Both the position numbers and the translations under genes were made by a program. 64,000 nt of DNA from contig NZ_VULN01000005.1 of NCBI RefSeq assembly GCF_009696675.1, forward strand, positions 62,001-126,000. The letters are read 5' to 3'. The DNA comes from Acidaminococcus fermentans (lineage in GTDB: Bacteria; Bacillota; Negativicutes; Acidaminococcales; Acidaminococcaceae). Below the pieces are notes generated by a model. The model did not search any database and was not told where the DNA came from. It saw only the letters and a program-made list of their open reading frames with translations. Shown here piece after piece: positions 1 through 64,000 of this stretch (the stretch's first letter is position 1; every line of letters starts with the position of its first letter).

Positions 1-674
1 CCATGGAAGTCCAGGGTGTTGCCCAGGTACTTGGTGCTCATGGTGGAGCATTCAATGTGCCAGCCCGGCCGGCCTTTGCCCCAGGGGCTGTCCCAGGAGG
101 GTTCTCCCGGTTTGGCGGATTTCCACAGGGCGAAATCCATGGGGTTCTCTTTCCGTTCGTCCACGTCCACCCGGGCGCCGGCCATCATGTCTTCCAGCTT
201 CCGGCCGGACAGTTCCCCGTAATGGGCGAACTTTTCCACCCGGTAGTACACGTCCCCGTCCACCACATAGCCGTAGCCATGGTCGATCAGCTGCTGGACC
301 GTGTGGATGATGTCAGGGATGTGTTCGGAAACCCGGGGATAGATATGGGCCCGCTTCACATGGAGCTTGTCCATCACTTCGAAATAGGCTTTGATGTACC
401 GGTTGGCGATCACGTCCCAGGTGACCCCTTCTTCATTGGCGGCCCGGATGATCTTGTCATCCACGTCGGTGAAGTTCTGGACATAGGTCACATCGTACCC
501 TTCATGGTCCAAAAACCGGCGGATGGTGTCCCACACCACAAAGGGCCGGGCATTGCCGATATGGGGATGGTTGTAGGGAGTGACCCCGCACACATAGATC
601 CCCACCTTCCCGGGATGGAGAGGCACGAACTCCTCTTTCTGCCGGGTCATGTCATTATATACACGGATGCTCAT
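1..674 (-). CDS. cysS: Cysteinyl-tRNA synthetase, N-terminal part (gene runs off the window)
   Basis: Charges tRNA-Cys with cysteine in the cytoplasm. The reading frame starts with ATG at 674 behind a GGAG-type ribosome site and is still open at base 1, so about 224 N-terminal residues are present. The class I signature PHIGNARP lies at about residues 37-44, and the zinc-ligand cysteine in YVCGVT at residue 29. Later blocks typical of CysS follow ([10 protein letters not shown], then WHIECS near the window edge). It is 15 bp downstream of gltX and clearly the last visible gene of the PIN/TRAM-ispDF-gltX-cysS operon. The C-terminal KMSKS region is outside the window. Confidence 0.97.
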
Positions 675-689
675 AGAAAGCTCCTTTCC

Positions 690-2162
690 TTACAGGTTCA
701 CGCCGGCTTTGGCCAGGCTGCCCCGGATCCGGGCGGCCGCACGGTCTTTGCCCAGGAGGGGAATCATTTCCGCCAGTTCCGGTCCGTGCTGGTTGCCGGT
801 GAGAGCCACCCGCACAGGCATGAACACTTTCTTGCCCCCCAGCTTGGTTTCCTTCTGGACGGCTTTGAACAGGGCCTTGGTGCCGGCATGGTCCAGGTTT
901 TCCGCAGCTGCCAGTTTGTCCAGGAACAGGCTCATCACCTGGGGCACTGTTTCTTCCTTCAGCACGGCTTCCGCTTCCGGAGTTTCGAAGTCGAATTCGT
1001 CAGTGAAGTACAGGGCCACTTTTTCCGGGATTTCCTTCCCGAATTCCGCCTGGTCCCGGGCGGTCAGGATGACTTTCTTCAGCCATTCCAGCTTGTCCCC
1101 GGTTTCTTCCCCGGTCATGTACCCGGCTTCCTTCATGAAGGGTACGGCAAAAGCCACATAGTCTTCGTCGGACAGCTGGCGCATGTAATGGGCGTTCAGC
1201 CAGTTCAGTTTCTTGATGTCGAATACCGCCGGGTTCTTGGCCACATGGTCCAGAGAGAACTGCTGGATCAGTTCTTCCCGGGAGAAGATTTCCTGGTCAG
1301 AATTGGGCGCCCAGCCCAGGAGAGCCAGGAAGTTCACAATGGCGTCAGGCAGGTAGCCCATCTGCCGGTACTGGTCCACGGAAGTGGCCCCGTGCCGTTT
1401 GCTCATCTTCTTGTGGTCCGGTCCCAGGATCAGGGAAATATGACCGAAGGTGGGTTTTTCGAATCCCAGGGCATCGTACAGCAGCAGCTGCCGGGGCGTG
1501 TTGGACAGATGTTCTTCCGCCCGGATCACACAGTTGACCCCCATCAGGGCGTCGTCGATGACCACGGCGTAGTTGTAGGTGGGGATCCCGTCGCTTTTCA
1601 CGATGACAAAGTCCCCGATGCCGTTGGAATCGAAATGCACGTCCCCACGGACTTCATCGTGGACCACAATATCCTGGTCTTCCGGCACCCGGAACCGGAT
1701 GGTGGGTTTCCGGCCTTCCGCTTCGTAGGCGGCCCGCTGCTCCGGAGTCAGGTTCCGGCATTTCCCCATGTACCGGGGCGTCTTCCCCTGGGCGGTCAGG
1801 GCTTCCCGTTCCGCTTCCAGTTCTTCCGGAGTGCAGTAGCAGTAATAGGCCTTGCCTTCTGCCAGCAGCTTGTCGGTGTATTTCTTGTAGATGTCCAGCC
1901 GTTCCATCTGCCGGTAGGGGCCGTTGGGGCCTCCCACATCCACCCCTTCATCCCAGTCGATGCCCAGCCATTTCAGGGCCGCTTTGATGTTGGCTTCCCA
2001 TTCCGGTTTGGACCGGTCCTGGTCGGTGTCTTCGATCCGCAGCAGCATGACCCCGTTTTCCTTCCGGGCCAGCAGCCAGTTGAACAGCGCAGACCGGGCG
2101 CCTCCGATGTGGAACGGCCCGGTAGGGCTGGGTGCAAAACGTACTTTCAGTTTCTTTTCCAT
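690..2162 (-). CDS. gltX: Glutamyl-tRNA synthetase
   Basis: A 490-residue class I aminoacyl-tRNA synthetase that charges tRNA-Glu. The HIGH-type motif FHIGGARSALF is at residues 18-28 and the KMSKR loop at 252-256. Cysteines at 108, 110 and 135 look like the zinc-knuckle ligands. Length is normal for the family. It sits between ispDF (23 bp upstream) and cysS (15 bp downstream) in one operon, the usual gltX-cysS order of Firmicutes. No T-box leader is visible in front of it. The sequence does not show whether it also misacylates tRNA-Gln. Confidence 0.97.
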   Translation of the reverse strand: MEKKLKVRFAPSPTGPFHIGGARSALFNWLLARKENGVMLLRIEDTDQDRSKPEWEANIKAALKWLGIDWDEGVDVGGPNGPYRQMERLDIYKKYTDKLLAEGKAYYCYCTPEELEAEREALTAQGKTPRYMGKCRNLTPEQRAAYEAEGRKPTIRFRVPEDQDIVVHDEVRGDVHFDSNGIGDFVIVKSDGIPTYNYAVVIDDALMGVNCVIRAEEHLSNTPRQLLLYDALGFEKPTFGHISLILGPDHKKMSKRHGATSVDQYRQMGYLPDAIVNFLALLGWAPNSDQEIFSREELIQQFSLDHVAKNPAVFDIKKLNWLNAHYMRQLSDEDYVAFAVPFMKEAGYMTGEETGDKLEWLKKVILTARDQAEFGKEIPEKVALYFTDEFDFETPEAEAVLKEETVPQVMSLFLDKLAAAENLDHAGTKALFKAVQKETKLGGKKVFMPVRVALTGNQHGPELAEMIPLLGKDRAAARIRGSLAKAGVNL

Positions 2163-2185
2163 TGTATCTTCCTCCCAAAGGTTTT

Positions 2186-3373
2186 TTATCTTGTAAGACT
2201 GGCCACGGCTTCGGCAGCAATGCCTTCTCCACGGCCTGTAAAGCCCAGTTTTTCCGTGGTGGTGGCCTTTACGTTCACCGCGTCCCGGGGCAGCCCCAGG
2301 TCCGCGATGAGATTCTCCAGCATGGCCGGCTCATAGGGAGCCAGCTTGGGACGCTGGGCGATGATGGTCACATCCACGTTGTTCACCTGCCAGCCGGCTG
2401 CCCGGAGCTTCTCCAGCACCGCCGCCAGCAGTTTCCGGCTGTCCGCCCCCAGATAGGCGTCGTCCGTATCCGGGAACAGCCGGCCGATGTCTCCCAGGCC
2501 CGCCGCCCCCAGCAGGGCGTCCATCAGGGCATGGAGAGCCACATCCGCGTCAGAATGGCCGTCCAGTCCTTTATCCCAGGGCACAGTGACCCCGCAGAGG
2601 ATCAGAGGCCGGCCTTCCACCAGCCGGTGCACGTCATACCCGGATCCGATCCGGAATTCCATAGGCTTTCCCTCCCTGCGTTCTGCCAGATCCTGAGCCC
2701 AGGCCAGGTCTTCCGGCGTAGTGATCTTCCGGTTGTCATAGTCCCCCATGATGAGGGCCACCTGACCGCCCAGGGCTTCCACCAGGCTGGCATCGTCGGT
2801 CACATCCAGCCGGCGTTCCCGGGCCAGGGCGAATCCTTCCCGGAGCAGCTCCGGCCGGAAGATCTGAGGAGTCTGGACCGCCCAGAGACGGCTCCGGTCC
2901 AGGGTGTGGTCCACAGAACCGGCGCAGTCATCCACTTTGATGGTATCCTTGCAGGGCACTGCAGCAATGGCCGCCCCGGTTTCCCGGGCTTTGTCCCACA
3001 CCCGCTGGAACAGTTCCGGCCCGGCAAAGGGACGGGCCCCGTCGTGGACCGCCACCCAGGAGGCATCCTCAGGCAGAGCCGCCAGGGCATGGGCCACAGA
3101 ATCCTGCCGCTCTTTCCCGCCGGTGACCACCTGCCAGGCAAGGCCGGGGAACTGCCGGTCCTGCCACTCCTGGAGCAGCTGCCGGGCTCCCGTTTCTTCC
3201 CCTTTGGCCACAGTGACCAGGGCCAGGGTCAGGCCGGGCACCTGGCTCAGCTGATGCAGGTTCCGGACCAGGATGGGGATTCCCCGGACAGAGGCATAAT
3301 TTTTATTATACCCCAAACCCAGCCGTTTTCCCATACCTGCGGCGGCAATGATGCAAACCAATTCCTTTTCCAT
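2186..3373 (-). CDS. ispDF: Bifunctional IspD/IspF of the MEP isoprenoid pathway
   Basis: A 395-residue fusion of two non-isoprenoid-pathway enzymes. Residues 1 to about 230 are IspD (2-C-methyl-D-erythritol 4-phosphate cytidylyltransferase) with the nucleotide loop [10 protein letters not shown] at 10-19. Residues from about 238 to the end are IspF (2-C-methyl-D-erythritol 2,4-cyclodiphosphate synthase), starting [13 protein letters not shown] with the metal-binding D-x-H, then GHSDAD and a C-terminal [13 protein letters not shown]. Fusions of IspD and IspF are known in several bacteria. Lies 16 bp after the PIN/TRAM gene and 23 bp before gltX in the same operon. Confidence 0.95.
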
Positions 3374-3389
3374 CCCATCATTCCTTATC

Positions 3390-4499
3390 TTATTTCAGTT
3401 TGGCAAAGATCATCCGTCCGGCAGAAGTCTGGAGCACGGAGGTGACCGTCACCGGCACGGTGAAGTTCACGCAGCGCTTGCCCCCTTCCACCACCACCAT
3501 GGTACCGTCATCCAGGTAGCCGATGGCCTGGCCCGGTTCCTTGCCTTCCTTGGCCAGATAGATCTGGAGCTCTTCTCCCGGCAGTACGGACTGCTTCAGG
3601 GCATTGGCCAGGTCGTTGATGTTCAGCACCCGGACCCCCTGGATCTCCGCCACCTTGCTCAGGTTGAAGTCATTGGTGGCCACCATGCCGCCCCGCTCTT
3701 TGGCCAGACGGACCAGCTTGGTATCCACTTCTGTAATGTCGTCATAATCCTTGTCGGCGATTTCCACCACCGCGTTTTTGTCCCCCTGGATGGCCCGGAC
3801 AATGTCCAGCCCTCTCCGGCCCCGGTTCCGTTTCAGGGTATCCCCGGAATCGGCGATCTTCTGGAGCTCTTCCAGGACGAATTTGGGGATCACGATGATC
3901 CCTTCCAGGAACCCCAGCCGGATCACATCCAGGATGCGGCCGTCGATCAGAACGCTGGTATCCAACAGTTTATAAGTGCGGGAAGCATTACGGGCACTGG
4001 CTTTCCGGGCATTGTCCTTGTTCCGGGCAAACCAGACTCGGTTAAAGAATAAAAGGATATCCTCACGTTTGTTCAACGCCACCTTGGCCCCGATGATGGC
4101 CCCCATGATGCTGAAGATCAGGGAGATGTACGGCCCCACAATGGGCAGACGGGAAAAGGCCGTCCCCAAAAGGGTGGCTACCACCAGTCCGGTGATCACC
4201 CCGATGGACAGGACAAAAATGTCCCCGGTGGGCAGATCCGCCAGATAGGATGCCAGGATCTCCGAATAATGGAGGGTGGAATGGATCAGGGGCGTGGCGG
4301 CAGCCTTGCCGATGTACCCAAAGATCAGGGCCCCGACCACCCCCAGAATCAGGTTCAGAGGCGTCACCCCCAGAAACCCCAGTTTCAGGTAATCCGAAGA
4401 AACGAATTCACTGAGAAGAGGCGTGGCGATTTCCATCAGGAAAACCCCCAGGGCAGCAAAGACCAGGATAACGACAAATTTGATGATTTTCTCAACCAT
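3390..4499 (-). CDS. Membrane-anchored PIN/TRAM domain protein (YacL type)
   Basis: A 369-residue protein with about four hydrophobic segments in residues 1-150, then a PIN nuclease-like domain beginning at [14 protein letters not shown] with conserved acidic residues ([20 protein letters not shown]), and a C-terminal TRAM-like segment ([21 protein letters not shown]). This is the YacL architecture, usually encoded just upstream of ispD and aminoacyl-tRNA synthetase genes in Firmicutes, as here. PIN domains are ribonuclease-like and TRAM is RNA-binding, but no substrate is established for this family. Start ATG follows a good GGAGGTG site. First gene of the operon. Confidence 0.9.
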
Positions 4500-4591
4500 A
4501 GTTTCACCTCCTTGCGCAACATTTCAAAGTTTATTGTACAATAATACGAAAATAAAGAAAAGAGATTGCAACAGAAATTGGAATAAAGTGT

Positions 4592-4626
4592 AAAAAAGGA
4601 GGTGTGAAAAATTATTTCACACCTCC
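4592..4626 (-). terminator. Terminator of carD
   Basis: On the minus strand a 12-bp stem (GGAGGTGTGAAA with its complement) closes on a short loop and is followed by six T. It ends transcription from carD before the PIN/TRAM operon. Confidence 0.85.
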
Positions 4627-4627
4627 C

Positions 4628-4693
4628 GTCAATGGTCAATTGTTAATGGTCAATGGCCTCATGATGAAATTTGCAGGCAAATTTCCAAGCCAG
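4628..4693. repeat. Degenerate GTCAATG heptamer repeat plus short palindrome
   Basis: Tandem degenerate copies of GTCAATG/GTCAATT fill 4628-4653, followed by AAATTTGCAGGCAAATTT, an 18-base near-palindrome that recurs beside other repeats in the window (about 5622, 12500, 23526 and 27608). Confidence 0.7.
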
Positions 4694-4697
4694 AAAA

Positions 4698-5177
4698 TCA
4701 CACAAACTGATCCAGCCATTTTTCACTTTTTTCTTCATCCACGCTTTCCACCAGCATGAACTCACTGAGGAGGATCTGCTTGGCGGTGGTCAGGAGCCTG
4801 CGTTCCCCGGCGGACAGCTTCTTTTCCGTTTCCTGTACTGCCAGGGTCCGGACCACGTCCGCCACTTCGAAGATGTCCCCGGTCTTCATTTTATCCACGT
4901 ACATGTTGTACCGGCGGTTCCAGGTGATCCGCTTCATCTTGTTTTCCGGCCGGGCCTTCAGCACGTCTTCCACCTTGGGAAGGATGGCCTTGTTCACAAT
5001 GGGACGGAGCCCGATTTTATCCACATTGACTTCCGGGATCAGCACCTTCATATCGCTGAGCAGCATCTTCAGCACAAAATAGTTGACCGGATGACCGTCA
5101 ATCTGTTTCTGCTCCACATTCTTTATCACAGCCGCCCCATGCATGGGGTACAGCACTTTATCGCCCACTGCAAACAT
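4698..5177 (-). CDS. carD: CarD/CdnL-family RNA polymerase-binding regulator
   Basis: A 159-residue protein starting MFAVGDKVLYPMHGAAVI, the typical N-terminal Tudor-like RNA-polymerase-interacting domain of the CarD/CdnL/TRCF family. A helical C-terminal half follows, with basic and aromatic residues (ITWNRRYNMYVDKMKTGD) matching the DNA-minor-groove contact region. Family members bind the beta subunit and stabilise the open promoter complex, notably at rRNA promoters. It has its own sigma-70 promoter (5228-5256) and a strong terminator, so it is monocistronic. ATG follows AAGGAGGTAGCAG. Confidence 0.93.
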   Translation of the reverse strand: MFAVGDKVLYPMHGAAVIKNVEQKQIDGHPVNYFVLKMLLSDMKVLIPEVNVDKIGLRPIVNKAILPKVEDVLKARPENKMKRITWNRRYNMYVDKMKTGDIFEVADVVRTLAVQETEKKLSAGERRLLTTAKQILLSEFMLVESVDEEKSEKWLDQFV

Positions 5178-5227
5178 TCTGCTACCTCCTTACGTACAGA
5201 GTAGATACAATACCAACAACTGTATTT

Positions 5228-5256
5228 ATTGTAGCACGGATGTTGCAAGAAGTCAA
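5228..5256 (-). promoter_or_regulatory. Sigma-70 promoter of carD
   Basis: Minus-strand TTGACT (5251-5256), a 17-bp spacer, and TACAAT (5228-5233), about 50 bp before the carD start codon. Confidence 0.75.
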
Positions 5257-5337
5257 ATTTCTAGATTATAACACTTATCTTATGGTGATGTCAACGGTTT
5301 TTTGTGAAAAAGCAGGTGCCGTTTTCACGGCACCTGC

Positions 5338-5366
5338 TGTCAATTGTCAATGGTCAATTGTCAATG
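5338..5366. repeat. GTCAATG heptamer repeat
   Basis: Four degenerate tandem copies of GTCAATTG/GTCAATGG, the same motif as at 4628 and about 59515, here directly beside a family A palindromic element. Confidence 0.7.
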
Positions 5367-5406
5367 GCCGAAGGAAGCCAGATGCGCCCCATCTGGCCAT
5401 TAAGGA

Positions 5407-5640
5407 GGACGCAGCTGACGCTGCTAACCCACCACCCATGCTGCGCATGGATACCCCCGCCCTTGCAAAGGGCGGATAGCCGCCCGGAGCTTCGGCCGAT
5501 TGCTTATGCACCAGCGCATCAGCCCGGCGTACAATCATATATCCGCCCTTTTCAAGGGCGGGGGACCAGCCGCCCGGCTGGTGGTGGGTTAGCAGCCGAA
5601 GGCTGCGTTTTCCTTCAAAAAATTTTGCCTGCAAAATTTC
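5407..5640. repeat. Palindromic intergenic repeat, family A copy 1
   Basis: Most of the 475-bp gap between carD and the M48 gene is this element. Its outer arms are inverted copies (GCTGCTAACCCACCAC near 5421 and GTGGTGGGTTAGCAGC near 5581). Inside, each arm carries a small GC hairpin (CCCGCCCTTGCAAAGGGCGG near 5455, CCGCCCTTTTCAAGGGCGG near 5543). A T/A-rich tail TTTTGCCTGCAAAATTT follows. A second copy lies at 12237-12510. Open frames across it are repeat shadows, not genes. It looks like a MITE- or BIME-like element; no transposase is present. Confidence 0.75.
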
Positions 5641-5652
5641 CCCTTCTGCCTC

Positions 5653-6522
5653 TCACATCCCGCTCTCCTCCCGGATCCGCTCCAACCGGTCATCGGTGGC
5701 CGGGTGATCAGAGAGCATCCTGCCAAAGAATCCCAGTTGGGGATTGTGGTACATGGTGTCCAGCTTGGCCAGGCCGCTGTACAGTTCCGGCCCCAGGCCC
5801 AGCTGACAGGCGTAGGCGTCGGCGGCATATTCATCCTGCCGGGAACAGTACCGGTTGAACAGGGTGAGAGGCCACCCCAGCAGCCAGTTCCCCAGCCGGA
5901 GGATGAAGTTCATCACGATGCAGAAGAACACCAGGATGAACCCCAGCACAGGGATGAACTGGAGCACCGTCAAAAGAGCCAGGAACAGGCTGTAAATCCG
6001 GAAACAGGCCCGGTTGGCCGTGGACATGCCCCAGAGCAGCAGCAGTTTCCAGGTGTGTCCCTTCTGCAGGTGGCCCATTTCGTGGGCCAGGATCCCGGAC
6101 AGCTCCTCCACGGTGAAATACTGGAACATGGGCTCATTGACGATGATGTTGTTGTCACCCAGGGCACAGGCGTTGAAGGATTTTTCCGGATTCACGTACA
6201 GATGGAAGGTCTCCCCTTCCAGTCCGCCCCGGCGGATCACCGGCTCCAGAGCCTGTTCCAGCACCTGCCGGTAAGGGCCCTGGGCAGATTTCCACCCGCT
6301 GGTGAAAATCATCACCCGCTGAAAAAAGGGCAGCTGCATCAAAAGCCCCGGCACCAGAATCAGTACCGTCATCAGCCACTGCTGCCAGCCGGGGCTGGCA
6401 TCCAGGGTCCGGAGGGTCTCCGGCGGCAGGAAGAAAGCCGCCAGAAGCAGGAAAAACGGGCTCCACAAAGACAGGAGCAGGTAGTTCACAAAGAAAGAAA
6501 CGATCATCAAAAGGGCGCTCAC
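5653..6522 (-). CDS. M48-family zinc metalloprotease, membrane protein
   Basis: A 289-residue protein with strongly hydrophobic N-terminal segments (residues about 5-35 and 48-62) and another hydrophobic pair after the active site. HEMGH at 147-151 is the HExxH zinc site, and the later DEYAADAYA supplies the third ligand of M48 peptidases (HtpX/Ste24/YhfN-like). The start is GTG at 6522, behind AGGAGGG. Such proteases act in membrane-protein quality control, but no specific substrate can be inferred. Flanked by repeats on both sides, so probably monocistronic. Confidence 0.88.
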   Translation of the reverse strand: MSALLMIVSFFVNYLLLSLWSPFFLLLAAFFLPPETLRTLDASPGWQQWLMTVLILVPGLLMQLPFFQRVMIFTSGWKSAQGPYRQVLEQALEPVIRRGGLEGETFHLYVNPEKSFNACALGDNNIIVNEPMFQYFTVEELSGILAHEMGHLQKGHTWKLLLLWGMSTANRACFRIYSLFLALLTVLQFIPVLGFILVFFCIVMNFILRLGNWLLGWPLTLFNRYCSRQDEYAADAYACQLGLGPELYSGLAKLDTMYHNPQLGFFGRMLSDHPATDDRLERIREESGM

Positions 6523-6544
6523 CGTGCTCCCTCCTCTTCACATA

Positions 6545-6650
6545 CAGAAGCGAGCCGCCCGGCATGCGGCCCCTACGGGTTCGTGGAAGCCGTCAGGCTC
6601 CTGACTGCGTTCATCGGCTCCGTAGGGGTTCCACGCCGGGAAACCCGCCT
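6545..6650. repeat. Palindromic repeat, family B copy 1
   Basis: Two inverted arms, GCCGCCCGGCATGCGGCCCC followed by TACGG near 6554, and CCGTAGGGG...CGCCGGG near 6620. The same arm sequence occurs at about 23565, 27510 and 46370. Here the arms are in swapped order relative to the other copies. Fills the gap between the M48 and aminotransferase genes. Confidence 0.65.
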
Positions 6651-6678
6651 TAAACCGGTCCGTTATGCGTAAACGATT

Positions 6679-7863
6679 TTATTTATATTCCTCCGCCAGC
6701 TTCTTGAACAAGGGCAGGGACTTTTTGATGGTGTCATAGCTGATGCAGTAGCTGGCCCGGAAATACCCCGGGCAGCCGAAATCCGTACCCGGCACCAGGA
6801 GCAGGTCGTACTTTTTGGCCCGTTCGCAGAAGGCATAATCGTCCTCTTCCAGGCATTTGGGGAACAGGTAGAAGGCCCCCTGGGGCTTCAGCACGGTGAA
6901 TCCGGCTTCCTTCAGGCCCTGATACAGCAGCTGTCCGTTCCGTTCATAGGGAGCGATATTGGACGGCTTCCCGGCGCACCGGGCCACCACCAGCTGCCAC
7001 AGGGAAGGGGCGTTCACATGGCATTCCACCCGGGCTGCCCCGGCAATGGCTCCGAACATTTTGGCAAAATCCGCCACTTCACCGGGCACCACAATATAGC
7101 CGATCCGTTCCCCGGGCAGGGAGAAGGATTTGCTGTAGGAATAGCACACCAGGGTGTTCTTGTAGTACAGAGGGATGTAAGGCACCTGGATATCCCCGTA
7201 GACGATTTCCCGGTAGGGTTCGTCGGCGATGATGAAAATGGGATGGCCGTATTCCTTCTCCTTCTTTTCCAGCACTGCTGCCAGGTTCCTGATGGTCTCT
7301 TCCGAATACACCACACCGCTGGGGTTGTTGGGAGAGTTGACGATGACCCCTTTGGTGTGGGGCGTCACCAGTTTTTCAACGGCGGCGAAGTCGATTTGGA
7401 AGTCTTCCGTCCGGGCGGGTACCACTTTCAGGCTGGCCCCGGTGGATTCCACAAAGCACCGGTATTCCGGGAAGAACGGGGCAAAAGCGATGAATTCATC
7501 CCCTTCTTCCGCCAGGGCCTTGAAGCAGATGGTAATGGCCGCAGCAGCGCCCCCTACCATGAACAGGTTGGCCCCGGTGAAATGGGTGCCGAACCGGCGG
7601 TTGATGTCCTGGGCCAGGGTTTCCCGGACTTCCGGTTTCCCGGGGGCCACGGTGTAGCTGTGAATGGCCTGGGGCGGCAGTTCGTTCATGATGTCGATGA
7701 CAGCTTCCTTGATGTAGTCAGGGGCCGGCACATTGGGGTTCCCCAGGCTGAAGTCGCAGATGTTCTCCGCTCCCACTTCTTTGGCCCGTTTCTGGCCGTA
7801 TTCAAAAATGGTCCGAATGGTGGATTTTTTCGAACCCAGTTCATACATTTTCTCGTTTACCAT
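6679..7863 (-). CDS. PLP-dependent aminotransferase (class I/II, aspartate-aminotransferase-like)
   Basis: A 394-residue fold-type I aminotransferase. Residues near the N terminus read ICDFSLGNPNVPAP, the substrate-binding region. NNPSGVVYS and IADEPYREI are the cofactor-contacting blocks, and SYSKSFSLPGERIGY carries the Schiff-base lysine and the phosphate-binding arginine. The start is taken as ATG 7863 (MVNEKMYELG), preceded by AGGTGATC; a longer in-frame start at 7929 lies inside the upstream terminator. Substrate cannot be fixed; the genome type lives on amino acids, so a role in glutamate or aspartate transamination is plausible. Confidence 0.9.
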   Translation of the reverse strand: MVNEKMYELGSKKSTIRTIFEYGQKRAKEVGAENICDFSLGNPNVPAPDYIKEAVIDIMNELPPQAIHSYTVAPGKPEVRETLAQDINRRFGTHFTGANLFMVGGAAAAITICFKALAEEGDEFIAFAPFFPEYRCFVESTGASLKVVPARTEDFQIDFAAVEKLVTPHTKGVIVNSPNNPSGVVYSEETIRNLAAVLEKKEKEYGHPIFIIADEPYREIVYGDIQVPYIPLYYKNTLVCYSYSKSFSLPGERIGYIVVPGEVADFAKMFGAIAGAARVECHVNAPSLWQLVVARCAGKPSNIAPYERNGQLLYQGLKEAGFTVLKPQGAFYLFPKCLEEDDYAFCERAKKYDLLLVPGTDFGCPGYFRASYCISYDTIKKSLPLFKKLAEEYK

Positions 7864-7907
7864 AAGATCACCTGTGTTTCTCTGTAGAGTTGGTACTATT
7901 ATAACAT

Positions 7908-7940
7908 AAAAAAAGGGACCGTTGCGCAAGCAACAGTCCC
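7908..7940 (-). terminator. Terminator of yqeY
   Basis: Minus-strand hairpin GGGAC/GTCCC plus GTTGC/GCAAC around a GCAA-complement loop, followed by seven T, just after the yqeY stop. Confidence 0.85.
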
Positions 7941-7950
7941 TCTCCTCTTC

Positions 7951-8400
7951 TCAGCCCAACAAAGCCTTTACCATGGCATTCACCCGCTGGCCGGTTGCCT
8001 GGCCTTTGGTCCGTGCCATGACGGTGCCCATGACCTTGCCCATATCCTTCATGGATTTGGCTCCGGTCTTTTCAATGGCTTCCGCCACAATGGCCTTCAG
8101 TTCGTCATCGCTCAGCTGCTGGGGCAGATACTTCTTCAGCACTTCGATTTCCTGCTGATTTTTCTCCACCACATCAGGACGGTTGGCGTCCTTGACCTCT
8201 TTGATGGTATCTTCTCTCTGTTTGACTTCCTTCATGATGACAGCCAGTACAGCGTCATCCTTCAGTTCTGTCTTTTCGTCAATTTCCTTGTTCCGAATGG
8301 CAGCCCATACCATACGCAAAACGGCCAGCCGAAGCTTGCCGTTTTCCCGGTCTTTCATGGCCTGTTTCATATCGGTTTGCAGAATCTCTCGTAAAGACAT
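7951..8400 (-). CDS. GatB/YqeY domain protein
   Basis: A 149-residue protein, MSLREILQTDMKQAMKDRE at the start, with the all-helical YqeY domain and the C-terminal helical tail (MGKVMGTVMARTKGQATG) that it shares with the GatB/GatE tRNA-amidotransferase tail. The family may bind tRNA, but its function is not settled. ATG 8400 is preferred over an upstream in-frame start because the family begins here. It follows rpsU by 36 bp, the common rpsU-yqeY arrangement, under one promoter at 8673-8702. Confidence 0.9.
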   Translation of the reverse strand: MSLREILQTDMKQAMKDRENGKLRLAVLRMVWAAIRNKEIDEKTELKDDAVLAVIMKEVKQREDTIKEVKDANRPDVVEKNQQEIEVLKKYLPQQLSDDELKAIVAEAIEKTGAKSMKDMGKVMGTVMARTKGQATGQRVNAMVKALLG

Positions 8401-8436
8401 CTTCCACGCCCCCAAATCAAATCAAGTCAATGAAGA

Positions 8437-8613
8437 TTATCTGGATTTGCGTTTTCTAGCAGCTTCAGACTTCTTTTTCCGTCTTACGCTGGGTTTTTCA
8501 TAGTGTTCGCGTTTTCTTACTTCGGACAGGACGCCCGCTTTCTGCGTAGCCCGTTTGAAACGGCGCAGAGCGCTGTCCAAAGATTCGGTTTTGCCAACTC
8601 TGATCTCAGTCAT
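8437..8613 (-). CDS. rpsU: 30S ribosomal protein S21
   Basis: A 58-residue basic protein: starts [20 protein letters not shown] and ends in a lysine/arginine-rich tail ([12 protein letters not shown]), exactly the S21 pattern. S21 sits on the small-subunit platform and helps base pairing of the anti-Shine-Dalgarno region. ATG at 8613 follows GGAGGGAGGG. Own sigma-70 promoter 60 bp upstream, and yqeY downstream. Confidence 0.97.
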
Positions 8614-8672
8614 CTATATCCCTCCCTCCACGATCTCTTTCGGGAAGTGTAATTTAACATTAACACCTAGCC

Positions 8673-8702
8673 ATTATACCGTAAAAATGCAGTCTCTGTC
8701 AA
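8673..8702 (-). promoter_or_regulatory. Sigma-70 promoter of rpsU-yqeY
   Basis: Minus-strand TTGACA (8697-8702), 18-bp spacer, TATAAT (8673-8678), both consensus hexamers. Confidence 0.85.
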
Positions 8703-8720
8703 CAGAAAATCTGCCTTTTC

Positions 8721-9056
8721 TCAGCAGGGAGGCCATCCCAGTTCCTTGCCGCCCAGAATGTGGAAATGGAGGTGTGGGACAGTCTGTCCCCCTTCCACGC
8801 CGGTGTTCACCACAATCCGGAAGCCTTTTTCGGCAATGCCCAGTTTCTTAACAATCTCAGGCAGTACCTTCTTCACATGGACCAGGATCTCAGGGGATGC
8901 GGTGAGGATATTCTCCGTATGTTCCTTGGGAATCACCAGCACATGGACCGGCGCCCCGGGATTCAGATCGTTGATTACGATCACCTGGTCATCTTCGTAA
9001 ACCCGTTTGCTGGGGATCTCCCCGGAAACGATTTTGCAGAATACGCAGTCAGTCAC
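8721..9056 (-). CDS. HIT-family nucleotide-binding protein
   Basis: A 111-residue histidine-triad protein: CVFCKIVSGEIPS at the N terminus (zinc cysteines of the Hint branch) and HLHFHILGG near the C terminus, the HxHxH catalytic motif that hydrolyses purine nucleoside phosphoramidates. GTG start at 9056, just behind GGGGGGTGAG. Follows mtaB by 28 bp and may be the last gene of the long dnaK-side transcript. Physiological substrate unknown. Confidence 0.93.
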   Translation of the reverse strand: MTDCVFCKIVSGEIPSKRVYEDDQVIVINDLNPGAPVHVLVIPKEHTENILTASPEILVHVKKVLPEIVKKLGIAEKGFRIVVNTGVEGGQTVPHLHFHILGGKELGWPPC

Positions 9057-9084
9057 AGTCTCACCCCCCTGTTCATGGAATATC

Positions 9085-10398
9085 TTATATTATATCACCC
9101 TTCAGCCCGTCCTCAAAGAGCTTTTCCAGACGAACGGGAGAAATTTTTCCCTTCATGTTTTCCGGGCTGTCCGCATACACCCGTACATACCCGGGAGTGA
9201 GCCCTTCCCACAGGCCGTTCTTTTTGTTCCGGCGCTCCCAGAGCACGGTGCTTTCCCGGCCGATCTGTTCCTGCCGGTAAGCCAGGTTCCCTTCCCGGTC
9301 CACTTCTTCCAGCCGGTGGACCCGGTCCTGTTTTTCCTGGTTGGAGATCTGGTCCGGCATCACCGCCGCCGGGGTCCCCTTCCGCTGGGAATAGGGGAAA
9401 ATATGGATCTTGCTGAACCGGCACTGGCGGATAAAGTCCAGGGAGGCCTGGAAATCCTCTTCCGTTTCGCCGGGGAAGCCCACGATCACGTCGGTGGTAA
9501 TGGCCACATTGGGCACCAGGCTCCGGATCTTCTCCAGCAGCTGGGCGAATTTGGCCGTGTCATAGGGCCGGTGCATCCGTTTCAGGGTGCTGTCGCAGCC
9601 TGCCTGGAGGGGCAGATGGAGATGGGCGCACAGCCGGGGCTCTTGGGCCATCAGTTCCAGCAGGGCGTCTTCCACTTCCACGCTTTCCAGGCTCCCCAGC
9701 CGCAGCCGGGGCACCTGGGGCTGTGCAGAAAGAGCCGCCTTCACCGCGTCGGACAGATGGGGTCCCCCGGGGATTTCCTTCCCGTAGCAGCCCAGATGGA
9801 TGCCGATCAGGACGATTTCCTTGTACTGTTCCGCCGTCAGCTTGGCCACTTCTTCCCGGATGTTTTCCAGGGACCGGGAGCGGAGATGGCCCCGGGCGTA
9901 GGGGATGATGCAGTAGGCGCAGTACTGGTCGCATCCTTCCTGGATCTTCAGGAAGGCCCGGTTCCGGCTGGCATCCACTGCCGCATCCAGTTCTTCGAAT
10001 TCCCGTCCCACCGGCAGATCGTGGACCGCGTTGATGGGCGCTTCTTCCGGGCTTTCTCCCAGCCGTTCCCGGACCAGTTCCACCACCTTGCTCCGATCCT
10101 GGTTCCCGATGATCAGGTCCACCCCGTCGATGTGGACCACTTCGTCAGGAGAAGTCTGGGGATAGCAGCCGGTGACCACAATCAGAGGCTTGGGATCCCG
10201 CCGGGCCGCCCGGTGGATGATCTTCCGGCTCTTGCTCTGGCCCATGTTGGTCACCACGCAGGTGTTGATGAGACAGATGTCCGCCGGCTCCTCGAAATCC
10301 ACGATCTCATAGCCCGCATCCCGGAACAGTTTCTCCATGGATGCGGTATCCGACTGGTTCACCTTGCATCCCAGTGTATAAAAAGCGATTTTCTTCAT
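9085..10398 (-). CDS. mtaB: tRNA (N6-L-threonylcarbamoyladenosine37-C2) methylthiotransferase MtaB
   Basis: A 437-residue radical-SAM methylthiotransferase. The N-terminal domain has TLGCKVNQSD (first cluster cysteine), NTCVVT and VTGCYPQ, giving the three ligands of the auxiliary [4Fe-4S] cluster. The radical-SAM motif CDQYCAYCIIPYARG is in the middle, and a TRAM-like C terminus follows. The pattern fits MtaB (t6A to ms2t6A at tRNA position 37) rather than MiaB or RimO. It follows rsmE by 12 bp at the end of the dnaJ-prmA-rsmE side of the operon, the usual Firmicute order. Confidence 0.94.
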   Translation of the reverse strand: MKKIAFYTLGCKVNQSDTASMEKLFRDAGYEIVDFEEPADICLINTCVVTNMGQSKSRKIIHRAARRDPKPLIVVTGCYPQTSPDEVVHIDGVDLIIGNQDRSKVVELVRERLGESPEEAPINAVHDLPVGREFEELDAAVDASRNRAFLKIQEGCDQYCAYCIIPYARGHLRSRSLENIREEVAKLTAEQYKEIVLIGIHLGCYGKEIPGGPHLSDAVKAALSAQPQVPRLRLGSLESVEVEDALLELMAQEPRLCAHLHLPLQAGCDSTLKRMHRPYDTAKFAQLLEKIRSLVPNVAITTDVIVGFPGETEEDFQASLDFIRQCRFSKIHIFPYSQRKGTPAAVMPDQISNQEKQDRVHRLEEVDREGNLAYRQEQIGRESTVLWERRNKKNGLWEGLTPGYVRVYADSPENMKGKISPVRLEKLFEDGLKGDII

Positions 10399-10410
10399 GC
10401 TGTGTTTTCC

Positions 10411-11145
10411 TTATCCTCCCAAATTCCCTGTTTCGTACATAATGGCTGTAAGGGTGGCCAGAGCCGCCGTTTCCGTCCGCATGATCCGGGGCCCCAGGCT
10501 TACCGAATGCCAGCCCAGTTCCTGAGTCAGAGCGAATTCGTCCTTGGAGATGCCCCCTTCCGGACCGATCAGGAAGGCGATGGAGGCTGCTTCCTTATGG
10601 GCCGCCAGTACCTCCCGGATGCCCCGGGTGTCTTCCACTTCATAGGCCACGATCTTCAGTTCCGCCGGACATTGGGTCACAATGTCCCGGAACCTGGCCG
10701 GCAGGGCCACCTGGGGAATGATGTCCCGTTTGCTCTGCTTGGCCGCCGCTTCGGCGATTTTCTGCCACCGTTCCTGCTTTTTGTCCGCCTTGGCCGGGTC
10801 CACCTTCACCACCGAATGGTCCATGATGGCCGGGCGGATCTCCGTGACCCCCAGTTCAATGGCCTTCTGGATCACCCATTCCAGTTTGTCCTGTTTGGGC
10901 AGCCCCTGGATCAGGGTCACTTTCACCGAAGGTTCGTGGCTTTTTTCCAGGGTTTCCACCAGAGCCAGGTCCACCCGGTTTTCCCCGAAGCCGGTGATCT
11001 TCATCACCGCCGCCACCTGGTCCAGGCTTACGATCTGGAGCTGTTCCCCCAGCTTCATCCGCAGCACATGGGTGATGTGATGGGCGTCCTGGCCGTCGAT
11101 GAACATGGTTTCCCCGAAATCCCGGGGTACAAAGAACCGGTACAC
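10411..11145 (-). CDS. rsmE: 16S rRNA (uracil1498-N3)-methyltransferase
   Basis: A 244-residue SPOUT-class methyltransferase. The C-terminal knot region reads FLIGPEGGISKDEF, then LGPRIMRTETAA, the signature of RsmE. Methylates U1498 of 16S rRNA in the assembled small subunit. GTG start at 11145 behind AAGGAAGG; it follows prmA after a single base. The N-terminal PUA-like part begins MYRFFVPRDF, typical of the family. Confidence 0.95.
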   Translation of the reverse strand: MYRFFVPRDFGETMFIDGQDAHHITHVLRMKLGEQLQIVSLDQVAAVMKITGFGENRVDLALVETLEKSHEPSVKVTLIQGLPKQDKLEWVIQKAIELGVTEIRPAIMDHSVVKVDPAKADKKQERWQKIAEAAAKQSKRDIIPQVALPARFRDIVTQCPAELKIVAYEVEDTRGIREVLAAHKEAASIAFLIGPEGGISKDEFALTQELGWHSVSLGPRIMRTETAALATLTAIMYETGNLGG

Positions 11146-11146
11146 G

Positions 11147-12088
11147 TCAGCCTTCCTTTCCCATGGTCACGGCACACCAGCCCGCCTTCCGTTTCACATC
11201 CAGGAAGGTGAAGCCGTTTTCCCTGGCCGCTTTTTCCACATCCGGCAGCCGTTCCTCGATGATGCCGCTGGCCAGGAACCGGCCGTTCTGCCGCAGCTTC
11301 ACCGCCACTTCCGGCAGTACCAGGATGATGATGTCCGCAATGATGTTGGCAATGATCAGATCCGCCTGGCCCGGGGTGCCGTCCAGCAGGTTCCCCTGGT
11401 TCACGGTGATCCGGCTGCTGAGCCCGTTCTGGGCAATGTTCTCTTTGGCCACTTCCACGGCCTTTTCGTCGATGTCCACCGCGTGGATGGTCTTGGCTCC
11501 CAACAAAGCCGCCGCCATGGCCAGGATGCCGCTGCCGGTGCCCACATCGAAGACTTCACAGTCCGGAGTCACCAGGTCTTCCAGCCGCTGGATGCACATG
11601 CTGGTGGTGGCGTGGGTGCCGGTGCCGAAGGCCATTCCCGGATCCAGGGCGATGACCTTCTCGTCCCCCTGGGGTTCGTAGGTTTCCCAGGACGGTTTGA
11701 TCACGATCTTCTTCCCCACTTTGGTGGTGTGGAAATACTGCTTCCAGGTGTTGGCCCAGTCCTTTTCGCTGATCTGCCGGAACAGAGTGGGCCCGAACCG
11801 GAACTTCCCGATCCGGCCTTCGATGGCCTGGAGTCCCTGTTCAATGGCGTCCAGTTTCTGCTGGAGCTGGTCGTTTTCCGGGTAGTAGGCGGAAACAGTG
11901 ACCACTTCCGTATTTTCCTGATGGGGGATGTCGCACAGTTCCCAGGTGGCACTTTCCCGCAGCTGGTTCAGCAGCAGAGGGTCTTCGATTTCCACCCCGT
12001 TCCGGGCCCCCACCTCCCGGAGCAGATCCGCCACAGCCTCCACAGCCTCATGGGTAACTTTTATGCTAACTTGCAGCCAAGATTCCAT
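11147..12088 (-). CDS. prmA: Ribosomal protein L11 methyltransferase
   Basis: A 313-residue SAM-dependent methyltransferase that trimethylates ribosomal protein L11. IALDPGMAFGTGTHATT and VFDVGTGSGILAMAA are the PrmA substrate loop and SAM motif I; IANIIADIII is motif IV. ATG 12088 is chosen because the family begins MESWLQVSIKV and AAAGGAGC precedes it; upstream in-frame codons lie in a repeat. A TATAAT at 12120-12125 could be a -10 box, though no good -35 is seen. Cotranscribed with rsmE and mtaB but separated from dnaJ by a hypothetical gene and a repeat. Confidence 0.96.
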   Translation of the reverse strand: MESWLQVSIKVTHEAVEAVADLLREVGARNGVEIEDPLLLNQLRESATWELCDIPHQENTEVVTVSAYYPENDQLQQKLDAIEQGLQAIEGRIGKFRFGPTLFRQISEKDWANTWKQYFHTTKVGKKIVIKPSWETYEPQGDEKVIALDPGMAFGTGTHATTSMCIQRLEDLVTPDCEVFDVGTGSGILAMAAALLGAKTIHAVDIDEKAVEVAKENIAQNGLSSRITVNQGNLLDGTPGQADLIIANIIADIIILVLPEVAVKLRQNGRFLASGIIEERLPDVEKAARENGFTFLDVKRKAGWCAVTMGKEG

Positions 12089-12236
12089 ATGTAACGCTCC
12101 TTTGTACAGATATCGTATTATTATACCATATTGTGAGGGGGAGAAAAAGTGGGTAAGTGGGTAAGTGATCACGGGCCCAGAGTATTGTTCATCATTCATC
12201 GTTATGGAAGGAACCCGCTGCAGCAGGTTTCTCTGA

Positions 12237-12510
12237 AGGGAAACGCAGCCCATGGGGCTGCTAACCCACCACCCATGCTGCGCATGGATACCCCCGCCCT
12301 TGCAAAGGGCGGATAAAAACGCGGGGCGCAAGACCCCTTGTTTTGAAACATAGAACCCGTACAGAAATTTTCTGTTCTGATGTAAAAAGCAATGGGCGTC
12401 AGCCCGAGCGTATATCCGCCCTTTGCAAGGGCGGGGGACCGTTGCGCTTGCGCAATGGTGGTGGGTTAGCAGCCTCCGGCTGCGTCTTCCTTCAAAAAAA
12501 TTTGCCTGCA
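12237..12510. repeat. Palindromic intergenic repeat, family A copy 2
   Basis: Same design as 5407-5640: GCTGCTAACCCACCACCCAT near 12258 on the left, GGTGGTGGGTTAGCAGCC near 12457 on the right, each with a GC hairpin around GCAAAGGGCGG. The central part (about 12316-12408) differs from copy 1. It fills the 488-bp gap before prmA. Nothing else is seen in the gap except the terminator at 12540 and a possible prmA -10 box. Confidence 0.75.
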
Positions 12511-12539
12511 ATTTTTTTCCTTCGGCCGCTGACAGGCAC

Positions 12540-12569
12540 AAAAAAGGACTGCCGCAGCAGTCCTTTTTT
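12540..12569 (-). terminator. Terminator after the hypothetical gene at 12577
   Basis: Perfect 13-bp inverted repeat AAAAAAGGACTGC / GCAGTCCTTTTTT with a four-base loop. Symmetric, so it could also stop plus-strand transcription. Confidence 0.85.
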
Positions 12570-12576
12570 GTGCCCA

Positions 12577-13119
12577 TCAATTGAATCTCACATACACCGC
12601 CTTCAAGTCTTCCAGCCCCAGGCCCATTTTCTGGAACCCGGTGTGGAGGGCCGCTTCGGACAGTTCTTCGTTTTTCTTCGGATCCCCCGCTTCCAGCAGC
12701 TGGCGAGCCGCTGCATCCACAGCGTGGATGTTGAAGGAGACTCCGTTATACACCAGCCGGTAGGTCCCTTCCCCACCCGGCAGGATCAGGGTGGTGGTAT
12801 ATTCCCGGTGCTGGGTCTTTTCCTGATCCGGTTCCGGCAGACGCATGCCGCTGGGAGTGATTTCCACCTTCTCCGGCATGCTTTCCACGTCAAAAGTACC
12901 GTAGTTGGTCACCTTGCCGTCCAGCACTTTAAAGAAGGGGATGGACTTCTTTTCCCGGTACCAGGTCCGGCCGCCATTGTCATGGTCATCCGCCCCTCTG
13001 AATTCCCGGATGGAAGGTTCGTCCACCGTCCCCTTCCCTTCCGGAATGGGGGTGGGTCTGTCCGGCGTGATATTTTGTATATCCATAGTCTTTATTAAGT
13101 TTTTTATTTGGTTTATCAT
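12577..13119 (-). CDS. Hypothetical protein, no recognised family
   Basis: A 180-residue soluble protein with no membrane segment. A proline- and charge-rich N terminus leads to a middle region that looks beta-rich (REYTTTLILPGGEGTYRLVYNGVSF) and a C-terminal helix with KMGLGLEDLKAVYVRFN. I do not recognise it. Start is uncertain: ATG 13119 or ATG 13086 (MDIQNITPD); neither has a strong ribosome site. Sits between the dnaJ terminator and its own terminator, so it may have a weak promoter in the short gap. Confidence 0.7.
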   Translation of the reverse strand: MINQIKNLIKTMDIQNITPDRPTPIPEGKGTVDEPSIREFRGADDHDNGGRTWYREKKSIPFFKVLDGKVTNYGTFDVESMPEKVEITPSGMRLPEPDQEKTQHREYTTTLILPGGEGTYRLVYNGVSFNIHAVDAAARQLLEAGDPKKNEELSEAALHTGFQKMGLGLEDLKAVYVRFN

Positions 13120-13141
13120 TCCAGAGAAGAGTCCATATATG

Positions 13142-13187
13142 AAAAAATGGCTGCTGCACGTGTCAATACACGTACAGCAGCCATTTT
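13142..13187 (-). terminator. Terminator of the dnaK operon
   Basis: Long stem: AAAATGGCTGCTGTACGTG against its complement around a short loop, followed by T-rich sequence on the minus strand. Lies 5 bp past the dnaJ stop. Confidence 0.85.
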
Positions 13188-13192
13188 CATCT

Positions 13193-14365
13193 TTACTTGA
13201 ACAGATCTTTGATTTTGTTCAGGAAACTTTTTTCTTCCGGATTGATGGTGCTTCCGCTGGCATCGCCGAACTTCCGCAGGGCCTCTTTCTGGGCCTCGCT
13301 GAGCCCGGTGGGGATCACCACTTTGATCCGGACCATCTGGTCGCCCTTCTGACCCGACCGCAGGGATACGATCCCTTTCCCTTTGAGACGCAGGATCTTG
13401 TTGGGCTGGGTCCCTTCCGGGATCTTCACCTTCACCTGGCCGTACAGGGTGGGCACCTCGATCTCCGCCCCCAGGGTAGCCTGGACGATGTTGATGGGCA
13501 CTTCGCAGGTTACGGTGGTGCCGTCCCGTTCAAAGAACTTGTGGGGTTTCACGTACAGGTATACGTACAGGTCCCCGGGACGTCCGCCCCGGAGCCCGGC
13601 TTCCCCTTCGCCGGCCACCCGCAGACGGGACCCATTGTCCACGCCGGCAGGGATCTTCACCGTCAGCATCCGTTTCTTTTTCACCCGGCCTGTGCCATGG
13701 CAGTCCTTGCAGGGATTGGTGACAATCTTCCCGGTACCATGACATTTGGGACAGGTCCGGACGTTGACCACCTGGCCAAAGAGAGAATTCTGGGTAACCC
13801 GGATCTCCCCTGTACCATGGCAGTCCGGACAGGTTTCCGGCGTGCTGCCGGGAGCCGCCCCGGAACCGTGACAGGTTTCACATTCCTCTTCCCGGTTCAG
13901 GCGGATTTTCTTCTCCGTGCCAAAAGCGGCCTCTTCAAAGGTGATCTGCAGGTCCATCCGCAGGTCGGACCCCTGCCGGGGACCATTGTCGGCCCGCCGG
14001 CTGGAACCGCCCCGTCCGGCACCTCCAAAGAACATGTTGAAGATGTCGTCCATGCCTTCTCCGCCGCCGAAACCCCCAAAGCCCTGGAACCCGCCGCCGA
14101 AGGGGTTGCCGGCACCAGCGCCGGGTCCTCCTCCGTTCTGGAAAGCAGCATGGCCGTACTGGTCATAGGCCGCTCTCTTCTGGGGGTCGCTGAGGACACT
14201 GTAGGCTTCGTTGGCCTCTTTGAATTTGTCCGCTGCTTCCGGATTGTCTTTGTTCAGGTCGGGGTGATACTTCCGGGCCAGTTTGTGGTAGGCCTTTTTC
14301 AGCTCATCGGCTGTGGCGTTTTTGGAAACGCCCAGCACTTCATAGTAGTCTCTCTTCTCTGCCAT
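13193..14365 (-). CDS. dnaJ: Chaperone DnaJ (Hsp40)
   Basis: A 390-residue full-length type I J-protein. J domain with HPD in [12 protein letters not shown], a Gly/Phe-rich linker at about 75-125 ([16 protein letters not shown]), four CxxCxGxG zinc repeats ([32 protein letters not shown]) and C-terminal substrate-binding domains. Stimulates DnaK ATPase and delivers unfolded clients. It follows dnaK by 22 bp and ends the HrcA-controlled operon at a strong terminator. Confidence 0.98.
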
Positions 14366-14387
14366 CCGTATCTCCCTCTAGGAAAGC

Positions 14388-16253
14388 TTATTTCTTGTCG
14401 TCGTCAACGACTTCCGCATCCACTACATCGTCGTCGGCTTTCTTGCTTTCGGTCCCTCCGTTGGCGCCTGCACCGGCGTTGGTGTTGGCATTGGCACCGG
14501 CAGCACCCTGGGCAGCGCCCTGGTTCTGCTTGTACAGTTCAGCGCTCAGTTCATACAGAGGTTTCTGCAGGGCTTCGGTATCGGCTTTGATCTTGTCGGT
14601 ATCGTCGCCTTTCATGGTTTCTTTCAGGGTGGCGATGGCGTCCTGGACCTTCTTGATCAGGTCGTCATGGCCTTTGCCGTTCATGTCCTTCACGGTCTTT
14701 TCAGCCTGGTAGATCAGGGTATCTGCCTGGTTCTTGGCTTCTACGGCTTCCTTCCGCTTCTTGTCGGCGGCTTCGTTGGCCTGGGCTTCCTTCACCATCT
14801 TGTCCACTTCTTCCTTGCTCAGGCTGCCGGAAGAAGTAATGGTGATCTTCTGTTCCTTGCCGGTACCCAGATCCTTGGCGCTTACGTTTACGATACCGTT
14901 GGCATCGATATCGAAGGCCACTTCGATCTGAGGCACTCCCCGGGGAGCTGCCGGAATGCCGGACAGTTCAAAACGGCCCAGGGTTTTGTTGTCCGCAGCC
15001 ATTTCCCGTTCGCCCTGGAGTACGTGGATATCCACAGAGGGCTGGTTGTCGGTAGCCGTGGAGAAGATCTGTTTCTTGGAAGTAGGAATGGTGGTGTTCC
15101 GGTCAATGATCTTGGTCATCACACCGCCCATGGTTTCGATACCCAGGGACAGAGGCGTTACATCCAGCAGCAGGACATCTTTCACATCCCCAGCCAGCAC
15201 GCCGGCCTGGATGGCGGCACCCATGGCCACACATTCATCCGGGTTCACCCCGTGAGCCGGTTCCTGGCCCATGGTCCGTTTAATGGCTTCCTGCACCGCA
15301 GGGATACGGGAAGAACCGCCTACCAGCAGGACCTTGTTGATGTCTTTCGGGGTCATGTTGGCATCGCTGAGGGCCTTGTTAACGCACACGATGGTCCGGT
15401 CAACCAGGTCGCTGGTCATTTCATCGAATTTGGCCCGGGTCAGATCCAGGTCCATATGCACAGGGCCGTTGGGGCCTGCGGAAATGAACGGCAGGTTGAT
15501 GTTGGTGGTCAGCATGTTGGACAGTTCGATCTTGGCTTTTTCAGCAGCTTCACGGATCCGCTGCATGGCCATCTTGTCCCCGGTCAGGTCGATGCCGTTC
15601 TGTTTCTTGAATTCATCGCACATCCAGTCCATGATCCGTTTATCGAAGTCATCGCCGCCCAGATGGGTATCCCCGTTGGTGGATTTCACTTCGAACACCC
15701 CGTCGCCCAGTTCCAGGATGGACACATCGAAGGTGCCGCCGCCCAGGTCGTAAACCAGGATGGTGTGGTCGTCGGATTTATCGATGCCGTAAGCCAGAGC
15801 TGCAGCCGTGGGTTCGTTGATGATCCGTTTTACATCCAGCCCGGCGATCCGGCCTGCATCCTTGGTGGCCTGACGCTGGCTGTCGTTGAAGTAAGCCGGT
15901 ACGGTGATGACGGCTTCGGTGACTTTTTCACCCAGATACCGTTCTGCATCGCCCTTCATCTTTTCCAGGATCATGGCGGAAATCTGTTCCGGCGTATAAT
16001 CCTTGCCGTCAATGGTCACCGTGTATTTGGTGCCCATGTGCCGTTTGATGGAGCTGATGGTCCGTTCCGGGTTGGATACAGCCTGGCGTTTGGCCAGCTG
16101 GCCTACCAGTCTTTCCCCGTTTTTCGTAAAGCCAACCACGGAAGGAGTCAGCCGGCCGCCTTCCTGGGTGGTAATAACCGTAGGTTCGCCGCCTTCCATC
16201 ACAGCGACTACGGAGTTGGTGGTCCCTAAGTCAATACCAATAATCTTAGACAT
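14388..16253 (-). CDS. dnaK: Molecular chaperone DnaK (Hsp70)
   Basis: A 621-residue Hsp70. Starts [18 protein letters not shown]; phosphate-2 block [15 protein letters not shown]; adenosine block [13 protein letters not shown]; inter-domain linker [18 protein letters not shown]. Ends in a low-complexity Ala/Asn/Gly tail and the acidic terminus [15 protein letters not shown]. Length is normal. ATP-driven holdase/foldase working with GrpE and DnaJ, encoded either side. ATG follows GGAGGAATTCATT. Regulated through CIRCE at 17990. Confidence 0.99.
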
Positions 16254-16305
16254 AATGAATTCCTCCTGTACACTCTGGAATTATCAATCGTTCAAAACGT
16301 TGTTT

Positions 16306-16923
16306 TCAATCGTTGCGGACAACCCGTACCTTGGAATGGCGGATGACGTCGTCACCGATCTTGTAGCCCTTTTCCAGGACCAGATCGATGCTTTCATCCG
16401 GCAGATCCGGGTTGCTGCCCTGCATCACGGCTTCATGGATCTGAGGATCGAAAGGCTTGCCTTCCGCCGGGATCTCTTCGATGTGCAGGGTCTGGAGCGC
16501 CTTTTCAAACTGCTTGTGGATCATTTCCATGCCTTTTTGGATGGCCGCTCCGTCTTTGCTGGTTTCCAGACTGGCTTCCGCCCGTTCGAAATTGTCCAGC
16601 ACCTTCAAAAATTCCCGGGCCACCTGTCCGGTTACATACCGGCCCAGACGTTCCCGTTCTTCGTTGTTCCGTTTCCGGAAGTTGTCAAAATCTGCCTGGA
16701 GCCGCAGGAGCCGGTTCTGCAGGTCAGCGATCTGCTGTTCCTGCTGGGCGATTTTTTCGTCCCTGGGATCGGGTTCTGCTGCTTTTTCGTCTTTGGTGTC
16801 AGCCTGGGCTGCTTCCGCTGCCTTGGTCTGTTCTGCGGTTTCTTCCGCCGCAGTCTGGGCCTGGGCCGCTTCCGCACCCTCTGCCTTCACGGTTTCCGGG
16901 TTCTTCTGCTGGTCCTTTTCCAT
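16306..16923 (-). CDS. grpE: Nucleotide exchange factor GrpE
   Basis: About 205 residues. N-terminal 60 or so are low-complexity Ala/Glu/Lys, followed by a long coiled coil (EKIAQQEQQIADLQNRLLRL) and the family block DFDNFRKRNNEER. The C-terminal beta domain includes MVLEKGYKIGDDVIRHSKV-like sequence. Releases ADP from DnaK. The start at 16923 (MEKDQQKN) has AGGGGAGG just upstream and avoids overlap with hrcA; a start 21 bp further up is possible but less well placed. Confidence 0.95.
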   Translation of the reverse strand: MEKDQQKNPETVKAEGAEAAQAQTAAEETAEQTKAAEAAQADTKDEKAAEPDPRDEKIAQQEQQIADLQNRLLRLQADFDNFRKRNNEERERLGRYVTGQVAREFLKVLDNFERAEASLETSKDGAAIQKGMEMIHKQFEKALQTLHIEEIPAEGKPFDPQIHEAVMQGSNPDLPDESIDLVLEKGYKIGDDVIRHSKVRVVRND

Positions 16924-16933
16924 TGGTCCTCCC

Positions 16934-17974
16934 CTACTTTTCATCCATTTTATTCATGACCACCCGCAGGTAGTTGTGAAGGTAATCCATGACGGAAATC
17001 ACCTTCCGGTATTCCATACGGGTCGGTCCCAGGACCGCCAGGGTCCCCACCACCTGTCCGTTGAGACGGTAGGTGGCCTGAATCATGCTGCAGTCCTGGA
17101 TGCCGGAAAATTTGTTCTCGCTGCCGATGGTCACCTTGAGACCGGAGTCCTTGTCGGCCATCAGCATGTCTTTCAGCATCTGCTCTTCCTCCAGCACGCT
17201 CAGCAGCTCCCGGATCCGTTCCGGATCCTTGAATTCCGGCTGGCTGAGCAGCTGTTTGGTGCCGCCCAGGTACATCTTGTTCTCCGACTGGCCGCTCCGC
17301 ATCTGTCTGACCACCTGGATCAGAGAAGCATACAGGGCTTTGTCCCCAGCCAGGGCATCCCGGACGTCTTTCAGGATCTGGTCTGTGATATCGTTCAGCT
17401 TCATCCCATGGAGCTTGTTGGTGACTCTCTGGGCCAGGGTGTCCATTTCCAGGCGGCTCATGCCCGCCGGGATCTGGATCACACTGTTGTCCATCCGCCC
17501 GTCGTTGGCCACGATGCACAGGATGGCCTGGTGCTCGTTCAGGGGCAGGAAGCGGAGATAGGAAAATACGCTTTCGCTGTCCTTGTTGGCCAGCACCACG
17601 GACACGTTCTTGCTCATCCGTGACAGGATCTTGGCGGTGGACTGGAAGATATCGTCGATGCTGTGGACCCGTTCCCGGAACCAGCTGTTGATCAGCGCCA
17701 CATCGTTGGGCGCCAGGGCATCGGGTTTGGCAATGGAATCCACATAGTACCGATAGGCAGCCGCTGACGGGACACGGCCCGCCGAAGTATGGGGCTGCTC
17801 CAGATAACCCAGCAGTTCCAGGTCGGACATTTCGTTCCGGATGGTTGCCGGGCTGATCCCCAGATTGTACTTCCTGGCGATGCTGCGAGATCCTACAGGC
17901 TCCGCCGTTTCGATATAGTCTTCAATGATCAGTTGAAGAATTTTTTTCTTGCGGTCACTCAGCACTGTAATCAT
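16934..17974 (-). CDS. hrcA: Heat-inducible transcription repressor HrcA
   Basis: A 346-residue repressor with an N-terminal winged helix (VLSDRKKKILQLIIEDYIETAEPVGSRSI, then GISPATIRNEMSDLE as recognition region) and the HrcA GAF-like/dimerisation domains. Binds the CIRCE operator immediately upstream and represses hrcA-grpE-dnaK-dnaJ; release follows when GroEL is titrated by unfolded protein (known for the family). First gene of the operon, 10 bp before grpE. Confidence 0.97.
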   Translation of the reverse strand: MITVLSDRKKKILQLIIEDYIETAEPVGSRSIARKYNLGISPATIRNEMSDLELLGYLEQPHTSAGRVPSAAAYRYYVDSIAKPDALAPNDVALINSWFRERVHSIDDIFQSTAKILSRMSKNVSVVLANKDSESVFSYLRFLPLNEHQAILCIVANDGRMDNSVIQIPAGMSRLEMDTLAQRVTNKLHGMKLNDITDQILKDVRDALAGDKALYASLIQVVRQMRSGQSENKMYLGGTKQLLSQPEFKDPERIRELLSVLEEEQMLKDMLMADKDSGLKVTIGSENKFSGIQDCSMIQATYRLNGQVVGTLAVLGPTRMEYRKVISVMDYLHNYLRVVMNKMDEK

Positions 17975-17989
17975 CTCTCTTCTGGATTG

Positions 17990-18016
17990 TTAGCACTCTA
18001 ATAATTGGAGTGCTAA
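17990..18016. promoter_or_regulatory. CIRCE operator
   Basis: Perfect TTAGCACTC-N9-GAGTGCTAA inverted repeat, 15 bp before the hrcA start and just downstream of its promoter. It is the binding site of HrcA. Confidence 0.98.
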
Positions 18017-18028
18017 CATCTAAGTGTA

Positions 18029-18057
18029 AAGATACACCTCTTTAGTCAAATTGTCAA
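18029..18057 (-). promoter_or_regulatory. Sigma-70 promoter of hrcA-grpE-dnaK-dnaJ
   Basis: Minus-strand TTGACA (18052-18057), 17-bp spacer, TATCTT (18029-18034); CIRCE lies about 12 bp downstream, covering the expected transcription start. A second, worse arrangement (TTGACT with TACACT, 15 bp) overlaps it. Confidence 0.7.
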
Positions 18058-18083
18058 TACTTTCCCTAAAAATATTTGCCTTT

Positions 18084-19217
18084 TTACAAAAATTCTTCAA
18101 AGGCCAGATTTCCGTACCGCATCCCCTGTTCCGTAAGGCGGATTCGGTCCCCTTCCCGGGTGATCCAGCCCCGGTTCTGGCAATGGGCGAACCCTTCTTT
18201 ATATATATGGAAGAAATCTTCTCCCGTCCGCAGCCGGAATTCTTCCAGGGACAGTCCCTTGGCGGTGCGCAGGTTCATGAACACCAGCTCTTCCCGCCGT
18301 TCCGTGGGAGTCAGTTCTTCCTGTTCCGGGGCTTCTCCCCGGAGATAGGCCATCAGATTCCGGGGATTGGTCTCCCGTTTCTTTCCGTCGAACCCGCAGG
18401 CAGCAGGGCCGAAGGCCAGATAGGGATCGTAGTGCCAGTACACCTGGTTGTGCCGGGATTCCTGACCGGGCCGGGCAAAATTGGAGATTTCGTACCTTTG
18501 GTACCCGGCTTTGGGCAGTTCTTCCATGAGCAGGTCGTACATGGCGCCGGTTTCCTCTTCCGAAGGCAGGGCCAGCTGCCCTTCCCGGATCTGTTTGGCC
18601 AGAAGGGTCCCCTCTTCCACCGTAAGACCGTAGACGGACACATGGTCCACCCCGGTTTGCAGCAGCCGTTCCAGGGAATCCCGGACAGATTCCACTGTCT
18701 GGCCAGGGTAGCCGTAGATCAAATCGCCGCTGATCCGCCGGAACCCGGCCTGCCGGGCCAGGGCAATGGCTTCTTCCGCCTGCTCCGCCGTATGGATCCG
18801 GCCCATGGACGCCAGTTCAGACTGCTGGAAGGACTGGATTCCCAGGCTCAGCCGGTCGAACCCCAAAAACCGGTAAAACCGGAGCCGTTCCAGGTCCACC
18901 GTCCCCGGATTGGCCTCCAGGGTGGCTTCCGCCGGCTGCTGCCAGAAGCCCCGTTCCTTCAGGGCGGAAACAATGGCAGCCAGATCATCCAGAGGCAGCA
19001 CACTGGGGGTGCCCCCGCCGAAATACACCGTAGCCCTGGGCGAAACCGGCAAAGCCGGCGTACAGGCGGAGATTTCCTCTACCAGACGCCGGGCGCAGTC
19101 GTTCATGATATGGTCGTTGTAAATCTGATACGAAGCAAAATCACAGTAGGCACATTTATGGACGCAAAAAGGGATGTGCACATAAACCGCCTGGTACGAT
19201 TCCCAGGGATGGGACAT
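18084..19217 (-). CDS. hemW: Radical SAM heme chaperone HemW
   Basis: A 377-residue radical-SAM protein: VYVHIPFCVHKCAYCDF carries CxxxCxxC, and the residue after the last cysteine is Asp rather than the extra Cys of true HemN. YFGGGTPSVL and GDLIYGYPGQT follow, as in HemW. HemW binds heme and passes it to clients; annotation as coproporphyrinogen oxidase is common but wrong for this subgroup. ATG 19217 is chosen for AAAGGAGAAC just upstream. In Firmicutes it normally precedes hrcA, as here (67 bp before the hrcA promoter). Confidence 0.94.
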   Translation of the reverse strand: MSHPWESYQAVYVHIPFCVHKCAYCDFASYQIYNDHIMNDCARRLVEEISACTPALPVSPRATVYFGGGTPSVLPLDDLAAIVSALKERGFWQQPAEATLEANPGTVDLERLRFYRFLGFDRLSLGIQSFQQSELASMGRIHTAEQAEEAIALARQAGFRRISGDLIYGYPGQTVESVRDSLERLLQTGVDHVSVYGLTVEEGTLLAKQIREGQLALPSEEETGAMYDLLMEELPKAGYQRYEISNFARPGQESRHNQVYWHYDPYLAFGPAACGFDGKKRETNPRNLMAYLRGEAPEQEELTPTERREELVFMNLRTAKGLSLEEFRLRTGEDFFHIYKEGFAHCQNRGWITREGDRIRLTEQGMRYGNLAFEEFL

Positions 19218-19237
19218 GGTGTTCTCCTTTGACCGTC

Positions 19238-20698
19238 TTATTTCCCCTTCTTCACATCTTCCAGCAAGGCCATCTTCATGGCGTAGTACCGGGGGCTCAT
19301 GTCCAGGAAATGCATGTGGGGATTGCTGAAACGCTGTTCTTCGGGCCAGATTTCGTGGTCCAGCTGCTTCCGCACGTACCGGCGGATTTCTTCCAGGGAC
19401 GGGGACGGGTGGAGGCACTTGCCTTTTTCCAGCACCAGTTCCTGGAGTTCCCGGAAGGTACAGTCTTTGAAGCTCATCTTCTTCCAGGGCCGCTGGGTAT
19501 CCACAAAGGAGAATTCGGCTCTTTCCCGGGGATCTTCGTCATGGAGGGTCAGGAGATCCGCAATGGCATGGCCGGTTTTGTCATACACTCTCCAGGCCCG
19601 TTTCCGGCCCGGGTTGGTGATCTTTTCAAAGGTTTCGGAGATCTTGATCTTGGGGATGATGGCTTTGTCCTTGTGTACAGCCACCAGCTTGTACACGGCC
19701 CCGAAGACCGGGTCGCTCTTGGCGGTGATCAGCCGTTCCCCCACCCCGAAGGAATCCACGCAGCCGCCCTGTTCCAGGATGGAGCTGATGGTGTATTCAT
19801 CCAGGGAGTTGCTCATGACGATGATGGCATCGGTGAGCCCGGCATCGTCCAGCATCTTCCGGGCCTTTTTGGACAGGTAGGCCAGGTCCCCGGAGTCGAT
19901 CCGGATCCCTTTCAGCCGTTTGCCCATGGGTTCCAGTACTTCCTTGGCCACCCGGATGGCGTTGGGCACCCCGGAATCCAGTACATCGTAGGTATCCACC
20001 AGCAGGATGGCGTTGTCCGGGTAGATTTCCGCGAACCGCTTGAAAGCGGTGTATTCGTCGTCATAGTACATGACCCAGCTGTGGGCCATGGTGCCGCTTA
20101 CCGGGATGTTGAACATCTGGCCGGCCAGGACGGTGGCCGTGCTGTCAGCTCCGCCGATATAGGCGGCCCGGGCCCCGTATACGGCGGCGTCCATGTTGTG
20201 GGCCCGGCGGGCGCCAAAGTCGGACACTCCCCGGCCCTGGGCGGCTTTCACGATCCGCTGGGCCTTGGTGGCGATCAGGGACTGGTGGTTGATCTCGCAC
20301 AGGATAGCGGTTTCCACCAGCTGGGCATCCACCAGAGGAGCGTACACCGTCAGCAGGGGTTCATCAGGATAAATCACACTGCCTTCGGGCATGGCATATA
20401 CATTTCCCCGGAACTGGTAGGTTTCCAGCCACTGGAGAAAGGGTTCGCTGAATACATGGAGGCTTCGGAGATAGGAAATGTCTTCGGTGGAAAAATGCAT
20501 GTTCTCCAGGTAATCCAGCACCTGTTCCAGACCGGCAAAAATGGCGAAACCGCCTCCGTCCGGATTGTTCCGATAAAATACATCAAAGGACACATAGTCG
20601 TCCTTGTCCCGTTTCTTGTCTTCAAAATACCCGTTGGCCATGGTCATTTCATAGAGGTCAAACATCATGGACAGATTTCTTGCATCAAATTGTTTCAT
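19238..20698 (-). CDS. pncB: Nicotinate phosphoribosyltransferase
   Basis: A 486-residue enzyme converting nicotinate and PRPP to nicotinate mononucleotide in NAD salvage. Family blocks: FDLYEMTMANGYF at the start, DFGARRAHNMDAAVYGARAA, GTMAHSWVMYYDDE, and the phosphate site IRIDSGDLAYLSKKARKMLD followed by DSFGVGERL. Longer than E. coli PncB, like the Gram-positive/eukaryote-type form. Precedes hemW by 20 bp and is probably cotranscribed with it. Confidence 0.94.
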   Translation of the reverse strand: MKQFDARNLSMMFDLYEMTMANGYFEDKKRDKDDYVSFDVFYRNNPDGGGFAIFAGLEQVLDYLENMHFSTEDISYLRSLHVFSEPFLQWLETYQFRGNVYAMPEGSVIYPDEPLLTVYAPLVDAQLVETAILCEINHQSLIATKAQRIVKAAQGRGVSDFGARRAHNMDAAVYGARAAYIGGADSTATVLAGQMFNIPVSGTMAHSWVMYYDDEYTAFKRFAEIYPDNAILLVDTYDVLDSGVPNAIRVAKEVLEPMGKRLKGIRIDSGDLAYLSKKARKMLDDAGLTDAIIVMSNSLDEYTISSILEQGGCVDSFGVGERLITAKSDPVFGAVYKLVAVHKDKAIIPKIKISETFEKITNPGRKRAWRVYDKTGHAIADLLTLHDEDPRERAEFSFVDTQRPWKKMSFKDCTFRELQELVLEKGKCLHPSPSLEEIRRYVRKQLDHEIWPEEQRFSNPHMHFLDMSPRYYAMKMALLEDVKKGK

Positions 20699-20773
20699 GG
20701 GTCTCCGCCTTTCCAGGTACAGTATTTGTTACCCATTGTACCACAGTTTGGCCGTTTTCGGAAAATTAAATTT

Positions 20774-22186
20774 TTACCACATTCCCAGGACCTTCCCCCA
20801 CAGACAGCCGATGCCACCCCAGATCAGGATGGACAGCATGCTCAGGACGAAGCCAATCTGCCACCACCGGTTCTGGGTCACATATCCGGCGCCAAAAAAG
20901 ATGGGAGCCGGGCCGGAGCCGTAATGGGTAAGACATCCGAACAGGCTGCTGAACCAGGCCAGCACATAGGCAGCCATGGTGGGGGGAGCTCCGGCACTGG
21001 CCATGACGCTGAGGAAGGCGGCATACATGGCGCTTACATGAGCGGTGCTGCTGGCGAACAGGTAATGGGAATAAAAGTACACCACGGCCAGGATGGCCAT
21101 GGCCACCAGCCCGTTGTCCCCGGCCACCAGGGCGCCCATTTCCCGGCTGAACCAGGGAATCATCCCTTTAGTGTTCAAAAATCCGGCCATCATCACCAGG
21201 ATGGCGAACCAGACCAGAGTATCCCAGGCGGCTTTTTCACTTTTGATGTCATCCCAGGTGAGCACATCGGTCAAAAGCAGCAGGCACAGGCCCAACAGTG
21301 CGGTGAGGGTTTCACTGAGACCGATGTACCGGCCCCCGGCCCAGAGACCGATGAGCAGAAGAAAGATCACGGCCATGGCTTTTTCTTCCCGTTTCAGGGG
21401 ACCCATGGCGTCCAGTTTCTGCCGGGCCAGAGCCGGAGCCTCCGGGGTCTCCTTCAGTTCCGGCGGGTTCATTTTATAGATCACCAGCGGGAACAGCACC
21501 AGGGAAAGCACCGCCGGCACACAGGAAGCCGCCAGCCAGCCGCCCCAGGTCATGTTCACCCCCAACAGGTCGCTGGCAAAGCTGACGGCCATGGGGTTGG
21601 CGGCCATGGAGGTAAGGAACACGGCGGAAATCACCACGTCGCACTGGAACACCACCGGCACCAGGAAGTTCCCCAGCTTGTTCTGGGTCCCCTCTTTGGG
21701 GTCGGAACCAAAGGTCACGTTCAGGGACTGGACAATGGGAGCCAGGATGCCTCCGGCCCGGGCGGTGTTGCTGGGCATGGCCGGGGCGATCACCAGGTCG
21801 CTGGCCACCAGGGAATAGGCCAGGAACAGGGGCTTTTTGCCGAACCGTTCCACAAACAGATAGGCGATCCGTTCCCCCAGCCCGGTTTTCACGATGCCCC
21901 GGGAAATGAAGAAGGCCACCACCACCAGCCAGATGGTGGGAATGCTGAATCCACTGAGAGCTTCTTTCAGGGTAAGGGTCCGGGTGAGACAAAGGCTCAC
22001 CATGCCCAAAAGAGCCATGACGCCCATGGGCAGAGGTTTCAGGATCAGCCCCACAATAGTGGCGGCAAAGACGCCGAACACATGCCAGCCGGCCGGGGCC
22101 AGGTCTCCCGGAGGAGGCACCAGGAAGGACAGGGCGCCCAGGAACCCGCAGAAAATCAGTTGTTGCCATTTTTTGGACAGGGTCAC
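20774..22186 (-). CDS. DASS-family (CitT/SLC13-like) anion transporter
   Basis: A 470-residue membrane protein with about 12 hydrophobic segments, GTG start at 22186 behind AGAAGG. Family motifs include PSNTARAGGILAPIV (the SNT-type cation/substrate signature, first hairpin) and SSTAHVSAMYAAFL (second hairpin). Members carry di- or tricarboxylates (citrate, tartrate, 2-oxoglutarate, malate, succinate) by antiport or sodium symport. The divergent LysR gene 450 bp away may control it. Exact substrate cannot be told from sequence. Confidence 0.9.
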   Translation of the reverse strand: MTLSKKWQQLIFCGFLGALSFLVPPPGDLAPAGWHVFGVFAATIVGLILKPLPMGVMALLGMVSLCLTRTLTLKEALSGFSIPTIWLVVVAFFISRGIVKTGLGERIAYLFVERFGKKPLFLAYSLVASDLVIAPAMPSNTARAGGILAPIVQSLNVTFGSDPKEGTQNKLGNFLVPVVFQCDVVISAVFLTSMAANPMAVSFASDLLGVNMTWGGWLAASCVPAVLSLVLFPLVIYKMNPPELKETPEAPALARQKLDAMGPLKREEKAMAVIFLLLIGLWAGGRYIGLSETLTALLGLCLLLLTDVLTWDDIKSEKAAWDTLVWFAILVMMAGFLNTKGMIPWFSREMGALVAGDNGLVAMAILAVVYFYSHYLFASSTAHVSAMYAAFLSVMASAGAPPTMAAYVLAWFSSLFGCLTHYGSGPAPIFFGAGYVTQNRWWQIGFVLSMLSILIWGGIGCLWGKVLGMW

Positions 22187-22228
22187 AATGTCAGCCTTCT
22201 TTCTTGGATAGGGGCCGTTGCCAGATAG

Positions 22229-22268
22229 ACAAAAAGAAGCCGTTCCGCAACAGCCGGTTACAGCTTCT
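22229..22268 (-). terminator. Weak hairpin between the small gene and the DASS transporter
   Basis: Minus-strand GAAGC/GCTTC and CTG/CAG stems around a GC-rich loop, followed by TTTTT. Imperfect, so it may only attenuate. Confidence 0.4.
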
Positions 22269-22310
22269 TATTGTACATCATTTAAATTGTTTTAAAAAGA
22301 GGGAAACTCT

Positions 22311-22469
22311 CTACCCGGAAAGAAGCGGACAGGCCTCCTGGAGCCCCCAGGACCGGAGCTGCCGTTCCATCTGGTCGGCGGTCAGCCCCAGGGCCCGGCA
22401 GAAGTCCGGCATGAGCAAAGCTCCCTGGAGGGTGTCCCACAAAGCAGCAGAATCTATGGTATGGTTCAT
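22311..22469 (-). CDS. Small hypothetical protein (52 aa)
   Basis: A 52-residue frame starting MNHTIDSAALWDTLQGAL and ending WGLQEACPLLSG, with ATG placed 4 bp after GGGAGATCC. A TATAAT sits about 45 bp upstream on the same strand. No family recognised; amphipathic and helical in appearance. It lies between the divergent LysR promoter region and the DASS gene, so it may be a leader gene or small regulator of that operon. Could also be chance. Confidence 0.4.
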   Translation of the reverse strand: MNHTIDSAALWDTLQGALLMPDFCRALGLTADQMERQLRSWGLQEACPLLSG

Positions 22470-22634
22470 AATGGATCTCCCAAAATAAGTCAAAAAATTC
22501 CGTTAGCGACAGTTCCATTATACCACGTTCCCTTTCCTTTTCCTGATGCTTCTGTTATACTCTTTTAAGATAACTTTGTGAAATACCAATTCGTTGGTTC
22601 ACCCAACCATCAGTTATGGATAAGGAGAATTCCC

Positions 22635-23495
22635 ATGCGTTTGTCCTATATTCCCACCTTTGCCGCCGTGTGCCGGTGGGGCACCTTTTCCCGGGCGGCG
22701 GAAAAGCTCCATATTTCCCAGCCGGCAGTTTCCAAGGCCATCAAGGAACTGGAACAGGACTGCGGCGTAGCCCTGTTTGAACGGCAGCACAGCACCATTT
22801 CGCTCACCCCGGAGGGCCGGAAGCTGTGGGAAGGCTGCCAGCGCTGGCTGAAAGAAAGCGAGGAGCTGGAAAAACTGGGGACTTCCCTGAAAACCGGCCG
22901 GCAGATCCTGCGGATCGGGGTGGTGCCCATGTGCGGGAACACCATTTTCCCCCAGCTCCACCAGCAGTTCCTGGCCCGGCATCCTCATTATCAGATCCGC
23001 ACTGTAGAGGACACCGCCAGCGTGCTGTACGGGCTCCTGGACCGGCAGGAACTGGACCTGATCCTGTGTGTCACCAACCATCTGCCCCTGGCCCCCTATC
23101 ACTGCAAGGTCATCAAAAAAAGCCGGCTGGAACTGTTTGTGGCCCGGACCCATCCCCTGGCCCGGAAGAAAATCCTCTCCTTCCAGGACCTGGCCGGGGT
23201 GCCCCTGGTACTGTTCCCGGACACCTTCGGCCAGACCCGGTACATCCGCCGGCTGTTCGCCCAGGCCCAGACAGAACCCCAGGTTCTCCACCAGACCAGC
23301 CAGGTATTCACCATCCTGTCCTACATCCGGTCCGGAGCCGCCGCCGGCTTCCTGCCGGAAGAATTCGCCCGGACAGAAAAAGAACTGGCCGCCGTCCCCC
23401 TGGAAGGGGTGCCGGCAGCCAGCATCAATCTGGTATGGCTCCAGGATACCCGGACCCATCCGGGGATCGGAGAGTTTGTGAGGGAGTGTGAATAA
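22635..23495 (+). CDS. LysR-family transcriptional regulator
   Basis: A 286-residue regulator. N-terminal winged helix: FAAVCRWGTFSRAAEKLHISQPAVSKAIKELEQDCG, of which SQPAVSKAIKELE is the recognition helix region; effector-binding domain from about residue 90. ATG 22635 has AAGGAG 8 bp upstream, better than an in-frame ATG at 22578. It is the only intact plus-strand gene in the window, transcribed away from the DASS transporter. By LysR convention it probably regulates that neighbour in response to a carboxylate; this is inference. Confidence 0.93.
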   Translation: MRLSYIPTFAAVCRWGTFSRAAEKLHISQPAVSKAIKELEQDCGVALFERQHSTISLTPEGRKLWEGCQRWLKESEELEKLGTSLKTGRQILRIGVVPMCGNTIFPQLHQQFLARHPHYQIRTVEDTASVLYGLLDRQELDLILCVTNHLPLAPYHCKVIKKSRLELFVARTHPLARKKILSFQDLAGVPLVLFPDTFGQTRYIRRLFAQAQTEPQVLHQTSQVFTILSYIRSGAAAGFLPEEFARTEKELAAVPLEGVPAASINLVWLQDTRTHPGIGEFVRECE

Positions 23496-23519
23496 ATTCA
23501 CACCCCGGTCGCGAGCCAA

Positions 23520-23722
23520 ATGAAAAATTTGCAGGCAAATTTTTGAACGTGTAAATCGGTACCATAGGGGCTGCACGCCGGGCAGCCCGCCAAATCATCG
23601 ATGATCTGCGCATTTTGCGGGGCGCCGGGCCTGCGCCCCCTACGGTTATACACAATAAGAAGAACCTGGTCGAAGGACAAGTTCTATCCAGTGGCCCGCG
23701 ACTCACGACTCGAGACTCGCGG
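23520..23722. repeat. Compound palindromic repeat, family B copy 2
   Basis: Order: AAATTTGCAGGCAAATTT, then arm TAGGGGCTGCACGCCGGGCA, a central ATCATCGATGAT palindrome, the inverted arm GCGCCGGGCCTGCGCCCCCT, then degenerate GACTCACGACTCGAGACTCG tandem units. The same order, inverted, recurs at 27440-27668. Fills the 262-bp gap after the LysR gene; no gene is supported here. Confidence 0.7.
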
Positions 23723-23724
23723 CC

Positions 23725-23753
23725 AAAGGGGCTGTTGCTTATGCAACAGCCCC
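23725..23753 (-). terminator. Terminator of the higA-like gene
   Basis: Stem GGGGCTGTTGC / GCAACAGCCCC with a TTAT-type loop, followed by only three T on the minus strand; stem is strong, tail is weak. Confidence 0.6.
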
Positions 23754-23757
23754 TCCT

Positions 23758-24027
23758 TTACTTCTTGTGCGCTTCCACTTTTTCGTCGAACATGAACTGG
23801 AGATTCAGCCAGGCGGCAGCGCTGATTTCTGTGGCTTCTTCCAGTTTGCTGGCCAGTTCCAGGTCCACCGGGATTTCTCCGGCCAGGAGCTGGTCCACGG
23901 TTTCCAGGGGTTTCCCCAGTTTGTGGGCGAACTGGGCCGGGGTCATCTGCCAGTCATCCAGAAGGTCTTCCAGATAGGAACCGGGATGGAATGCTGTGCC
24001 GTCTTCATAAACAATGGTGTTGGACAT
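23758..24027 (-). CDS. HigA-family antitoxin-like HTH protein (solitary)
   Basis: An 89-residue protein: FHPGSYLEDLLDDWQMTPAQ then LGKPLETVDQLLAGE (Xre-type helix-turn-helix) and AWLNLQFMFDE, the usual C-terminal block of HigA/VapI addiction-module antidotes. HigB toxin genes normally precede higA; here the upstream gene is metQ behind a terminator, and no HigB-like frame is visible, so it is an orphan. Own promoter at 24058-24087. ATG 24027 follows GGAGG at 11 bp. Confidence 0.85.
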   Translation of the reverse strand: MSNTIVYEDGTAFHPGSYLEDLLDDWQMTPAQFAHKLGKPLETVDQLLAGEIPVDLELASKLEEATEISAAAWLNLQFMFDEKVEAHKK

Positions 24028-24057
24028 GATGGATAAGGCCTCCGAAGTTTTTCTTCC

Positions 24058-24087
24058 AGTATAGCAAAAGAGGTGTTGCTGGTGCAA
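24058..24087 (-). promoter_or_regulatory. Promoter of the higA-like gene, overlapping the metQ terminator
   Basis: Minus-strand TTGCAC (24082-24087), 18-bp spacer, TATACT (24058-24063). The -35 and spacer lie inside the metQ terminator hairpin. Confidence 0.6.
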
Positions 24088-24098
24088 CACCTCTTTTG
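24065..24098 (-). terminator. Terminator of metQ
   Basis: Stem AAAAGAGGTGTTGC / GCAACACCTCTTTT with a four-base loop and T-run, directly after the metQ stop. Confidence 0.85.
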
Positions 24099-24101
24099 TC
24101 A

Positions 24102-24926
24102 TCAGAACGCCGGGATAATGGCGCCTTTGTATTTTTCTTCGATGAATTTCTTCACTTCCGGGCTGTTCAGGGCTTTCATCAGCTTCTGGATTTCCGGCCG
24201 GTTTTCGTCGCCTTTCCGTACGGCCACGATGTTGGCATAAGGAGAATCCTTGGCTTCGATGAACAGGGCATCCTTGGTGGGATTCAGTTTGGCTTCCATG
24301 GCGAAGTTGGAGTTGATCACCGCCAGATCCACATCATCCAGGGTCCGGGGCAGCATGGCGGCTTCGGCTTCGGTGATCTGGAGGTTCTTGGGGTTGTCCA
24401 CAATGTCATTGGCGGTAGCCATGACCCCTACCCCGTCCTTCAGTTTCAGCAGGCCGGCCTTTTCCAGGATGGCCAGGGCACGGCCCCCGTTGGTGGGATC
24501 GTTGGGGATGGCGATTTTGGCGCCGTCAGGCACGGATTTGATGTCTTTGATCTTCTTGGAGTACACGCCCATGGGTTCGATGTGGACTTTGCACACGGAA
24601 ACCAGGGACAGGTTCCGGTCTTTGCAGAATTTTTCCAGGTACGGCAGATGCTGGAAGAAGTTGGCGTCGATTTCCTTGTCGCTAAGGCTCAGGTTGGGCT
24701 TCACGTAATCGGTGAATTCCACCACCTGCAGGTCCACCCCTTCTTTGGCCAGCAGGGGTTTCACCTGTTCCAGGATCTCTGCATGGGGAACCGGAGAAGC
24801 TCCCACCTTCAGGACTACTTTTTTGTCTCCCCCTGCGGGTTTGCTGCCGGTGGAGCTTCCGCAGCCCCCGGCGATGCCGGCCAGGGCCAGCAGCCCGGCC
24901 AATACCAGTGCCAGTTTTTTCATCAT
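24102..24926 (-). CDS. MetQ/NlpA-family substrate-binding lipoprotein
   Basis: About 274 residues. Signal peptide MMKKLALVLAGLLALAG then lipobox IAGGC, so exported and lipid-anchored. The mature part has VGASPVPHAEILEQVKPLL and DANFFQHLPYLEKF, classic for the MetQ/NlpA family that binds methionine and related amino acids for MetNI importers. No metN or metI gene is next to it: the neighbours are malic enzyme and an antitoxin-like gene. Either ATG 24926 or 24923 works; GGAGG is just upstream. No SAM riboswitch fits in the 58-bp gap. Confidence 0.9.
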   Translation of the reverse strand: MMKKLALVLAGLLALAGIAGGCGSSTGSKPAGGDKKVVLKVGASPVPHAEILEQVKPLLAKEGVDLQVVEFTDYVKPNLSLSDKEIDANFFQHLPYLEKFCKDRNLSLVSVCKVHIEPMGVYSKKIKDIKSVPDGAKIAIPNDPTNGGRALAILEKAGLLKLKDGVGVMATANDIVDNPKNLQITEAEAAMLPRTLDDVDLAVINSNFAMEAKLNPTKDALFIEAKDSPYANIVAVRKGDENRPEIQKLMKALNSPEVKKFIEEKYKGAIIPAF

Positions 24927-24984
24927 TTTTTCCTCCTTTTTTGCTTTATCAGCTGTCAGCCGATTTTTCCGTTCCGGGGAAAAA

Positions 24985-26235
24985 TCATGCATTCCAGTTC
25001 CGTTCCACCCGTTCCGCGGCTTCTTTCCGGATGTCTTCGGGATCCCGCTTTACCCGGGCGATGCCCTGTTCCATGGCGGTCTTGGCCACGGCGGCAGCAA
25101 TGGCCGGGACGATCCGCCGGTCGAAGGCACCGGGAACCACATAGTCTTCCCGCAGTTCATCGTCAGCGATCAGCCCAGTGATGGCTTTGACGGCAGCCAC
25201 TTTCATTTCTTCCGTAATGGCGGAGGCACGGACGGCCAGGGCACCCCGGAAGATTCCCGGGAACACACATACGTTGTTCACCTGGTTGGGAGCATCGCTG
25301 CGGCCGGTACCGGCTACGGCAGCGCCGGCAGCCTTGGCTTCTTCGTAGGTGGTTTCAGGCACCGGGTTGGCCAAGGCAAAGACTACCCCATTGTCATTCA
25401 TGCTCTGGATGATTTCTTTGGTGAACAGCCGGGGTGCGGACACTCCCAGCAGAACATCGGCGCCCTTTACGGCCCCTTTCAGATCCCCTTTGTAGTGATC
25501 CTTGTTGGTCACACTGGCCAGGTAGGCAGTGGCCATGTCCATTTCTCCCGGACGGCCTTCATACACGGCTCCATGGACGTCGATCATGGTCAGGTTCTTC
25601 ACACCCAGGCGTACCAGCAGTTTGCCGATGGCGGAACCGGCAGCACCGCAGCCGTTGACCACCACTTTCACCTTGTCGATGTCCTTTTTCACGAACCGGA
25701 GAGCCCCCAGTATGGCGGCGCAGGCGATAATGGCGGTACCGTGCTGGTCATCGTGGAACACAGGGATCTTGCACCGTTTGATCAGTTCCGCTTCGATGGC
25801 ATAGCATTTGGGGGAAGAGATGTCTTCCAGGTTGATGCCCCCAAAAGACGGCTGGAGTTTTTCCACGATGTTCACGAATTCTTCCGGATCTTTGGTGTCG
25901 ATGCAAATGGGCACGGAATCCACATCCCCGAATTTCTTGTAAAGGACGGCCTTCCCTTCCATAACGGGCATGGCCGCTTCGGGACCGATATCCCCCAGGC
26001 CCAGGACCCGGGTACCGTCGCTGATTACGGCCACCATATTGCCCCGGCATGTGTATTCAAAGGACAGATCCGGGTTTTCCTTGATTTTCCGGCAGGGTTC
26101 AGCCACCCCGGGGGTATAGGCCAGGGACAGATCGTGGCCGTTTTCCAGAGGCACCTTGCAGCGAACCTCCAGTTTCCCATGATTTTTTGCATGGAGTTCC
26201 AATGCCTCTTTGTTCAATTCTTCCGTATTTGCCAT
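24985..26235 (-). CDS. NAD(P)-dependent malic enzyme
   Basis: A 416-residue bacterial short-form malic enzyme that decarboxylates malate to pyruvate. Blocks: [36 protein letters not shown] with the catalytic lysine, the metal site [22 protein letters not shown], and a Rossmann segment [17 protein letters not shown]. Lacks the phosphotransacetylase-like C-terminal domain of long forms. Followed by metQ after 58 bp. Fits an anaerobe fermenting amino acids and dicarboxylates. Confidence 0.94.
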
Positions 26236-26252
26236 TTGGTTGGCTCCTTTCC

Positions 26253-26735
26253 CTATTCTTTTACTTCCTGCACTTCAAATACCGGTTTTTTCCCCTTTTC
26301 CAGGGTCAGAATGCCGAAACTGGGCACTCCGTTCCGGGGACGGCTGGGGCTGCCGGGGTTGATCAGCAGGATCCCGTCTTCTTCCCGGTTCACCGGTACA
26401 TGGATATGGCCGAAGATCACCACATCCGCCTTCTTTTCTTCTCCCCAGTACAGCAGACGGCTCCAGTCATTGTACCGGACATACCGGTGGCCATGGGTCA
26501 TGGCCAGGGTGAACCCCAGCTGCCGGGTCACCAGTTCCGCCGGGGCCCGGTCTTCATAACTGTCGCAGTTGCCGCACACCGCATACACCGGAATGCCGGT
26601 GATTTTCTCGATATAGGGAGCATCCTGGCTGTAGTCACCGGCATGGAGCCACAGGTCCACTTCCCCGGCCTGGTCCAGTACCTGTTCCAGGGCCTGGAAG
26701 TCTCCGTGGGTATCGCTGACTACGCCGATCCTCAT
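26253..26735 (-). CDS. YfcE/MJ0936-type metallophosphoesterase
   Basis: About 160 residues: MRIGVVSDTHGD (first metal site), LHAGDYSQD, CGNCDS (GNCD), MTHGH and FGHIHVP, the full calcineurin-like metal set of small YfcE phosphodiesterases. ATG 26735 overlaps the rdgB stop as ATGA, pointing to translational coupling; an ATG 18 bp upstream (MEKNEP) is the alternative. Natural substrate unknown. rdgB and this gene are a common pair in Firmicutes. Confidence 0.9.
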   Translation of the reverse strand: MRIGVVSDTHGDFQALEQVLDQAGEVDLWLHAGDYSQDAPYIEKITGIPVYAVCGNCDSYEDRAPAELVTRQLGFTLAMTHGHRYVRYNDWSRLLYWGEEKKADVVIFGHIHVPVNREEDGILLINPGSPSRPRNGVPSFGILTLEKGKKPVFEVQEVKE

Positions 26736-27325
26736 CGGTTCATTTTTTTCCATTGGTTTACCAGCTTCCGAATGGCCTTGGCCCGATGGCTGATGCCATT
26801 CTTTTCTTCCATGGTGGCCTCTCCCAGAGGCTTGTGGAGCTCCGTGGACCAGAACAGGGGATCATAGCCGAAGCCGTTGGTCCCGTGAGGTTCGTGGAGC
26901 AGGATCCCGTCACAGATCCCGGCGCTTTCCACCATGATCTTCCCTTCCGGGTTGGCCATGGCCAGGGCGCAGAAGAACCGGCAGTTCCGCCGGACCTGCA
27001 TTTTCATATTGGCCAGGAGCAGTTCATTGTTTTCTTCATCGGTGGCGTCTTCGCCGGCATAACGGGCGGAACGGACACCGGGAGCCCCCTTCAGGCTTAG
27101 GACTTCCAGGCCGGAATCATCGGCCAGGCAGACCTTGCCCAGGGCCTTGGCATAGTACCGGGCTTTCAGCCGGGCATTGGCCGCAAAAGTCCGTCCGGTT
27201 TCTTCCGGTTCGGGCACAGGGGCATAATCGCTGAGGCAGGTAAAGGTGATGCCGAGTTCGTCCATCAACGACTTGAATTCCTCTACTTTGCCCAGATTAT
27301 GGGTTGCGATTACAACTTCCAACAT
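26732..27325 (-). CDS. rdgB: dITP/XTP pyrophosphatase (RdgB/HAM1 family)
   Basis: A 197-residue house-cleaning enzyme that hydrolyses non-canonical purine NTPs. Family blocks: VIATHNLGKVEEFKSLM, ADDSGLEVLSLKGAPGVRSARYAGEDATDEEN (split here: ADDSGLEV and GVRSARYAG), TNGFGYDPLFW and SHRAKAIRKL. ATG 27325 with AGGTGA upstream; further upstream codons fall in the repeat region. Coupled to the phosphoesterase gene. Confidence 0.95.
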   Translation of the reverse strand: MLEVVIATHNLGKVEEFKSLMDELGITFTCLSDYAPVPEPEETGRTFAANARLKARYYAKALGKVCLADDSGLEVLSLKGAPGVRSARYAGEDATDEENNELLLANMKMQVRRNCRFFCALAMANPEGKIMVESAGICDGILLHEPHGTNGFGYDPLFWSTELHKPLGEATMEEKNGISHRAKAIRKLVNQWKKMNR

Positions 27326-27403
27326 CGTTTCACCTACCTTTTCTATAACTGTTATTGTACCTGTTGCGGGAGGATAAATCCAGAGGAAAAAAGTTCTATT
27401 TGA

Positions 27404-27437
27404 TAAAAAAAGCTGTTGCCTGCGCAACAGCTTTTTA
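27404..27437 (-). terminator. Terminator downstream of the CofE-like gene cluster
   Basis: Stem AAAAGCTGTTGC / GCAACAGCTTTT with seven T on the minus strand. It lies on the far side of the family B repeat from the CofE-like gene. Confidence 0.75.
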
Positions 27438-27439
27438 AG

Positions 27440-27668
27440 TCGGGAGTCTGAAGTCGGAAGCCTCAGGACAGAACCTGGCTTGAAGGCCAGTTTCTTTTGA
27501 TTGTATAAAACCGTAGGGGCCGCAGGCCCGGCGGCCCGCTCTATGCACGGACTATCGATGATTCAGCGGGCTGCCCGGCGTGCAGCCCCTACGGTTCCGG
27601 TTTACACATTTAAAAATTTGCCCGCAAATTTATCATTGGGCTCCAGACTTCCGACTCCCGACTCCTGA
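27440..27668. repeat. Compound palindromic repeat, family B copy 3
   Basis: Same parts as 23520-23722 in the opposite order: GTCGGGAGTCTGAAGTCGG tandem units, arm CCGTAGGGGCCGCAGGCCCG, central ATCGATGAT, inverted arm GCCCGGCGTGCAGCCCCTAC, AAATTTGCCCGCAAATTT, then GACTTCCGACTCCCGACTCC units. Fills the 369-bp gap between rdgB and the CofE-like gene. Confidence 0.7.
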
Positions 27669-27707
27669 CTACATCGATTAAGCAGCAATGCTGCTTAATC
27701 GATGTAG
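27669..27707. repeat. Perfect 19-bp palindrome overlapping a stop codon
   Basis: CTACATCGATTAAGCAGCA, one base, then its exact complement. One arm is the last four codons and stop of the CofE-like gene. No T-run follows on either strand. Confidence 0.85.
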
Positions 27708-28339
27708 TTCTTGATCACACAAATCGGCGTCTTCTGGCTGTCATTGCCGAAGGGATTGTTGATCAGGATTTTTTCCACCAGACGGGGATCCACCCCTTTG
27801 GTGCAGCCCAGGCAGCAGGACCGTTTCAGGTCGTTGACATCAGCCACGGCGGCGCCGAAGCACCCCAGACCTTCCTTGATGCTTTCAGACACCCGCACCG
27901 GGTTCTTGGGCCCCAGGACAATGTGCTTGTCATAGGGAGGCATGGTGCCGGTGATGTCGTCGATGAGCCGGGCCTGTTCCCCGCCCAGCTGGTAGAACAC
28001 CCCGTTCTTGCCCAGGCATTTGGCGAAGAAGCCCACCACCACAGCGAACAGCACCTTCAGGGTGCCGGATTCATTGAGCAGGCTCTGCATGGCGGACCAG
28101 TTGCCGATGCTCCCGACGCCCGGGAACAGCTGGCTCAGCACCTTGGCCGCAAAGGAAATCTTCAGGGTTTCCGGACGGATGGCCCGGTTCTGGGTAATGG
28201 CCACCACACTTTCGGCCACACAGACCACGTCCCGGGGACCGATCTTGTCCCCGCCGAATTCCCGGACAGCATCCACAATGTTGTCATGGACAGTGAGGAT
28301 CCGGGTAGGAATTGGAATGATTTCGTATTTCTCAGCCAT
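27695..28339 (-). CDS. CofE-like (F420-0:gamma-glutamyl ligase family) protein
   Basis: A 214-residue protein. Blocks such as GPRDVVCVAESVVAITQNR resemble the coenzyme F420-0:L-glutamate ligase fold, where such a segment binds metal and GTP, and LGPKNPVRVSESIKEGLG follows. Many Firmicutes that lack the F420 pathway carry such relatives with unknown amide-ligase-like function; nothing here suggests F420. A cysteine cluster (RSCCLGCTKGVDP) near the C terminus is notable. ATG 28339 overlaps the upstream stop with AGGGGGT as ribosome site, so it is coupled to the membrane-anchored gene before it. Confidence 0.75.
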   Translation of the reverse strand: MAEKYEIIPIPTRILTVHDNIVDAVREFGGDKIGPRDVVCVAESVVAITQNRAIRPETLKISFAAKVLSQLFPGVGSIGNWSAMQSLLNESGTLKVLFAVVVGFFAKCLGKNGVFYQLGGEQARLIDDITGTMPPYDKHIVLGPKNPVRVSESIKEGLGCFGAAVADVNDLKRSCCLGCTKGVDPRLVEKILINNPFGNDSQKTPICVIKNYID

Positions 28340-28871
28340 TGTAGGCACCCCCTGCCAGTTTTTTCAGTTCATCGGCAAATACGGTGAAGAAGAATTTCCG
28401 TACGTAATGGGCTTTCCGGCCCACGCCGCACACGAAAATGGCTCCATCCATATCCACCATCCGGGTGATGATTTCCCGCATGTCCTTGCCGTTCCGGGCC
28501 CGGAGAGTCAGGGTGACGATCAGTTTCCATTCAGACCATTCCTTCAGCACCAGGGCTTCAAAATAATGGTCGCTGCGGCGCCGGTCGCTTTTTTCCACAT
28601 TGCCTTCGCACCAGGCATCAGGGAACTGTTCCTGGGGCAGGTACGGCCGTACGAAGCAGTCAGTGATGGCGGCGCTTTCAGCGCTCTTGTTCCGCAGAGG
28701 CACTTCAAAGGACAGGACGGCCTTGTCGTGGTCCAGGCTTTCCAGCTTCAGCGGCGTCTTTTCCTCCATTACCACACGGGTGTCATCCGTGGGTTTCAGG
28801 GCAGCGTATACGATCATTACCAGAAGGCCCAGTACGCACAGCCCCAGAATCAGCAAAATCACATTGATCAT
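28332..28871 (-). CDS. Hypothetical single-pass membrane protein
   Basis: A 179-residue protein with one N-terminal membrane helix (VILLILGLCVLGLLVMIVYA, residues 4-23) and a soluble domain of mixed strands and charged loops (RVVMEEKTPLKLESLDHDKA, DRRRSDHYFEALVLKEWSEW split here). No family recognised. It overlaps the thioesterase gene upstream by 4 bp (ATGA) and the CofE-like gene downstream by 8 bp, so the three are translationally coupled and probably act together. Confidence 0.75.
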   Translation of the reverse strand: MINVILLILGLCVLGLLVMIVYAALKPTDDTRVVMEEKTPLKLESLDHDKAVLSFEVPLRNKSAESAAITDCFVRPYLPQEQFPDAWCEGNVEKSDRRRSDHYFEALVLKEWSEWKLIVTLTLRARNGKDMREIITRMVDMDGAIFVCGVGRKAHYVRKFFFTVFADELKKLAGGAYNG

Positions 28872-29290
28872 GGTTGGATCTCCCTTTCTTGTGCAGCCAG
28901 CTGCTGCAGTTTTTCATAGTAATCAGGTGTCAGCCTTGTTACCTTCCCCTCCAGGTTCACAAAGGCATTCTTGGAGGTGCCTTCCGCCAGCAGGACCCCG
29001 TCCGCTTTCCGGAGGATCCGGTAGCTGAACTGGATCATTACCCGGCTGCAGGCTTTGAGAGTAGTCTGGATCTCATACACATCGTCAAACCGGGCTGACT
29101 GCCGGTATTTACACTGGACTTCCACAATGGGGACCATAAAACCGGCCTCATGGAGTCCGTTCAGGTCGATGCCCGCCTGTCGGAACCAGGCCACACGGCC
29201 CATTTCGAACCAGCGGAGATAATTGGTGTGATGGACCACCGCCATCAGATCCGTTTCTGAAAAACGCACTCGATCTGTAATACTAACCAC
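28868..29290 (-). CDS. Acyl-CoA thioesterase, YbgC/FadM (4HBT) family
   Basis: About 140 residues: RVRFSETDLMAVVHHTNYLRWFE is split as RVRFSETD (catalytic Asp region) and VVHHTNYLRWFEMGR, the hot-dog fold signature of the 4-hydroxybenzoyl-CoA thioesterase family. Hydrolyses acyl-CoA thioesters; substrate not predictable. GTG 29290 with AGAGGT just upstream is preferred over a GTG at 29314 that lacks a ribosome site. First gene of the three-gene coupled unit. Confidence 0.88.
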   Translation of the reverse strand: MVSITDRVRFSETDLMAVVHHTNYLRWFEMGRVAWFRQAGIDLNGLHEAGFMVPIVEVQCKYRQSARFDDVYEIQTTLKACSRVMIQFSYRILRKADGVLLAEGTSKNAFVNLEGKVTRLTPDYYEKLQQLAAQEREIQP

Positions 29291-29405
29291 GGCATAACCT
29301 CTTTTCTCCCTCACGGCTGTTCACAAACCAGCCATGGATTGACAGCTTTCTCATTATACCACGTTTTGTCTTTTCCAGCTTTCTGAAAAAACAACCGGGC
29401 AACAA

Positions 29406-29441
29406 AAAACCTCATACCCCGCTGACGCGAACTATGAGGTA
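29406..29441 (-). terminator. Terminator of tRNA-Arg
   Basis: Minus-strand ACCTCATA / TATGAGGT stem around a 16-base loop, followed by TTTTTTG. Confidence 0.75.
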
Positions 29442-29449
29442 GATTTTAA

Positions 29450-29524
29450 TGGTACGCCCGAGTGGAATCGAACCACCGCACACGGCTCCGGAGGCCGTTG
29501 CTCTATCCACTGAGCTACGGGCGT
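29450..29524 (-). tRNA. tRNA-Arg (anticodon CCG)
   Basis: Acceptor ACGCCCG pairs with CGGGCGT, discriminator A, encoded CCA. D arm GCTC/GAGC, anticodon loop CTCCGGA giving CCG, T loop TTCGATT. Reads CGG, a frequent codon in this genome. Confidence 0.95.
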
Positions 29525-29587
29525 GTTTACCGAACGAATGTTATTATAGCAGAGAGTCCGGAAAGATGCAAGGCTTTTTTTATTTTT

Positions 29588-30025
29588 TTATGATTCTTTT
29601 TGAATGGCACTGGCCAGGTCCCCTACCACTTCCGCCAGATTGTGCCGGCGGAGGTCCTGTTCGAACTGTTTCTGGATGTCCTGGAGTTTCCCATCCAGGG
29701 CTTTGTGGATGTTCCGGCCCACCGGGCACCGGGGGTTGGGACTGTCGTGGAAATTGAACAGCTGGTCTTTGCTGGTTTCCACTGCGTCATACACATCCCA
29801 GAAGGTGATCTGGTCCAGAGGACGGGTCACCTCCACACCCCCGGGCCCCCGGCGGACAGAGATCAGCCCGGCTTCCTTCAGCTGCTTCATAAGGTTCCGG
29901 ACGATCACCGGGTTGCAGCCGATGCTGCCGGCCAGGAACTCGCTGGTGATTTTGTAATCCTTTCCAAAATAGGACGCCGCTGCCAGGATATGGATGGCAA
30001 TGGTAAATTTGGTCGATACCTGCAT
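29588..30025 (-). CDS. Rrf2-family transcriptional regulator
   Basis: A 145-residue protein starting MQVSTKFTIAIHILAAASYF with the Rrf2 winged helix (GCNPVIVRNLMKQLKEAGLI) and wing RRGPGGVEVTRP. Only one cysteine lies in the usual cluster region (NPRCPVGRNI), so it does not look like an IscR/NsrR-type iron-sulfur sensor; it resembles YwnA-type members. Monocistronic; no target is evident from neighbours. Confidence 0.9.
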   Translation of the reverse strand: MQVSTKFTIAIHILAAASYFGKDYKITSEFLAGSIGCNPVIVRNLMKQLKEAGLISVRRGPGGVEVTRPLDQITFWDVYDAVETSKDQLFNFHDSPNPRCPVGRNIHKALDGKLQDIQKQFEQDLRRHNLAEVVGDLASAIQKES

Positions 30026-30069
30026 ATGGGTCCGTTCCTTTCCTATGGGTCTGTCCCTATTATAGCAAG

Positions 30070-30166
30070 CCGGGGACGTACATGCCACAGGCAAAATCCG
30101 CTGCAGACAAAGCAAAAGGTGCATATCCCCCGCCTGGGTTATGCGTTAGCCTCCTGTGCCCAGGGA
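30070..30166. repeat. Family C structured repeat, partial copy
   Basis: Carries one half of the family C inner stem (GACGTACATGCCACAGGCAA near 30075), the GACAAAGCA block, and the conserved end GGGTTATGCGTTAGCC at 30135-30151, repeated once more in variant form at the adjacent gene end (30166-30176). The other half of the hairpin is missing. Confidence 0.65.
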
Positions 30167-32611
30167 CTATGCGTCAGCCTTGGGAAAATGTCTCGCCGTA
30201 TACAACAGATACACCTTCCCCTTCCGGATGGCCGGAAAAATGGAATGGATGTCCCAGTGGTACTCCCCGTCGTTGCCAAGGGTCCGGAAACCGCCGGAAA
30301 TCATCCCTTCCGGGCTTTTCCGGATCCGTTCCATCAAAGAGTAAGAATCGTTGAAGGCCAGGAATCGGTCCCGGTCTGAAGGATGGATCATGGTCTCCAC
30401 GTACTCCTGGACCAGTTCCCGGACACCGGACCGTTTTTGGAACAAATACTTCCGGAACGGTGAATTCATCACCAGAGGGATGACCATATCATCTTTCGTA
30501 TCCACCAGGAAAACATGCCGATACAAATACATCATATTCCGGATGACCCAGTCCAGGTCGCCGGCAAGGCCTTTTTCTTTTTGGATGGTGAAATTGGTAA
30601 GATGGAGCAGGACCAGGTGATGCTGATCATGGGAAGCCAGGTGGTTGGCCTTCAGCTGCATGTACTGCCCGTTCACCGTATAGGTCAGATCTTTTCCGGT
30701 ACGGCTGCTGACCACATCCGTCAGGAAGTTCTGGATGTTCTTGCTGATGGGCCCCGCCTGGGCATTGACGAGCACGGCACTCTGCCGCAGGCTGTCCATA
30801 CCGGCGGATTGGATGGTGGTCCCATATTCCTCATTGGCAAACAGATAGCGGAAACGGTTCCGGCCCACTTCCGCCACGGCCATGGGCTTGTCCGTCTGGA
30901 AATCCACAGGCCCCAGGGCTCCATAATACCGGCGGAGTTCAGGAGTTTCCACCTGCCAGTGGTTTTCCTGATAGGCCTGGCTCAATTCTCCAAAAGACAT
31001 GGGTCTTCCATAATAATATCCCTGGAGCAGTTCGCAGCCGATGGACCGGGCAAATTCCGCGTGCTCCCGGGTCTCCACCCCTTCCATCAGGGTGTGGATG
31101 CCGATTTCTTTGGCCATCCGGATAATGGCCTTGATGATGTTCTGGGATTTTTCCGTAAACTGGGACAAAAAGGCCATGTCGATTTTGATTTCATCAAAGC
31201 GATAATTTTTCAAGGTATTCAGAGAAGAATACCCGCTGCCGAAATCATCCATCCATACTTCGTATCCGGCCTGCCGGAACCGCTGGATTTCCTGATGGAG
31301 CACGTCTCCTTCATGGACGAAGACGCTCTCAGTGATTTCCACATAGAGCATATTCCGGGGTACCTGATACCGCTTCCGGATTTCTTCCACATCTTCAAAA
31401 ATGGATCCCTGAAAGAAATCCATCCGGGACAGGTTGAAGGAAGCCGGGATCACGGTTCTCCCCGCTTCCAGCTGGAGCCGGTACAGGCGGCAGATTTCTT
31501 CCAGTACGTACAGGTCCAGTTTCCGGATCTGCCGGCTTTCTTCCAGGAGAGGAATGAACACCCCGGGAGATATCATCCCTTTTTCCGGATCCATCCACCG
31601 GGACAGGGCTTCCACGCTGGCAATGGTCCCGGAAATGGTCCGGGCCACCGGCTGGAAATATACCTGGATCCAGCGTTTTTCCAGAGCCTCCTGGAAATGG
31701 TCAATCACATAATTCCGCAGATTTCGTTCTTCTCCCATGGCTTTGGTGTAAAAACACACATGCCGGTCCGGGATCTCCTTGATGCTGTCGCAGGCCAGCT
31801 GGGCCATGCCACAGGCGCTTTCCACTGAAACACTGCGGTCTTCCACCGGATAAACGCCGAATTTCACGTCCATCCGGTGGGAATCATGGAATCGGCGGAC
31901 CCGGCTGGAAATCACAGGAATCTGTTTTTTCAGAGAAGGAAGACTGGTGAGCACCACAAAATGATCATCCATGAACCGGGAAATCAGTTTGTTGGGGAAG
32001 CTTTCCCGAAGCACATCCGCCATCTGGACCAGGAACCGGTTGCCTTTTTCGCTTCCGTTGCGCATATTGTACCGGTTGAAATTGTGGACATTCACATACA
32101 CCAGAGCCAGTTTCTGGGCCCGGGGATCCAGCCTGGCCAGCTCCATGAGCCGGGAAGCCCGCTTCATGAACCGGTTCTTTCCCGGCAGTCCGGTGAGAGA
32201 ATCCATATCATAGATTTTGTATCTGGTGTCATTGTCCAGGAAAAACACATAAAAGACCGCTCCCACCCCGGGAATGAATACCCGATGGCCGAATTCCTCC
32301 ACTCTTTGGATGGAACCGTCTTTCCGGTACACCCGATAATTGACGAAATCCAACTTGCTCCGGCTGCCGGCAATCTGCTGCCGGATGTCCCGTTCCACAC
32401 GTTCCCTGTCCTCAGGATGGACCAGGGTGGCAAAGGATCCTTCTGTCAGTTCCAGGAATTCGTCAAAAGAGGAACATCCCAGCATGGAAATCATTTCGGG
32501 ATTGGCATAGAGAATTTCTTCCCGCTTATTGTCCCGGTAAATCAAAACACCTCCAGGCAGATGGTCAGGAATCTGCTGGAGGATCAAATCCAAATTCTCT
32601 TCCTGTATCAT
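30167..32611 (-). CDS. PAS / degenerate GGDEF / EAL protein (cyclic-di-GMP phosphodiesterase), copy 1
   Basis: An 814-residue soluble signalling protein. PAS at about 10-125, a GGDEF-like domain at about 150-310 in which the signature is MDDHF (in ISRFMDDHFVVL), so cyclase activity is unlikely, and an EAL domain at about 330-570. EAL catalytic residues look intact: VEALSRW, FNLSRMD, VEITES, MDDFGSGYSS, IKIDMAF, EGVET and LQGYYYGRP. A second PAS-like region closes the protein. Predicted to hydrolyse c-di-GMP in the cytoplasm. ATG 32611 with AAGGGTGA. Has a TGGACA-N17-TATAAT promoter. Same length as its neighbour, a tandem duplication. Confidence 0.9.
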   Translation of the reverse strand: MIQEENLDLILQQIPDHLPGGVLIYRDNKREEILYANPEMISMLGCSSFDEFLELTEGSFATLVHPEDRERVERDIRQQIAGSRSKLDFVNYRVYRKDGSIQRVEEFGHRVFIPGVGAVFYVFFLDNDTRYKIYDMDSLTGLPGKNRFMKRASRLMELARLDPRAQKLALVYVNVHNFNRYNMRNGSEKGNRFLVQMADVLRESFPNKLISRFMDDHFVVLTSLPSLKKQIPVISSRVRRFHDSHRMDVKFGVYPVEDRSVSVESACGMAQLACDSIKEIPDRHVCFYTKAMGEERNLRNYVIDHFQEALEKRWIQVYFQPVARTISGTIASVEALSRWMDPEKGMISPGVFIPLLEESRQIRKLDLYVLEEICRLYRLQLEAGRTVIPASFNLSRMDFFQGSIFEDVEEIRKRYQVPRNMLYVEITESVFVHEGDVLHQEIQRFRQAGYEVWMDDFGSGYSSLNTLKNYRFDEIKIDMAFLSQFTEKSQNIIKAIIRMAKEIGIHTLMEGVETREHAEFARSIGCELLQGYYYGRPMSFGELSQAYQENHWQVETPELRRYYGALGPVDFQTDKPMAVAEVGRNRFRYLFANEEYGTTIQSAGMDSLRQSAVLVNAQAGPISKNIQNFLTDVVSSRTGKDLTYTVNGQYMQLKANHLASHDQHHLVLLHLTNFTIQKEKGLAGDLDWVIRNMMYLYRHVFLVDTKDDMVIPLVMNSPFRKYLFQKRSGVRELVQEYVETMIHPSDRDRFLAFNDSYSLMERIRKSPEGMISGGFRTLGNDGEYHWDIHSIFPAIRKGKVYLLYTARHFPKADA

Positions 32612-32724
32612 AGGCATCACCCTTCTTCCGGTCCTGTCAACTTCCCGTCCAAGTTTCACTTTTTGTCTTCCGGATTTTTCAATTTATTATGTAAAATTGA
32701 CAAAAATAACAGTCATACTTTTTT

Positions 32725-32753
32725 ATTATAATTGTTTTTTATATGATTGTCCA
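32725..32753 (-). promoter_or_regulatory. Promoter of EAL gene copy 1
   Basis: Minus-strand TGGACA (32748-32753), 17-bp spacer, TATAAT (32725-32730). The PAS gene upstream has a nearly identical TGGACT-N17-TATAAT box. Confidence 0.65.
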
Positions 32754-32765
32754 TTGATGAACGAT

Positions 32766-32800
32766 AAAAAAGGGCGCTGCACATTCTGTGCAACACCCCC
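32766..32800 (-). terminator. Terminator between the two EAL genes
   Basis: Stem GGG..GTTGCACA / TGTGCAGC..CCC with one bulge, followed by six T on the minus strand. Confidence 0.7.
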
Positions 32801-32836
32801 TATGGATTTCTCTCAGTTGGACGGCAAGATAACGGG

Positions 32837-35281
32837 TTATGCGTTGGCCTTGGGAAAATGTCTCGCCGTATACAACAGATACACCTTCCCCTTCCGGATG
32901 GCCGGAAAAATGGAATGGATGTCCCAGTGGTACTCCCCATCGTTGCCAAGGGTCCGGAAACCGCCGGAAATCATCCCTTCCGGGCTTTTCCGGATTCGTC
33001 CCATCATGGAATCCAATTCATTGAAAGTCAGGAACCGCTCCTGATCTTCCGGATGGATCATGGTCCGTGTATACTGCTGGACTATATCCTGGATACCTGT
33101 CCGTTTCTGGTAAAAATATTTCCGGTAGGGAGAATTCATGACCAGAGGAACGGCCGTATCGTTTTCCATATCCACCAGGGATACATTCTGGTACAGGTAC
33201 AGCAGGTTCCGGTTGACCCAGTCCAGGCTGTCGCTGGCATTCTGATCTTCCTGGATGGTGAAATTGGTCAGGTACAGAAGTAGCAGGTGATGCTTGTCAT
33301 GAGAAGCCAGATAACTGGCCTCCAGCCGCATATACCGGCCGTTCACCGTATAGGTCAGCGTCTTTTCGCTGCTGGTATGGATCACATCGTGCAGGAAACT
33401 GTGGATGTTTTTGCTGATGGGGCCTGCCAGGGCATTGACGAACACTTCCGTTTGCCGGAGGCTTTCCATGCCCGCAGCCTGGATGGTATTCCGGTATTCT
33501 TCATTGGCAAAAAGATACCGGAACCGATTCCCGGCCACCTCCGCCACCGCCATGGGCCTGTCTGTAAGAAAGTCGATGGACCCCAGTTTCCCGTAGTACT
33601 GACGCAGTTCAGGAGTTTCCACCTGCCAGCGTTTCTCCCGGTACATCTGCTTCAGTTCTTCAAAGGACATGGGCCGTCCGTAATAATATCCCTGGATCAG
33701 TTCGCAGCCAATGGACCGGGCAAATTCCGCCTGTTCCCGGGTCTCCACCCCTTCCATCAGGGTGTGGATGCCGATTTTTTTCGCCATCCGGATAATGGCC
33801 TTGATGATGTTCTGGGATTTTTCCGTAAACTGGGACAAAAAGGCCATGTCGATCTTGATTTCATCGAAGCTGTAGTTTTTCAGGGTATTCAAAGAAGAAT
33901 AGCCGCTGCCGAAATCATCCATCCACACTTCGTATCCAGCCTGCCGGAACCGCTGGATTTCCTGATGGAGCACGTCTCCTTCATGGACGAAGACGCTCTC
34001 AGTGATTTCCACGTAGAGCATGTTCCGGGGCACCTGATACCGTTTCCGGATCTCTTCCACATCTTCGAAAATGGATCCCTGGAAGAAATCCATCCGGGAA
34101 AGATTGAAGGAAGCCGGGATCACGACTTTTCCCTGTTCCTGCTGAAACCGGTACAAACGGCAGATTTCTTCCAGTACGTACAGGTCCAGTTTCCGGATCT
34201 GCCGGCTTTCTTCCAGGATGGGGATGAAAATCCCGGGAGATATCATCCCTTTTTCCGGATCCATCCACCGGGACAGGGCTTCCACACTGGCAAGGGTCCC
34301 GGAAATGGTCCGGACCACCGGCTGGAAATACACCTGGATCCAATGTTTTTCCAAAGCTTCCCGGAAATGGTCGATTACATAATTCCGCAGATCCCGGGCT
34401 TCTCCCATGGTTTTGGTATAGAAGCATACATGGCGGTCCGGGATGTCCTTGATGCTGTCACAGGCCATCTGGGCCATGCCGCAGGCGCTTTCCACCGGGA
34501 TGGTATCGTCTTCCACAGGATAGATGCCGAATTTCACATCCAGCCAGCTGGAATCGTACAAACCGTGGATCTGGCTGGAAATCACAGAAATCTGTTTTTC
34601 CAGGGAAGGCAGGGTGGTAAGCACCACGAAATGGTCGTCCATGAACCGGGAAATCAACTTGTTGGGAAAGTTCTCCCGGAGCACTTCGGTCATCCTGACC
34701 AGGAACTGATTGCCCTTTTCGCTGCCGTTGCGCAGGTTGTACTGGTTGAAGTTGTGGATATTCACGTAGACCAGGGCCATTTTCGGGGCCTTGGGATCAT
34801 GGGCGGCCAAAGCCAGTACCATGGAGGCATGCCTTATGAACCGGGTCTTTCCGGGAAGCCCGGTAAGAGAGTCCGTATCGTAGATTTTGTATTTGGTATC
34901 GTTGTCCAGGAAAAAGACGTAAAAAACCGCCCCCACTCCGGGAATGAACACCCGATGGCCAAACTCCTCCACCCGACGGACGGATCCATCCTTCCGGATC
35001 ACCCGGTAATTGACGAAATCCAGCTTGCTCCGGCTGCCGGCAATCTGCTGCCGGATGTCCCGTTCCACCTGTTCCCTGTCTTCCGGATGGACCAGGGTAA
35101 CAAAAGACCCCCCTGTCAGTTCCAGGAAGTCATCAAAAGAAGAACAGCCAAACATGGACAGAAGCCAGGGATTGGCATAGAGGATTTCTTCCCGCTTGTT
35201 GTCCCGGTAAATCAGAACTCCTCCCGGCAGATGGTCCGGCATCTGCTGGAGGAGAAGATCCAGAGTCTGTTCTGTTGTCAT
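32837..35281 (-). CDS. PAS / degenerate GGDEF / EAL protein (cyclic-di-GMP phosphodiesterase), copy 2
   Basis: An 814-residue paralogue of the downstream gene with the same domains: PAS, GGDEF-like with MDDHF instead of GGDEF, EAL with its catalytic residues conserved (VEALSRW, MDDFGSGYSS, EGVET), and a PAS-like C terminus. The last 150 bp are almost identical to copy 1, while the PAS, the linker and the middle of the C-terminal part differ more. A GTG at 35290 overlaps the stop of the PAS gene (GTGA); ATG 35281 with GGTGA is preferred. Coupled to the small PAS protein, which may supply its sensory input. Confidence 0.9.
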   Translation of the reverse strand: MTTEQTLDLLLQQMPDHLPGGVLIYRDNKREEILYANPWLLSMFGCSSFDDFLELTGGSFVTLVHPEDREQVERDIRQQIAGSRSKLDFVNYRVIRKDGSVRRVEEFGHRVFIPGVGAVFYVFFLDNDTKYKIYDTDSLTGLPGKTRFIRHASMVLALAAHDPKAPKMALVYVNIHNFNQYNLRNGSEKGNQFLVRMTEVLRENFPNKLISRFMDDHFVVLTTLPSLEKQISVISSQIHGLYDSSWLDVKFGIYPVEDDTIPVESACGMAQMACDSIKDIPDRHVCFYTKTMGEARDLRNYVIDHFREALEKHWIQVYFQPVVRTISGTLASVEALSRWMDPEKGMISPGIFIPILEESRQIRKLDLYVLEEICRLYRFQQEQGKVVIPASFNLSRMDFFQGSIFEDVEEIRKRYQVPRNMLYVEITESVFVHEGDVLHQEIQRFRQAGYEVWMDDFGSGYSSLNTLKNYSFDEIKIDMAFLSQFTEKSQNIIKAIIRMAKKIGIHTLMEGVETREQAEFARSIGCELIQGYYYGRPMSFEELKQMYREKRWQVETPELRQYYGKLGSIDFLTDRPMAVAEVAGNRFRYLFANEEYRNTIQAAGMESLRQTEVFVNALAGPISKNIHSFLHDVIHTSSEKTLTYTVNGRYMRLEASYLASHDKHHLLLLYLTNFTIQEDQNASDSLDWVNRNLLYLYQNVSLVDMENDTAVPLVMNSPYRKYFYQKRTGIQDIVQQYTRTMIHPEDQERFLTFNELDSMMGRIRKSPEGMISGGFRTLGNDGEYHWDIHSIFPAIRKGKVYLLYTARHFPKANA

Positions 35282-35286
35282 GGATA

Positions 35287-35721
35287 TCACCGTTCTTCCG
35301 GCACAGGATATTCGCCTTCCGGGAGAACCCAGAAGTATTCAATGGCGCCCAGGGTTTCGTCTCCTTTGAACAGGGGCTCTGTATGAACCATCACCGGAAT
35401 CCGCCGGCCGGTCCGGTCTTTCAGGAACACGGGCTGCTGCCGTGACTGCCCATCATAGATGGTGGCCAGCATGGGGCAGAAATCATGGCACAGATGAGTC
35501 CCCTCCTGGTCGATGTGGTCCAGTTCTCCTTCATAACAGTGACGGCCCACCATTTCCTCCCGGCTGTATCCGGTAATGCGCTCGGCACCCCCACTCCAGA
35601 AAAGGATTTTCCGTTCCGTATCCAGCACATACATGCCAAAAGGAGCTTCATCCACCATCTTCTGAAGCAATTCTGTCATTTGAATATCCATGGAATCACC
35701 CGCTGTCTCCTGATTGTTCAT
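35287..35721 (-). CDS. Single-domain PAS sensor protein
   Basis: About 144 residues forming one PAS domain: DEAPFGMYVLDTERKILFWS, then ERITGYSREEMVGRHCYE and FLKDRTGRRIPVMVHTEPL. Two cysteines and histidines (HLCHDFCPM) in the middle are reminiscent of ligand- or metal-contacting residues, and this CHDFCP pattern recurs in PAS domains before GGDEF proteins. Start could be ATG 35721 or 35691. Promoter at 35763-35791. Its stop overlaps the next EAL gene, so the two are coupled. Confidence 0.82.
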   Translation of the reverse strand: MNNQETAGDSMDIQMTELLQKMVDEAPFGMYVLDTERKILFWSGGAERITGYSREEMVGRHCYEGELDHIDQEGTHLCHDFCPMLATIYDGQSRQQPVFLKDRTGRRIPVMVHTEPLFKGDETLGAIEYFWVLPEGEYPVPEER

Positions 35722-35762
35722 ACTGTTTCCGTAATTTGACAAAACAGATGACTTTTATCCAT

Positions 35763-35791
35763 ATTATAAGGGAATTTTACATAAAAGTCCA
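35763..35791 (-). promoter_or_regulatory. Promoter of the PAS-EAL operon
   Basis: Minus-strand TGGACT (35786-35791), 17-bp spacer, TATAAT (35763-35768). Confidence 0.65.
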
Positions 35792-35875
35792 CAATCGAAC
35801 AGAGAAAAGAAATCAGCACCGAGACTCGCACCCCGCGGTTGGGCGTGCGAATTTTTTCACACCCCTTTTCAGAAT

Positions 35876-38389
35876 TCAGGCGTCAGACCGCAAAAAGAAT
35901 CCGGTTCGGCTCTCCTTACACCGCTCCACCTCTTCCGGAGTCCCGGCAGCCACGATCCTGCCGCCCTGGCAGCCGCCGCCCGGCCCCATGTCGATAATGT
36001 AATCAGCATTCCTGATCACATCAAGGTCATGTTCGATGACCACTACCGTGGCCCCATGGTCGATCAGGGTCTGGAAAACATGTAAAAGCGTCCTTACATC
36101 CTGGGGATGAAGGCCGATGGTCGGTTCATCGAAAATGAACACGGAATCACTCTGTCCTTTTCCCATTTCACTGGCAAGCTTCAGCCGCTGGGCTTCCCCA
36201 CCGGAAAGTCCCGGTGTTTCTTCTCCCAGTGTCAGATACCCCAGACCCAGGTCGTGGAGGACCTGAAGCCTCTGCTGGAGGAGCTTCAATCCCCCCAGTG
36301 CCTGCAGCACCTGATCCACGCTCATATTCATGAGTTCTGGCAGGCTGTAGAGGTTTCCGTCCCGGGCTTTGCGGCGGATGTGAAAAGCTTGCTGGCTGTA
36401 GCGGGATCCTCTGCAGTCCGGACAGGGAATCTTTACATCCGGCAGGAATTGGACGTCCAGCGAGATTTCCCCTGTGCCATCACAGGTGGGGCAGCGGAGT
36501 TTTCCTGTATTATAGGAGAAATCACCGGCTTTGCAGGACTGTTCCTTCGCCTCTGCTGTCCTGGCATATAGTTTTCTCAGCCCGTCGTGGACATTGGCAT
36601 AAGTTGCCACCGTAGAACGCACGTTGATCCCGATCGGTGCCGCATCGATCAGCTTGACCTGCGTGATTCCTTCTGCCTCAATACTTTCAATATGTCCTGG
36701 CAGTTTCTGTCCGTTGATTTTTGCCTGGAGCGCCGGTATCAGGCTCTCCAGGATCAGAGTGGTTTTGCCGGAGCCTGAGACACCGGTTACAACAGTGAGC
36801 CGTCCCATAGGGATCTTCACCTGCAAAGGATGTACTGTGTGGATTTTTCCTGTTTCCAGATGGATGGTCCCTTTGGCGAACAAAGAATCCTTTTCTGTCA
36901 CTGGACGGATTCTTGATGTATATTGATCGGAAAGAAAAGGACCTATGACCGATTCCGGATTTTTTGCCACATCGGCGACCTTTCCCTGGGAAATCACCGT
37001 ACCGCCCTCTGCTCCCGCACCTTTTCCCATCTCGATCAGCCAGTCAGCGTGTTTCAGGACCTGGGTGTCATGGTCAACAATTACGATGGAGTTTCCGTCT
37101 GCCAGCAGGTCGTCCATGACCCCTGTAAGGCCCTTGAGGTTAAAAGGATGGAGACCGATAGACGGTTCATCAAGGACATAGAGTACACCTGTGGTACGGT
37201 TCCGTACTGCCCTGGCCAGCTGCACCCGCTGCCGTTCTCCTGTGGACAGCGTGGACCCCGCCCTGTCAAGGGAAAGGTATCCCAGACCCAGGTCCATCAG
37301 CCGCTTGGAAACATCCAGGAAGGACTCACAGATGCTTTCAGCCATGGGGCGCATTTTTTCGGGCAAAGATGCCGGAACCCCCTGGACCCAGGGAATCAGT
37401 TCCGAAAGGGTCATGGCAGCTGCCTGATCCAGCCCGATTCCTCTGAGCCGCGGCGCACGGGCGGCTTCTGACAGTCTGGTGCCATGGCAGTCCGGACAGA
37501 TATCTTCTTCCAGATATTTTTCCAGCCGTTTCATCCCCTTTTCGTCTTTGACCTTGGCCAGGGAATTTTTCACAGAATTGACTGCACTGTAGTAGGTGAA
37601 ATCCATCTCTGCCGGCTCCAGAGTATTGGGATTGACATAATGGATATGATGTTTCTTCAGTTCGCCGTGATAGACGATTTCTTTCTCCTCCGGGGTCAGA
37701 TCACGAAAAGGGACATTTGTCCGGACCCCCATGGTCCGAACAATGTCTTTCATCAGTGACCACATAAGGGTTCCCCAAACCACCACTGCGCCTTCATCGA
37801 TGGTTTTGGAATCATCCGGTACCAGGGCCGCCTCGTTTACATTTTGGACAATCCCTGTTCCGCCGCAGGCAGGACAGGCGCCTGTACTGTTAAAGGCCAG
37901 TTCCTCCGCTCCGGGACCATAGAATTTCTCACCGCATACCGGACAGGTGATTTCCTGCATGGCCGCCACAGCGAAAGAGGGCGGGCAGTAATGGCCATTG
38001 GGACAGCGGTGGCTCCCCAGCCGGGAAAACATGAGACGCAGGCTGTTCAACAGTTCAGAAAGGGTCCCAAAAGTACTGCGGATGCCGGGGACACCCGGGC
38101 GCTGATGGAGGGCGAGGGCAGCTGGTACATACCGTATCTCCTCTACGTCCGCCCGTTCCGCCTGGGTCATCCGGCGCCGGGTGTAGGTGGAAAGGGATTC
38201 CAAATACCGCCGGGATCCTTCCGCATACAGGACCCCCAGGGCCAGGGAGGATTTCCCGGACCCGGACACCCCGGCAATTCCCACGATTTTGTGGAGAGGG
38301 ATGTCCACGTCGATATTTTTCAGATTATGGACCCTGGCCCCCCGGACCTCTATATGGTCAGGGATGGAAGGGATATGTTTTGTGCTCAT
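35876..38389 (-). CDS. UvrA paralogue (UvrA2-like ABC ATPase)
   Basis: An 837-residue UvrA-like tandem ABC protein. Walker A GVSGSGKSSLALG at the start and GVSGSGKTTLILE in the second half; signatures STGERQRVQLARAV and LSGGEAQRLKLASE; zinc fingers CPVCGEKF..CPACGGTG, CPDCHGT and CPTCDGTG..CPDCRGS. It is about 100 residues shorter than UvrA and the segment between the first Walker A and the zinc module is compact, consistent with loss of the UvrB-binding domain, as in UvrA2/DrrC types linked to drug or damage tolerance. Base composition is lower in GC than its neighbours, suggesting transfer. Monocistronic. Confidence 0.88.
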   Translation of the reverse strand: MSTKHIPSIPDHIEVRGARVHNLKNIDVDIPLHKIVGIAGVSGSGKSSLALGVLYAEGSRRYLESLSTYTRRRMTQAERADVEEIRYVPAALALHQRPGVPGIRSTFGTLSELLNSLRLMFSRLGSHRCPNGHYCPPSFAVAAMQEITCPVCGEKFYGPGAEELAFNSTGACPACGGTGIVQNVNEAALVPDDSKTIDEGAVVVWGTLMWSLMKDIVRTMGVRTNVPFRDLTPEEKEIVYHGELKKHHIHYVNPNTLEPAEMDFTYYSAVNSVKNSLAKVKDEKGMKRLEKYLEEDICPDCHGTRLSEAARAPRLRGIGLDQAAAMTLSELIPWVQGVPASLPEKMRPMAESICESFLDVSKRLMDLGLGYLSLDRAGSTLSTGERQRVQLARAVRNRTTGVLYVLDEPSIGLHPFNLKGLTGVMDDLLADGNSIVIVDHDTQVLKHADWLIEMGKGAGAEGGTVISQGKVADVAKNPESVIGPFLSDQYTSRIRPVTEKDSLFAKGTIHLETGKIHTVHPLQVKIPMGRLTVVTGVSGSGKTTLILESLIPALQAKINGQKLPGHIESIEAEGITQVKLIDAAPIGINVRSTVATYANVHDGLRKLYARTAEAKEQSCKAGDFSYNTGKLRCPTCDGTGEISLDVQFLPDVKIPCPDCRGSRYSQQAFHIRRKARDGNLYSLPELMNMSVDQVLQALGGLKLLQQRLQVLHDLGLGYLTLGEETPGLSGGEAQRLKLASEMGKGQSDSVFIFDEPTIGLHPQDVRTLLHVFQTLIDHGATVVVIEHDLDVIRNADYIIDMGPGGGCQGGRIVAAGTPEEVERCKESRTGFFLRSDA

Positions 38390-38511
38390 GCAGCATTATC
38401 TCCTTTGCTTGAAAGCCTTTGCATCTATCATAATACAGATTATTAAAAAAAAACGTTGAGACAGGGCCTCTGGCACAATGCCGCCAGAGCCGCCCGTTCC
38501 TGCAGCTCTCT

Positions 38512-38715
38512 CCAGGCGCAGGAGATGTACCCAGATACGCGAAAGCAGATGGGTGCATATCCTACGAATTTTGGCCGGGGCACAAGAAGGGCCCAGATGC
38601 ACGAAAGCGGGAGATGTGGATTGTGGCATAGTACATAGGCGTACATGCCGCGATCCAAATCTCCCGCTGACAAAGCAGATGGGCCCTCATTGTGCCCCGG
38701 GGTTATGCGTTAGCC
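38512..38715. repeat. Family C structured repeat, copy 1
   Basis: Contains a collapsed unit (38521-38562) and a full unit (38576-38700). The full unit has an outer stem GGGGCACAAGAAGGGCCC / GGGCCCTCATTGTGCCCC, conserved loop halves AGATGCACGAAAG and TGACAAAGCAGAT, and an inner stem GAGATGTGGATTGTGGCAT against its near-complement, closing on GTACATAGGCGTAC. Ends in GGTTATGCGTTAGCC. Occupies most of the 336-bp gap between the UvrA and RIC genes; frames across it are not genes. Confidence 0.75.
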
Positions 38716-38725
38716 CTTTTATTGC

Positions 38726-39676
38726 CTAGTCCTGGTTCGGATTCCAACTGCTCCCCGAGTATTCCAAAGGATGGGCGTGGCTGAAGGAAGCACCGCAGCT
38801 GGGGCAGCCGGTTTCTCCGCAGTCATTGCAGTACAGGGCACCGCAGTTGCCGCATTCAAAGAGCACCGGGCTCTTTTCTTCCCCATTTTCGCTTTCACAG
38901 TACCCGCAGGTGTTGCTGTTGCTGCCGGCTTCCTGTTCCAGGGTCACTTCCACCTGACGGTCCAGTTCTTCCTGGCTGGGCGCTTTTTCCGCATATTCCG
39001 GGAAGACAATGGAGTTTTCCTTGAAGATGTGGACAAACACGTCATTGATGAATTCTTCCAGCAACTGGTAAGTCCGTTTGAAGGTGGCACAGGCATCAGC
39101 AGGAGCAGTGAAATGATCGGTGAGAGATTCGATTTCCTTGATGATGTCCCCGGCGGCAGAATGGTCCTTTTCCAGGTTCTGGATCAGGGTAAGGACTTCC
39201 AGGTTGGGCTGGGGATAGGACCGCATCAGCGGGAACACCAGCCGTTCTTCCCGGGCAAAATGTTCTTCCAGTTCGGTTTTCAGGGTGCCGTAGAGATGAT
39301 GGAGCCGGGTAAGCAGTTCCCCGTGGTGGACGAAATGGACAAGAAGGATCTTGTTCAGATCCGTTTCGATTTCTGCCATGTATTTCCGTTCATCCACATG
39401 GTGAGTGGCTTCCAGGTCCTGGAGCATGTCAGGGATGGAAAGGTTCTTGAACCGTTCCAGGGATTCCTGCTGGCTGCCGGTTTTAGCGCTGTGGGCGGCA
39501 ATGAATTCATTCAGGTCTGCCACCACCTTTTCCGCATCCAGATCCGTATTCTTCACAGCTTCTTCCAGAGGGATCCCCCCGCCGCAGCAGTAATCCAGGT
39601 GGAGTTCATTGAAAAAGGGAATGGTCTGGGGATAATCCCGTACAACGTCAGCCAAAGTATTCTTCACAGTAATCAT
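38726..39676 (-). CDS. RIC-type di-iron Fe-S cluster repair protein (ScdA/YtfE) with C-terminal zinc ribbon
   Basis: A 316-residue protein. Residues 1-60 are the DUF542 module (NTLADVVRDYP, HLDYCCGGG). A hemerythrin-like four-helix domain with conserved His/Glu follows (VHHGELLTRLHHLY, EEHFAREERLVFP, EKDHSAAGD, HIFKENSIVFPEY). RIC proteins repair iron-sulfur clusters damaged by NO or oxidants. Unusually it continues into a Cys-rich tail with CGYC, CGNC, CNDC and CPSC, enough for two zinc sites. ATG 39676 follows GGGAGGAAT. Monocistronic. Confidence 0.92.
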   Translation of the reverse strand: MITVKNTLADVVRDYPQTIPFFNELHLDYCCGGGIPLEEAVKNTDLDAEKVVADLNEFIAAHSAKTGSQQESLERFKNLSIPDMLQDLEATHHVDERKYMAEIETDLNKILLVHFVHHGELLTRLHHLYGTLKTELEEHFAREERLVFPLMRSYPQPNLEVLTLIQNLEKDHSAAGDIIKEIESLTDHFTAPADACATFKRTYQLLEEFINDVFVHIFKENSIVFPEYAEKAPSQEELDRQVEVTLEQEAGSNSNTCGYCESENGEEKSPVLFECGNCGALYCNDCGETGCPSCGASFSHAHPLEYSGSSWNPNQD

Positions 39677-39780
39677 GGAACATTCCTCCCAATTTGTTTG
39701 GTGTTTGTTTGATGGTCTAAGTATAGTAGATTAGTAGAAATAATTCCGTTGCCATGACAACTGCATAGAGTAACTTATTC

Positions 39781-40047
39781 ATGTGCTTTTTCTTCTGCTT
39801 CATCAGCATGAAGATGTCTGTGGATGGGGTCCTCCGAGGGGCCGGCGATATGCAGATGTTCACCATCGCCAACTTGGTCAACTTAGGACTCCGGGTCAGC
39901 CTAGCCATGGCCCTGGCCCCCCGCTTCGGCCTCCCCTTCGTCTGGTACGTCGTCTCCCTGGGCTGGCTGGCCAATTTCCTGCTTTCTGGCTGGGAATATC
40001 GGCGAGGAAAGTGGAAGGGAAAGAAAATGGATCCGTCGATCAGATGA
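39781..40047 (+). pseudogene. 3' remnant of a MATE-family efflux transporter
   Basis: The plus-strand frame gives SVDGVLRGAGDMQMFTIAN followed by a hydrophobic segment and RFGLPFVWYVV, the conserved last two helices of MATE multidrug transporters. Only about 75 residues of the usual 450 are present; the sequence before 39800 is short and unrelated. No promoter or good start. A deletion remnant lying between the RIC gene and the chromate transporter. Confidence 0.7.
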
Positions 40048-40094
40048 ATAGCTGGAAGGGATCTGTCCGGTTCCGACAGCGTCTTGCTTCCTTT

Positions 40095-40658
40095 CTACCC
40101 TCCATAGACTATTACGCCCAGAACAGCGGAAGCCAAGATCAGCCCAACGGGTGAAAGCTTCTTTTTCATAGCCCGCTGGTAACCCCTTTTTCCCAAAATC
40201 AGGCCAAGAATCACAAAAAGTGCCTGGAACGCCTGTTGGGGCTGCTTCCCTTGGCCGAGGCAATGCTGGAAGGTCATATAGAGGCCAGTCGCCAGCACGA
40301 TACCCGTCACGCAGGGTTTCATCCCTCGCAAAAGACTCTGGATATATCGGTTGTCCAGCAGGTGATGGAGTATTGCCGTAACCAGAATGATGATCAGGAA
40401 CGAAGGCAGGACAACGGCGGCTGTCGCGGTGATGGCTCCCAGAAAGCCTCCCTGGCTGCTTCCTACATAAGTCGCCAGATTGACCATAATCGGTCCCGGG
40501 GTACTTTCACTGACGGCAATCATATAGGTCAGCATGTCGTCATTCAGCCAGCCGTAGGACAGGACGACGTCCCGGATCAGAGGGATCGCACCATATGCAC
40601 CTCCGAAGGCAAAACATCCGACTTTCAAAAATCCTGCAAATAAATCCAGATAGATCAT
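40095..40658 (-). CDS. Chromate-transporter family protein, second half (short ChrA)
   Basis: A 187-residue membrane protein of the short-chain CHR type: VGCFAFGGAYGAIPLIRD and SESTPGPIMVNLATYVG match the family's FGG and TPGP motifs, with about 5-6 helices. Together with the gene upstream it forms the usual pair of half-size CHR proteins. Long CHR proteins export chromate; the role of short pairs in anaerobes is not clear. It overlaps the upstream half by 4 bp (ATGA). Confidence 0.88.
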   Translation of the reverse strand: MIYLDLFAGFLKVGCFAFGGAYGAIPLIRDVVLSYGWLNDDMLTYMIAVSESTPGPIMVNLATYVGSSQGGFLGAITATAAVVLPSFLIIILVTAILHHLLDNRYIQSLLRGMKPCVTGIVLATGLYMTFQHCLGQGKQPQQAFQALFVILGLILGKRGYQRAMKKKLSPVGLILASAVLGVIVYGG

Positions 40659-41239
40659 TTTCCGCCACCACCTTCTTGATGGGATGGCGCCTGCAGCCTG
40701 GAAACTGCCAGACTGATTCCTGCTGCCAGGAGCATCAGCCGGATGGAAGAAATCGGTAGACTAAAGATATCGCTGCAGAGCATGGCCAAACAGGAACCCA
40801 GGAGGATGCCCCGTGACAGCCACGTCCTGGCGCCTTTTCTCAGCATCATCATGGCTGCCTCCAAAATCAAAAGCCCCACAGCGATTTTGATTCCCTGGAA
40901 TGCGGCAGCCAGCAGTTTCCACGTAAAGAAATCATACAGGAACAGCGAAGCGGCCAAAATGACCAGAAAAGGAGGGACGACGATGCCAAAAGTAGCTGCA
41001 AAAGCTCCCGCCAATCCGGCCTGCTTATATCCGATAAAGGTGGCACAGTTGATGGCGATGGGACCGGGCGTAGATTCTGCAATTACGGTAATATCCATCA
41101 GTTCCTCATGGGTGATCCAGTTCTTTTCTTCCACACAGCTGTGCTCGATCATGGAAATCATGGCATACCCGCCCCCAAAGGTAAACAGTCCGATTTGGGC
41201 AAAAGTCAAAAACAAATCCCTGAGCTGATTCTGGTTCAT
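40655..41239 (-). CDS. Chromate-transporter family protein, first half (short ChrA)
   Basis: A 194-residue membrane protein: IGLFTFGGGYAMISMIEHSC and AESTPGPIAINCATFIGYK carry the same FGG / TPGP motifs as the downstream partner. Overlaps arsR-like gene upstream and the second half downstream by 4 bp each, so all three are translationally coupled. Likely transports an oxyanion or other anion; chromate specificity is not proved by sequence. Confidence 0.88.
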   Translation of the reverse strand: MNQNQLRDLFLTFAQIGLFTFGGGYAMISMIEHSCVEEKNWITHEELMDITVIAESTPGPIAINCATFIGYKQAGLAGAFAATFGIVVPPFLVILAASLFLYDFFTWKLLAAAFQGIKIAVGLLILEAAMMMLRKGARTWLSRGILLGSCLAMLCSDIFSLPISSIRLMLLAAGISLAVSRLQAPSHQEGGGGK

Positions 41240-41559
41240 GCTTTTTTCCCCCGATATTCACATTGGCAGGCTTTTTGCTCACGGTCCACCTGCAGAGAAT
41301 CCCTCCGCATCTGTTCCACCTGCTCCGCCAGGAAGTCAATGGCTTCTTGGTCCGGCAGATAGTGCATATGATAGCCGTACTTTTCTCCATAGACCAAACC
41401 TGCTTCCCTCATGATCTTCAAATGCTGTGAAATGGCCGATTCCGAGATCCCGAACTTTTTGGAAAGAGACCGGACGCAGTGCTTCCTTTCCAAAAGTGCC
41501 TGATAGATCTTCAGCCGCATGGGTTCTCCCAGTGCCTTCAATATACGGTCAAGTTCCAT
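41236..41559 (-). CDS. ArsR-family transcriptional regulator
   Basis: A 107-residue winged-helix repressor: ILKALGEPMRLKIYQALLE, KHCVRSLSKKFGISESAISQ and HLKIMREAGLVYGEKYG. The classic arsenic site ELCVCDL is reduced to KHCVRSL with a single cysteine; two more cysteines sit in the tail (KACQCEYRGKKA). It probably represses itself and the chr pair from an inverted repeat at 41578-41627. Effector unknown. Confidence 0.88.
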   Translation of the reverse strand: MELDRILKALGEPMRLKIYQALLERKHCVRSLSKKFGISESAISQHLKIMREAGLVYGEKYGYHMHYLPDQEAIDFLAEQVEQMRRDSLQVDREQKACQCEYRGKKA

Positions 41560-41577
41560 AATTCCGCCTTCTTTGAT

Positions 41578-41627
41578 TTAGTATTTACTTAAATATAACA
41601 GATTATTTTAATTTAGTAAATACTGAA
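41578..41627. promoter_or_regulatory. Operator/promoter of arsR-chr operon
   Basis: Inverted repeat TTAGTATTTACTTAAAT (41578-41594) and ATTTAGTAAATACTGAA (41611-41627). On the minus strand TTTACT and TATATT, 17 bp apart, fall within the arms, so a dimeric repressor bound here would cover the promoter. Confidence 0.65.
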
Positions 41628-41654
41628 TTAGTTTTTAATCCCTCTGAAAGGCCG

Positions 41655-41914
41655 TAAGGTACAGGAGATGTGCCCAGATACGCGAAAGCAGCGGATTTTG
41701 GCTGGGGCATAGTACAAAGACGTACATGCCACAGTCAAAATCCGTTGCTGACAAAGTAGATGGGTGCATGTCCCATGGATTCCGGCCAGGCGCACGAGAT
41801 GGGTCCAGATGCGCGAAAGGGGAGATTTTGGAGTTGGGCATAATACATGGAAGTATATGCCCGGCTCCAAAATCTCCCCTGACAAAGCAGATGGGCTCAT
41901 CTCGTGCGCCTGGG
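41655..41914. repeat. Family C structured repeat, copy 2 (two full units)
   Basis: Two units in tandem. Unit 1 (about 41663-41772): GGAGATGTGCCCAGATACGC then an inner stem around GCATAGTAC..GTACATGC. Unit 2 (about 41780-41905): outer stem CAGGCGCACGAGATG / CATCTCGTGCGCCTG and inner stem GGAGATTTTGGAGTTGGGCA with its complement. The end GGGTTATGCGTCGGC runs into the coding end of the threonine aldolase gene. Confidence 0.75.
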
Positions 41915-42949
41915 TTATGCGTCGGCGATGTCGGCGACAAGCGCCTCCACCTCCCCCTCCTCCGTACTCCAGGAGGTGCAGAAGCGGACTACCAACCGGC
42001 CGTCTTCCAGGTTCCCTTCTTTTTCAAAGACATATTTTTGGGCCAATTTTTCCGCCTGTTCCGGAGTGAGGACCACAAACTGCTGGTTGGTGGGACTGAC
42101 CACGTATTCAGGAATCCCCTTCTGCCGGAAGGCTTCCCTGATCCGAAGGGCAAAGGCATCCGCCCGGGCAGCCAGTTTGAAATACAGGCCATCCCGGAGC
42201 AGAGTATAGAACTGAAGGCCCAGAAGCCAGCCTTTGGCCAGGACGGCTCCGCTCTGTTTCATATGGGCCTTGAACCGGCGGACAGCTTCCGGATGAGTAA
42301 GGACCAGCGCTTCCCCAAAGAAGGCGCCGCATTTGGTGCCGCCCAAGTAAAAAGCGTCCGTAAGCTGGGCCAAATCCGGCAGGGTCAGGTCATTGTCCGG
42401 AGCAGCCAATCCATAGGCCAGCCGGGCTCCGTCTACAAAGAGAGCCATCCCATATTTCCGGCAGACTTCTGAAATGGCGGTAAGTTCCGCTTTGGAATAC
42501 AGGGTGCCGTATTCAGTGGTGAAAGAAATATAGACCATTGAAGGCCGAGTGAGCCATTCCGGTTCACCGGCATCATAATAGGACCGGACTTCCTGTTCAA
42601 TCTGGGCGGCGGTGATTTTCCCGTCTTTCTGGGGCAAAGCCAGGATCTTGTGGCCGGTATTTTCGATAGAAGCACATTCATGGCCATTGATGTGACCGGT
42701 GGAAGCGCAGACCACACTGTCACATGAGCTCAGAAAGGCCGCGATGGTCACCAGGTTCACCTGGGTGGCTCCTGGGAAGAAATACACTTTGCCCTGGGGA
42801 CACTGGCACAAGTCCAGGATCATTTTTTCTGCCTTGTCACACCATTCATCGGTACCATAACCGCTGAACTGGGTATCGTTGGTACGGACCAGGGCTTCCA
42901 GGATGTTGAGATGGGCCCCGTGGTTGTAGTCATTGTTGAATCGGATCAT
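41915..42949 (-). CDS. Low-specificity L-threonine aldolase-type enzyme
   Basis: A 344-residue PLP enzyme cleaving threonine (or beta-hydroxy amino acids) to glycine and an aldehyde. Blocks: GHINGHECASIENTGHKIL, LFVDGARLAYGL with the cofactor aspartate, and YLGGTKCGAFFGEAL with the Schiff-base lysine. ATG 42949 behind GGAGG; an ORF start further up lacks a site. The stop codon and last residues ADA coincide with the end of a family C repeat. Monocistronic. Confidence 0.9.
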   Translation of the reverse strand: MIRFNNDYNHGAHLNILEALVRTNDTQFSGYGTDEWCDKAEKMILDLCQCPQGKVYFFPGATQVNLVTIAAFLSSCDSVVCASTGHINGHECASIENTGHKILALPQKDGKITAAQIEQEVRSYYDAGEPEWLTRPSMVYISFTTEYGTLYSKAELTAISEVCRKYGMALFVDGARLAYGLAAPDNDLTLPDLAQLTDAFYLGGTKCGAFFGEALVLTHPEAVRRFKAHMKQSGAVLAKGWLLGLQFYTLLRDGLYFKLAARADAFALRIREAFRQKGIPEYVVSPTNQQFVVLTPEQAEKLAQKYVFEKEGNLEDGRLVVRFCTSWSTEEGEVEALVADIADA

Positions 42950-43022
42950 GATAAGTCCTCCCTGAAAAGATGATTTACCCCTTGATTCTATCATAAATCC
43001 AGCCCTTTGTCCTAAATCCCTT

Positions 43023-43168
43023 AAAAGACGTCAGAACCGGCCCTCACGGGCCTCTCAGAAGGCAGACGTCAGCTTTGTCCGATGCAGATGCAAGTTTCCA
43101 GCCTGTCCATAGCCAACAAGCTGACATCCGAAATCTGTAGGCCTCCGGCCGTGTCTGACGTCTTTTTT
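43023..43168. repeat. Family D repeat bounded by GACGTC inverted ends, copy 1
   Basis: Starts AAAAGACGTCAGA and ends TCTGACGTCTTTTTT. Internal GGCAGACGTCAGCTTTGTCC is also found, inverted, at 49395-49420. May act as a terminator on either strand. Confidence 0.65.
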
Positions 43169-43204
43169 CTCCCTCGATTTTTTCCCTGAGACCAGAGTAG
43201 GTCA

Positions 43205-43392
43205 GATGCGCGAATACGACAAAGCAGATGGGTGCATATCCCGCGAATCTCGGCCGGGACACAAGAAGGGTCCAGATGCGCGAAAGCGAGAGATTTGGAT
43301 TGTGGCATAGTACATAGGCGTACATGCCGCAATCCAAATCTCCCGCTGACAAAGCAGATGGGCCCTTATTGTGCCCCGATGTTATGCGTTAG
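43205..43392. repeat. Family C structured repeat, copy 3
   Basis: A collapsed unit (43205-43245) and a full unit (43250-43380): outer stem GGGACACAAGAAGGGTCC / GGGCCCTTATTGTGCCCC, inner stem GAGATTTGGATTGTGGCAT / ATGCCGCAATCCAAATCTC. Ends GTTATGCGTTAGCC 4 bp before the guaA stop. With family D copy 1 this fills the 447-bp gap. Confidence 0.75.
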
Positions 43393-43396
43393 CCGC

Positions 43397-44941
43397 TTAC
43401 TCCCATTCGATGGTCGCCGGCGGCTTGCTGGTAATATCGTAGACCACACGGTTTACCCCGGGGACTTCGTTTACGATTCTTCTGGAAACGATGTCCAGCA
43501 CGTGGTAGGGAATGTGGGACCAGTCAGAGGTCATGCCATCGGTGCTGTTGACGGCACGAAGAGCGATGGTGTTGCTGTAGGTCCGGAAGTCACCCATGAC
43601 ACCGACACTGCGAATGTTGGGGAGACAGGCGAAATACTGCCAGATGGACCGGTCCAGACCGGCTTTGGCGATTTCTTCCCGGAAAATAGCATCGGCTTCC
43701 CGGACGATGTGGAGCTTTTCTTCGGTGACTTCGCCCAGGACACGGATGGCCAGGCCAGGACCCGGGAAGGGCTGGCGCCATACCAGTTCAGAGGGAATGC
43801 CCAGTTCTTCGCCTACGGCACGGACTTCATCCTTGAACAGTTCCCGGAGGGGTTCGATGAGGCCCAGTTTCATGTCTTTGGGCAGGCCGCCTACATTGTG
43901 GTGGCTCTTGATGGTGGCAGAGGTGCCGGTACCTCCGGATTCCACCACGTCAGGATAAATGGTCCCCTGGACCAGGAAGTCCACGTGACCGATCTTTTTG
44001 GATTCTTCTTCGAAGACCCGGATGAATTCTTCCCCGATGATCTTCCGTTTCTTTTCAGGGTCGCTGACACCTTTCAGTTTGCTGAGGAAACGGTCCTGGG
44101 CGTTGACCCGGATCAGGTTCATATCAAAATCCCGTTTAAAGACCTGTTCCACCTGGTCTCCTTCATCCTTCCGCAGGAGACCGTGATCCACGAACACGCA
44201 GGTGAGCTGTTTGCCCACAGCCTTGTGGACCAGGACGGCGGCCACGGAGGAATCCACCCCGCCGCTCATGGCGCAGAGTACGTTCTTGTCCCCTACCTTT
44301 TCCCGGATTTCCCGGATCTTGTTCTGTGCAAAGGAAGACATGGTCCAATCCCCGGACAGATTGCAGATATTGAACAGGAAATTGGAGAACATCTGCTTGC
44401 CAAAGGGAGTGTGCATCACTTCCGGATGGAACTGGACGCCGTACAGTTTCTTTTCCTCATTCTGCATGGCAGCGATGGGACATTCTTCCGTCTGAGCAAT
44501 GACCGTAAAGCCTTCTGGTGCTTTTTCCGCATAGTCCTGATGGCTCATCCAGCATACATTGTTCTTTTCCAGACCGGAGAAGAGACGGGTTTCGTTGTCC
44601 AGGGATACAGCGGTCTTGCCGTATTCCCCGCTGCCGGCATGGGCCACTTTGCCGCCCAGAGCCTTGGTCATAAACTGATCCCCGTAGCAGATACCCAGGA
44701 CAGGGATGCCCATTTCGAAGATGCCCTCATCCACGCTGGGGGTATTTTCCGCATAGACACTGTTGGGACCGCCGGACAGGATGATGGCCTTGGGATTCTT
44801 GGCTTTGATCTTGTCCAGGGTATAATTGTAAGGAATGATTTCGCAGTACACACCGCATTCACGAACTCGTCTGGCAATCAGCTGGCTGTACTGTGCGCCG
44901 AAGTCAACAACCAGGACAACCTCATGCTGTAAATTATCCAT
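43397..44941 (-). CDS. guaA: GMP synthase (glutamine-hydrolysing)
   Basis: A 514-residue two-domain enzyme converting XMP to GMP. The class I glutamine amidotransferase part has LGICYGDQF with the nucleophilic Cys and [11 protein letters not shown] with the catalytic His. The PP-loop ATPase has [13 protein letters not shown], and the C-terminal dimerisation domain ends [17 protein letters not shown]. Promoter at 44979-45007. Preceded by an NCS2 base permease, so the two serve purine supply; no purine riboswitch was found. Confidence 0.98.
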
Positions 44942-44978
44942 ACTCTGCCTCCCTTTGGTAGTTTGTAATATTTAAAAC

Positions 44979-45007
44979 AGTATACTATAAATCGCCGTTT
45001 CTTTCAA
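44979..45007 (-). promoter_or_regulatory. Sigma-70 promoter of guaA
   Basis: Minus-strand TTGAAA (45002-45007), 17-bp spacer, TATACT (44979-44984), between permease and guaA. Confidence 0.7.
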
Positions 45008-45019
45008 TTCCAAATCCGA

Positions 45020-46288
45020 TTATTTTTCGTTGGACAGGCCCAATTTTTCGAAAATCAGAAAGGCCAGGCTGGTCAGGATGGCTACCACCGTTGCCAGGCC
45101 CATGCCTTTCAGCTGGACGGGCCCGATGTGGACCGCTGCCCCGGAAAGACCGCTGATCATGGTCACGGCTGTGAGGATCAGGTTCTTGGGCTGGGTAAAG
45201 TCCACTTTCCGTTCCACCATCATCCGGAGGCCGGACGCTGCAATAAAACCGAACAATAAGATGCAGACGCCCCCCATCACCGGGGTGGGGATTCCGTGGA
45301 TCACCGCAGCGATCTTCCCGATGAAGGAAAACAGGATGGCGAAAATGGCTGCGCCGCCGATGACCCAGGTGCTGTACACCCCGGTAATGGCCATGACCCC
45401 CATGTTTTCCCCGTAGGTAGTATTGGGAGTGGACCCCAGGAGCCCGGAGAGCACGTTGGAAAGACCATCCGCCATAAGGGACCGGTGGAGCCCGGGATCC
45501 TTGATCAGGTCACGTCCTACAATGTCGCTGGTGACGAACAGATGCCCCAGATGTTCCGCCAGCACCACAAACAGGGCGGGCAGGATCATCATGATGGCGG
45601 ACACATTGAACCGGGGCTGGTAGAAGGTGGGGAAAGAGAACCAGGCGGCGGTTTCCACCGCAGAGAAGTTCACCACACCCATGAACCAGCTGAGGACGTA
45701 GCCGGACACCACCCCGATAAGGATGGGGATGATGGCGATGAATCCCCGGCCCAGGACGGTGGCCAGGATGGTCACAATCAGGGTGAACATGGAAATGGTC
45801 ATGGCCTGACCGTTGGTCATCCCCTGGACCGGATCCACGAAGCCGCTCATGTTGAGAGCCAGGGGCGCCAGTTCCAGACCGATGATGGCCACAATGGACC
45901 CCATGGCCGCGGGCGGAAACAGCACATCGATCCAATCCGTGCCGATTTTCTTTACCATAAGGCCGATCAGGATGAAGCAGAGGCCGAAGGCAATGAAGCC
46001 TCCCTGGGCGTCTCCATAGGTCATCCCCGGGGTAGCGCACACCGCCAGCACAGGGGAAATGAAGGCGAAGCTGGAGCCCAGATAGGCCGGGAGCTTCCAT
46101 TTGCAGATAGTCAGATACAGCAGGGTGCCCACCCCGTTCATAAACAGGGCGGTGGCAGGGTCCACGTGCAGGAGAAAAGGCACCAGTACGGTGGAACCGA
46201 ACATGGCAAACAGATGCTGCAGGCTCAGAGGGATGGTTTCCAGGACCGGAAGCTTTTCTTCCACGTGGATGATTCGTCGTTCTTCCAT
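45020..46288 (-). CDS. NCS2-family nucleobase permease (UraA-like)
   Basis: A 422-residue membrane protein with about 14 helices. FAMFGSTVLVPFLLHVDP at the start and SFAFISPVLAV in TM3 match the uracil branch, and VVLAEHLGHLFVTSDIVGRD carries the conserved catalytic-core glutamate; TPNTTYGENMGVMAITGV follows. Proton-coupled uptake of uracil or a related base. ATG 46288 behind GGAG. Next to guaA, but uracil is more likely than a purine on motif grounds. Confidence 0.9.
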   Translation of the reverse strand: MEERRIIHVEEKLPVLETIPLSLQHLFAMFGSTVLVPFLLHVDPATALFMNGVGTLLYLTICKWKLPAYLGSSFAFISPVLAVCATPGMTYGDAQGGFIAFGLCFILIGLMVKKIGTDWIDVLFPPAAMGSIVAIIGLELAPLALNMSGFVDPVQGMTNGQAMTISMFTLIVTILATVLGRGFIAIIPILIGVVSGYVLSWFMGVVNFSAVETAAWFSFPTFYQPRFNVSAIMMILPALFVVLAEHLGHLFVTSDIVGRDLIKDPGLHRSLMADGLSNVLSGLLGSTPNTTYGENMGVMAITGVYSTWVIGGAAIFAILFSFIGKIAAVIHGIPTPVMGGVCILLFGFIAASGLRMMVERKVDFTQPKNLILTAVTMISGLSGAAVHIGPVQLKGMGLATVVAILTSLAFLIFEKLGLSNEK

Positions 46289-46364
46289 GGATCATGACTC
46301 CTTTTTTCTTTTCATTTCTTTTATTTTACCATATCCGGCAGGGAAGAAGGAAGGAATGTTGGTA

Positions 46365-46402
46365 CATTCCGGGGGCCGCCCGGCCTGCGGCCCTCCAGGG
46401 TT
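46365..46402. repeat. Family B repeat, single arm
   Basis: One arm only (GGGGGCCGCCCGGCCTGCGG) without the inverted partner, between the permease promoter region and the tRNA terminator. Confidence 0.5.
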
Positions 46403-46433
46403 CATACGGTTTTCCCGGAATCTCCGGAAGCTG

Positions 46434-46463
46434 AAAAAAGGACTGTTGCTTATGCAACAGTCC
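46434..46463 (-). terminator. Terminator of the tRNA cluster
   Basis: Stem GGACTGTTGC / GCAACAGTCC with a TTAT-type loop and six T on the minus strand. Confidence 0.85.
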
Positions 46464-46475
46464 TTCAAATTTCAA

Positions 46476-46564
46476 TGGTGCCGGGGACCGGAATCGAACC
46501 GGTACGGAGATCACTCTCCGAGGGATTTTAAGTCCCTTGCGTCTGCCAGTTCCGCCACCTCGGC
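46476..46564 (-). tRNA. tRNA-Leu (anticodon TAA)
   Basis: 89 bases with a long class II variable arm (CGGAGAGTGATCTCCG region). Anticodon stem AGGGA/TCCCT with loop CTTAAAA gives TAA. CCA is encoded. Acceptor strands GCCGAGG and CCCCGGC leave one A-C mismatch at the fifth pair. Confidence 0.95.
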
Positions 46565-46577
46565 GAAAAAGTTAAAT

Positions 46578-46651
46578 TGGAGGCGACGCCCAGAATCGAA
46601 CTGGGGATAAAGGTTTTGCAGACCTCTGCCTTACCGCTTGGCTACGTCGCC
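46578..46651 (-). tRNA. tRNA-Cys (anticodon GCA)
   Basis: 74 bases, acceptor GGCGACG/CGTCGCC, anticodon loop CTGCAAA, encoded CCA. Confidence 0.96.
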
Positions 46652-46660
46652 ATATGAAAA

Positions 46661-46735
46661 TGGAGCGGAAAACGAGATTCGAACTCGCGACCCCCACCTT
46701 GGCAAGGTGATGCTCTACCACTGAGCTACTTCCGC
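46661..46735 (-). tRNA. tRNA-Gly (anticodon GCC)
   Basis: 75 bases, acceptor GCGGAAG/TTTCCGC, anticodon stem CACCT..AGGTG with loop TGCCA region giving GCC, encoded CCA. Confidence 0.95.
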
Positions 46736-46743
46736 ATAAAGAA

Positions 46744-46819
46744 TGGTGCCTCAGCGCAGAATCGAACTGCGGACACAAGGATTTTCAGTCCTTTGCTCTA
46801 CCAACTGAGCTACCGAGGC
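46744..46819 (-). tRNA. tRNA-Phe (anticodon GAA)
   Basis: 76 bases, acceptor GCCTCGG/CTGAGGC, anticodon stem AGGAC-type with loop CTGAAAA giving GAA, encoded CCA. Confidence 0.96.
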
Positions 46820-46823
46820 AAAT

Positions 46824-46900
46824 TGGCGACCCAGGACGGACTCGAACCGACGATCTCCGCCGTGACAGGGCGGCATTCTAACCAACTGAACTACTGGGCC
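46824..46900 (-). tRNA. tRNA-Asp (anticodon GTC)
   Basis: 77 bases, acceptor GGCCCAG/CTGGGTC, anticodon stem CCGCC/GGCGG with loop CTGTCAC giving GTC, encoded CCA. First tRNA after the promoter. Confidence 0.96.
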
Positions 46901-46938
46901 GTTGTCAGGAAACACCCTCAGGTGCTGCCGACTTGATT

Positions 46939-46967
46939 AGTATACTGTATAGTAAGGAAAATGTCAA
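46939..46967 (-). promoter_or_regulatory. Promoter of the five-tRNA operon
   Basis: Minus-strand consensus TTGACA (46962-46967), 17-bp spacer, TATACT (46939-46944), 39 bp before tRNA-Asp. The remaining gap up to 47154 holds nothing recognisable. Confidence 0.85.
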
Positions 46968-47154
46968 GGATAATTTAAGGCAATGGGAAATAAACTTCGC
47001 ATTGCCGTCGCCGGTCATCAGTCAACGGCGGTCGGAAGGAACCCGGGCAGCGGATTCCTTCGATTCAGATAAAACCATAGAGAACGCATCCTCCCATGGA
47101 CAAACAGCGACGGTATCAGGCTGTTTGCTGAGACTAGGGATACCAATTGCATGC

Positions 47155-47186
47155 AAAAAAAGACTGCCCCATTTCTGGAGCAGTCT
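47155..47186 (-). terminator. Terminator of rpsO
   Basis: Stem AGACTGC / GCAGTCT extended by partial pairs, followed by seven T on the minus strand. Confidence 0.8.
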
Positions 47187-47203
47187 TTTCATCGCTTTTG
47201 GAA

Positions 47204-47470
47204 TTATTTCCGCAGGCCCAGTCTTTCTACAATGCTTCTGTACCGTTCGATGTTTTTCTTCATCAGGTAGTTCAGCAGGCCACGGCGCTGACCAACCATT
47301 TTCAGCAGGCCGCGACGGGAATGATGGTCCTTCTTGTTGGCTTTCAGGTGTTCGGTCAGATAGCTGATCCGTTCGGTCAGGATGGCGATCTGTACTTCAG
47401 GAGACCCGGTGTCCTGTTCGTTGATGCGGTAGGTTTCGATGAGTTCTTTCTTTCTTGCAGGCGTTAACAT
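47204..47470 (-). CDS. rpsO: 30S ribosomal protein S15
   Basis: An 88-residue protein: [20 protein letters not shown] then [14 protein letters not shown] and [20 protein letters not shown], the S15 core that binds the 16S three-way junction; ends [12 protein letters not shown] follows AAGGAGGAAAAGAAC. Own promoter at 47578-47606 with a leader of about 100 bases. pnp, often the next gene, does not follow here. Confidence 0.98.
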
Positions 47471-47572
47471 TGTTCTTTTCCTCCTTAGTCATAGAAAAGC
47501 CCGTGGCTGCAGCTGGCGTCGGAGTGTCGCGCAGCAGCGCCAAGGTTCAAAGAATTGTGCTCTTTCAGCACG
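47471..47572 (-). ncRNA. Possible rpsO leader (S15 autoregulation element)
   Basis: The ~100-base untranslated leader has GTGCT/AGCAC and GGCGCTGCTGCGCGACACTC-type stems ahead of the ribosome site. rpsO is commonly autoregulated through such leaders in bacteria, but the structure does not match one class that I can name. Confidence 0.35.
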
Positions 47573-47577
47573 TTGGC

Positions 47578-47606
47578 ATTATAACATACTTTACAGTTTG
47601 GTGCAA
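47578..47606 (-). promoter_or_regulatory. Sigma-70 promoter of rpsO
   Basis: Minus-strand TTGCAC (47601-47606), 17-bp spacer, TATAAT (47578-47583). Confidence 0.8.
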
Positions 47607-47689
47607 GGGAAAAGGAAGGGCCGTGTGTGTCAAGAAGTTCTCGGTAAAATCTTCATCACAGTATAGTTATTCATCCATGTCCGAAAGTG

Positions 47690-48440
47690 CAGAGTGAAGA
47701 GTGAAGAGCATGGGCCCGTAGAGGCCGCACAACCGGCGACTCGCCAGATGTACGAATCTCTGACCCCAACGATGTAGGGGGTTGCCGAAGGCAAACCCGT
47801 CCCGGCCGCCCAGAGGGCAAAAACTTCTATACCCATACACCCGCGAGGGCTCTTCGCCGGGAGGGCAGACCCGTTCGTCCCTGGCGGGAGGCTCACAGCC
47901 TATCGCCTTGCCCTGACGGTCAAAGGCTGCGGCTACGGACCAGGAAGCCGGACCCCATCGCCCGCGTGCTCCACCCCAGGAGCGACAAAACCCGATGTTG
48001 TCCCGCCGACTCCTCCTGGGCCTGCTCTCCCGGCTCCCGGGGTATCGACGTATACCCGCAAAGAGTACCAGCATAGCCGGAGGCCAAGTCCGCCCTGCAG
48101 GGGCGGGGGACCGGGCTTGCCCGGTGGTGGGGGCATGAGGTTCTGAAAGGACCGAATACCTTGACGGTGGTATGGAAACTATCTACCTGAGAGACAGCAA
48201 CGGATACTGCGGTCATCATATTTCTACTTCTGCCAGACACTCCCTTGTTTTCGGCCGGTCCTGCAAAATATCGGCTATCGCCGATGACCCCACCACCGTG
48301 CTCCGCACGGTCCCCAGCTACGGCATAAGCGACCGCCAACGCCGCTGAACGCCCCTCACAGGGCAGACTTTGGGACCGTCCTTATTACCAGTTCAGTGCT
48401 GCGGCCAACTCTGCTGCCCGTTAGAAAACCCCTTTATTAA
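47690..48440. other. GC-rich non-coding stretch made of degenerate repeat arms
   Basis: No frame here resembles a protein; frames on both strands are Gly/Pro/Arg-rich shadows. Recognisable pieces: AGAGTGAAGAGTGAAGAG tandem units at 47692, a decayed family B arm near 47716, and two family A arms in reversed order (GGCGGGGGACCGGGCTTGCC near 48101 and CCCCACCACCGTGCTCCGCA near 48289). I looked for RNase P RNA, tmRNA and SRP RNA signatures and saw none. With 48472-48545 it makes up the 1.1-kb gap between rpsO and hicB. Confidence 0.5.
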
Positions 48441-48456
48441 GTTGGTGAATTTCTGA

Positions 48457-48545
48457 TACAATGAAATCCATGGAAGACCTTCTCTCCTATCTGTAATCTG
48501 TAGTGGTGTGGTAACTAATACTATAGGATGAAGGTCTTCCTTTTT
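48457..48545 (+). ncRNA. Candidate small RNA or terminator hairpin on the plus strand
   Basis: Arms GGAAGACCTTCTCTCCTAT (48472-48490) and ATAGGATGAAGGTCTTCC (48523-48540) pair over 17-18 bp and are followed by TTTTT. A weak TTTATT-N18-TACAAT lies just before (48433-48462), so a transcript of about 75 bases would be almost only this hairpin. No gene precedes it on this strand. Confidence 0.35.
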
Positions 48546-48611
48546 GCAAGTTTATAAGGGATTATTCATTTCACCGAGAACTATTTTACACTAAGGGAAA
48601 AGGAAGGGCCA

Positions 48612-48959
48612 TCAGGACCCTTGCGACAGCAGATACACGCAGTACTGATTCATGCTGACTCCTTCTTCTTTGGCGTGTTCGGCCAGACGGCGGTGCAGGC
48701 TTTTGGGGATCCGCAGCTTAAACTGTCCGGAATATCCATTGGCAGATACCGGTTCAGCAATCTCCACTCCGCTTTCCAAGGCTGCGGCCAGCCACTCCTT
48801 CTTCGCATCTTTAGCATTTTTGGCAGCCTCTTCCATGGAATCACCGACCGTTATGCATCCCGGCAAATCCGGATAACGGGCCACATATCCCCCCTCATCC
48901 GGATCCGGAACGATTTCCAGCCGATAAGGAAGTGCCATATAATATTCAATCGTTTTCAT
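48612..48959 (-). CDS. hicB: HicB-family antitoxin
   Basis: A 115-residue protein. The N-terminal HicB fold reads LEIVPDPDEGGYVARYPDLP then GCITVGDSMEEAAKNAKDAK, a degenerate RNase-H-like fold. The C-terminal part FKLRIPKSLHRRLAEHAKEE with MNQYCVYLLS is a ribbon-helix-helix DNA-binding domain, so this antitoxin can bind its own promoter. ATG 48959 lies inside the end of hicA (14-bp overlap), the normal coupled toxin-first order. Confidence 0.92.
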   Translation of the reverse strand: MKTIEYYMALPYRLEIVPDPDEGGYVARYPDLPGCITVGDSMEEAAKNAKDAKKEWLAAALESGVEIAEPVSANGYSGQFKLRIPKSLHRRLAEHAKEEGVSMNQYCVYLLSQGS

Positions 48960-49197
48960 TTCCAGCTTCCTCCTCCACCACCTGGCGGACCATCTCGACA
49001 TATACTTTTTTGATGGGTTCATGTTTGGGGACAGTAATGGGGTTTTTTCCAGGTTTCCTGAAAGTATAATGGCTGCTTCCGCCTCTGGGCGCACTCATTA
49101 CGTACCCATAACTCTCCAATATTTTTCTTAGTTCATCAAACCTCATGTCTTTTGATAAAGTGAATATTTTTTTCAGCAATTTTTCCCATTTAGACAT
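48946..49197 (-). CDS. hicA: HicA-family mRNA interferase toxin
   Basis: An 83-residue double-stranded-RNA-binding-fold toxin: FDELRKILESYGYVMSAPRG, then GSSHYTFRKPGKNPITVPKH with the catalytic histidine in SSHYTF, and IKKVYVEMVRQVVEE. HicA cleaves mRNA and tmRNA when HicB is lost. Slightly longer at the N terminus than the usual 60-80 residues. Has its own strong promoter and operator-like palindrome at 49213-49241. Confidence 0.92.
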   Translation of the reverse strand: MSKWEKLLKKIFTLSKDMRFDELRKILESYGYVMSAPRGGSSHYTFRKPGKNPITVPKHEPIKKVYVEMVRQVVEEEAGNEND

Positions 49198-49212
49198 ATC
49201 GTTCCTGCCTTT

Positions 49213-49241
49213 AGTATAATTGGTACCATATATGGTGTCAA
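49213..49241 (-). promoter_or_regulatory. hicAB promoter with palindromic operator
   Basis: Minus-strand TTGACA (49236-49241), 17-bp spacer, TATACT (49213-49218). A perfect 12-bp palindrome ACCATATATGGT (49225-49236) fills the spacer, well placed for autorepression by HicB. Confidence 0.75.
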
Positions 49242-49342
49242 TATCTTGTTTCCTGTTGTGTACTGTTCAACGTCTTCCCTGATATTACATAGTATGTATT
49301 TTACTATATTTGTAGAATATTTCAACTTTTCATGGTGAAGCT

Positions 49343-49449
49343 AAAAAAGACGTCAGCCTATTGGCAGTCAGCAGAGGATCCCTGCTTTCCATACCGAACA
49401 AATCTGACGTCTGCCGTCTCAAGGCCCTCAGGCCACATTTGACTTTTTC
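49343..49449. repeat. Family D repeat, copy 2
   Basis: Minus strand reads from the racemase stop through GACGGCAGACGTCAGATTTG to GCTGACGTCTTTTTT, so here it can terminate the six-gene operon. Related to 43023-43168. Confidence 0.65.
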
Positions 49450-50115
49450 TTATATTCCCTGCCGCACCAGGCTTTCTGCGGTGCATACGGCGGCAATGGC
49501 CGGGTCGATCACCGGGACCCCCAGTTTTTCACTAAGGGGCCTGGCCAATCCCAAAAAGGACAGGCAGCCCAGGATCAGACACTGAACTCCTTGTTCCCTG
49601 ATCAGCCTTTTTCCCTCTTCCACCAACTGGGCAAAGGCTTCTTCCCGATTGTCCCAGATGGATTTTCCCTGGAAATGGATGGCTCCGATGGCTTTGATCC
49701 GTCCAGGACCGATGCCCAAGGTAGGCAGGAACAGTTCTTTTTCCCCGATCCGGGCGGGATCACTGAGGATGACTCCCGACTGCCTGGCCACCAGGGGCGC
49801 CTGGAGCACCGAAGCCTGGGCTCCGCCCACCACTGGGATTCGGAGCCGTTCCCGGCAGGCTTCAGCCGCCGGATCAGAAAAGCAGTACAGCACCACAGCG
49901 TCACACCCATCCTGTTCCGCCTGTTTGGCCAGTTCCAGGATTTCCGGACCGGCCAGGACCACATCCGCCGCACTGTTGATTTCCACTTTTGTTTGGGTGA
50001 GACAGACCATGGACAGTTCCACATCGGGCCCCACAAACTGCTGGAGGATGCTGCAGCGCTGGGCCATGGCCTCTTCCCCCACCCCATAATCCGGATTGAT
50101 GATACGGATTTTCAT
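49450..50115 (-). CDS. Asp/Glu/hydantoin racemase-family protein
   Basis: A 221-residue protein: MKIRIINPDYGVG at the start, then VVLYCFSDPAAEACRERL with the first catalytic Cys and LILGCLSFLGLARPLSEKLG with the second. The NP start and CFSDP context fit the hydantoin/allantoin racemase branch rather than glutamate racemase. It follows the ABC ATPase gene by 7 bp (GAGGTG before ATG) and is the last gene of the six-gene operon. Predicted to interconvert enantiomers of a cyclic ureide or amino acid derivative; substrate unproved. Confidence 0.85.
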   Translation of the reverse strand: MKIRIINPDYGVGEEAMAQRCSILQQFVGPDVELSMVCLTQTKVEINSAADVVLAGPEILELAKQAEQDGCDAVVLYCFSDPAAEACRERLRIPVVGGAQASVLQAPLVARQSGVILSDPARIGEKELFLPTLGIGPGRIKAIGAIHFQGKSIWDNREEAFAQLVEEGKRLIREQGVQCLILGCLSFLGLARPLSEKLGVPVIDPAIAAVCTAESLVRQGI

Positions 50116-50122
50116 AGGCACC

Positions 50123-50860
50123 TCAGGACAGGATCTTGGACAGGAATTTCTGGGCCCGTTCCGATTTGGGATGAGCGAAGAATTCCGCCGGCGGGGCGCT
50201 TTCCACCAGATAGCCCCCATCCATGAAATAGATCATGTCGGATACATCCCGGGCAAAGCCCATTTCGTGGGTCACCAGCACCATGGTAATGCCGCTTTGG
50301 GCCAGTTCCCGGATTACATCCAGCACTTCCTTTACCATTTCCGGATCCAGGGCGGACGTGGGTTCATCCAGAAGCAGCACATCAGGATGCATGGCCATAG
50401 CCCGGGCAATGGCCACCCGCTGCTGCTGGCCCCCGGAAAGCCGGCTGGGATATTCTCCTGCCTTGTCAGCCAGCCCAACTTTGGCCAAGAGTTCCCGGCC
50501 ATCTTTTTCTGCTTCTTCCCGGCTTTTCCCATTGACCACCATGGGGGCATAGGTCACGTTCCGGAGTACGGTCATGTTTTTGAACAGGTTGAAATGCTGG
50601 AACACCATCACTTCTTTTTTCCGGATGTCCGCAATCTTTATCCCCGGTGCCAGAATGTCCTGACCTTCGAAGATGATCTTTCCCCCATCAGGTTTTTCCA
50701 GCAGGTTCAGACACCGGAGCAGGGTGGATTTCCCACTGCCGGAAGGACCGATGATGGTCACCACCTGTCCCCGCTCCACCTCCAGGCTGATGTCCTTCAG
50801 GACTTCCAGACTGCCAAAATGTTTGGCCACATGTTCTACTTGGATAATGTTGTCAGTCAC
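50123..50860 (-). CDS. Polar amino acid-type ABC transporter ATPase
   Basis: A 245-residue GlnQ/HisP-type ATPase: Walker [16 protein letters not shown], signature [15 protein letters not shown], Walker [17 protein letters not shown], and H-loop [10 protein letters not shown]. Energises import together with the permease (8-bp overlap upstream) and the lipoprotein. Composition is GC-rich like the core genome, unlike the permease before it. Confidence 0.95.
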
Positions 50861-51509
50861 TGATACGCACCTTCTTTTCTACATATCCTCCAATGAAGGT
50901 TATTCCCATTACCAGTACGTAATAAACAACCGCAGCAATGATAAACGCTTCAAAGGCACGAAAAGTCTTTGCCTGCACAAGATCAGCCCAACGCAGGGTA
51001 TCCGCTACACCAATAACAGACACAAGACTGGAGTCTTTCAGTAAGGCAATGCTTTCATTAACCAGTGCAGGAAAGGTGTTTTTAATAGCCTGTGGCAGAA
51101 TGACATCTAGAATAAAACGATGTTTGGGTACACCTAAAGAAAACGCAGCTTCCCACTGGCCCTTGTCAACAGAAAGGATTCCCCCACGAAGAGCTTCTGA
51201 AATATAAGCGGCGGAATTCATTCCAAAGGACAGCACACCAGCCTCCAAAGCAGAAATCGTGTAGCCGGTCAATTGAGGAGTAGCAAAATAAATCAGCATG
51301 AGCTGGACCAGCAACGGCGTACCGCGAAATACAGAAATATAGAATTTAGCGAAGGGCGACAGTATCCTGTTTTTTGAAATCGTGAATAAGGCCAAGATGA
51401 AACCGCCAATGAATCCCAGGAACGTGGAAAAGAATGTGAATTTCAGCGTAATCCAAACAGCCGACGTCAATAAGGGAAAATAGGGCTCCAGCACATAAAA
51501 TTTAAACAT
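50853..51509 (-). CDS. Polar amino acid-type ABC transporter permease
   Basis: A 218-residue inner-membrane protein with 5 helices; FRGTPLLVQLMLIYFATPQL matches the HisMQ-family RGTP block, and EALRGGILSVDKGQWEAAFS is the EAA loop that contacts the ATPase. Single permease gene, so it likely acts as a homodimer. AT-richer than flanking core genes. Confidence 0.94.
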   Translation of the reverse strand: MFKFYVLEPYFPLLTSAVWITLKFTFFSTFLGFIGGFILALFTISKNRILSPFAKFYISVFRGTPLLVQLMLIYFATPQLTGYTISALEAGVLSFGMNSAAYISEALRGGILSVDKGQWEAAFSLGVPKHRFILDVILPQAIKNTFPALVNESIALLKDSSLVSVIGVADTLRWADLVQAKTFRAFEAFIIAAVVYYVLVMGITFIGGYVEKKVRISD

Positions 51510-51549
51510 GATGAACCGTCTCTTTCTTAGTCCAGGTTTAGAGAAGAAA

Positions 51550-51569
51550 GCCGGCTCTTAGAGGCCGGC
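51550..51569 (-). terminator. Intercistronic hairpin between binding protein and permease
   Basis: GCCGGC / GCCGGC stem with an 8-base loop containing the binding-protein stop, followed on the minus strand by TTTCTTCT. Looks like a partial terminator or 3' stabiliser. Confidence 0.5.
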
Positions 51570-52397
51570 ATCCTTCACCATTTTTTCATAGTTTTTCGTT
51601 TGTTCTTCACCCAGATTCTTTACCAGAATCTTGTGGAATTCACCATTTTTCATCATTTCATCCAGGATTTCATTGACTTTGTCCACATTTTTGGAATCCT
51701 TTGGCAAAGCAATGCAGAAGATTTCATCCTTATCAGTGGACAATGCCAGCATATGCATTTCCAGTTCCGGATGTTCTTTGCAGAAAATAATGGCATGAGT
51801 ACCATCCACCAGTCCAGCATCCAGACGTCCATTCAATACATCCTGTACTACCAACAGAGAAGAATCAAGTTCCACTACATCAATCCCAGGGACAGCCTTC
51901 AAATCTCTTGCATAGGTAGTACCCATAGTCGTACCGGCCTTTTTCCCTTTCAGCATTTCCAGCGAAGAAAAATTTGTTCCTTTCTTGGCGATAATAGCTT
52001 TGGGTGGATAATAATAGGCCTTGGAGAAGCTGACCACTTTGCTCCGTTCATCAGTAGGAGAAAGGCCTGCCACAACCATATCAGCACGCCCGCTTTGCAG
52101 AGTCGGAACCAAGGAAGCAAATTTCATATCCTGAAACTCCACTTTCTTGCCCATTTTCTTACCAATGTATTCAGCAAGATCAATATCGATTCCTACAAAT
52201 TTTCCTGTTTTTTCATCAATAGATTGAAAAGGCGGGAATGTACAGTTGGTGGCTACTTTCAGCACACCATTGGGAGCACTGTCTTTGGCCGTATCAGCTG
52301 CCTTTTTCTGCTCTCCCCCGCATCCGGCCAGAAGAACAGAAGCAGACAGCACCATCAGCCCCATTGCAATCATTTTCATCATTTTACTTTTCATCAT
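51558..52397 (-). CDS. Family 3 solute-binding lipoprotein of the ABC importer
   Basis: A 279-residue lipoprotein: signal peptide MKMIAMGLMVLSASVLLAG then the lipobox LLAGC. Mature part has VATNCTFPPFQSIDEKTG, FVGIDIDLAEYIGKKMGKKV, and SLVPTLQSGRADMVVAGLSP, the standard amino-acid/opine-binding SBP_bac_3 pattern, with the arginine of TDERSKVVSFS. Captures the substrate at the outer face of the inner membrane. AT-rich. Good ribosome site GAGAGGGG. Confidence 0.94.
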   Translation of the reverse strand: MMKSKMMKMIAMGLMVLSASVLLAGCGGEQKKAADTAKDSAPNGVLKVATNCTFPPFQSIDEKTGKFVGIDIDLAEYIGKKMGKKVEFQDMKFASLVPTLQSGRADMVVAGLSPTDERSKVVSFSKAYYYPPKAIIAKKGTNFSSLEMLKGKKAGTTMGTTYARDLKAVPGIDVVELDSSLLVVQDVLNGRLDAGLVDGTHAIIFCKEHPELEMHMLALSTDKDEIFCIALPKDSKNVDKVNEILDEMMKNGEFHKILVKNLGEEQTKNYEKMVKDAGL

Positions 52398-52426
52398 TGT
52401 ATCCCCTCTCTGGACAACTTGTCCCT

Positions 52427-53257
52427 TTATCTTTTATATTCTGGAAAGCCATTTTGTACCAACAGATAGCGGGCCACCTGTTCATCCGTGGCAATCCACG
52501 CACCATGATCTTTGGCATACCGGACAAATTCACGCAGATTACGCAAATAGCCCGGACGGCCAATATACTGCGGATGCATAACAAAATTCATAAATCCTTT
52601 TTCTTCCAGGATTCCGTCCAGTTCTTCTTCCCAGATTTGAATGAATTCTCTCCCGCTTCGCAGATTGGTATGCATGGGGGATTGAATAGTATACATGTCA
52701 TAAGCCGTATCATCATGAATACTATCCTTGGGAAGTTCCACAATAGGAACTGTCTCTCCATTAATCTGATGAAGGAACGGTCTGTCAGTATCTCTCCAGT
52801 TGGAAGAATAGATATATCCCCGTTCTTTCCATAACCATAAATGAAAATCATAAAGATACCCTTCCGGACTGCGGTTCCCCATGGGGCGCTTTCCCGTGAT
52901 GCCGGTGAGTATTTTTTCACATTTCTCCATTAGGGCATTTTCTTTTTCATAATCATCATAAGCTTCATGTTTGTATCCATGATAGGATATTTCATGCCCT
53001 TGGAAAGCAATTTCACGAATGACTTCCGGATGTAGTTCTGCTATAAATGCTGGAGTGAAAAAGGTTGCCTTGACCTGTTCTGATTCCAACATCCTTAAAA
53101 TCCGTGGGATTCCCTGGCGAACAGAATAGACTCCCCTGGACAAATTCACCGGATGATGGATATTTTCAGGATTCCGTGTAGTCCACATGGTTTCTGCATC
53201 AATATCAAAGGACAGACACAGCGCCATCTTGTAAGGTTCCGGCCAGTGATAATTCAT
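52427..53257 (-). CDS. PuuE/PgdA-like polysaccharide-deacetylase-family protein 2
   Basis: A 276-residue carbohydrate-esterase-4 fold protein. LCLSFDIDAETMW has the metal aspartate and catalytic region, HEISYHGYKHEAYDD supplies HxxxH, GNRSPEG the Arg-x-Pro block, and FVMHPQYIGRPGY the HP motif. The FDxDAE and GRP features place it with PuuE allantoinase and H. pylori PgdA rather than secreted chitin deacetylases; no signal peptide, so cytoplasmic. Its ATG overlaps the stop of the upstream paralogue (ATGA). AT-rich. Confidence 0.88.
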   Translation of the reverse strand: MNYHWPEPYKMALCLSFDIDAETMWTTRNPENIHHPVNLSRGVYSVRQGIPRILRMLESEQVKATFFTPAFIAELHPEVIREIAFQGHEISYHGYKHEAYDDYEKENALMEKCEKILTGITGKRPMGNRSPEGYLYDFHLWLWKERGYIYSSNWRDTDRPFLHQINGETVPIVELPKDSIHDDTAYDMYTIQSPMHTNLRSGREFIQIWEEELDGILEEKGFMNFVMHPQYIGRPGYLRNLREFVRYAKDHGAWIATDEQVARYLLVQNGFPEYKR

Positions 53258-54126
53258 ATCTGTTCACCTCCCCTGGATTCATAGAAGTCCTTTACATAAT
53301 TTGCCACCGTTTCACAGTCTGCAATCCAGGCGCCTCTCTGCTGCATATAAAGAATTAATTTTTCCAGCATATGGATTCGGCTGACTCGACCGCTGAGCTG
53401 GGGATGGAGTTTCAGGACCATCACCTTATCACCTTCTGCCGCCAGTTCATCAAATGCATCCTGCCACTGGACATATACATCATCTGGACGCGAACTGCAT
53501 AATATGGTCGCTGAATCTGCATAAGAAAAATAATAATAGGTAAAATCATCCAGCGTCACATCAGTAGGAAGTTCTATGATTCCATTGGGAAGCTGGTATG
53601 GCCAATCGCAGTCTTTTAATGTGGAGTCATAGAGATATCCCTGTCTCTGATACAAATCCAAACTGTATTCCTGTAAGGTATCCAAAGGTCCCCGAGCCCC
53701 TGTCGGCTTTTTTCCAGAAACCTCAACAATCAGATTTTCAGCTTTCGCCAGATTTTCCTTTTCTTCCTCCATAGGAATACCCAATCGACTGTCATGCTCA
53801 TAACCATGGTATCCGATTTCCAACCCTCTGTCGGCAATTTTCTTCACCGCATCCGGATATTCTTCGATGATCTTCCCGGGAATGAAGAACGTGGCAGGCA
53901 GATGCTGCCGGTCCAGCAGAGCCAGGCACCGGTCCAGGCCTTCGTGAGGGCCGTACTGGCCCCGGGAAAAGTCAGAGAATCCGATGGTTTTCTTCCCAAT
54001 GACGGAATGACGCAAAAGTTCCGCGTCAAAATCAAAAGTCAGCATGACGGCGATCCGTTTGCCTCCCGGCCACTGGATCCCATCTCCGTTTTTCAAAGCA
54101 ATCAATAATTTCACCTTCCGTGCCAT
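53254..54126 (-). CDS. PuuE/PgdA-like polysaccharide-deacetylase-family protein 1
   Basis: A 290-residue paralogue of the next gene: AVMLTFDFDAELLRH, LEIGYHGYEHDSRLG with HxxxH, GARGPLD, and LKLHPQLSGRVSR. No signal peptide, so cytoplasmic. ATG 54126 lacks a ribosome site; a TTG at 54105 with AAGGTGA in front is a serious alternative. First gene of the operon, behind an extended -10 TGCTATAAT. The first 250 bp are GC-rich like the core genome while the rest is AT-rich, as if recombination ended inside the gene. Confidence 0.87.
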   Translation of the reverse strand: MARKVKLLIALKNGDGIQWPGGKRIAVMLTFDFDAELLRHSVIGKKTIGFSDFSRGQYGPHEGLDRCLALLDRQHLPATFFIPGKIIEEYPDAVKKIADRGLEIGYHGYEHDSRLGIPMEEEKENLAKAENLIVEVSGKKPTGARGPLDTLQEYSLDLYQRQGYLYDSTLKDCDWPYQLPNGIIELPTDVTLDDFTYYYFSYADSATILCSSRPDDVYVQWQDAFDELAAEGDKVMVLKLHPQLSGRVSRIHMLEKLILYMQQRGAWIADCETVANYVKDFYESRGGEQI

Positions 54127-54155
54127 AGTATAGGAATCTGATTGGAATAAAGGTT

Positions 54156-54164
54156 ATTATAGCA
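54156..54164 (-). promoter_or_regulatory. Extended -10 promoter of the six-gene operon
   Basis: Minus-strand TGCTATAAT (54156-54164); -35 region GCACAA is poor, as is usual with an extended -10 box. Confidence 0.5.
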
Positions 54165-54235
54165 CAGATAAGAAAAAGTTGTGCATATTTTTTCATGAAT
54201 TATGAATACATATAATTTCGTGTATCATTTATTAC

Positions 54236-54274
54236 AAAAAAAAGAAGCTGCCTGCTTGTTACGCAGACAGCTTC
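54236..54274 (-). terminator. Terminator of infC-rpmI-rplT
   Basis: Stem GAAGCTG..TGC / GCA..CAGCTTC with T-run of eight on the minus strand, 13 bp past the rplT stop. Confidence 0.8.
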
Positions 54275-54286
54275 CTGATTTCTCTC

Positions 54287-54640
54287 TTACAGAGCAGCCT
54301 TGGCAGTTTCCACCAGTTTGGCGAAAGCAGCGGCATCGTTTACAGCCATGTCGGCCAGGACTTTCCGGTCCAGCACAACGCCGGCTTTGGTCAGGCCGCA
54401 GATGAAACGGCTGTAGCTCAGGCCGTTGGCCCGGGTGGCAGCGTTGATCCGGGCGATCCACAGCTGACGGAATTCGCGTTTCTTGGCTCTTCTGTCACGA
54501 CGGGCATACATCAGGCCCTTCATGACGGTTTCATTGGCTTTTTTGAACAGCTTGCTCTTGGAACCTCTGTAGCCTTTGGCCAGCTTCAGGATATGTTTAT
54601 GACGTCTATGGGCAGTTACGCCGACTTTAATTCTTGCCAT
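54287..54640 (-). CDS. rplT: 50S ribosomal protein L20
   Basis: A 117-residue L20: [20 protein letters not shown] at the start, then [15 protein letters not shown] and [20 protein letters not shown]. Needed early in large-subunit assembly; in Firmicutes L20 represses its own operon by binding the infC leader. Last gene of infC-rpmI-rplT. Confidence 0.99.
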
Positions 54641-54686
54641 TGTTTATTTCCTCCTTGGAATCTCTGAAATCTCTCAAACAGTGAAA

Positions 54687-54884
54687 TTATGCGTACGGCA
54701 GCATCTTGGCTACACGTTCGTGGTCGGTCTTGTGGACCAGACCCGCTTTACGCAGGTTTCTCTTACGGGTAGGAGATTTGTGTTCCAGGATGTGGCTCCG
54801 GAAAGCTTTACCACGTTTGAATTCACCGGTAGCGGTGGCTTTGAAGCGTTTAGCAGCAGATCTGCGGGTTTTCATTTTCGGCAT
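54687..54884 (-). CDS. rpmI: 50S ribosomal protein L35
   Basis: A 65-residue basic protein: [20 protein letters not shown] and [18 protein letters not shown], exact L35 pattern. Between infC and rplT. ATG follows GGAGGATG. Confidence 0.98.
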
Positions 54885-54902
54885 GATTGGACATCCTCCT
54901 TG

Positions 54903-55421
54903 TTATTTGGCACTTTTGGGAGCAACGATCATGATCATGTTGCGTCCTTCCAGCTTCGGCTTTCTTTCCACAGTGGCAATCTCCTGCAGTTGGTCAGCCA
55001 TTCTATTCAGTAATTGTTCACCCAGTTCCGGATGGGTCATTTCCCGGCCCCGGAACATGATGGTAACTTTTACCTTGTCACCGCCCTGTAAGAAGCGGAT
55101 GGCATTCTTGGTCTTTACTTCGAAATCGTGGTCTTCGATGCGGATCCGGAGTTTGACTTCCTTCACATCGATGATTCTCTGGCGCTTCCGGGCCTCTTTT
55201 TCTCTCTTCTGCTGTTCATAGAGATACTTGCCGTAATCCATGATCCGGCAGACCGGGGGTTTGGCCTTGGGAGCGATTTCCACCAGGTCCAGATGCTTTT
55301 CTTCGGCCAGGTGCAGGGCATCATGGAGAGACATGATTCCAAACTGTTCCCCGTCCGCAGAATTTACACGAACTTCTCTTGCGCGGATGGCTTCATTGAT
55401 CCGCAGTTCATCTTTTGCTAT
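54903..55421 (-). CDS. infC: Translation initiation factor IF-3
   Basis: About 172 residues: INEAIRAREVRVNSADGEQ then GIMSLHDALHLAEEKHLDLV, PPVCRIMDYGKYLYEQQKRE and IRIEDHDFEVKTKNAIRFL. No ATG, GTG or TTG is well placed; the codon 8 bases after GGAGG is ATA at 55421. infC of other bacteria starts at AUU or other rare codons so that IF-3 limits its own translation, so ATA is likely genuine. A GTG at 55430 lies in the ribosome site and is unlikely. The leader at 55431-55560 carries an attenuator. Confidence 0.93.
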   Translation of the reverse strand: MAKDELRINEAIRAREVRVNSADGEQFGIMSLHDALHLAEEKHLDLVEIAPKAKPPVCRIMDYGKYLYEQQKREKEARKRQRIIDVKEVKLRIRIEDHDFEVKTKNAIRFLQGGDKVKVTIMFRGREMTHPELGEQLLNRMADQLQEIATVERKPKLEGRNMIMIVAPKSAK

Positions 55422-55439
55422 GACGTTCACCTCCAATAG

Positions 55440-55558
55440 GTTAGACAGACAATAAAATAAAAACGGGCGAACCAAAGTCCACCCGTTGCAAATCCGTATC
55501 ACTGACCCTGTCGAGCGTTGCCGCAAGGTGAGAAGCAGGTGGCCTCTACTTTGGTTAC
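55440..55558 (-). promoter_or_regulatory. infC-operon leader with attenuator (L20-leader type)
   Basis: Between promoter and infC lies a structured leader: GAGGCCACCTGCTTCTCACC block, then AACGGGTGGAC / GTTCGCCCGTTTTTAT terminator-like hairpin, then the ribosome site. In Firmicutes this position holds the L20 leader, in which L20 favours termination. The assignment is by position and layout, not by alignment. Confidence 0.7.
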
Positions 55559-55564
55559 TTGATT

Positions 55565-55592
55565 ATTATACCACAGGGATATTATTTTGCAA
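55565..55592 (-). promoter_or_regulatory. Sigma-70 promoter of infC-rpmI-rplT
   Basis: Minus-strand TTGCAA (55587-55592), 16-bp spacer, TATAAT (55565-55570). Confidence 0.75.
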
Positions 55593-55598
55593 GCTTTT

Positions 55599-56105
55599 TT
55601 ACATCATCTGCCGGAATTTCTCAATGGGCAGCAGCCGGTAGAGCACCATGCAGATCACCAGATCCGGCAGCAGATAGGAACCGTTGGCCACCAGGGAATA
55701 AACTGCCGGGGACATGGTGGCCGGCGCATAGCTGGCAAAGAACACCACCCCGGAAAGGAAATGGAACAGATACCGGACGGCCACCCCCACGGCCATGCCC
55801 AGATAGGGCCGCTGAGGGAAGAATCCGCACAGACCCAGGGCCATGAAAGGCAGGGGATAATCCAGCAGCACCTGGACCGGATGGAGGATGTAGGGGTTCA
55901 GCAGCAGGTTCAGCAGCCCGTACACGAACCCGGCCATGATTCCCACCCGGGGCCCGTACACAAAGGCTATGAGCATCATGGGCAGCATCCCCCCCAGGGT
56001 AATGGTGCCTCCGTAGGGCATCCGGTAAAGGGGCAGCAGGCTCAGCACCAGGGTCAGGGCCAGGAGCAGGCCGCAGACAGTGGCCTGGTGAGTGGTGATC
56101 TTCAT
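55599..56105 (-). CDS. ThiT-like thiamine ECF transporter S component
   Basis: A 168-residue membrane protein with six helices: [20 protein letters not shown] and [20 protein letters not shown], then [19 protein letters not shown], the ThiT/YuaJ pattern including the YG and DYP thiamine-contact regions. It needs the shared EcfAAT module encoded elsewhere. Overlaps the nfo stop by 4 bp (ATGA). No TPP riboswitch is in front of it, unlike many thiT genes. Confidence 0.85.
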
Positions 56106-56947
56106 TGGCCGTCCCTCTCTTCTCTTGCCTGGCGCATCAGGGCGATTTCCGCCTGGTAGCCGGCCAGTTCATTGGGGGTCTCCAGGATAAAGGGCAGGTC
56201 CCGGAGGGCCGGATGATTCACCACGTTTTTCAGGGTATCCAGTCCGATGCATCCCAGGCCCAGTTTCTCGTGCCGGTCCTTGTGGGCTCCCAGGGGATTT
56301 TTGCTGTCGTTGAGATGGATGGCTTTCAGCCGGTCCAGCCCAAGGGTCCGGTCGAATTCTTCCAGTACTCCGTCCAGATCAGAAGCGATGTCATACCCTC
56401 CGTCCCACACATGGCAGGTATCCAGGCACACCCCCACTTTTTCCGGATGGTCCAGCCGGTCGATGATGGCCCGGAGTTCTCCGAAGGTCCGGCCCACTTC
56501 CGTCCCCTTCCCGGCCATGGTTTCCAGGAGCAGGGTGGTGGAAAGATCCGGATCCAGCACGGCGTTCAGGCACTGGGCAATGAGAGCGATGCCTGTTTCC
56601 GACCCCTGTCCCAGGTGGTTCCCCGGGTGCATGTTGTAATAGTTCCCGGGCACCGCCTCCAGCTTTCTCAAATCATCGGCGATGGTTTCCCGGGCAAAAG
56701 TCCGCACATCCTCCTTGGAAGAAGCCGGATTCAGGGTATAGGGAGCGTGGGCCACCAGAGGGATGGTCCGGTTGAGCTCCCAGAGGGCCTGGAATTTTTC
56801 CACATCTTTGGGATCGATTTCCTTGGCTTTGCTGCCCCGGGGATTCCGGGTAAAAAAGGCAAAAGTATCCGCTCCGATAGAAAGGGCCGTCTTCCCCATG
56901 GCGGCGAATCCTTTGCTGGAGGACAAATGACATCCAATATGAAGCAT
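56102..56947 (-). CDS. nfo: Endonuclease IV
   Basis: A 281-residue apurinic/apyrimidinic endonuclease: [62 protein letters not shown] and [20 protein letters not shown] hold the trinuclear zinc ligands. Functions in base excision repair. Followed by thiT; preceded by the degenerate histidine kinase gene 21 bp upstream. Confidence 0.95.
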
Positions 56948-56968
56948 CCTGTATGTACTTCCTTTCGT

Positions 56969-58303
56969 TTATTTCACGTGGCTTGCAAAATCAAAGGGCA
57001 GTTCGATGATGTACCGCATGCCCCGGCCTTCCGCATTGTCCGCCCGGATCTGTCCCCCCATCAGGGTCACCAGACGCTGGGTCACCACCAGGCCCAGGCC
57101 TCCGTGGACTTTGGCGCTGCCCACCTGCCGGGTCAGTTCAAAAGGCAGGAAGGCTTTCTCCACCATTTCCTGGGGCACCTTCATGCCGGCGCAGAGCACG
57201 GTGAATTCCATGGCAACTTTTTTGTTCTTCACCAGTTTCTGCCGTACGGCGCAAAGGACTTTCTGTCCCCGGTCCGTAAACAGCAGAGCATGGGTGAGCA
57301 GGTTCAGCAGTACCTGTTCCAGCCGTTTTTCGTCCCCGATCAGGTTGGGATACAAGAGAGGTTCCACGGTGCAGTCGTAGGTGATGCCCCGTTTCTCCCC
57401 TTCTTTCTGGAACAGCTGGTTCAGTTTGGTCAATGTCTCATCCACATTGAATTCCTCGCTGCGGATTTCCAGGGTGCCGTTTTCGATGTCGGACAGTTCC
57501 TTAACGTCTTCGATCATGGTCATGAGATACCGGGCTTCCTGCTGGCTTTCGTCCAGATAATCCTTCCGCCGTCCCGGATCCATTTCCTCCCGGGTGAGGC
57601 TGAGATTCCCCATAATATCCCGGAGGGCTTCCCGGGTATCCTGGCTGAACCGGTTGAGGAATTCCGTTTTGGCCTGGGCGGCCTTCCGGGCTTCGTTCAT
57701 GTCCAGGCTCAGCTGGGCCCGTTTTTCCATTTCTGCAGACCGGCTGTCATCCACATCCCGCTTCAGCAGCAGGCAGCTGCGGCTGTGGATTTTGTCATTC
57801 TTGACTCCCTGGAACAGGAAGGCCTTCCAATGGAAAGTACCGTCGGCGCCTTTTTCCCGGGCAATGAATTCCACCGGAGAGCAGGTCTTCATGGCCTTTT
57901 CGATGGCCCCTTTGATATAGTCTTCGTTGTATTTCAGGCCGTCGCTGGGATGGAGGGGTCCGATCAGGTCCCCGATTCCCTCAATGTCCCGCTGGTCGAT
58001 TTTCAGGTCTCCGTCCACGAAATGGTACCGGTAGGCCTTCTGCTTCTTCCAGTCCACATCTTCCAGACTGTCATAGGTATCACAGAGATGGGCGATCATC
58101 CGGCCGATCCGGTAGCGGATCTTCCGTTCCCGGCGCACCTGGTGGGTGCGGAACCGGTAGGCGATCAGCAGCAGGACCAGAAGGCCCAGCAGGACTTCCG
58201 CCCCGGTTTTCAGCATGGGTGCGGTGGGAAGAGTTCCCGCGGCACCGGGGAGGAAATTTTTCCAAACGGCGATCTGACTGGTCAGGGTATTGATGATTTC
58301 CAT
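56969..58303 (-). CDS. Degenerate sensor histidine kinase (probable pseudokinase)
   Basis: A 444-residue protein with one membrane helix at about 35-50, a PAS-like region (about 85-185), a coiled coil, a DHp-like region and a HATPase-like end. In the H-box the sequence is RFSQDTREALRDIMG, with Gln221 where the phospho-accepting His should be. The N-box reads NLLTHALLFT, lacking the Mg-binding Asn, and the G1 box is lost (CAGMKVP), though GGLGLVVTQRLVTLMGG (G2) survives. No response regulator nearby. Most likely a sensory scaffold, not an active kinase. Confidence 0.8.
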   Translation of the reverse strand: MEIINTLTSQIAVWKNFLPGAAGTLPTAPMLKTGAEVLLGLLVLLLIAYRFRTHQVRRERKIRYRIGRMIAHLCDTYDSLEDVDWKKQKAYRYHFVDGDLKIDQRDIEGIGDLIGPLHPSDGLKYNEDYIKGAIEKAMKTCSPVEFIAREKGADGTFHWKAFLFQGVKNDKIHSRSCLLLKRDVDDSRSAEMEKRAQLSLDMNEARKAAQAKTEFLNRFSQDTREALRDIMGNLSLTREEMDPGRRKDYLDESQQEARYLMTMIEDVKELSDIENGTLEIRSEEFNVDETLTKLNQLFQKEGEKRGITYDCTVEPLLYPNLIGDEKRLEQVLLNLLTHALLFTDRGQKVLCAVRQKLVKNKKVAMEFTVLCAGMKVPQEMVEKAFLPFELTRQVGSAKVHGGLGLVVTQRLVTLMGGQIRADNAEGRGMRYIIELPFDFASHVK

Positions 58304-58321
58304 AATCCACGCTCCTTGCCC

Positions 58322-59470
58322 TTACTGTTGGAGCTGCTGACGGAGATAGGCTTCCGCCACCTGCAGCTGGTTGCTTCCTTCTTCATTGGCGGCTTCCACC
58401 ACCTGGTCCGGCTCGATGCCCACCTTGTCGATGCTCCGGCCGCTGGGGGTATAATACCGGGCCACGGTCAGCTTCACGGCGGTTTTGTTGCTCAGAAGGA
58501 AAATATTCTGGACCACACCCTTGCCATAGGTCTTCACCCCGAAGATTTTCCCGGATCCGGTATCCTGGATGGCGCCGGAGACGATTTCCGCCGCGCTGGC
58601 GGTGCCATGGTTCACCAGTACCGCCAGGGGGAAGTCCACTTTTTCCAACGAAGAGGATTCGGTCTGGGTGTTCCCGTCCTTGTCCGTAACGGACACGATG
58701 GGACCTTTGGGCACCAGGTACCGGGCTACTTCCACACCGCTTTCCAGAAGGCCTCCCGGGTTGTCCCGCAGGTCCAGTACCAGGGCCTTCATCCCCTTGT
58801 CCCGGAGATCCTGGAGGCTGGCACCGAAGTCTTTGCCTGTATCCTCGTTGAAATTGGTCACCCGGATATACCCGATGCCGTTTTCATCCATCCGGCTGTA
58901 CACGCTTTTCAGCTTGATGTCGCTGCGGGTAACGGTTACATCCCGGGGTTCCTCCTCTCCCCGTTTCAGGGTCAGGGTCACCTGGGATCCGTCCTGCCCC
59001 CGGATCTTTTTCACCACCTGGTTCAGAGTCTGGCCGGACAGGTCTTCTCCGTCGATTTTCAGCAGGATGTCCCCGGCTTTGATGCCGGCCTTGTAGGCAG
59101 GGGTGTCCTCAATGGGAGCCACCACCACGAACTGGCTGTCCTTTTTCTGGCCCATGACCATGCCCACCCCGCCGAAATGGCCTTCGGTCATGGTGGACAG
59201 GGCCTGGAAGTCCTGGTTGTCCAGGTAGGTGGAATAGGGATCGTTCAGGACCCCCACCATGCCTTTGAGCGCCCCGTCATAAATGGCTTTCCGATCGGTT
59301 TCCCCTACATAATGTTCCTGGATCAGGTGCATGGTCCGGACGATCTGGAAAAGGGCTCCCGGGTCTCCGATCCAGTTTTTCATCAGATAATAGGTCCCGC
59401 CGCTGAACACACCCAGGGACAGGAAGAATACCCCCAGCATCTGGGGGGCTGTATAGCGTTTTTTGAACAT
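58322..59470 (-). CDS. Carboxyl-terminal processing protease (S41, CtpA-type)
   Basis: A 382-residue protease: N-terminal anchor helix (MLGVFFLSLGVFSGGTYYLM), PDZ domain (GGVGMVMGQKKDSQFVVVAP..AGIKAGDILLKIDGE), and S41 catalytic core with NHGTASAAEIVSGA (Ser) and FGVKTYGKGVVQ (Lys). Cleaves C termini of envelope proteins in the periplasm. ATG 59470 with GAGG. Typical partner of the next gene, since CtpA genes often follow EnvC-type M23 hydrolase genes, as here. Confidence 0.93.
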   Translation of the reverse strand: MFKKRYTAPQMLGVFFLSLGVFSGGTYYLMKNWIGDPGALFQIVRTMHLIQEHYVGETDRKAIYDGALKGMVGVLNDPYSTYLDNQDFQALSTMTEGHFGGVGMVMGQKKDSQFVVVAPIEDTPAYKAGIKAGDILLKIDGEDLSGQTLNQVVKKIRGQDGSQVTLTLKRGEEEPRDVTVTRSDIKLKSVYSRMDENGIGYIRVTNFNEDTGKDFGASLQDLRDKGMKALVLDLRDNPGGLLESGVEVARYLVPKGPIVSVTDKDGNTQTESSSLEKVDFPLAVLVNHGTASAAEIVSGAIQDTGSGKIFGVKTYGKGVVQNIFLLSNKTAVKLTVARYYTPSGRSIDKVGIEPDQVVEAANEEGSNQLQVAEAYLRQQLQQ

Positions 59471-59617
59471 AGTTTGCCTCTGTGGGATGCTGCCCGGCAG
59501 CATCCCTGTCACTGGTCACTGGTCAATTGTCACTGGCCGCTGGAAGGCAAACGCCGGGCATTTGCCACCGAATGCAGAAATTTTCTCTGCTCTTTACTCT
59601 TTTCTCTGCACTCCTGC

Positions 59618-60754
59618 TTACGGCAGATACTGCAGGGGGCTGACCACTTCTCCGTGGATACGGACTTCGAAATGACAGTGGGGTCCGGTGGAATTGCCGG
59701 TGCTGCCGGCCAGGGCGATGGTCTGCCCTTTGCTCACCTGTTCCCCTTCTCCCACGGTAATGGAAGAATTGTGGCCGTACAGGGTCACCATGCCCCCGCC
59801 GTGGTCGATCATCACCGCATTGCCATAGCCGCCCATCCAGCCGGCGTACACCACGGTGCCGCTGTCCGCGGCATGGACCGGATCCCCGTAATCGGCGCCG
59901 ATATCCAGCCCTGCATGGAAGATCTGGGTCCCCCAGATGGGATGGACCCGCCAGCCGAAGGGAGAGGTGATTTCCCCGTTCACCGGCCAGGCCAGCTGGC
60001 CGGTGCCTCCTGCCTGGGGCATCATCCGGCCTTCCTGTTCCATCCGCTGAATCATGGCGGTGATTTCCTGGCTGTTCCGCTGGAGTTCTTCATATTCCGC
60101 ATCCAGCTGGGCTTTTTCCGCCAGAGCCTGTTCATACAGTTTCTGCCGTTCCACCGTCTTCTGTGCCACGATCTGCTGTTCCTTCTGGCCTTCCGCATGG
60201 GCAGCTGCCAGCTGGCTCTTGATGTCGTCCAGTTCCGCCTTTTTCGCCAGCAGTTCCTCCCGCTGGGTCTCCAGCCGGTCGATCAGGTTGAAATCCCGGC
60301 GGACCACCCGCTGGAGCAGGTACATCCGGGAAGAGAAATCCCGAAAATCCGCCGCTCCCAGCAGCACATCCAGATAGTTCACCTGGCCGTTTTCGTAAAT
60401 GTCCCGGAGCCGTTTTTTGTACACCGCCCGGCTTTTGTCATATTCCTTCTGTTTGGCTGCCAGGGCCGCCTCGTTCTGACGGATCTTGATTTCCAGAGCC
60501 TGCTGCCGGGCCTCGATGGCCGCCAGCTTCCGCTTGGCTTCCGCCAGTTCTTCCTGGGTCAGGATCAGCTGCTCCATGGCATTGCCGATTTCTTTTTTCT
60601 TTTCTTCCAGCTGGGCGTCCTTTTCCCCCAGCTGCTGCTGGATCTCGTCCAGCTGGGCCCGCTTCTCCTCAATGGTTTCCGCCCAGGAAACGGAAGCGGA
60701 CAACTGGGTCCCCAGCAAAAGGAGGGCGGCAGCAAGGGCTGCTTGTTTCTTCAT
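59618..60754 (-). CDS. EnvC-like murein hydrolase activator / M23 peptidase
   Basis: A 378-residue secreted protein: signal peptide (KKQAALAAALLLLGTQLSAS), long coiled coil at about 25-225, then a LytM/M23 domain. Unlike degenerate EnvC, the zinc ligands are kept (HAGLDIGADYG, YGHNSSITV, GPHCHFEVRIHG), so it may cut peptidoglycan itself. It follows ftsX and ftsE directly; FtsEX controls such hydrolases during division. ATG 60754 has GGAGGCGG at proper distance. Confidence 0.93.
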   Translation of the reverse strand: MKKQAALAAALLLLGTQLSASVSWAETIEEKRAQLDEIQQQLGEKDAQLEEKKKEIGNAMEQLILTQEELAEAKRKLAAIEARQQALEIKIRQNEAALAAKQKEYDKSRAVYKKRLRDIYENGQVNYLDVLLGAADFRDFSSRMYLLQRVVRRDFNLIDRLETQREELLAKKAELDDIKSQLAAAHAEGQKEQQIVAQKTVERQKLYEQALAEKAQLDAEYEELQRNSQEITAMIQRMEQEGRMMPQAGGTGQLAWPVNGEITSPFGWRVHPIWGTQIFHAGLDIGADYGDPVHAADSGTVVYAGWMGGYGNAVMIDHGGGMVTLYGHNSSITVGEGEQVSKGQTIALAGSTGNSTGPHCHFEVRIHGEVVSPLQYLP

Positions 60755-60766
60755 CCCCACCGCCTC

Positions 60767-61654
60767 CTACACATCCAGGAACTTCCGCAGGGAGATGCTG
60801 CTGCCCAGAGCCCCGATCAGGGTCCCCACACAGACCAGTCCCCCGCAAAGCCAGCCCATGGTGGGCCAGCTGGGCAGCATGGGGAAGAAGGCCAGGGTCC
60901 CGTAGATCTTGGCTTGGATGGCATTGTACCCTTTGTACAGGGCTGCCGAAGCGATCACCGCCCCCACAAAGCCCATGATCATTCCCTCCAGCAGGAAGGG
61001 CCAGCGGATGAACCAGTCAGTGGCCCCCACATATTTCATGATGTTCACTTCCCGGCGCCGGGCAAACACGGTGATCCGGATGGTGTTGGAGATAATGAAC
61101 AGGGTGGCAATGGCCAGAAGCACGATCAGCAGTACCCCGCCGATCCGGAGCACCCGGGTAAGCTGGAACAGATGTTCCACCACTTCCTGGCCGAACTTGG
61201 CGGTTTCCACCCCGGGCATCTGCTGGAACTGGGGCACCAGCTGGGGAATCCGTTCCGGATTGTCCACCTGGATCTCAAAGGAGGCCGGGAAGGGATTGTC
61301 CTCTCCCAGGGCCGCCAGCAGCTTCTGCTGTTCTCCCAGACGGCTCTTGAAATCCGCCAGGGCCTGCTCCTTAGTCCGGGGAGTCACCTTCACGATCCCG
61401 GGGGTGCTCCGGAGCACTTTTTCCATCTGCTTCAGCTGGTCGGCGGAAGCGCTGTCTTCCATATAGATGGTGACCTGGACCTGGTTCTCCAGATGTCTGG
61501 CCAGGTTGTTCACATTGAGCACCATGGTGAGGAACATCCCCAGCACCAGGATGGACAGGGCCACGGTGCTGATGGAGGCGATGCTCATCAGGGAATTCCG
61601 CTTCAGAGAGGTAAAGGTCTCCTTGATGTAATACCATTTTGTACTAAACTTCAT
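60767..61654 (-). CDS. ftsX: Cell division protein FtsX
   Basis: A 295-residue membrane protein with four helices: TM1 about residues 25-48 (SIASISTVALSILVLGMFLT), then a large periplasmic domain (LENQVQVTIYMEDSASADQL), then three helices near the C terminus. Transmits FtsE ATPase cycles to periplasmic murein hydrolases. ATG 61654 overlaps the ftsE end by 11 bp. Confidence 0.95.
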   Translation of the reverse strand: MKFSTKWYYIKETFTSLKRNSLMSIASISTVALSILVLGMFLTMVLNVNNLARHLENQVQVTIYMEDSASADQLKQMEKVLRSTPGIVKVTPRTKEQALADFKSRLGEQQKLLAALGEDNPFPASFEIQVDNPERIPQLVPQFQQMPGVETAKFGQEVVEHLFQLTRVLRIGGVLLIVLLAIATLFIISNTIRITVFARRREVNIMKYVGATDWFIRWPFLLEGMIMGFVGAVIASAALYKGYNAIQAKIYGTLAFFPMLPSWPTMGWLCGGLVCVGTLIGALGSSISLRKFLDV

Positions 61655-62330
61655 ACCCGTAAACTCCTTTGCGGTCATCCCGGACCAGCCGCCCGTTTTC
61701 CAGGGCGATGACCCGTTTCTGCATATAATCCACCATGGTCTTGTCGTGGGTGGCCATCAGGATGGTGGTGCCCCGGCTGTTGATCTGGGTGAAGATTTCC
61801 ATGATTTCCTTGCTGGTTTCCGGGTCCAGGTTGCCAGTGGGTTCATCAGCGATCACCAGGAGAGGGTCGTTGACAATGGCCCGGGCAATGGCCACCCGCT
61901 GCTGTTCGCCCCCGCTCATCTCTCCCGGATAGTTGTCCCCCCGGCCCTTCAGGCCCACCAGTTCCAGCACTTCATTGACCCGCTGCCGGATCTTGTGGCT
62001 GGGGGCCTCGATCACCTGCATGGCAAAGGCCACGTTTTCATAGGCGGTCCGGTCGTTGAGCAGCCGGAAGTCCTGGAAGACGATGCCCAGCTGCCGCCGG
62101 AGATAGGGAATGTCCCCCCGCTTCAGTTTCATCACATCCACTCCGTCCACCAGGATCTGCCCGGAAGTGGGTTCGATTTCCCGGGAGATCAGCCGGATGA
62201 AGGTAGATTTGCCGGCCCCGCTGGGGCCCACCAGGAACACGAACTCTCCCGGTTTGATATGTACGTTGATATCCTCCAGGGCTACCGCCCCGCCAGGATA
62301 GACCTTGCCTGCATGACGCATTTCCAGCAT
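61644..62330 (-). CDS. ftsE: Cell division ATP-binding protein FtsE
   Basis: A 228-residue ABC ATPase: [19 protein letters not shown]-type [33 protein letters not shown] and [10 protein letters not shown], ending [15 protein letters not shown]. Partner of FtsX in the division septum. ATG follows AGGAGGAATCC. First of the ftsE-ftsX-envC-ctpA set. Confidence 0.97.
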
Positions 62331-62371
62331 GGGATTCCTCCTGTATTTTCATAGGTTGGAAAACCCGGTCC

Positions 62372-62403
62372 AAAAAAGGCCCGTGGACATCTGTCACCGG
62401 GCC
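62372..62403 (-). terminator. Terminator overlapping the csaB stop
   Basis: Stem GGCCCG(G)TG / CA(C)CGGGCC followed by six T on the minus strand; the csaB stop codon lies in its left arm. Confidence 0.75.
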
Positions 62404-63482
62404 AAAAGGGCCAGGGCCCTTCCAATATTGGCTCTGGCTTCTTCCCGGAGGGCACGGATCTGTTCCCGTCCCTGCCGGCCGTCAGAGTTCCAGAGTTTTT
62501 CGGCCATGGCCGTCAGTTCTTCCGCCGTCACCTGGCCGATGGTATCCACCACCGTCCCCTTCATGCCATCCACGAACCGGTCCACCTTGGGGTCATAGGA
62601 AATGGCCATAAAGGGAACGTCGTTGATGGCGGCAAACACCAGGGCGTGGAGCCGCATGCCGATCAGCAGATGGAGACAGCTGATCAGGTCCTGGTATCCC
62701 TGGGTGGAACATTTCTGGTCCAGGATGAACACATCCCGGCGGTTTTCCATAGCCTCCGCCACCTGATTGGACAGTTCCCCGTCCGCCGGGAACTGGAGGG
62801 GCACAAAGACAATCTGGGCCTGGAACCGCTTTTTCAGTTCATCCGCCGCCCGGGCAAATTCCCGTACGAACCGTTTTTCTCCCTTCCAGTGCCGGAGGGC
62901 AAAGCCCACCAGAGGCCGGGAAGGATCCACCCCCAGTTTTTCCAGGAGCCGGAGGCCCTCCTGTTTCCGGCCTTCCGGAAGGGAGAACACCGCATCGCTG
63001 GTCACATGGATGGCGGCAGGATCAAAGCCCATGGATTTCAGATCATCCAGGGACCCGTCGTCCCGGACGGTGATCAGATCCGCCTGCCGGCACACCAGCC
63101 GGGTAAGACGGCGGCTGAACCAGCCCCGGATGGGGCCGATGCCCTGGGCAAACAGCATGATTTTCTTCCCCATGACCGCCGCCAGGGCAATCAGGGAAAG
63201 ATAATAGTAGAGGCTCAGCCGGCTGGTCACGTTCTGGAGCAGGCTGCCGCCTCCGGAAAGGAGCAGATCCGTCCCGGCCATGGCCCGGCAGATTCCAGGC
63301 AGGTCGAACCGATGGACCGCCTTCACCGGATGGAGCCGGGCGGTGACTTCCGGATTCCCGGAGATCACCGTCAGCTCCACCTGGGGATCCTGCTGTTTCA
63401 GGCTGGTTACAATGGCCGTGAGCATGGCCTCGTCTCCGGCATTGGAAAACCCGTAATAGCCGGAAATCAGGATCTTACCCAA
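62394..63482 (-). CDS. csaB: Polysaccharide pyruvyl transferase CsaB
   Basis: A 362-residue enzyme: ILISGYYGFSNAGDEAMLTA at the start, AQGIGPIRGWFSRRLTRLVC, ITVRDDGSLDDLKSMG and IGMRLHALVFAAINDVPFMA, all characteristic of the CsaB pyruvyl transferase. It adds pyruvate ketals to cell-wall polysaccharide, creating the binding site for SLH-domain surface proteins. TTG start at 63482, 7 bp after GAGGAGG; other in-frame starts lie inside the upstream gene. Overlaps DUF5693 gene by 8 bp, a common pairing in Firmicutes. Confidence 0.92.
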   Translation of the reverse strand: MGKILISGYYGFSNAGDEAMLTAIVTSLKQQDPQVELTVISGNPEVTARLHPVKAVHRFDLPGICRAMAGTDLLLSGGGSLLQNVTSRLSLYYYLSLIALAAVMGKKIMLFAQGIGPIRGWFSRRLTRLVCRQADLITVRDDGSLDDLKSMGFDPAAIHVTSDAVFSLPEGRKQEGLRLLEKLGVDPSRPLVGFALRHWKGEKRFVREFARAADELKKRFQAQIVFVPLQFPADGELSNQVAEAMENRRDVFILDQKCSTQGYQDLISCLHLLIGMRLHALVFAAINDVPFMAISYDPKVDRFVDGMKGTVVDTIGQVTAEELTAMAEKLWNSDGRQGREQIRALREEARANIGRALALLAR

Positions 63483-64000
63483 AGGGATTCCTCCTCTTTG
63501 CACAGAACGCTGCCACATGGGGATACGCCAGGGCGAAGATGGCAAGGGCAATAAGCCCGGCCACCAGCCCCACTCCGTATCCGTCCAGGGCCCGTACATA
63601 ACTCATGAGAATGGGCGAACGCATGTGGGCAAAGGTCTGGACGGCACTGCCCTGGCCGATGGCGGCCCCGGTGACGCACAGTCCGTAGAACCAGGTGGGC
63701 AGCTTTTTCCAGGCAGCCCAGGCGGCCAGGAAAAAGGCCGGATGGCCGATCATGAATTCCTTTTCCCGGGGCCGGGCCCACATGGTCTCTTCCAGGAAGA
63801 ACCGGAGCTTCTGCTCAATGGCAGGCACCGGCACCCCGGCCGTATGGCCGCTGCGGCCGATGAACACCCAGGCCACAAAGGCGAAGATGCCCAGGATGCA
63901 CAGGGCCTTCAGGTTCAGAGGCTGGTTCAGGAAGCCCAGCACCCGGCGGAAAGGCTTCCGCCAGTCTTCTCCCTGCTGCCACAGACCATGGGTCCGGAGG
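63475..64000 (-). CDS. DUF5693-family membrane protein, C-terminal part
   Basis: About 174 C-terminal residues; the frame is still open at the window end (codons reading WQQGEDWRKPFRRVLGFL at the edge). Several hydrophobic helices (ALCILGIFAFVAWVFIG, GLVAGLIALAIFALAYPHVA) and EEKLRFFLEE-like charged loops fit DUF5693, which is regularly encoded beside csaB. Function unknown; a role in surface polymer handling is inferred only from the neighbour. Confidence 0.75.
   Translation of the reverse strand, partial: LRTHGLWQQGEDWRKPFRRVLGFLNQPLNLKALCILGIFAFVAWVFIGRSGHTAGVPVPAIEQKLRFFLEETMWARPREKEFMIGHPAFFLAAWAAWKKLPTWFYGLCVTGAAIGQGSAVQTFAHMRSPILMSYVRALDGYGVGLVAGLIALAIFALAYPHVAAFCAKRRNPFG

Follow-up and report, generated by a model that had tools for sequence, protein, structure and literature searches.

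Why do several unrelated genes of a gut bacterium end in, or just ahead of, the same short sequence? The question is raised by a 64,000-nucleotide stretch of the Acidaminococcus fermentans genome (hereafter, the window). In this host and its relatives, hairpin repeats of this kind are found almost only at gene ends, and the original prediction was that such a repeat inserts at, or replaces, the 3' ends of genes.

A repeated block at the ends of unrelated genes

The block GGCTAACGCATAACCC occurs at six places in the window, all on the minus strand (41912-41927, 43379-43394, 38700-38715, 32834-32849, 30136-30151 and 30164-30179), against 0.30 expected; six or more were reached in 0 of 100 shuffles. 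At all six, the stop codon of the co-oriented upstream gene lies just before the block or within it. Copy number is low, with about 14 block places in the whole genome of the window (G000). The block had been taken for one end of a larger repeat, family C, and this was borne out: it is the first 16 nt of an element of ~143 nt, where it is followed by a long imperfect palindrome with conserved internal loops. The elements and host genes of the window are as follows.

41912-41927, minus strand: left-end block CGCCGACGCATAACCC, giving the last codons and the TAA (41915-41917) of the threonine-aldolase-like gene
41786-41927, minus strand: full element, block plus ~125-nt imperfect palindrome (right edge approximate)
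41657-41783, minus strand: second full hairpin without block, in tandem 131 nt further
41915-42994, minus strand: threonine-aldolase-like gene, its end replaced by the block (DIADA before the stop); NCBIfam matches below the curated cut-off
43253-43394, minus strand: element behind guaA, block at 43379-43394, 2 nt past the TAA (right edge approximate)
43200-43252, minus strand: degenerate second hairpin with deleted apex, behind the guaA element
43397-44941, minus strand: guaA, GMP synthase
38574-38715, minus strand: element behind the RIC gene, block at 38700-38715, 10 nt past the TAG (right edge approximate)
38514-38573, minus strand: degenerate hairpin beyond the RIC element, its apex deleted
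38726-39676, minus strand: iron-sulfur cluster repair (RIC) gene, TIGR03652, just below cut-off
32834-32849, minus strand: block without hairpin, forming the end (ANA before the stop) of EAL gene copy 2
30164-30179, minus strand: block within a left end truncated to 28 nt, forming the end (ADA before the stop) of EAL copy 1
30075-30151, minus strand: second block with truncated hairpin, behind EAL copy 1

The gene ends predicted to lie inside the block were found there. The threonine aldolase gene closes with GCC-GAC-GCA-TAA (ADA), EAL copy 2 with AAC-GCA-TAA (ANA) and no hairpin, and EAL copy 1 with GAC-GCA-TAG (ADA), the second block nearby following at a spacing of 28 nt. Behind guaA and the RIC gene the block does lie just downstream of the stop codon, as had been proposed, but at distances of 2 and 10 nt, respectively, rather than 4 to 13. 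Stop codons are present in two frames of the block, GGC-TAA or GGC-TGA in frame 1 and GCA-TAA in frame 2, and both are in use, whereas the third, stop-free frame is never used by upstream genes in the fetched stretches of four Acidaminococcus genomes. Read as a period-7 TAAC series, the block would provide stops in all three frames if GTAAC precedes; this held at just two independent loci, and we make no such claim.

Placement relative to stop codons

We looked, for each block in these stretches of the four genomes, for the co-oriented reading frame with the best score. A co-oriented stop codon was found at an offset of -19 to +10 in 29 of 30 blocks with a hairpin or hairpin remnant, compared to a null rate of 2.9% of position and strand choices in the intergenic DNA of G000. 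Placement relative to stops is far from random. After merging of orthologues, 16 of 17 loci adjoin a stop (P about 4e-24, and still 3e-9 were the true rate 25%), the sole exception being C1:59066, which no gene precedes. The stop lies before the block or abuts it in 17 rows (one 1-base overlap counted); in the remaining rows it falls inside the block, in frame 1 (GGC-TAA or GGC-TGA) or in frame 2 (GCT-RAC-GCA-TAA). The more distant Acidaminococcus genome G002 carries a subfamily with an unrelated left end, AAAGGCACCT, and 22 of its 25 elements are located -2 to +26 nt from a stop. As a separate observation, sequence resembling a decayed block (GACAAATAACCC or ATGACCCAGGCGC) also forms the end of a uvrA-like gene in G003 and G007 (L153 and L158).

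Comparison with orthologous gene ends

Element-free orthologues mostly have different last codons. The Tex-like protein ends in LTLKK (G003) or LSLKGV (G005) without the element and in LALVTADA with it (G000 and G007). Threonine aldolases elsewhere end in DILNL or DIKLL, compared to DIADA here; the EAL protein of G007 is ~17 residues longer, and both tandem EAL copies of G000 have an end made by the block. In G005 the RIC gene ends in the GGC-TAA of the block, while in relatives it ends 10 or 16 nt ahead of it. These comparisons show that the element has replaced the native end of several genes. At C31:50376 of G000 the last codon is the same as in the empty orthologue (GGC TGA to GGC TAA), so the element abuts the gene there instead of replacing its end, and has changed little. 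With this one abutting case, the predicted insertion at, or replacement of, gene 3' ends is supported both by the placement and by the mostly different ends of element-free orthologues.

Junctions at one gene differ between species (0, 10 and 16 nt at RIC; 2 and 7 nt at guaA), and the presence of the element varies among close species at orthologous loci. Where G007 and G003 have an operon gap of 12 nt, G000 carries ~640 bp of repeats. At the Tex-like locus, two species share the block but have different hairpin subtypes behind it, which fits repeated insertion or gene conversion there.

The copied unit, arrays and spread across the class

On contig C31, two copies behind unrelated genes, Tex-like and ATPase-like as judged from the protein sequences, share 97.2% identity over 143 nt. 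Their identity starts precisely at the block, which is thus part of the copied unit. As a small non-coding repeat with defined ends behind unrelated genes, the element can be classed as a bacterial MITE in the broad sense. Its length of ~143 nt contrasts with 220-280 nt in G002, where a tandem array with ~263-bp spacing was also seen (L257), some of its elements having a second repeat nested in the apical loop.

In arrays, the hairpin next to the block is mostly intact and distal copies are decayed. In two genera, a full copy was found behind a truncated left end of 12, 28 or 47-48 nt. A clean empty site revealing a target duplication did not appear among the compared loci, whose intergenic flanks are layered with other repeats.

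Other genera of the family carry the hairpin motif as well. Trained on 19 copies, a covariance model (E-values are rough, from a short calibration) matched 64 of 380 genomes and 32 of 102 genera of the class, taken to be the Negativicutes, to which Acidaminococcus belongs. Among 25 distant copies, 19 have a long co-oriented ORF ending at most 100 nt upstream, and one more lies behind a 6S RNA gene. Two sister genomes carry the hairpin just ahead of the 23S rRNA, in the 16S-23S spacer (L321, about 1520-1580). A further copy (L321, about 1840-1990) is part of an intervening sequence inside the 23S rRNA and is absent from the sister L318. There, the better-folding strand is the transcribed one.

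Structure and strand preference of the hairpin

The imperfect palindrome of ~120-125 nt has the ends GGCTRACGCATAACCC and GCGCCTGG, and the spacing between its conserved motifs CATCTRCTTTGTCAG and CTTTCGCGYATCTGG is identical in 35 of 36 aligned copies. Stem positions are 87.3% paired, compared to 70.8% (maximum 76.6%) after the right arms were reshuffled among copies. In 23 of 36 pairs, two or more Watson-Crick types occur, and the R and Y positions of the hairpin motifs covary.

With RNA energies, the more stable fold belongs to the strand antisense to the gene in 55 of 60 copies, and in nearly all copies its advantage is ~10 kcal/mol; DNA energies give the same preference, in 56 of 60. The conserved mismatches are pyrimidine-pyrimidine in the gene sense and tandem purine-purine G.A in the other strand, and the sense strand shows no excess of G.U over A.C (45 versus 43). 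This preference speaks against a role of the hairpin within the upstream mRNA; it is consistent with RNA and single-stranded DNA alike and does not distinguish between the two. A search of Rfam 15 with the window, relatives and distant copies returned no family, just chance microRNA-type matches below cut-off on the hairpins.

Origin of the element

The edges of the unit, its one-sided adjacency to stops, the use of stops in two frames, the replacement of C-termini, the covarying structure and the class-wide spread are observations. We consider it likely that they reflect a non-autonomous mobile palindromic element whose left end meets a co-oriented gene at, or slightly within, the stop codon and whose hairpin lies downstream.

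Among the closest known parallels are the REP repeats, which lie mostly within 20 bp of gene 3' ends and in many cases supply the flanking gene with its stop codon through their termini (PMC3733652). Like REP repeats, the element is palindromic, repeated and downstream of coding regions, and it can supply a stop. Its hairpin is much longer (~120 nt, not 20-40 nt) and has conserved internal loops; there is no GTAG or CGTC tag, the block has stops in two frames, orientation is single, and adjacency to stops is nearly exclusive where that of REP is partial. Y1/HUH enzymes act on imperfect, mismatched hairpins, and a REP/RAYT-type element moved by such a tyrosine transposase would fit in this regard. 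No Y1 transposase (PF01797) was detected in G000, however, and the element is near none of nine Y1 loci in relatives. We regard this origin as unlikely. By its length, ends, structure and exclusiveness of placement and the missing Y1 transposase, the element is not classed as REP.

Another explanation is a vertically kept cis-acting element of mRNA 3' ends (a terminator, stabilizer or processing site), in which stop adjacency would reflect 3' UTR function. The repeat always follows a gene of its own orientation, and some distant copies are flanked by an A-tract and a T-tract, as in bidirectional terminators. One could also take the recurrence of the repeat at guaA, the aldolase and RIC across several species as a sign of retained function, which, like the low copy number, counts against the mobile reading. 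Yet the mRNA-sense strand is the worse-folding one and lacks the G.U excess, presence and junctions differ between close species, Acidaminococcus copies have no T-tract, and at one locus the repeat precedes the native terminator. We regard a cis-acting role as quite improbable.

A retroelement-like spread, in which an antisense hairpin RNA would be reverse transcribed with its 3' tail GGGTTATGCGTTAGCC set at the gene end and with frequent 5' truncation, seems to us a similarly poor prospect. It would agree with the precise block end and the often missing opposite end, with the left-end remnants ahead of full copies in two genera, with the antisense folding preference and with the copy within the 23S rRNA in that same strand. 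On the other hand, truncated hairpins can also result from direct-repeat deletion or hairpin cleavage, and the element-bearing genomes G003 and G007 contain no reverse transcriptase.

Passive survival, that is, random insertion of which only gene-end insertions are harmless, is strongly disfavoured and very improbable. Selection would act against insertions within genes, and a two-frame stop renders terminal insertions mild; however, other intergenic sites, far from stops or in the opposite orientation, should then survive too, and the small share of intergenic choices that qualify is far from the nearly complete adjacency observed. An integron-like attC site marking gene cassettes is scarcely credible and is contradicted by anatomy: the arrays of hairpins behind genes in the same orientation, the shuffled gene order of the guaA-RIC region and the resemblance of the block to attC ends containing TAAC are attC-like, but nothing on the hairpin's right side is complementary to the block, matching R boxes (R'', R') at both ends are absent, the hosts are ordinary chromosomal housekeeping genes, and an integron integrase (TIGR02249) was never over cut-off in nine genomes of the genus.

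No mobilizing enzyme turned up: neither the Y1 transposase nor the integron integrase nor reverse transcriptase fits the distribution of the element. No autonomous partner with the same ends was present among the fetched loci, plasmid records gave no match to the element, and neither did viral contigs searched with an exact gapped pattern.

Proposed mechanism of insertion

For the non-autonomous mobile element favoured here, copies would spread through an enzyme acting in trans, which may recognize the antisense strand in its folded form, whether RNA or single-stranded DNA. Insertion would be directed to gene 3' ends, with new copies piling up beside the stop and older ones decaying distally, and the stop-carrying left end would make insertion within the last codons tolerable. 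A more far-reaching form of this model is possible, and we offer it tentatively: a structured mobile element of the whole class, undescribed so far, may have as its working form a fold of the antisense strand, either RNA or single-stranded DNA, whose tandem G.A pairs are conserved; it would be aimed at the stop region in one orientation, could also persist as an intervening sequence of 23S rRNA, and would be moved by an enzyme yet to be found.

We also considered the terminator as the insertion target. This idea is backed at one locus and by empty guaA orthologues, but the operon gap of 12 nt that received the X-ggt insertion contains no terminator, and a terminator as target is therefore insufficient.

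Relation to other repeats and significance

The YPAL/RU-2 and ERIC/IRU elements of enterobacteria are 127-168 bp in size, form long hairpins and were recently mobile according to comparisons of empty and filled sites (PMC2229807, PMC2759123). YPAL units are mobile and target places beside dyad symmetry (PMC2229807); for ERIC-type units, fusions to gene ends that eliminate the usual stop codon are on record (PMC2759123). The element shares with them a small, mobile, hairpin-forming repeat that is sometimes fused to gene 3' ends and removes the normal stop. It differs in its host phylum, its class-wide conserved mismatch motif and the target duplications, which are reported for YPAL and were not seen here. 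With 23S rRNA intervening sequences it shares the hairpin copy that is part of one in one relative and absent from the sister, but most copies here lie behind protein genes. In a broad sense, the element is best read as working like the small non-autonomous palindromic mobile elements of the REP, ERIC and YPAL kind. The supply of a stop codon by a repeat is a known kind of event, whereas the present family appears to be undescribed, as do its conserved shape and class-wide spread; no description of such an element was found in the literature on repeats of Acidaminococcus or Negativicutes.

Why REP repeats hug stop codons is an open question, with selection and targeting as the alternatives. 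The near-exclusive one-sided placement, the recurrence at the same genes with different junctions and the second left-end subfamily make the present family a clean system for studying what guides DNA to gene ends. Its class-wide fold, with strand preference and fixed spacing, offers a defined substrate for finding the enzyme. The element also represents a simple route by which unrelated proteins can gain identical last residues at their C-termini.

Other repeats in the region

Several further repeats were noted in the window. Another palindromic family, AAGACGTCAGACACGGCCGGAGGCC...TCTGACGTCTTTT, lies at 43050-43180 and in relatives (several copies in G003), often after a family C element. The repeat family GCTGCTAACCCACCACC...CCGCCCTTGCAAAGGGCGG occurs at 5420-5660 and 12257-12534; at other places in the genome it is also layered behind family C elements. 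Between 35876 and 39676, a repeat-rich region, the order of guaA, the aldolase, RIC and the uvrA-like gene is shuffled relative to G003, G005 and G007. At 27655-27700 on the minus strand, a gene 3' end and the DNA after its stop form a near-perfect palindrome (CATCGATTAAGCAGCA..TGCTGCTTAATCGATG), and the A. massiliensis orthologue shows a compensating change on both sides.
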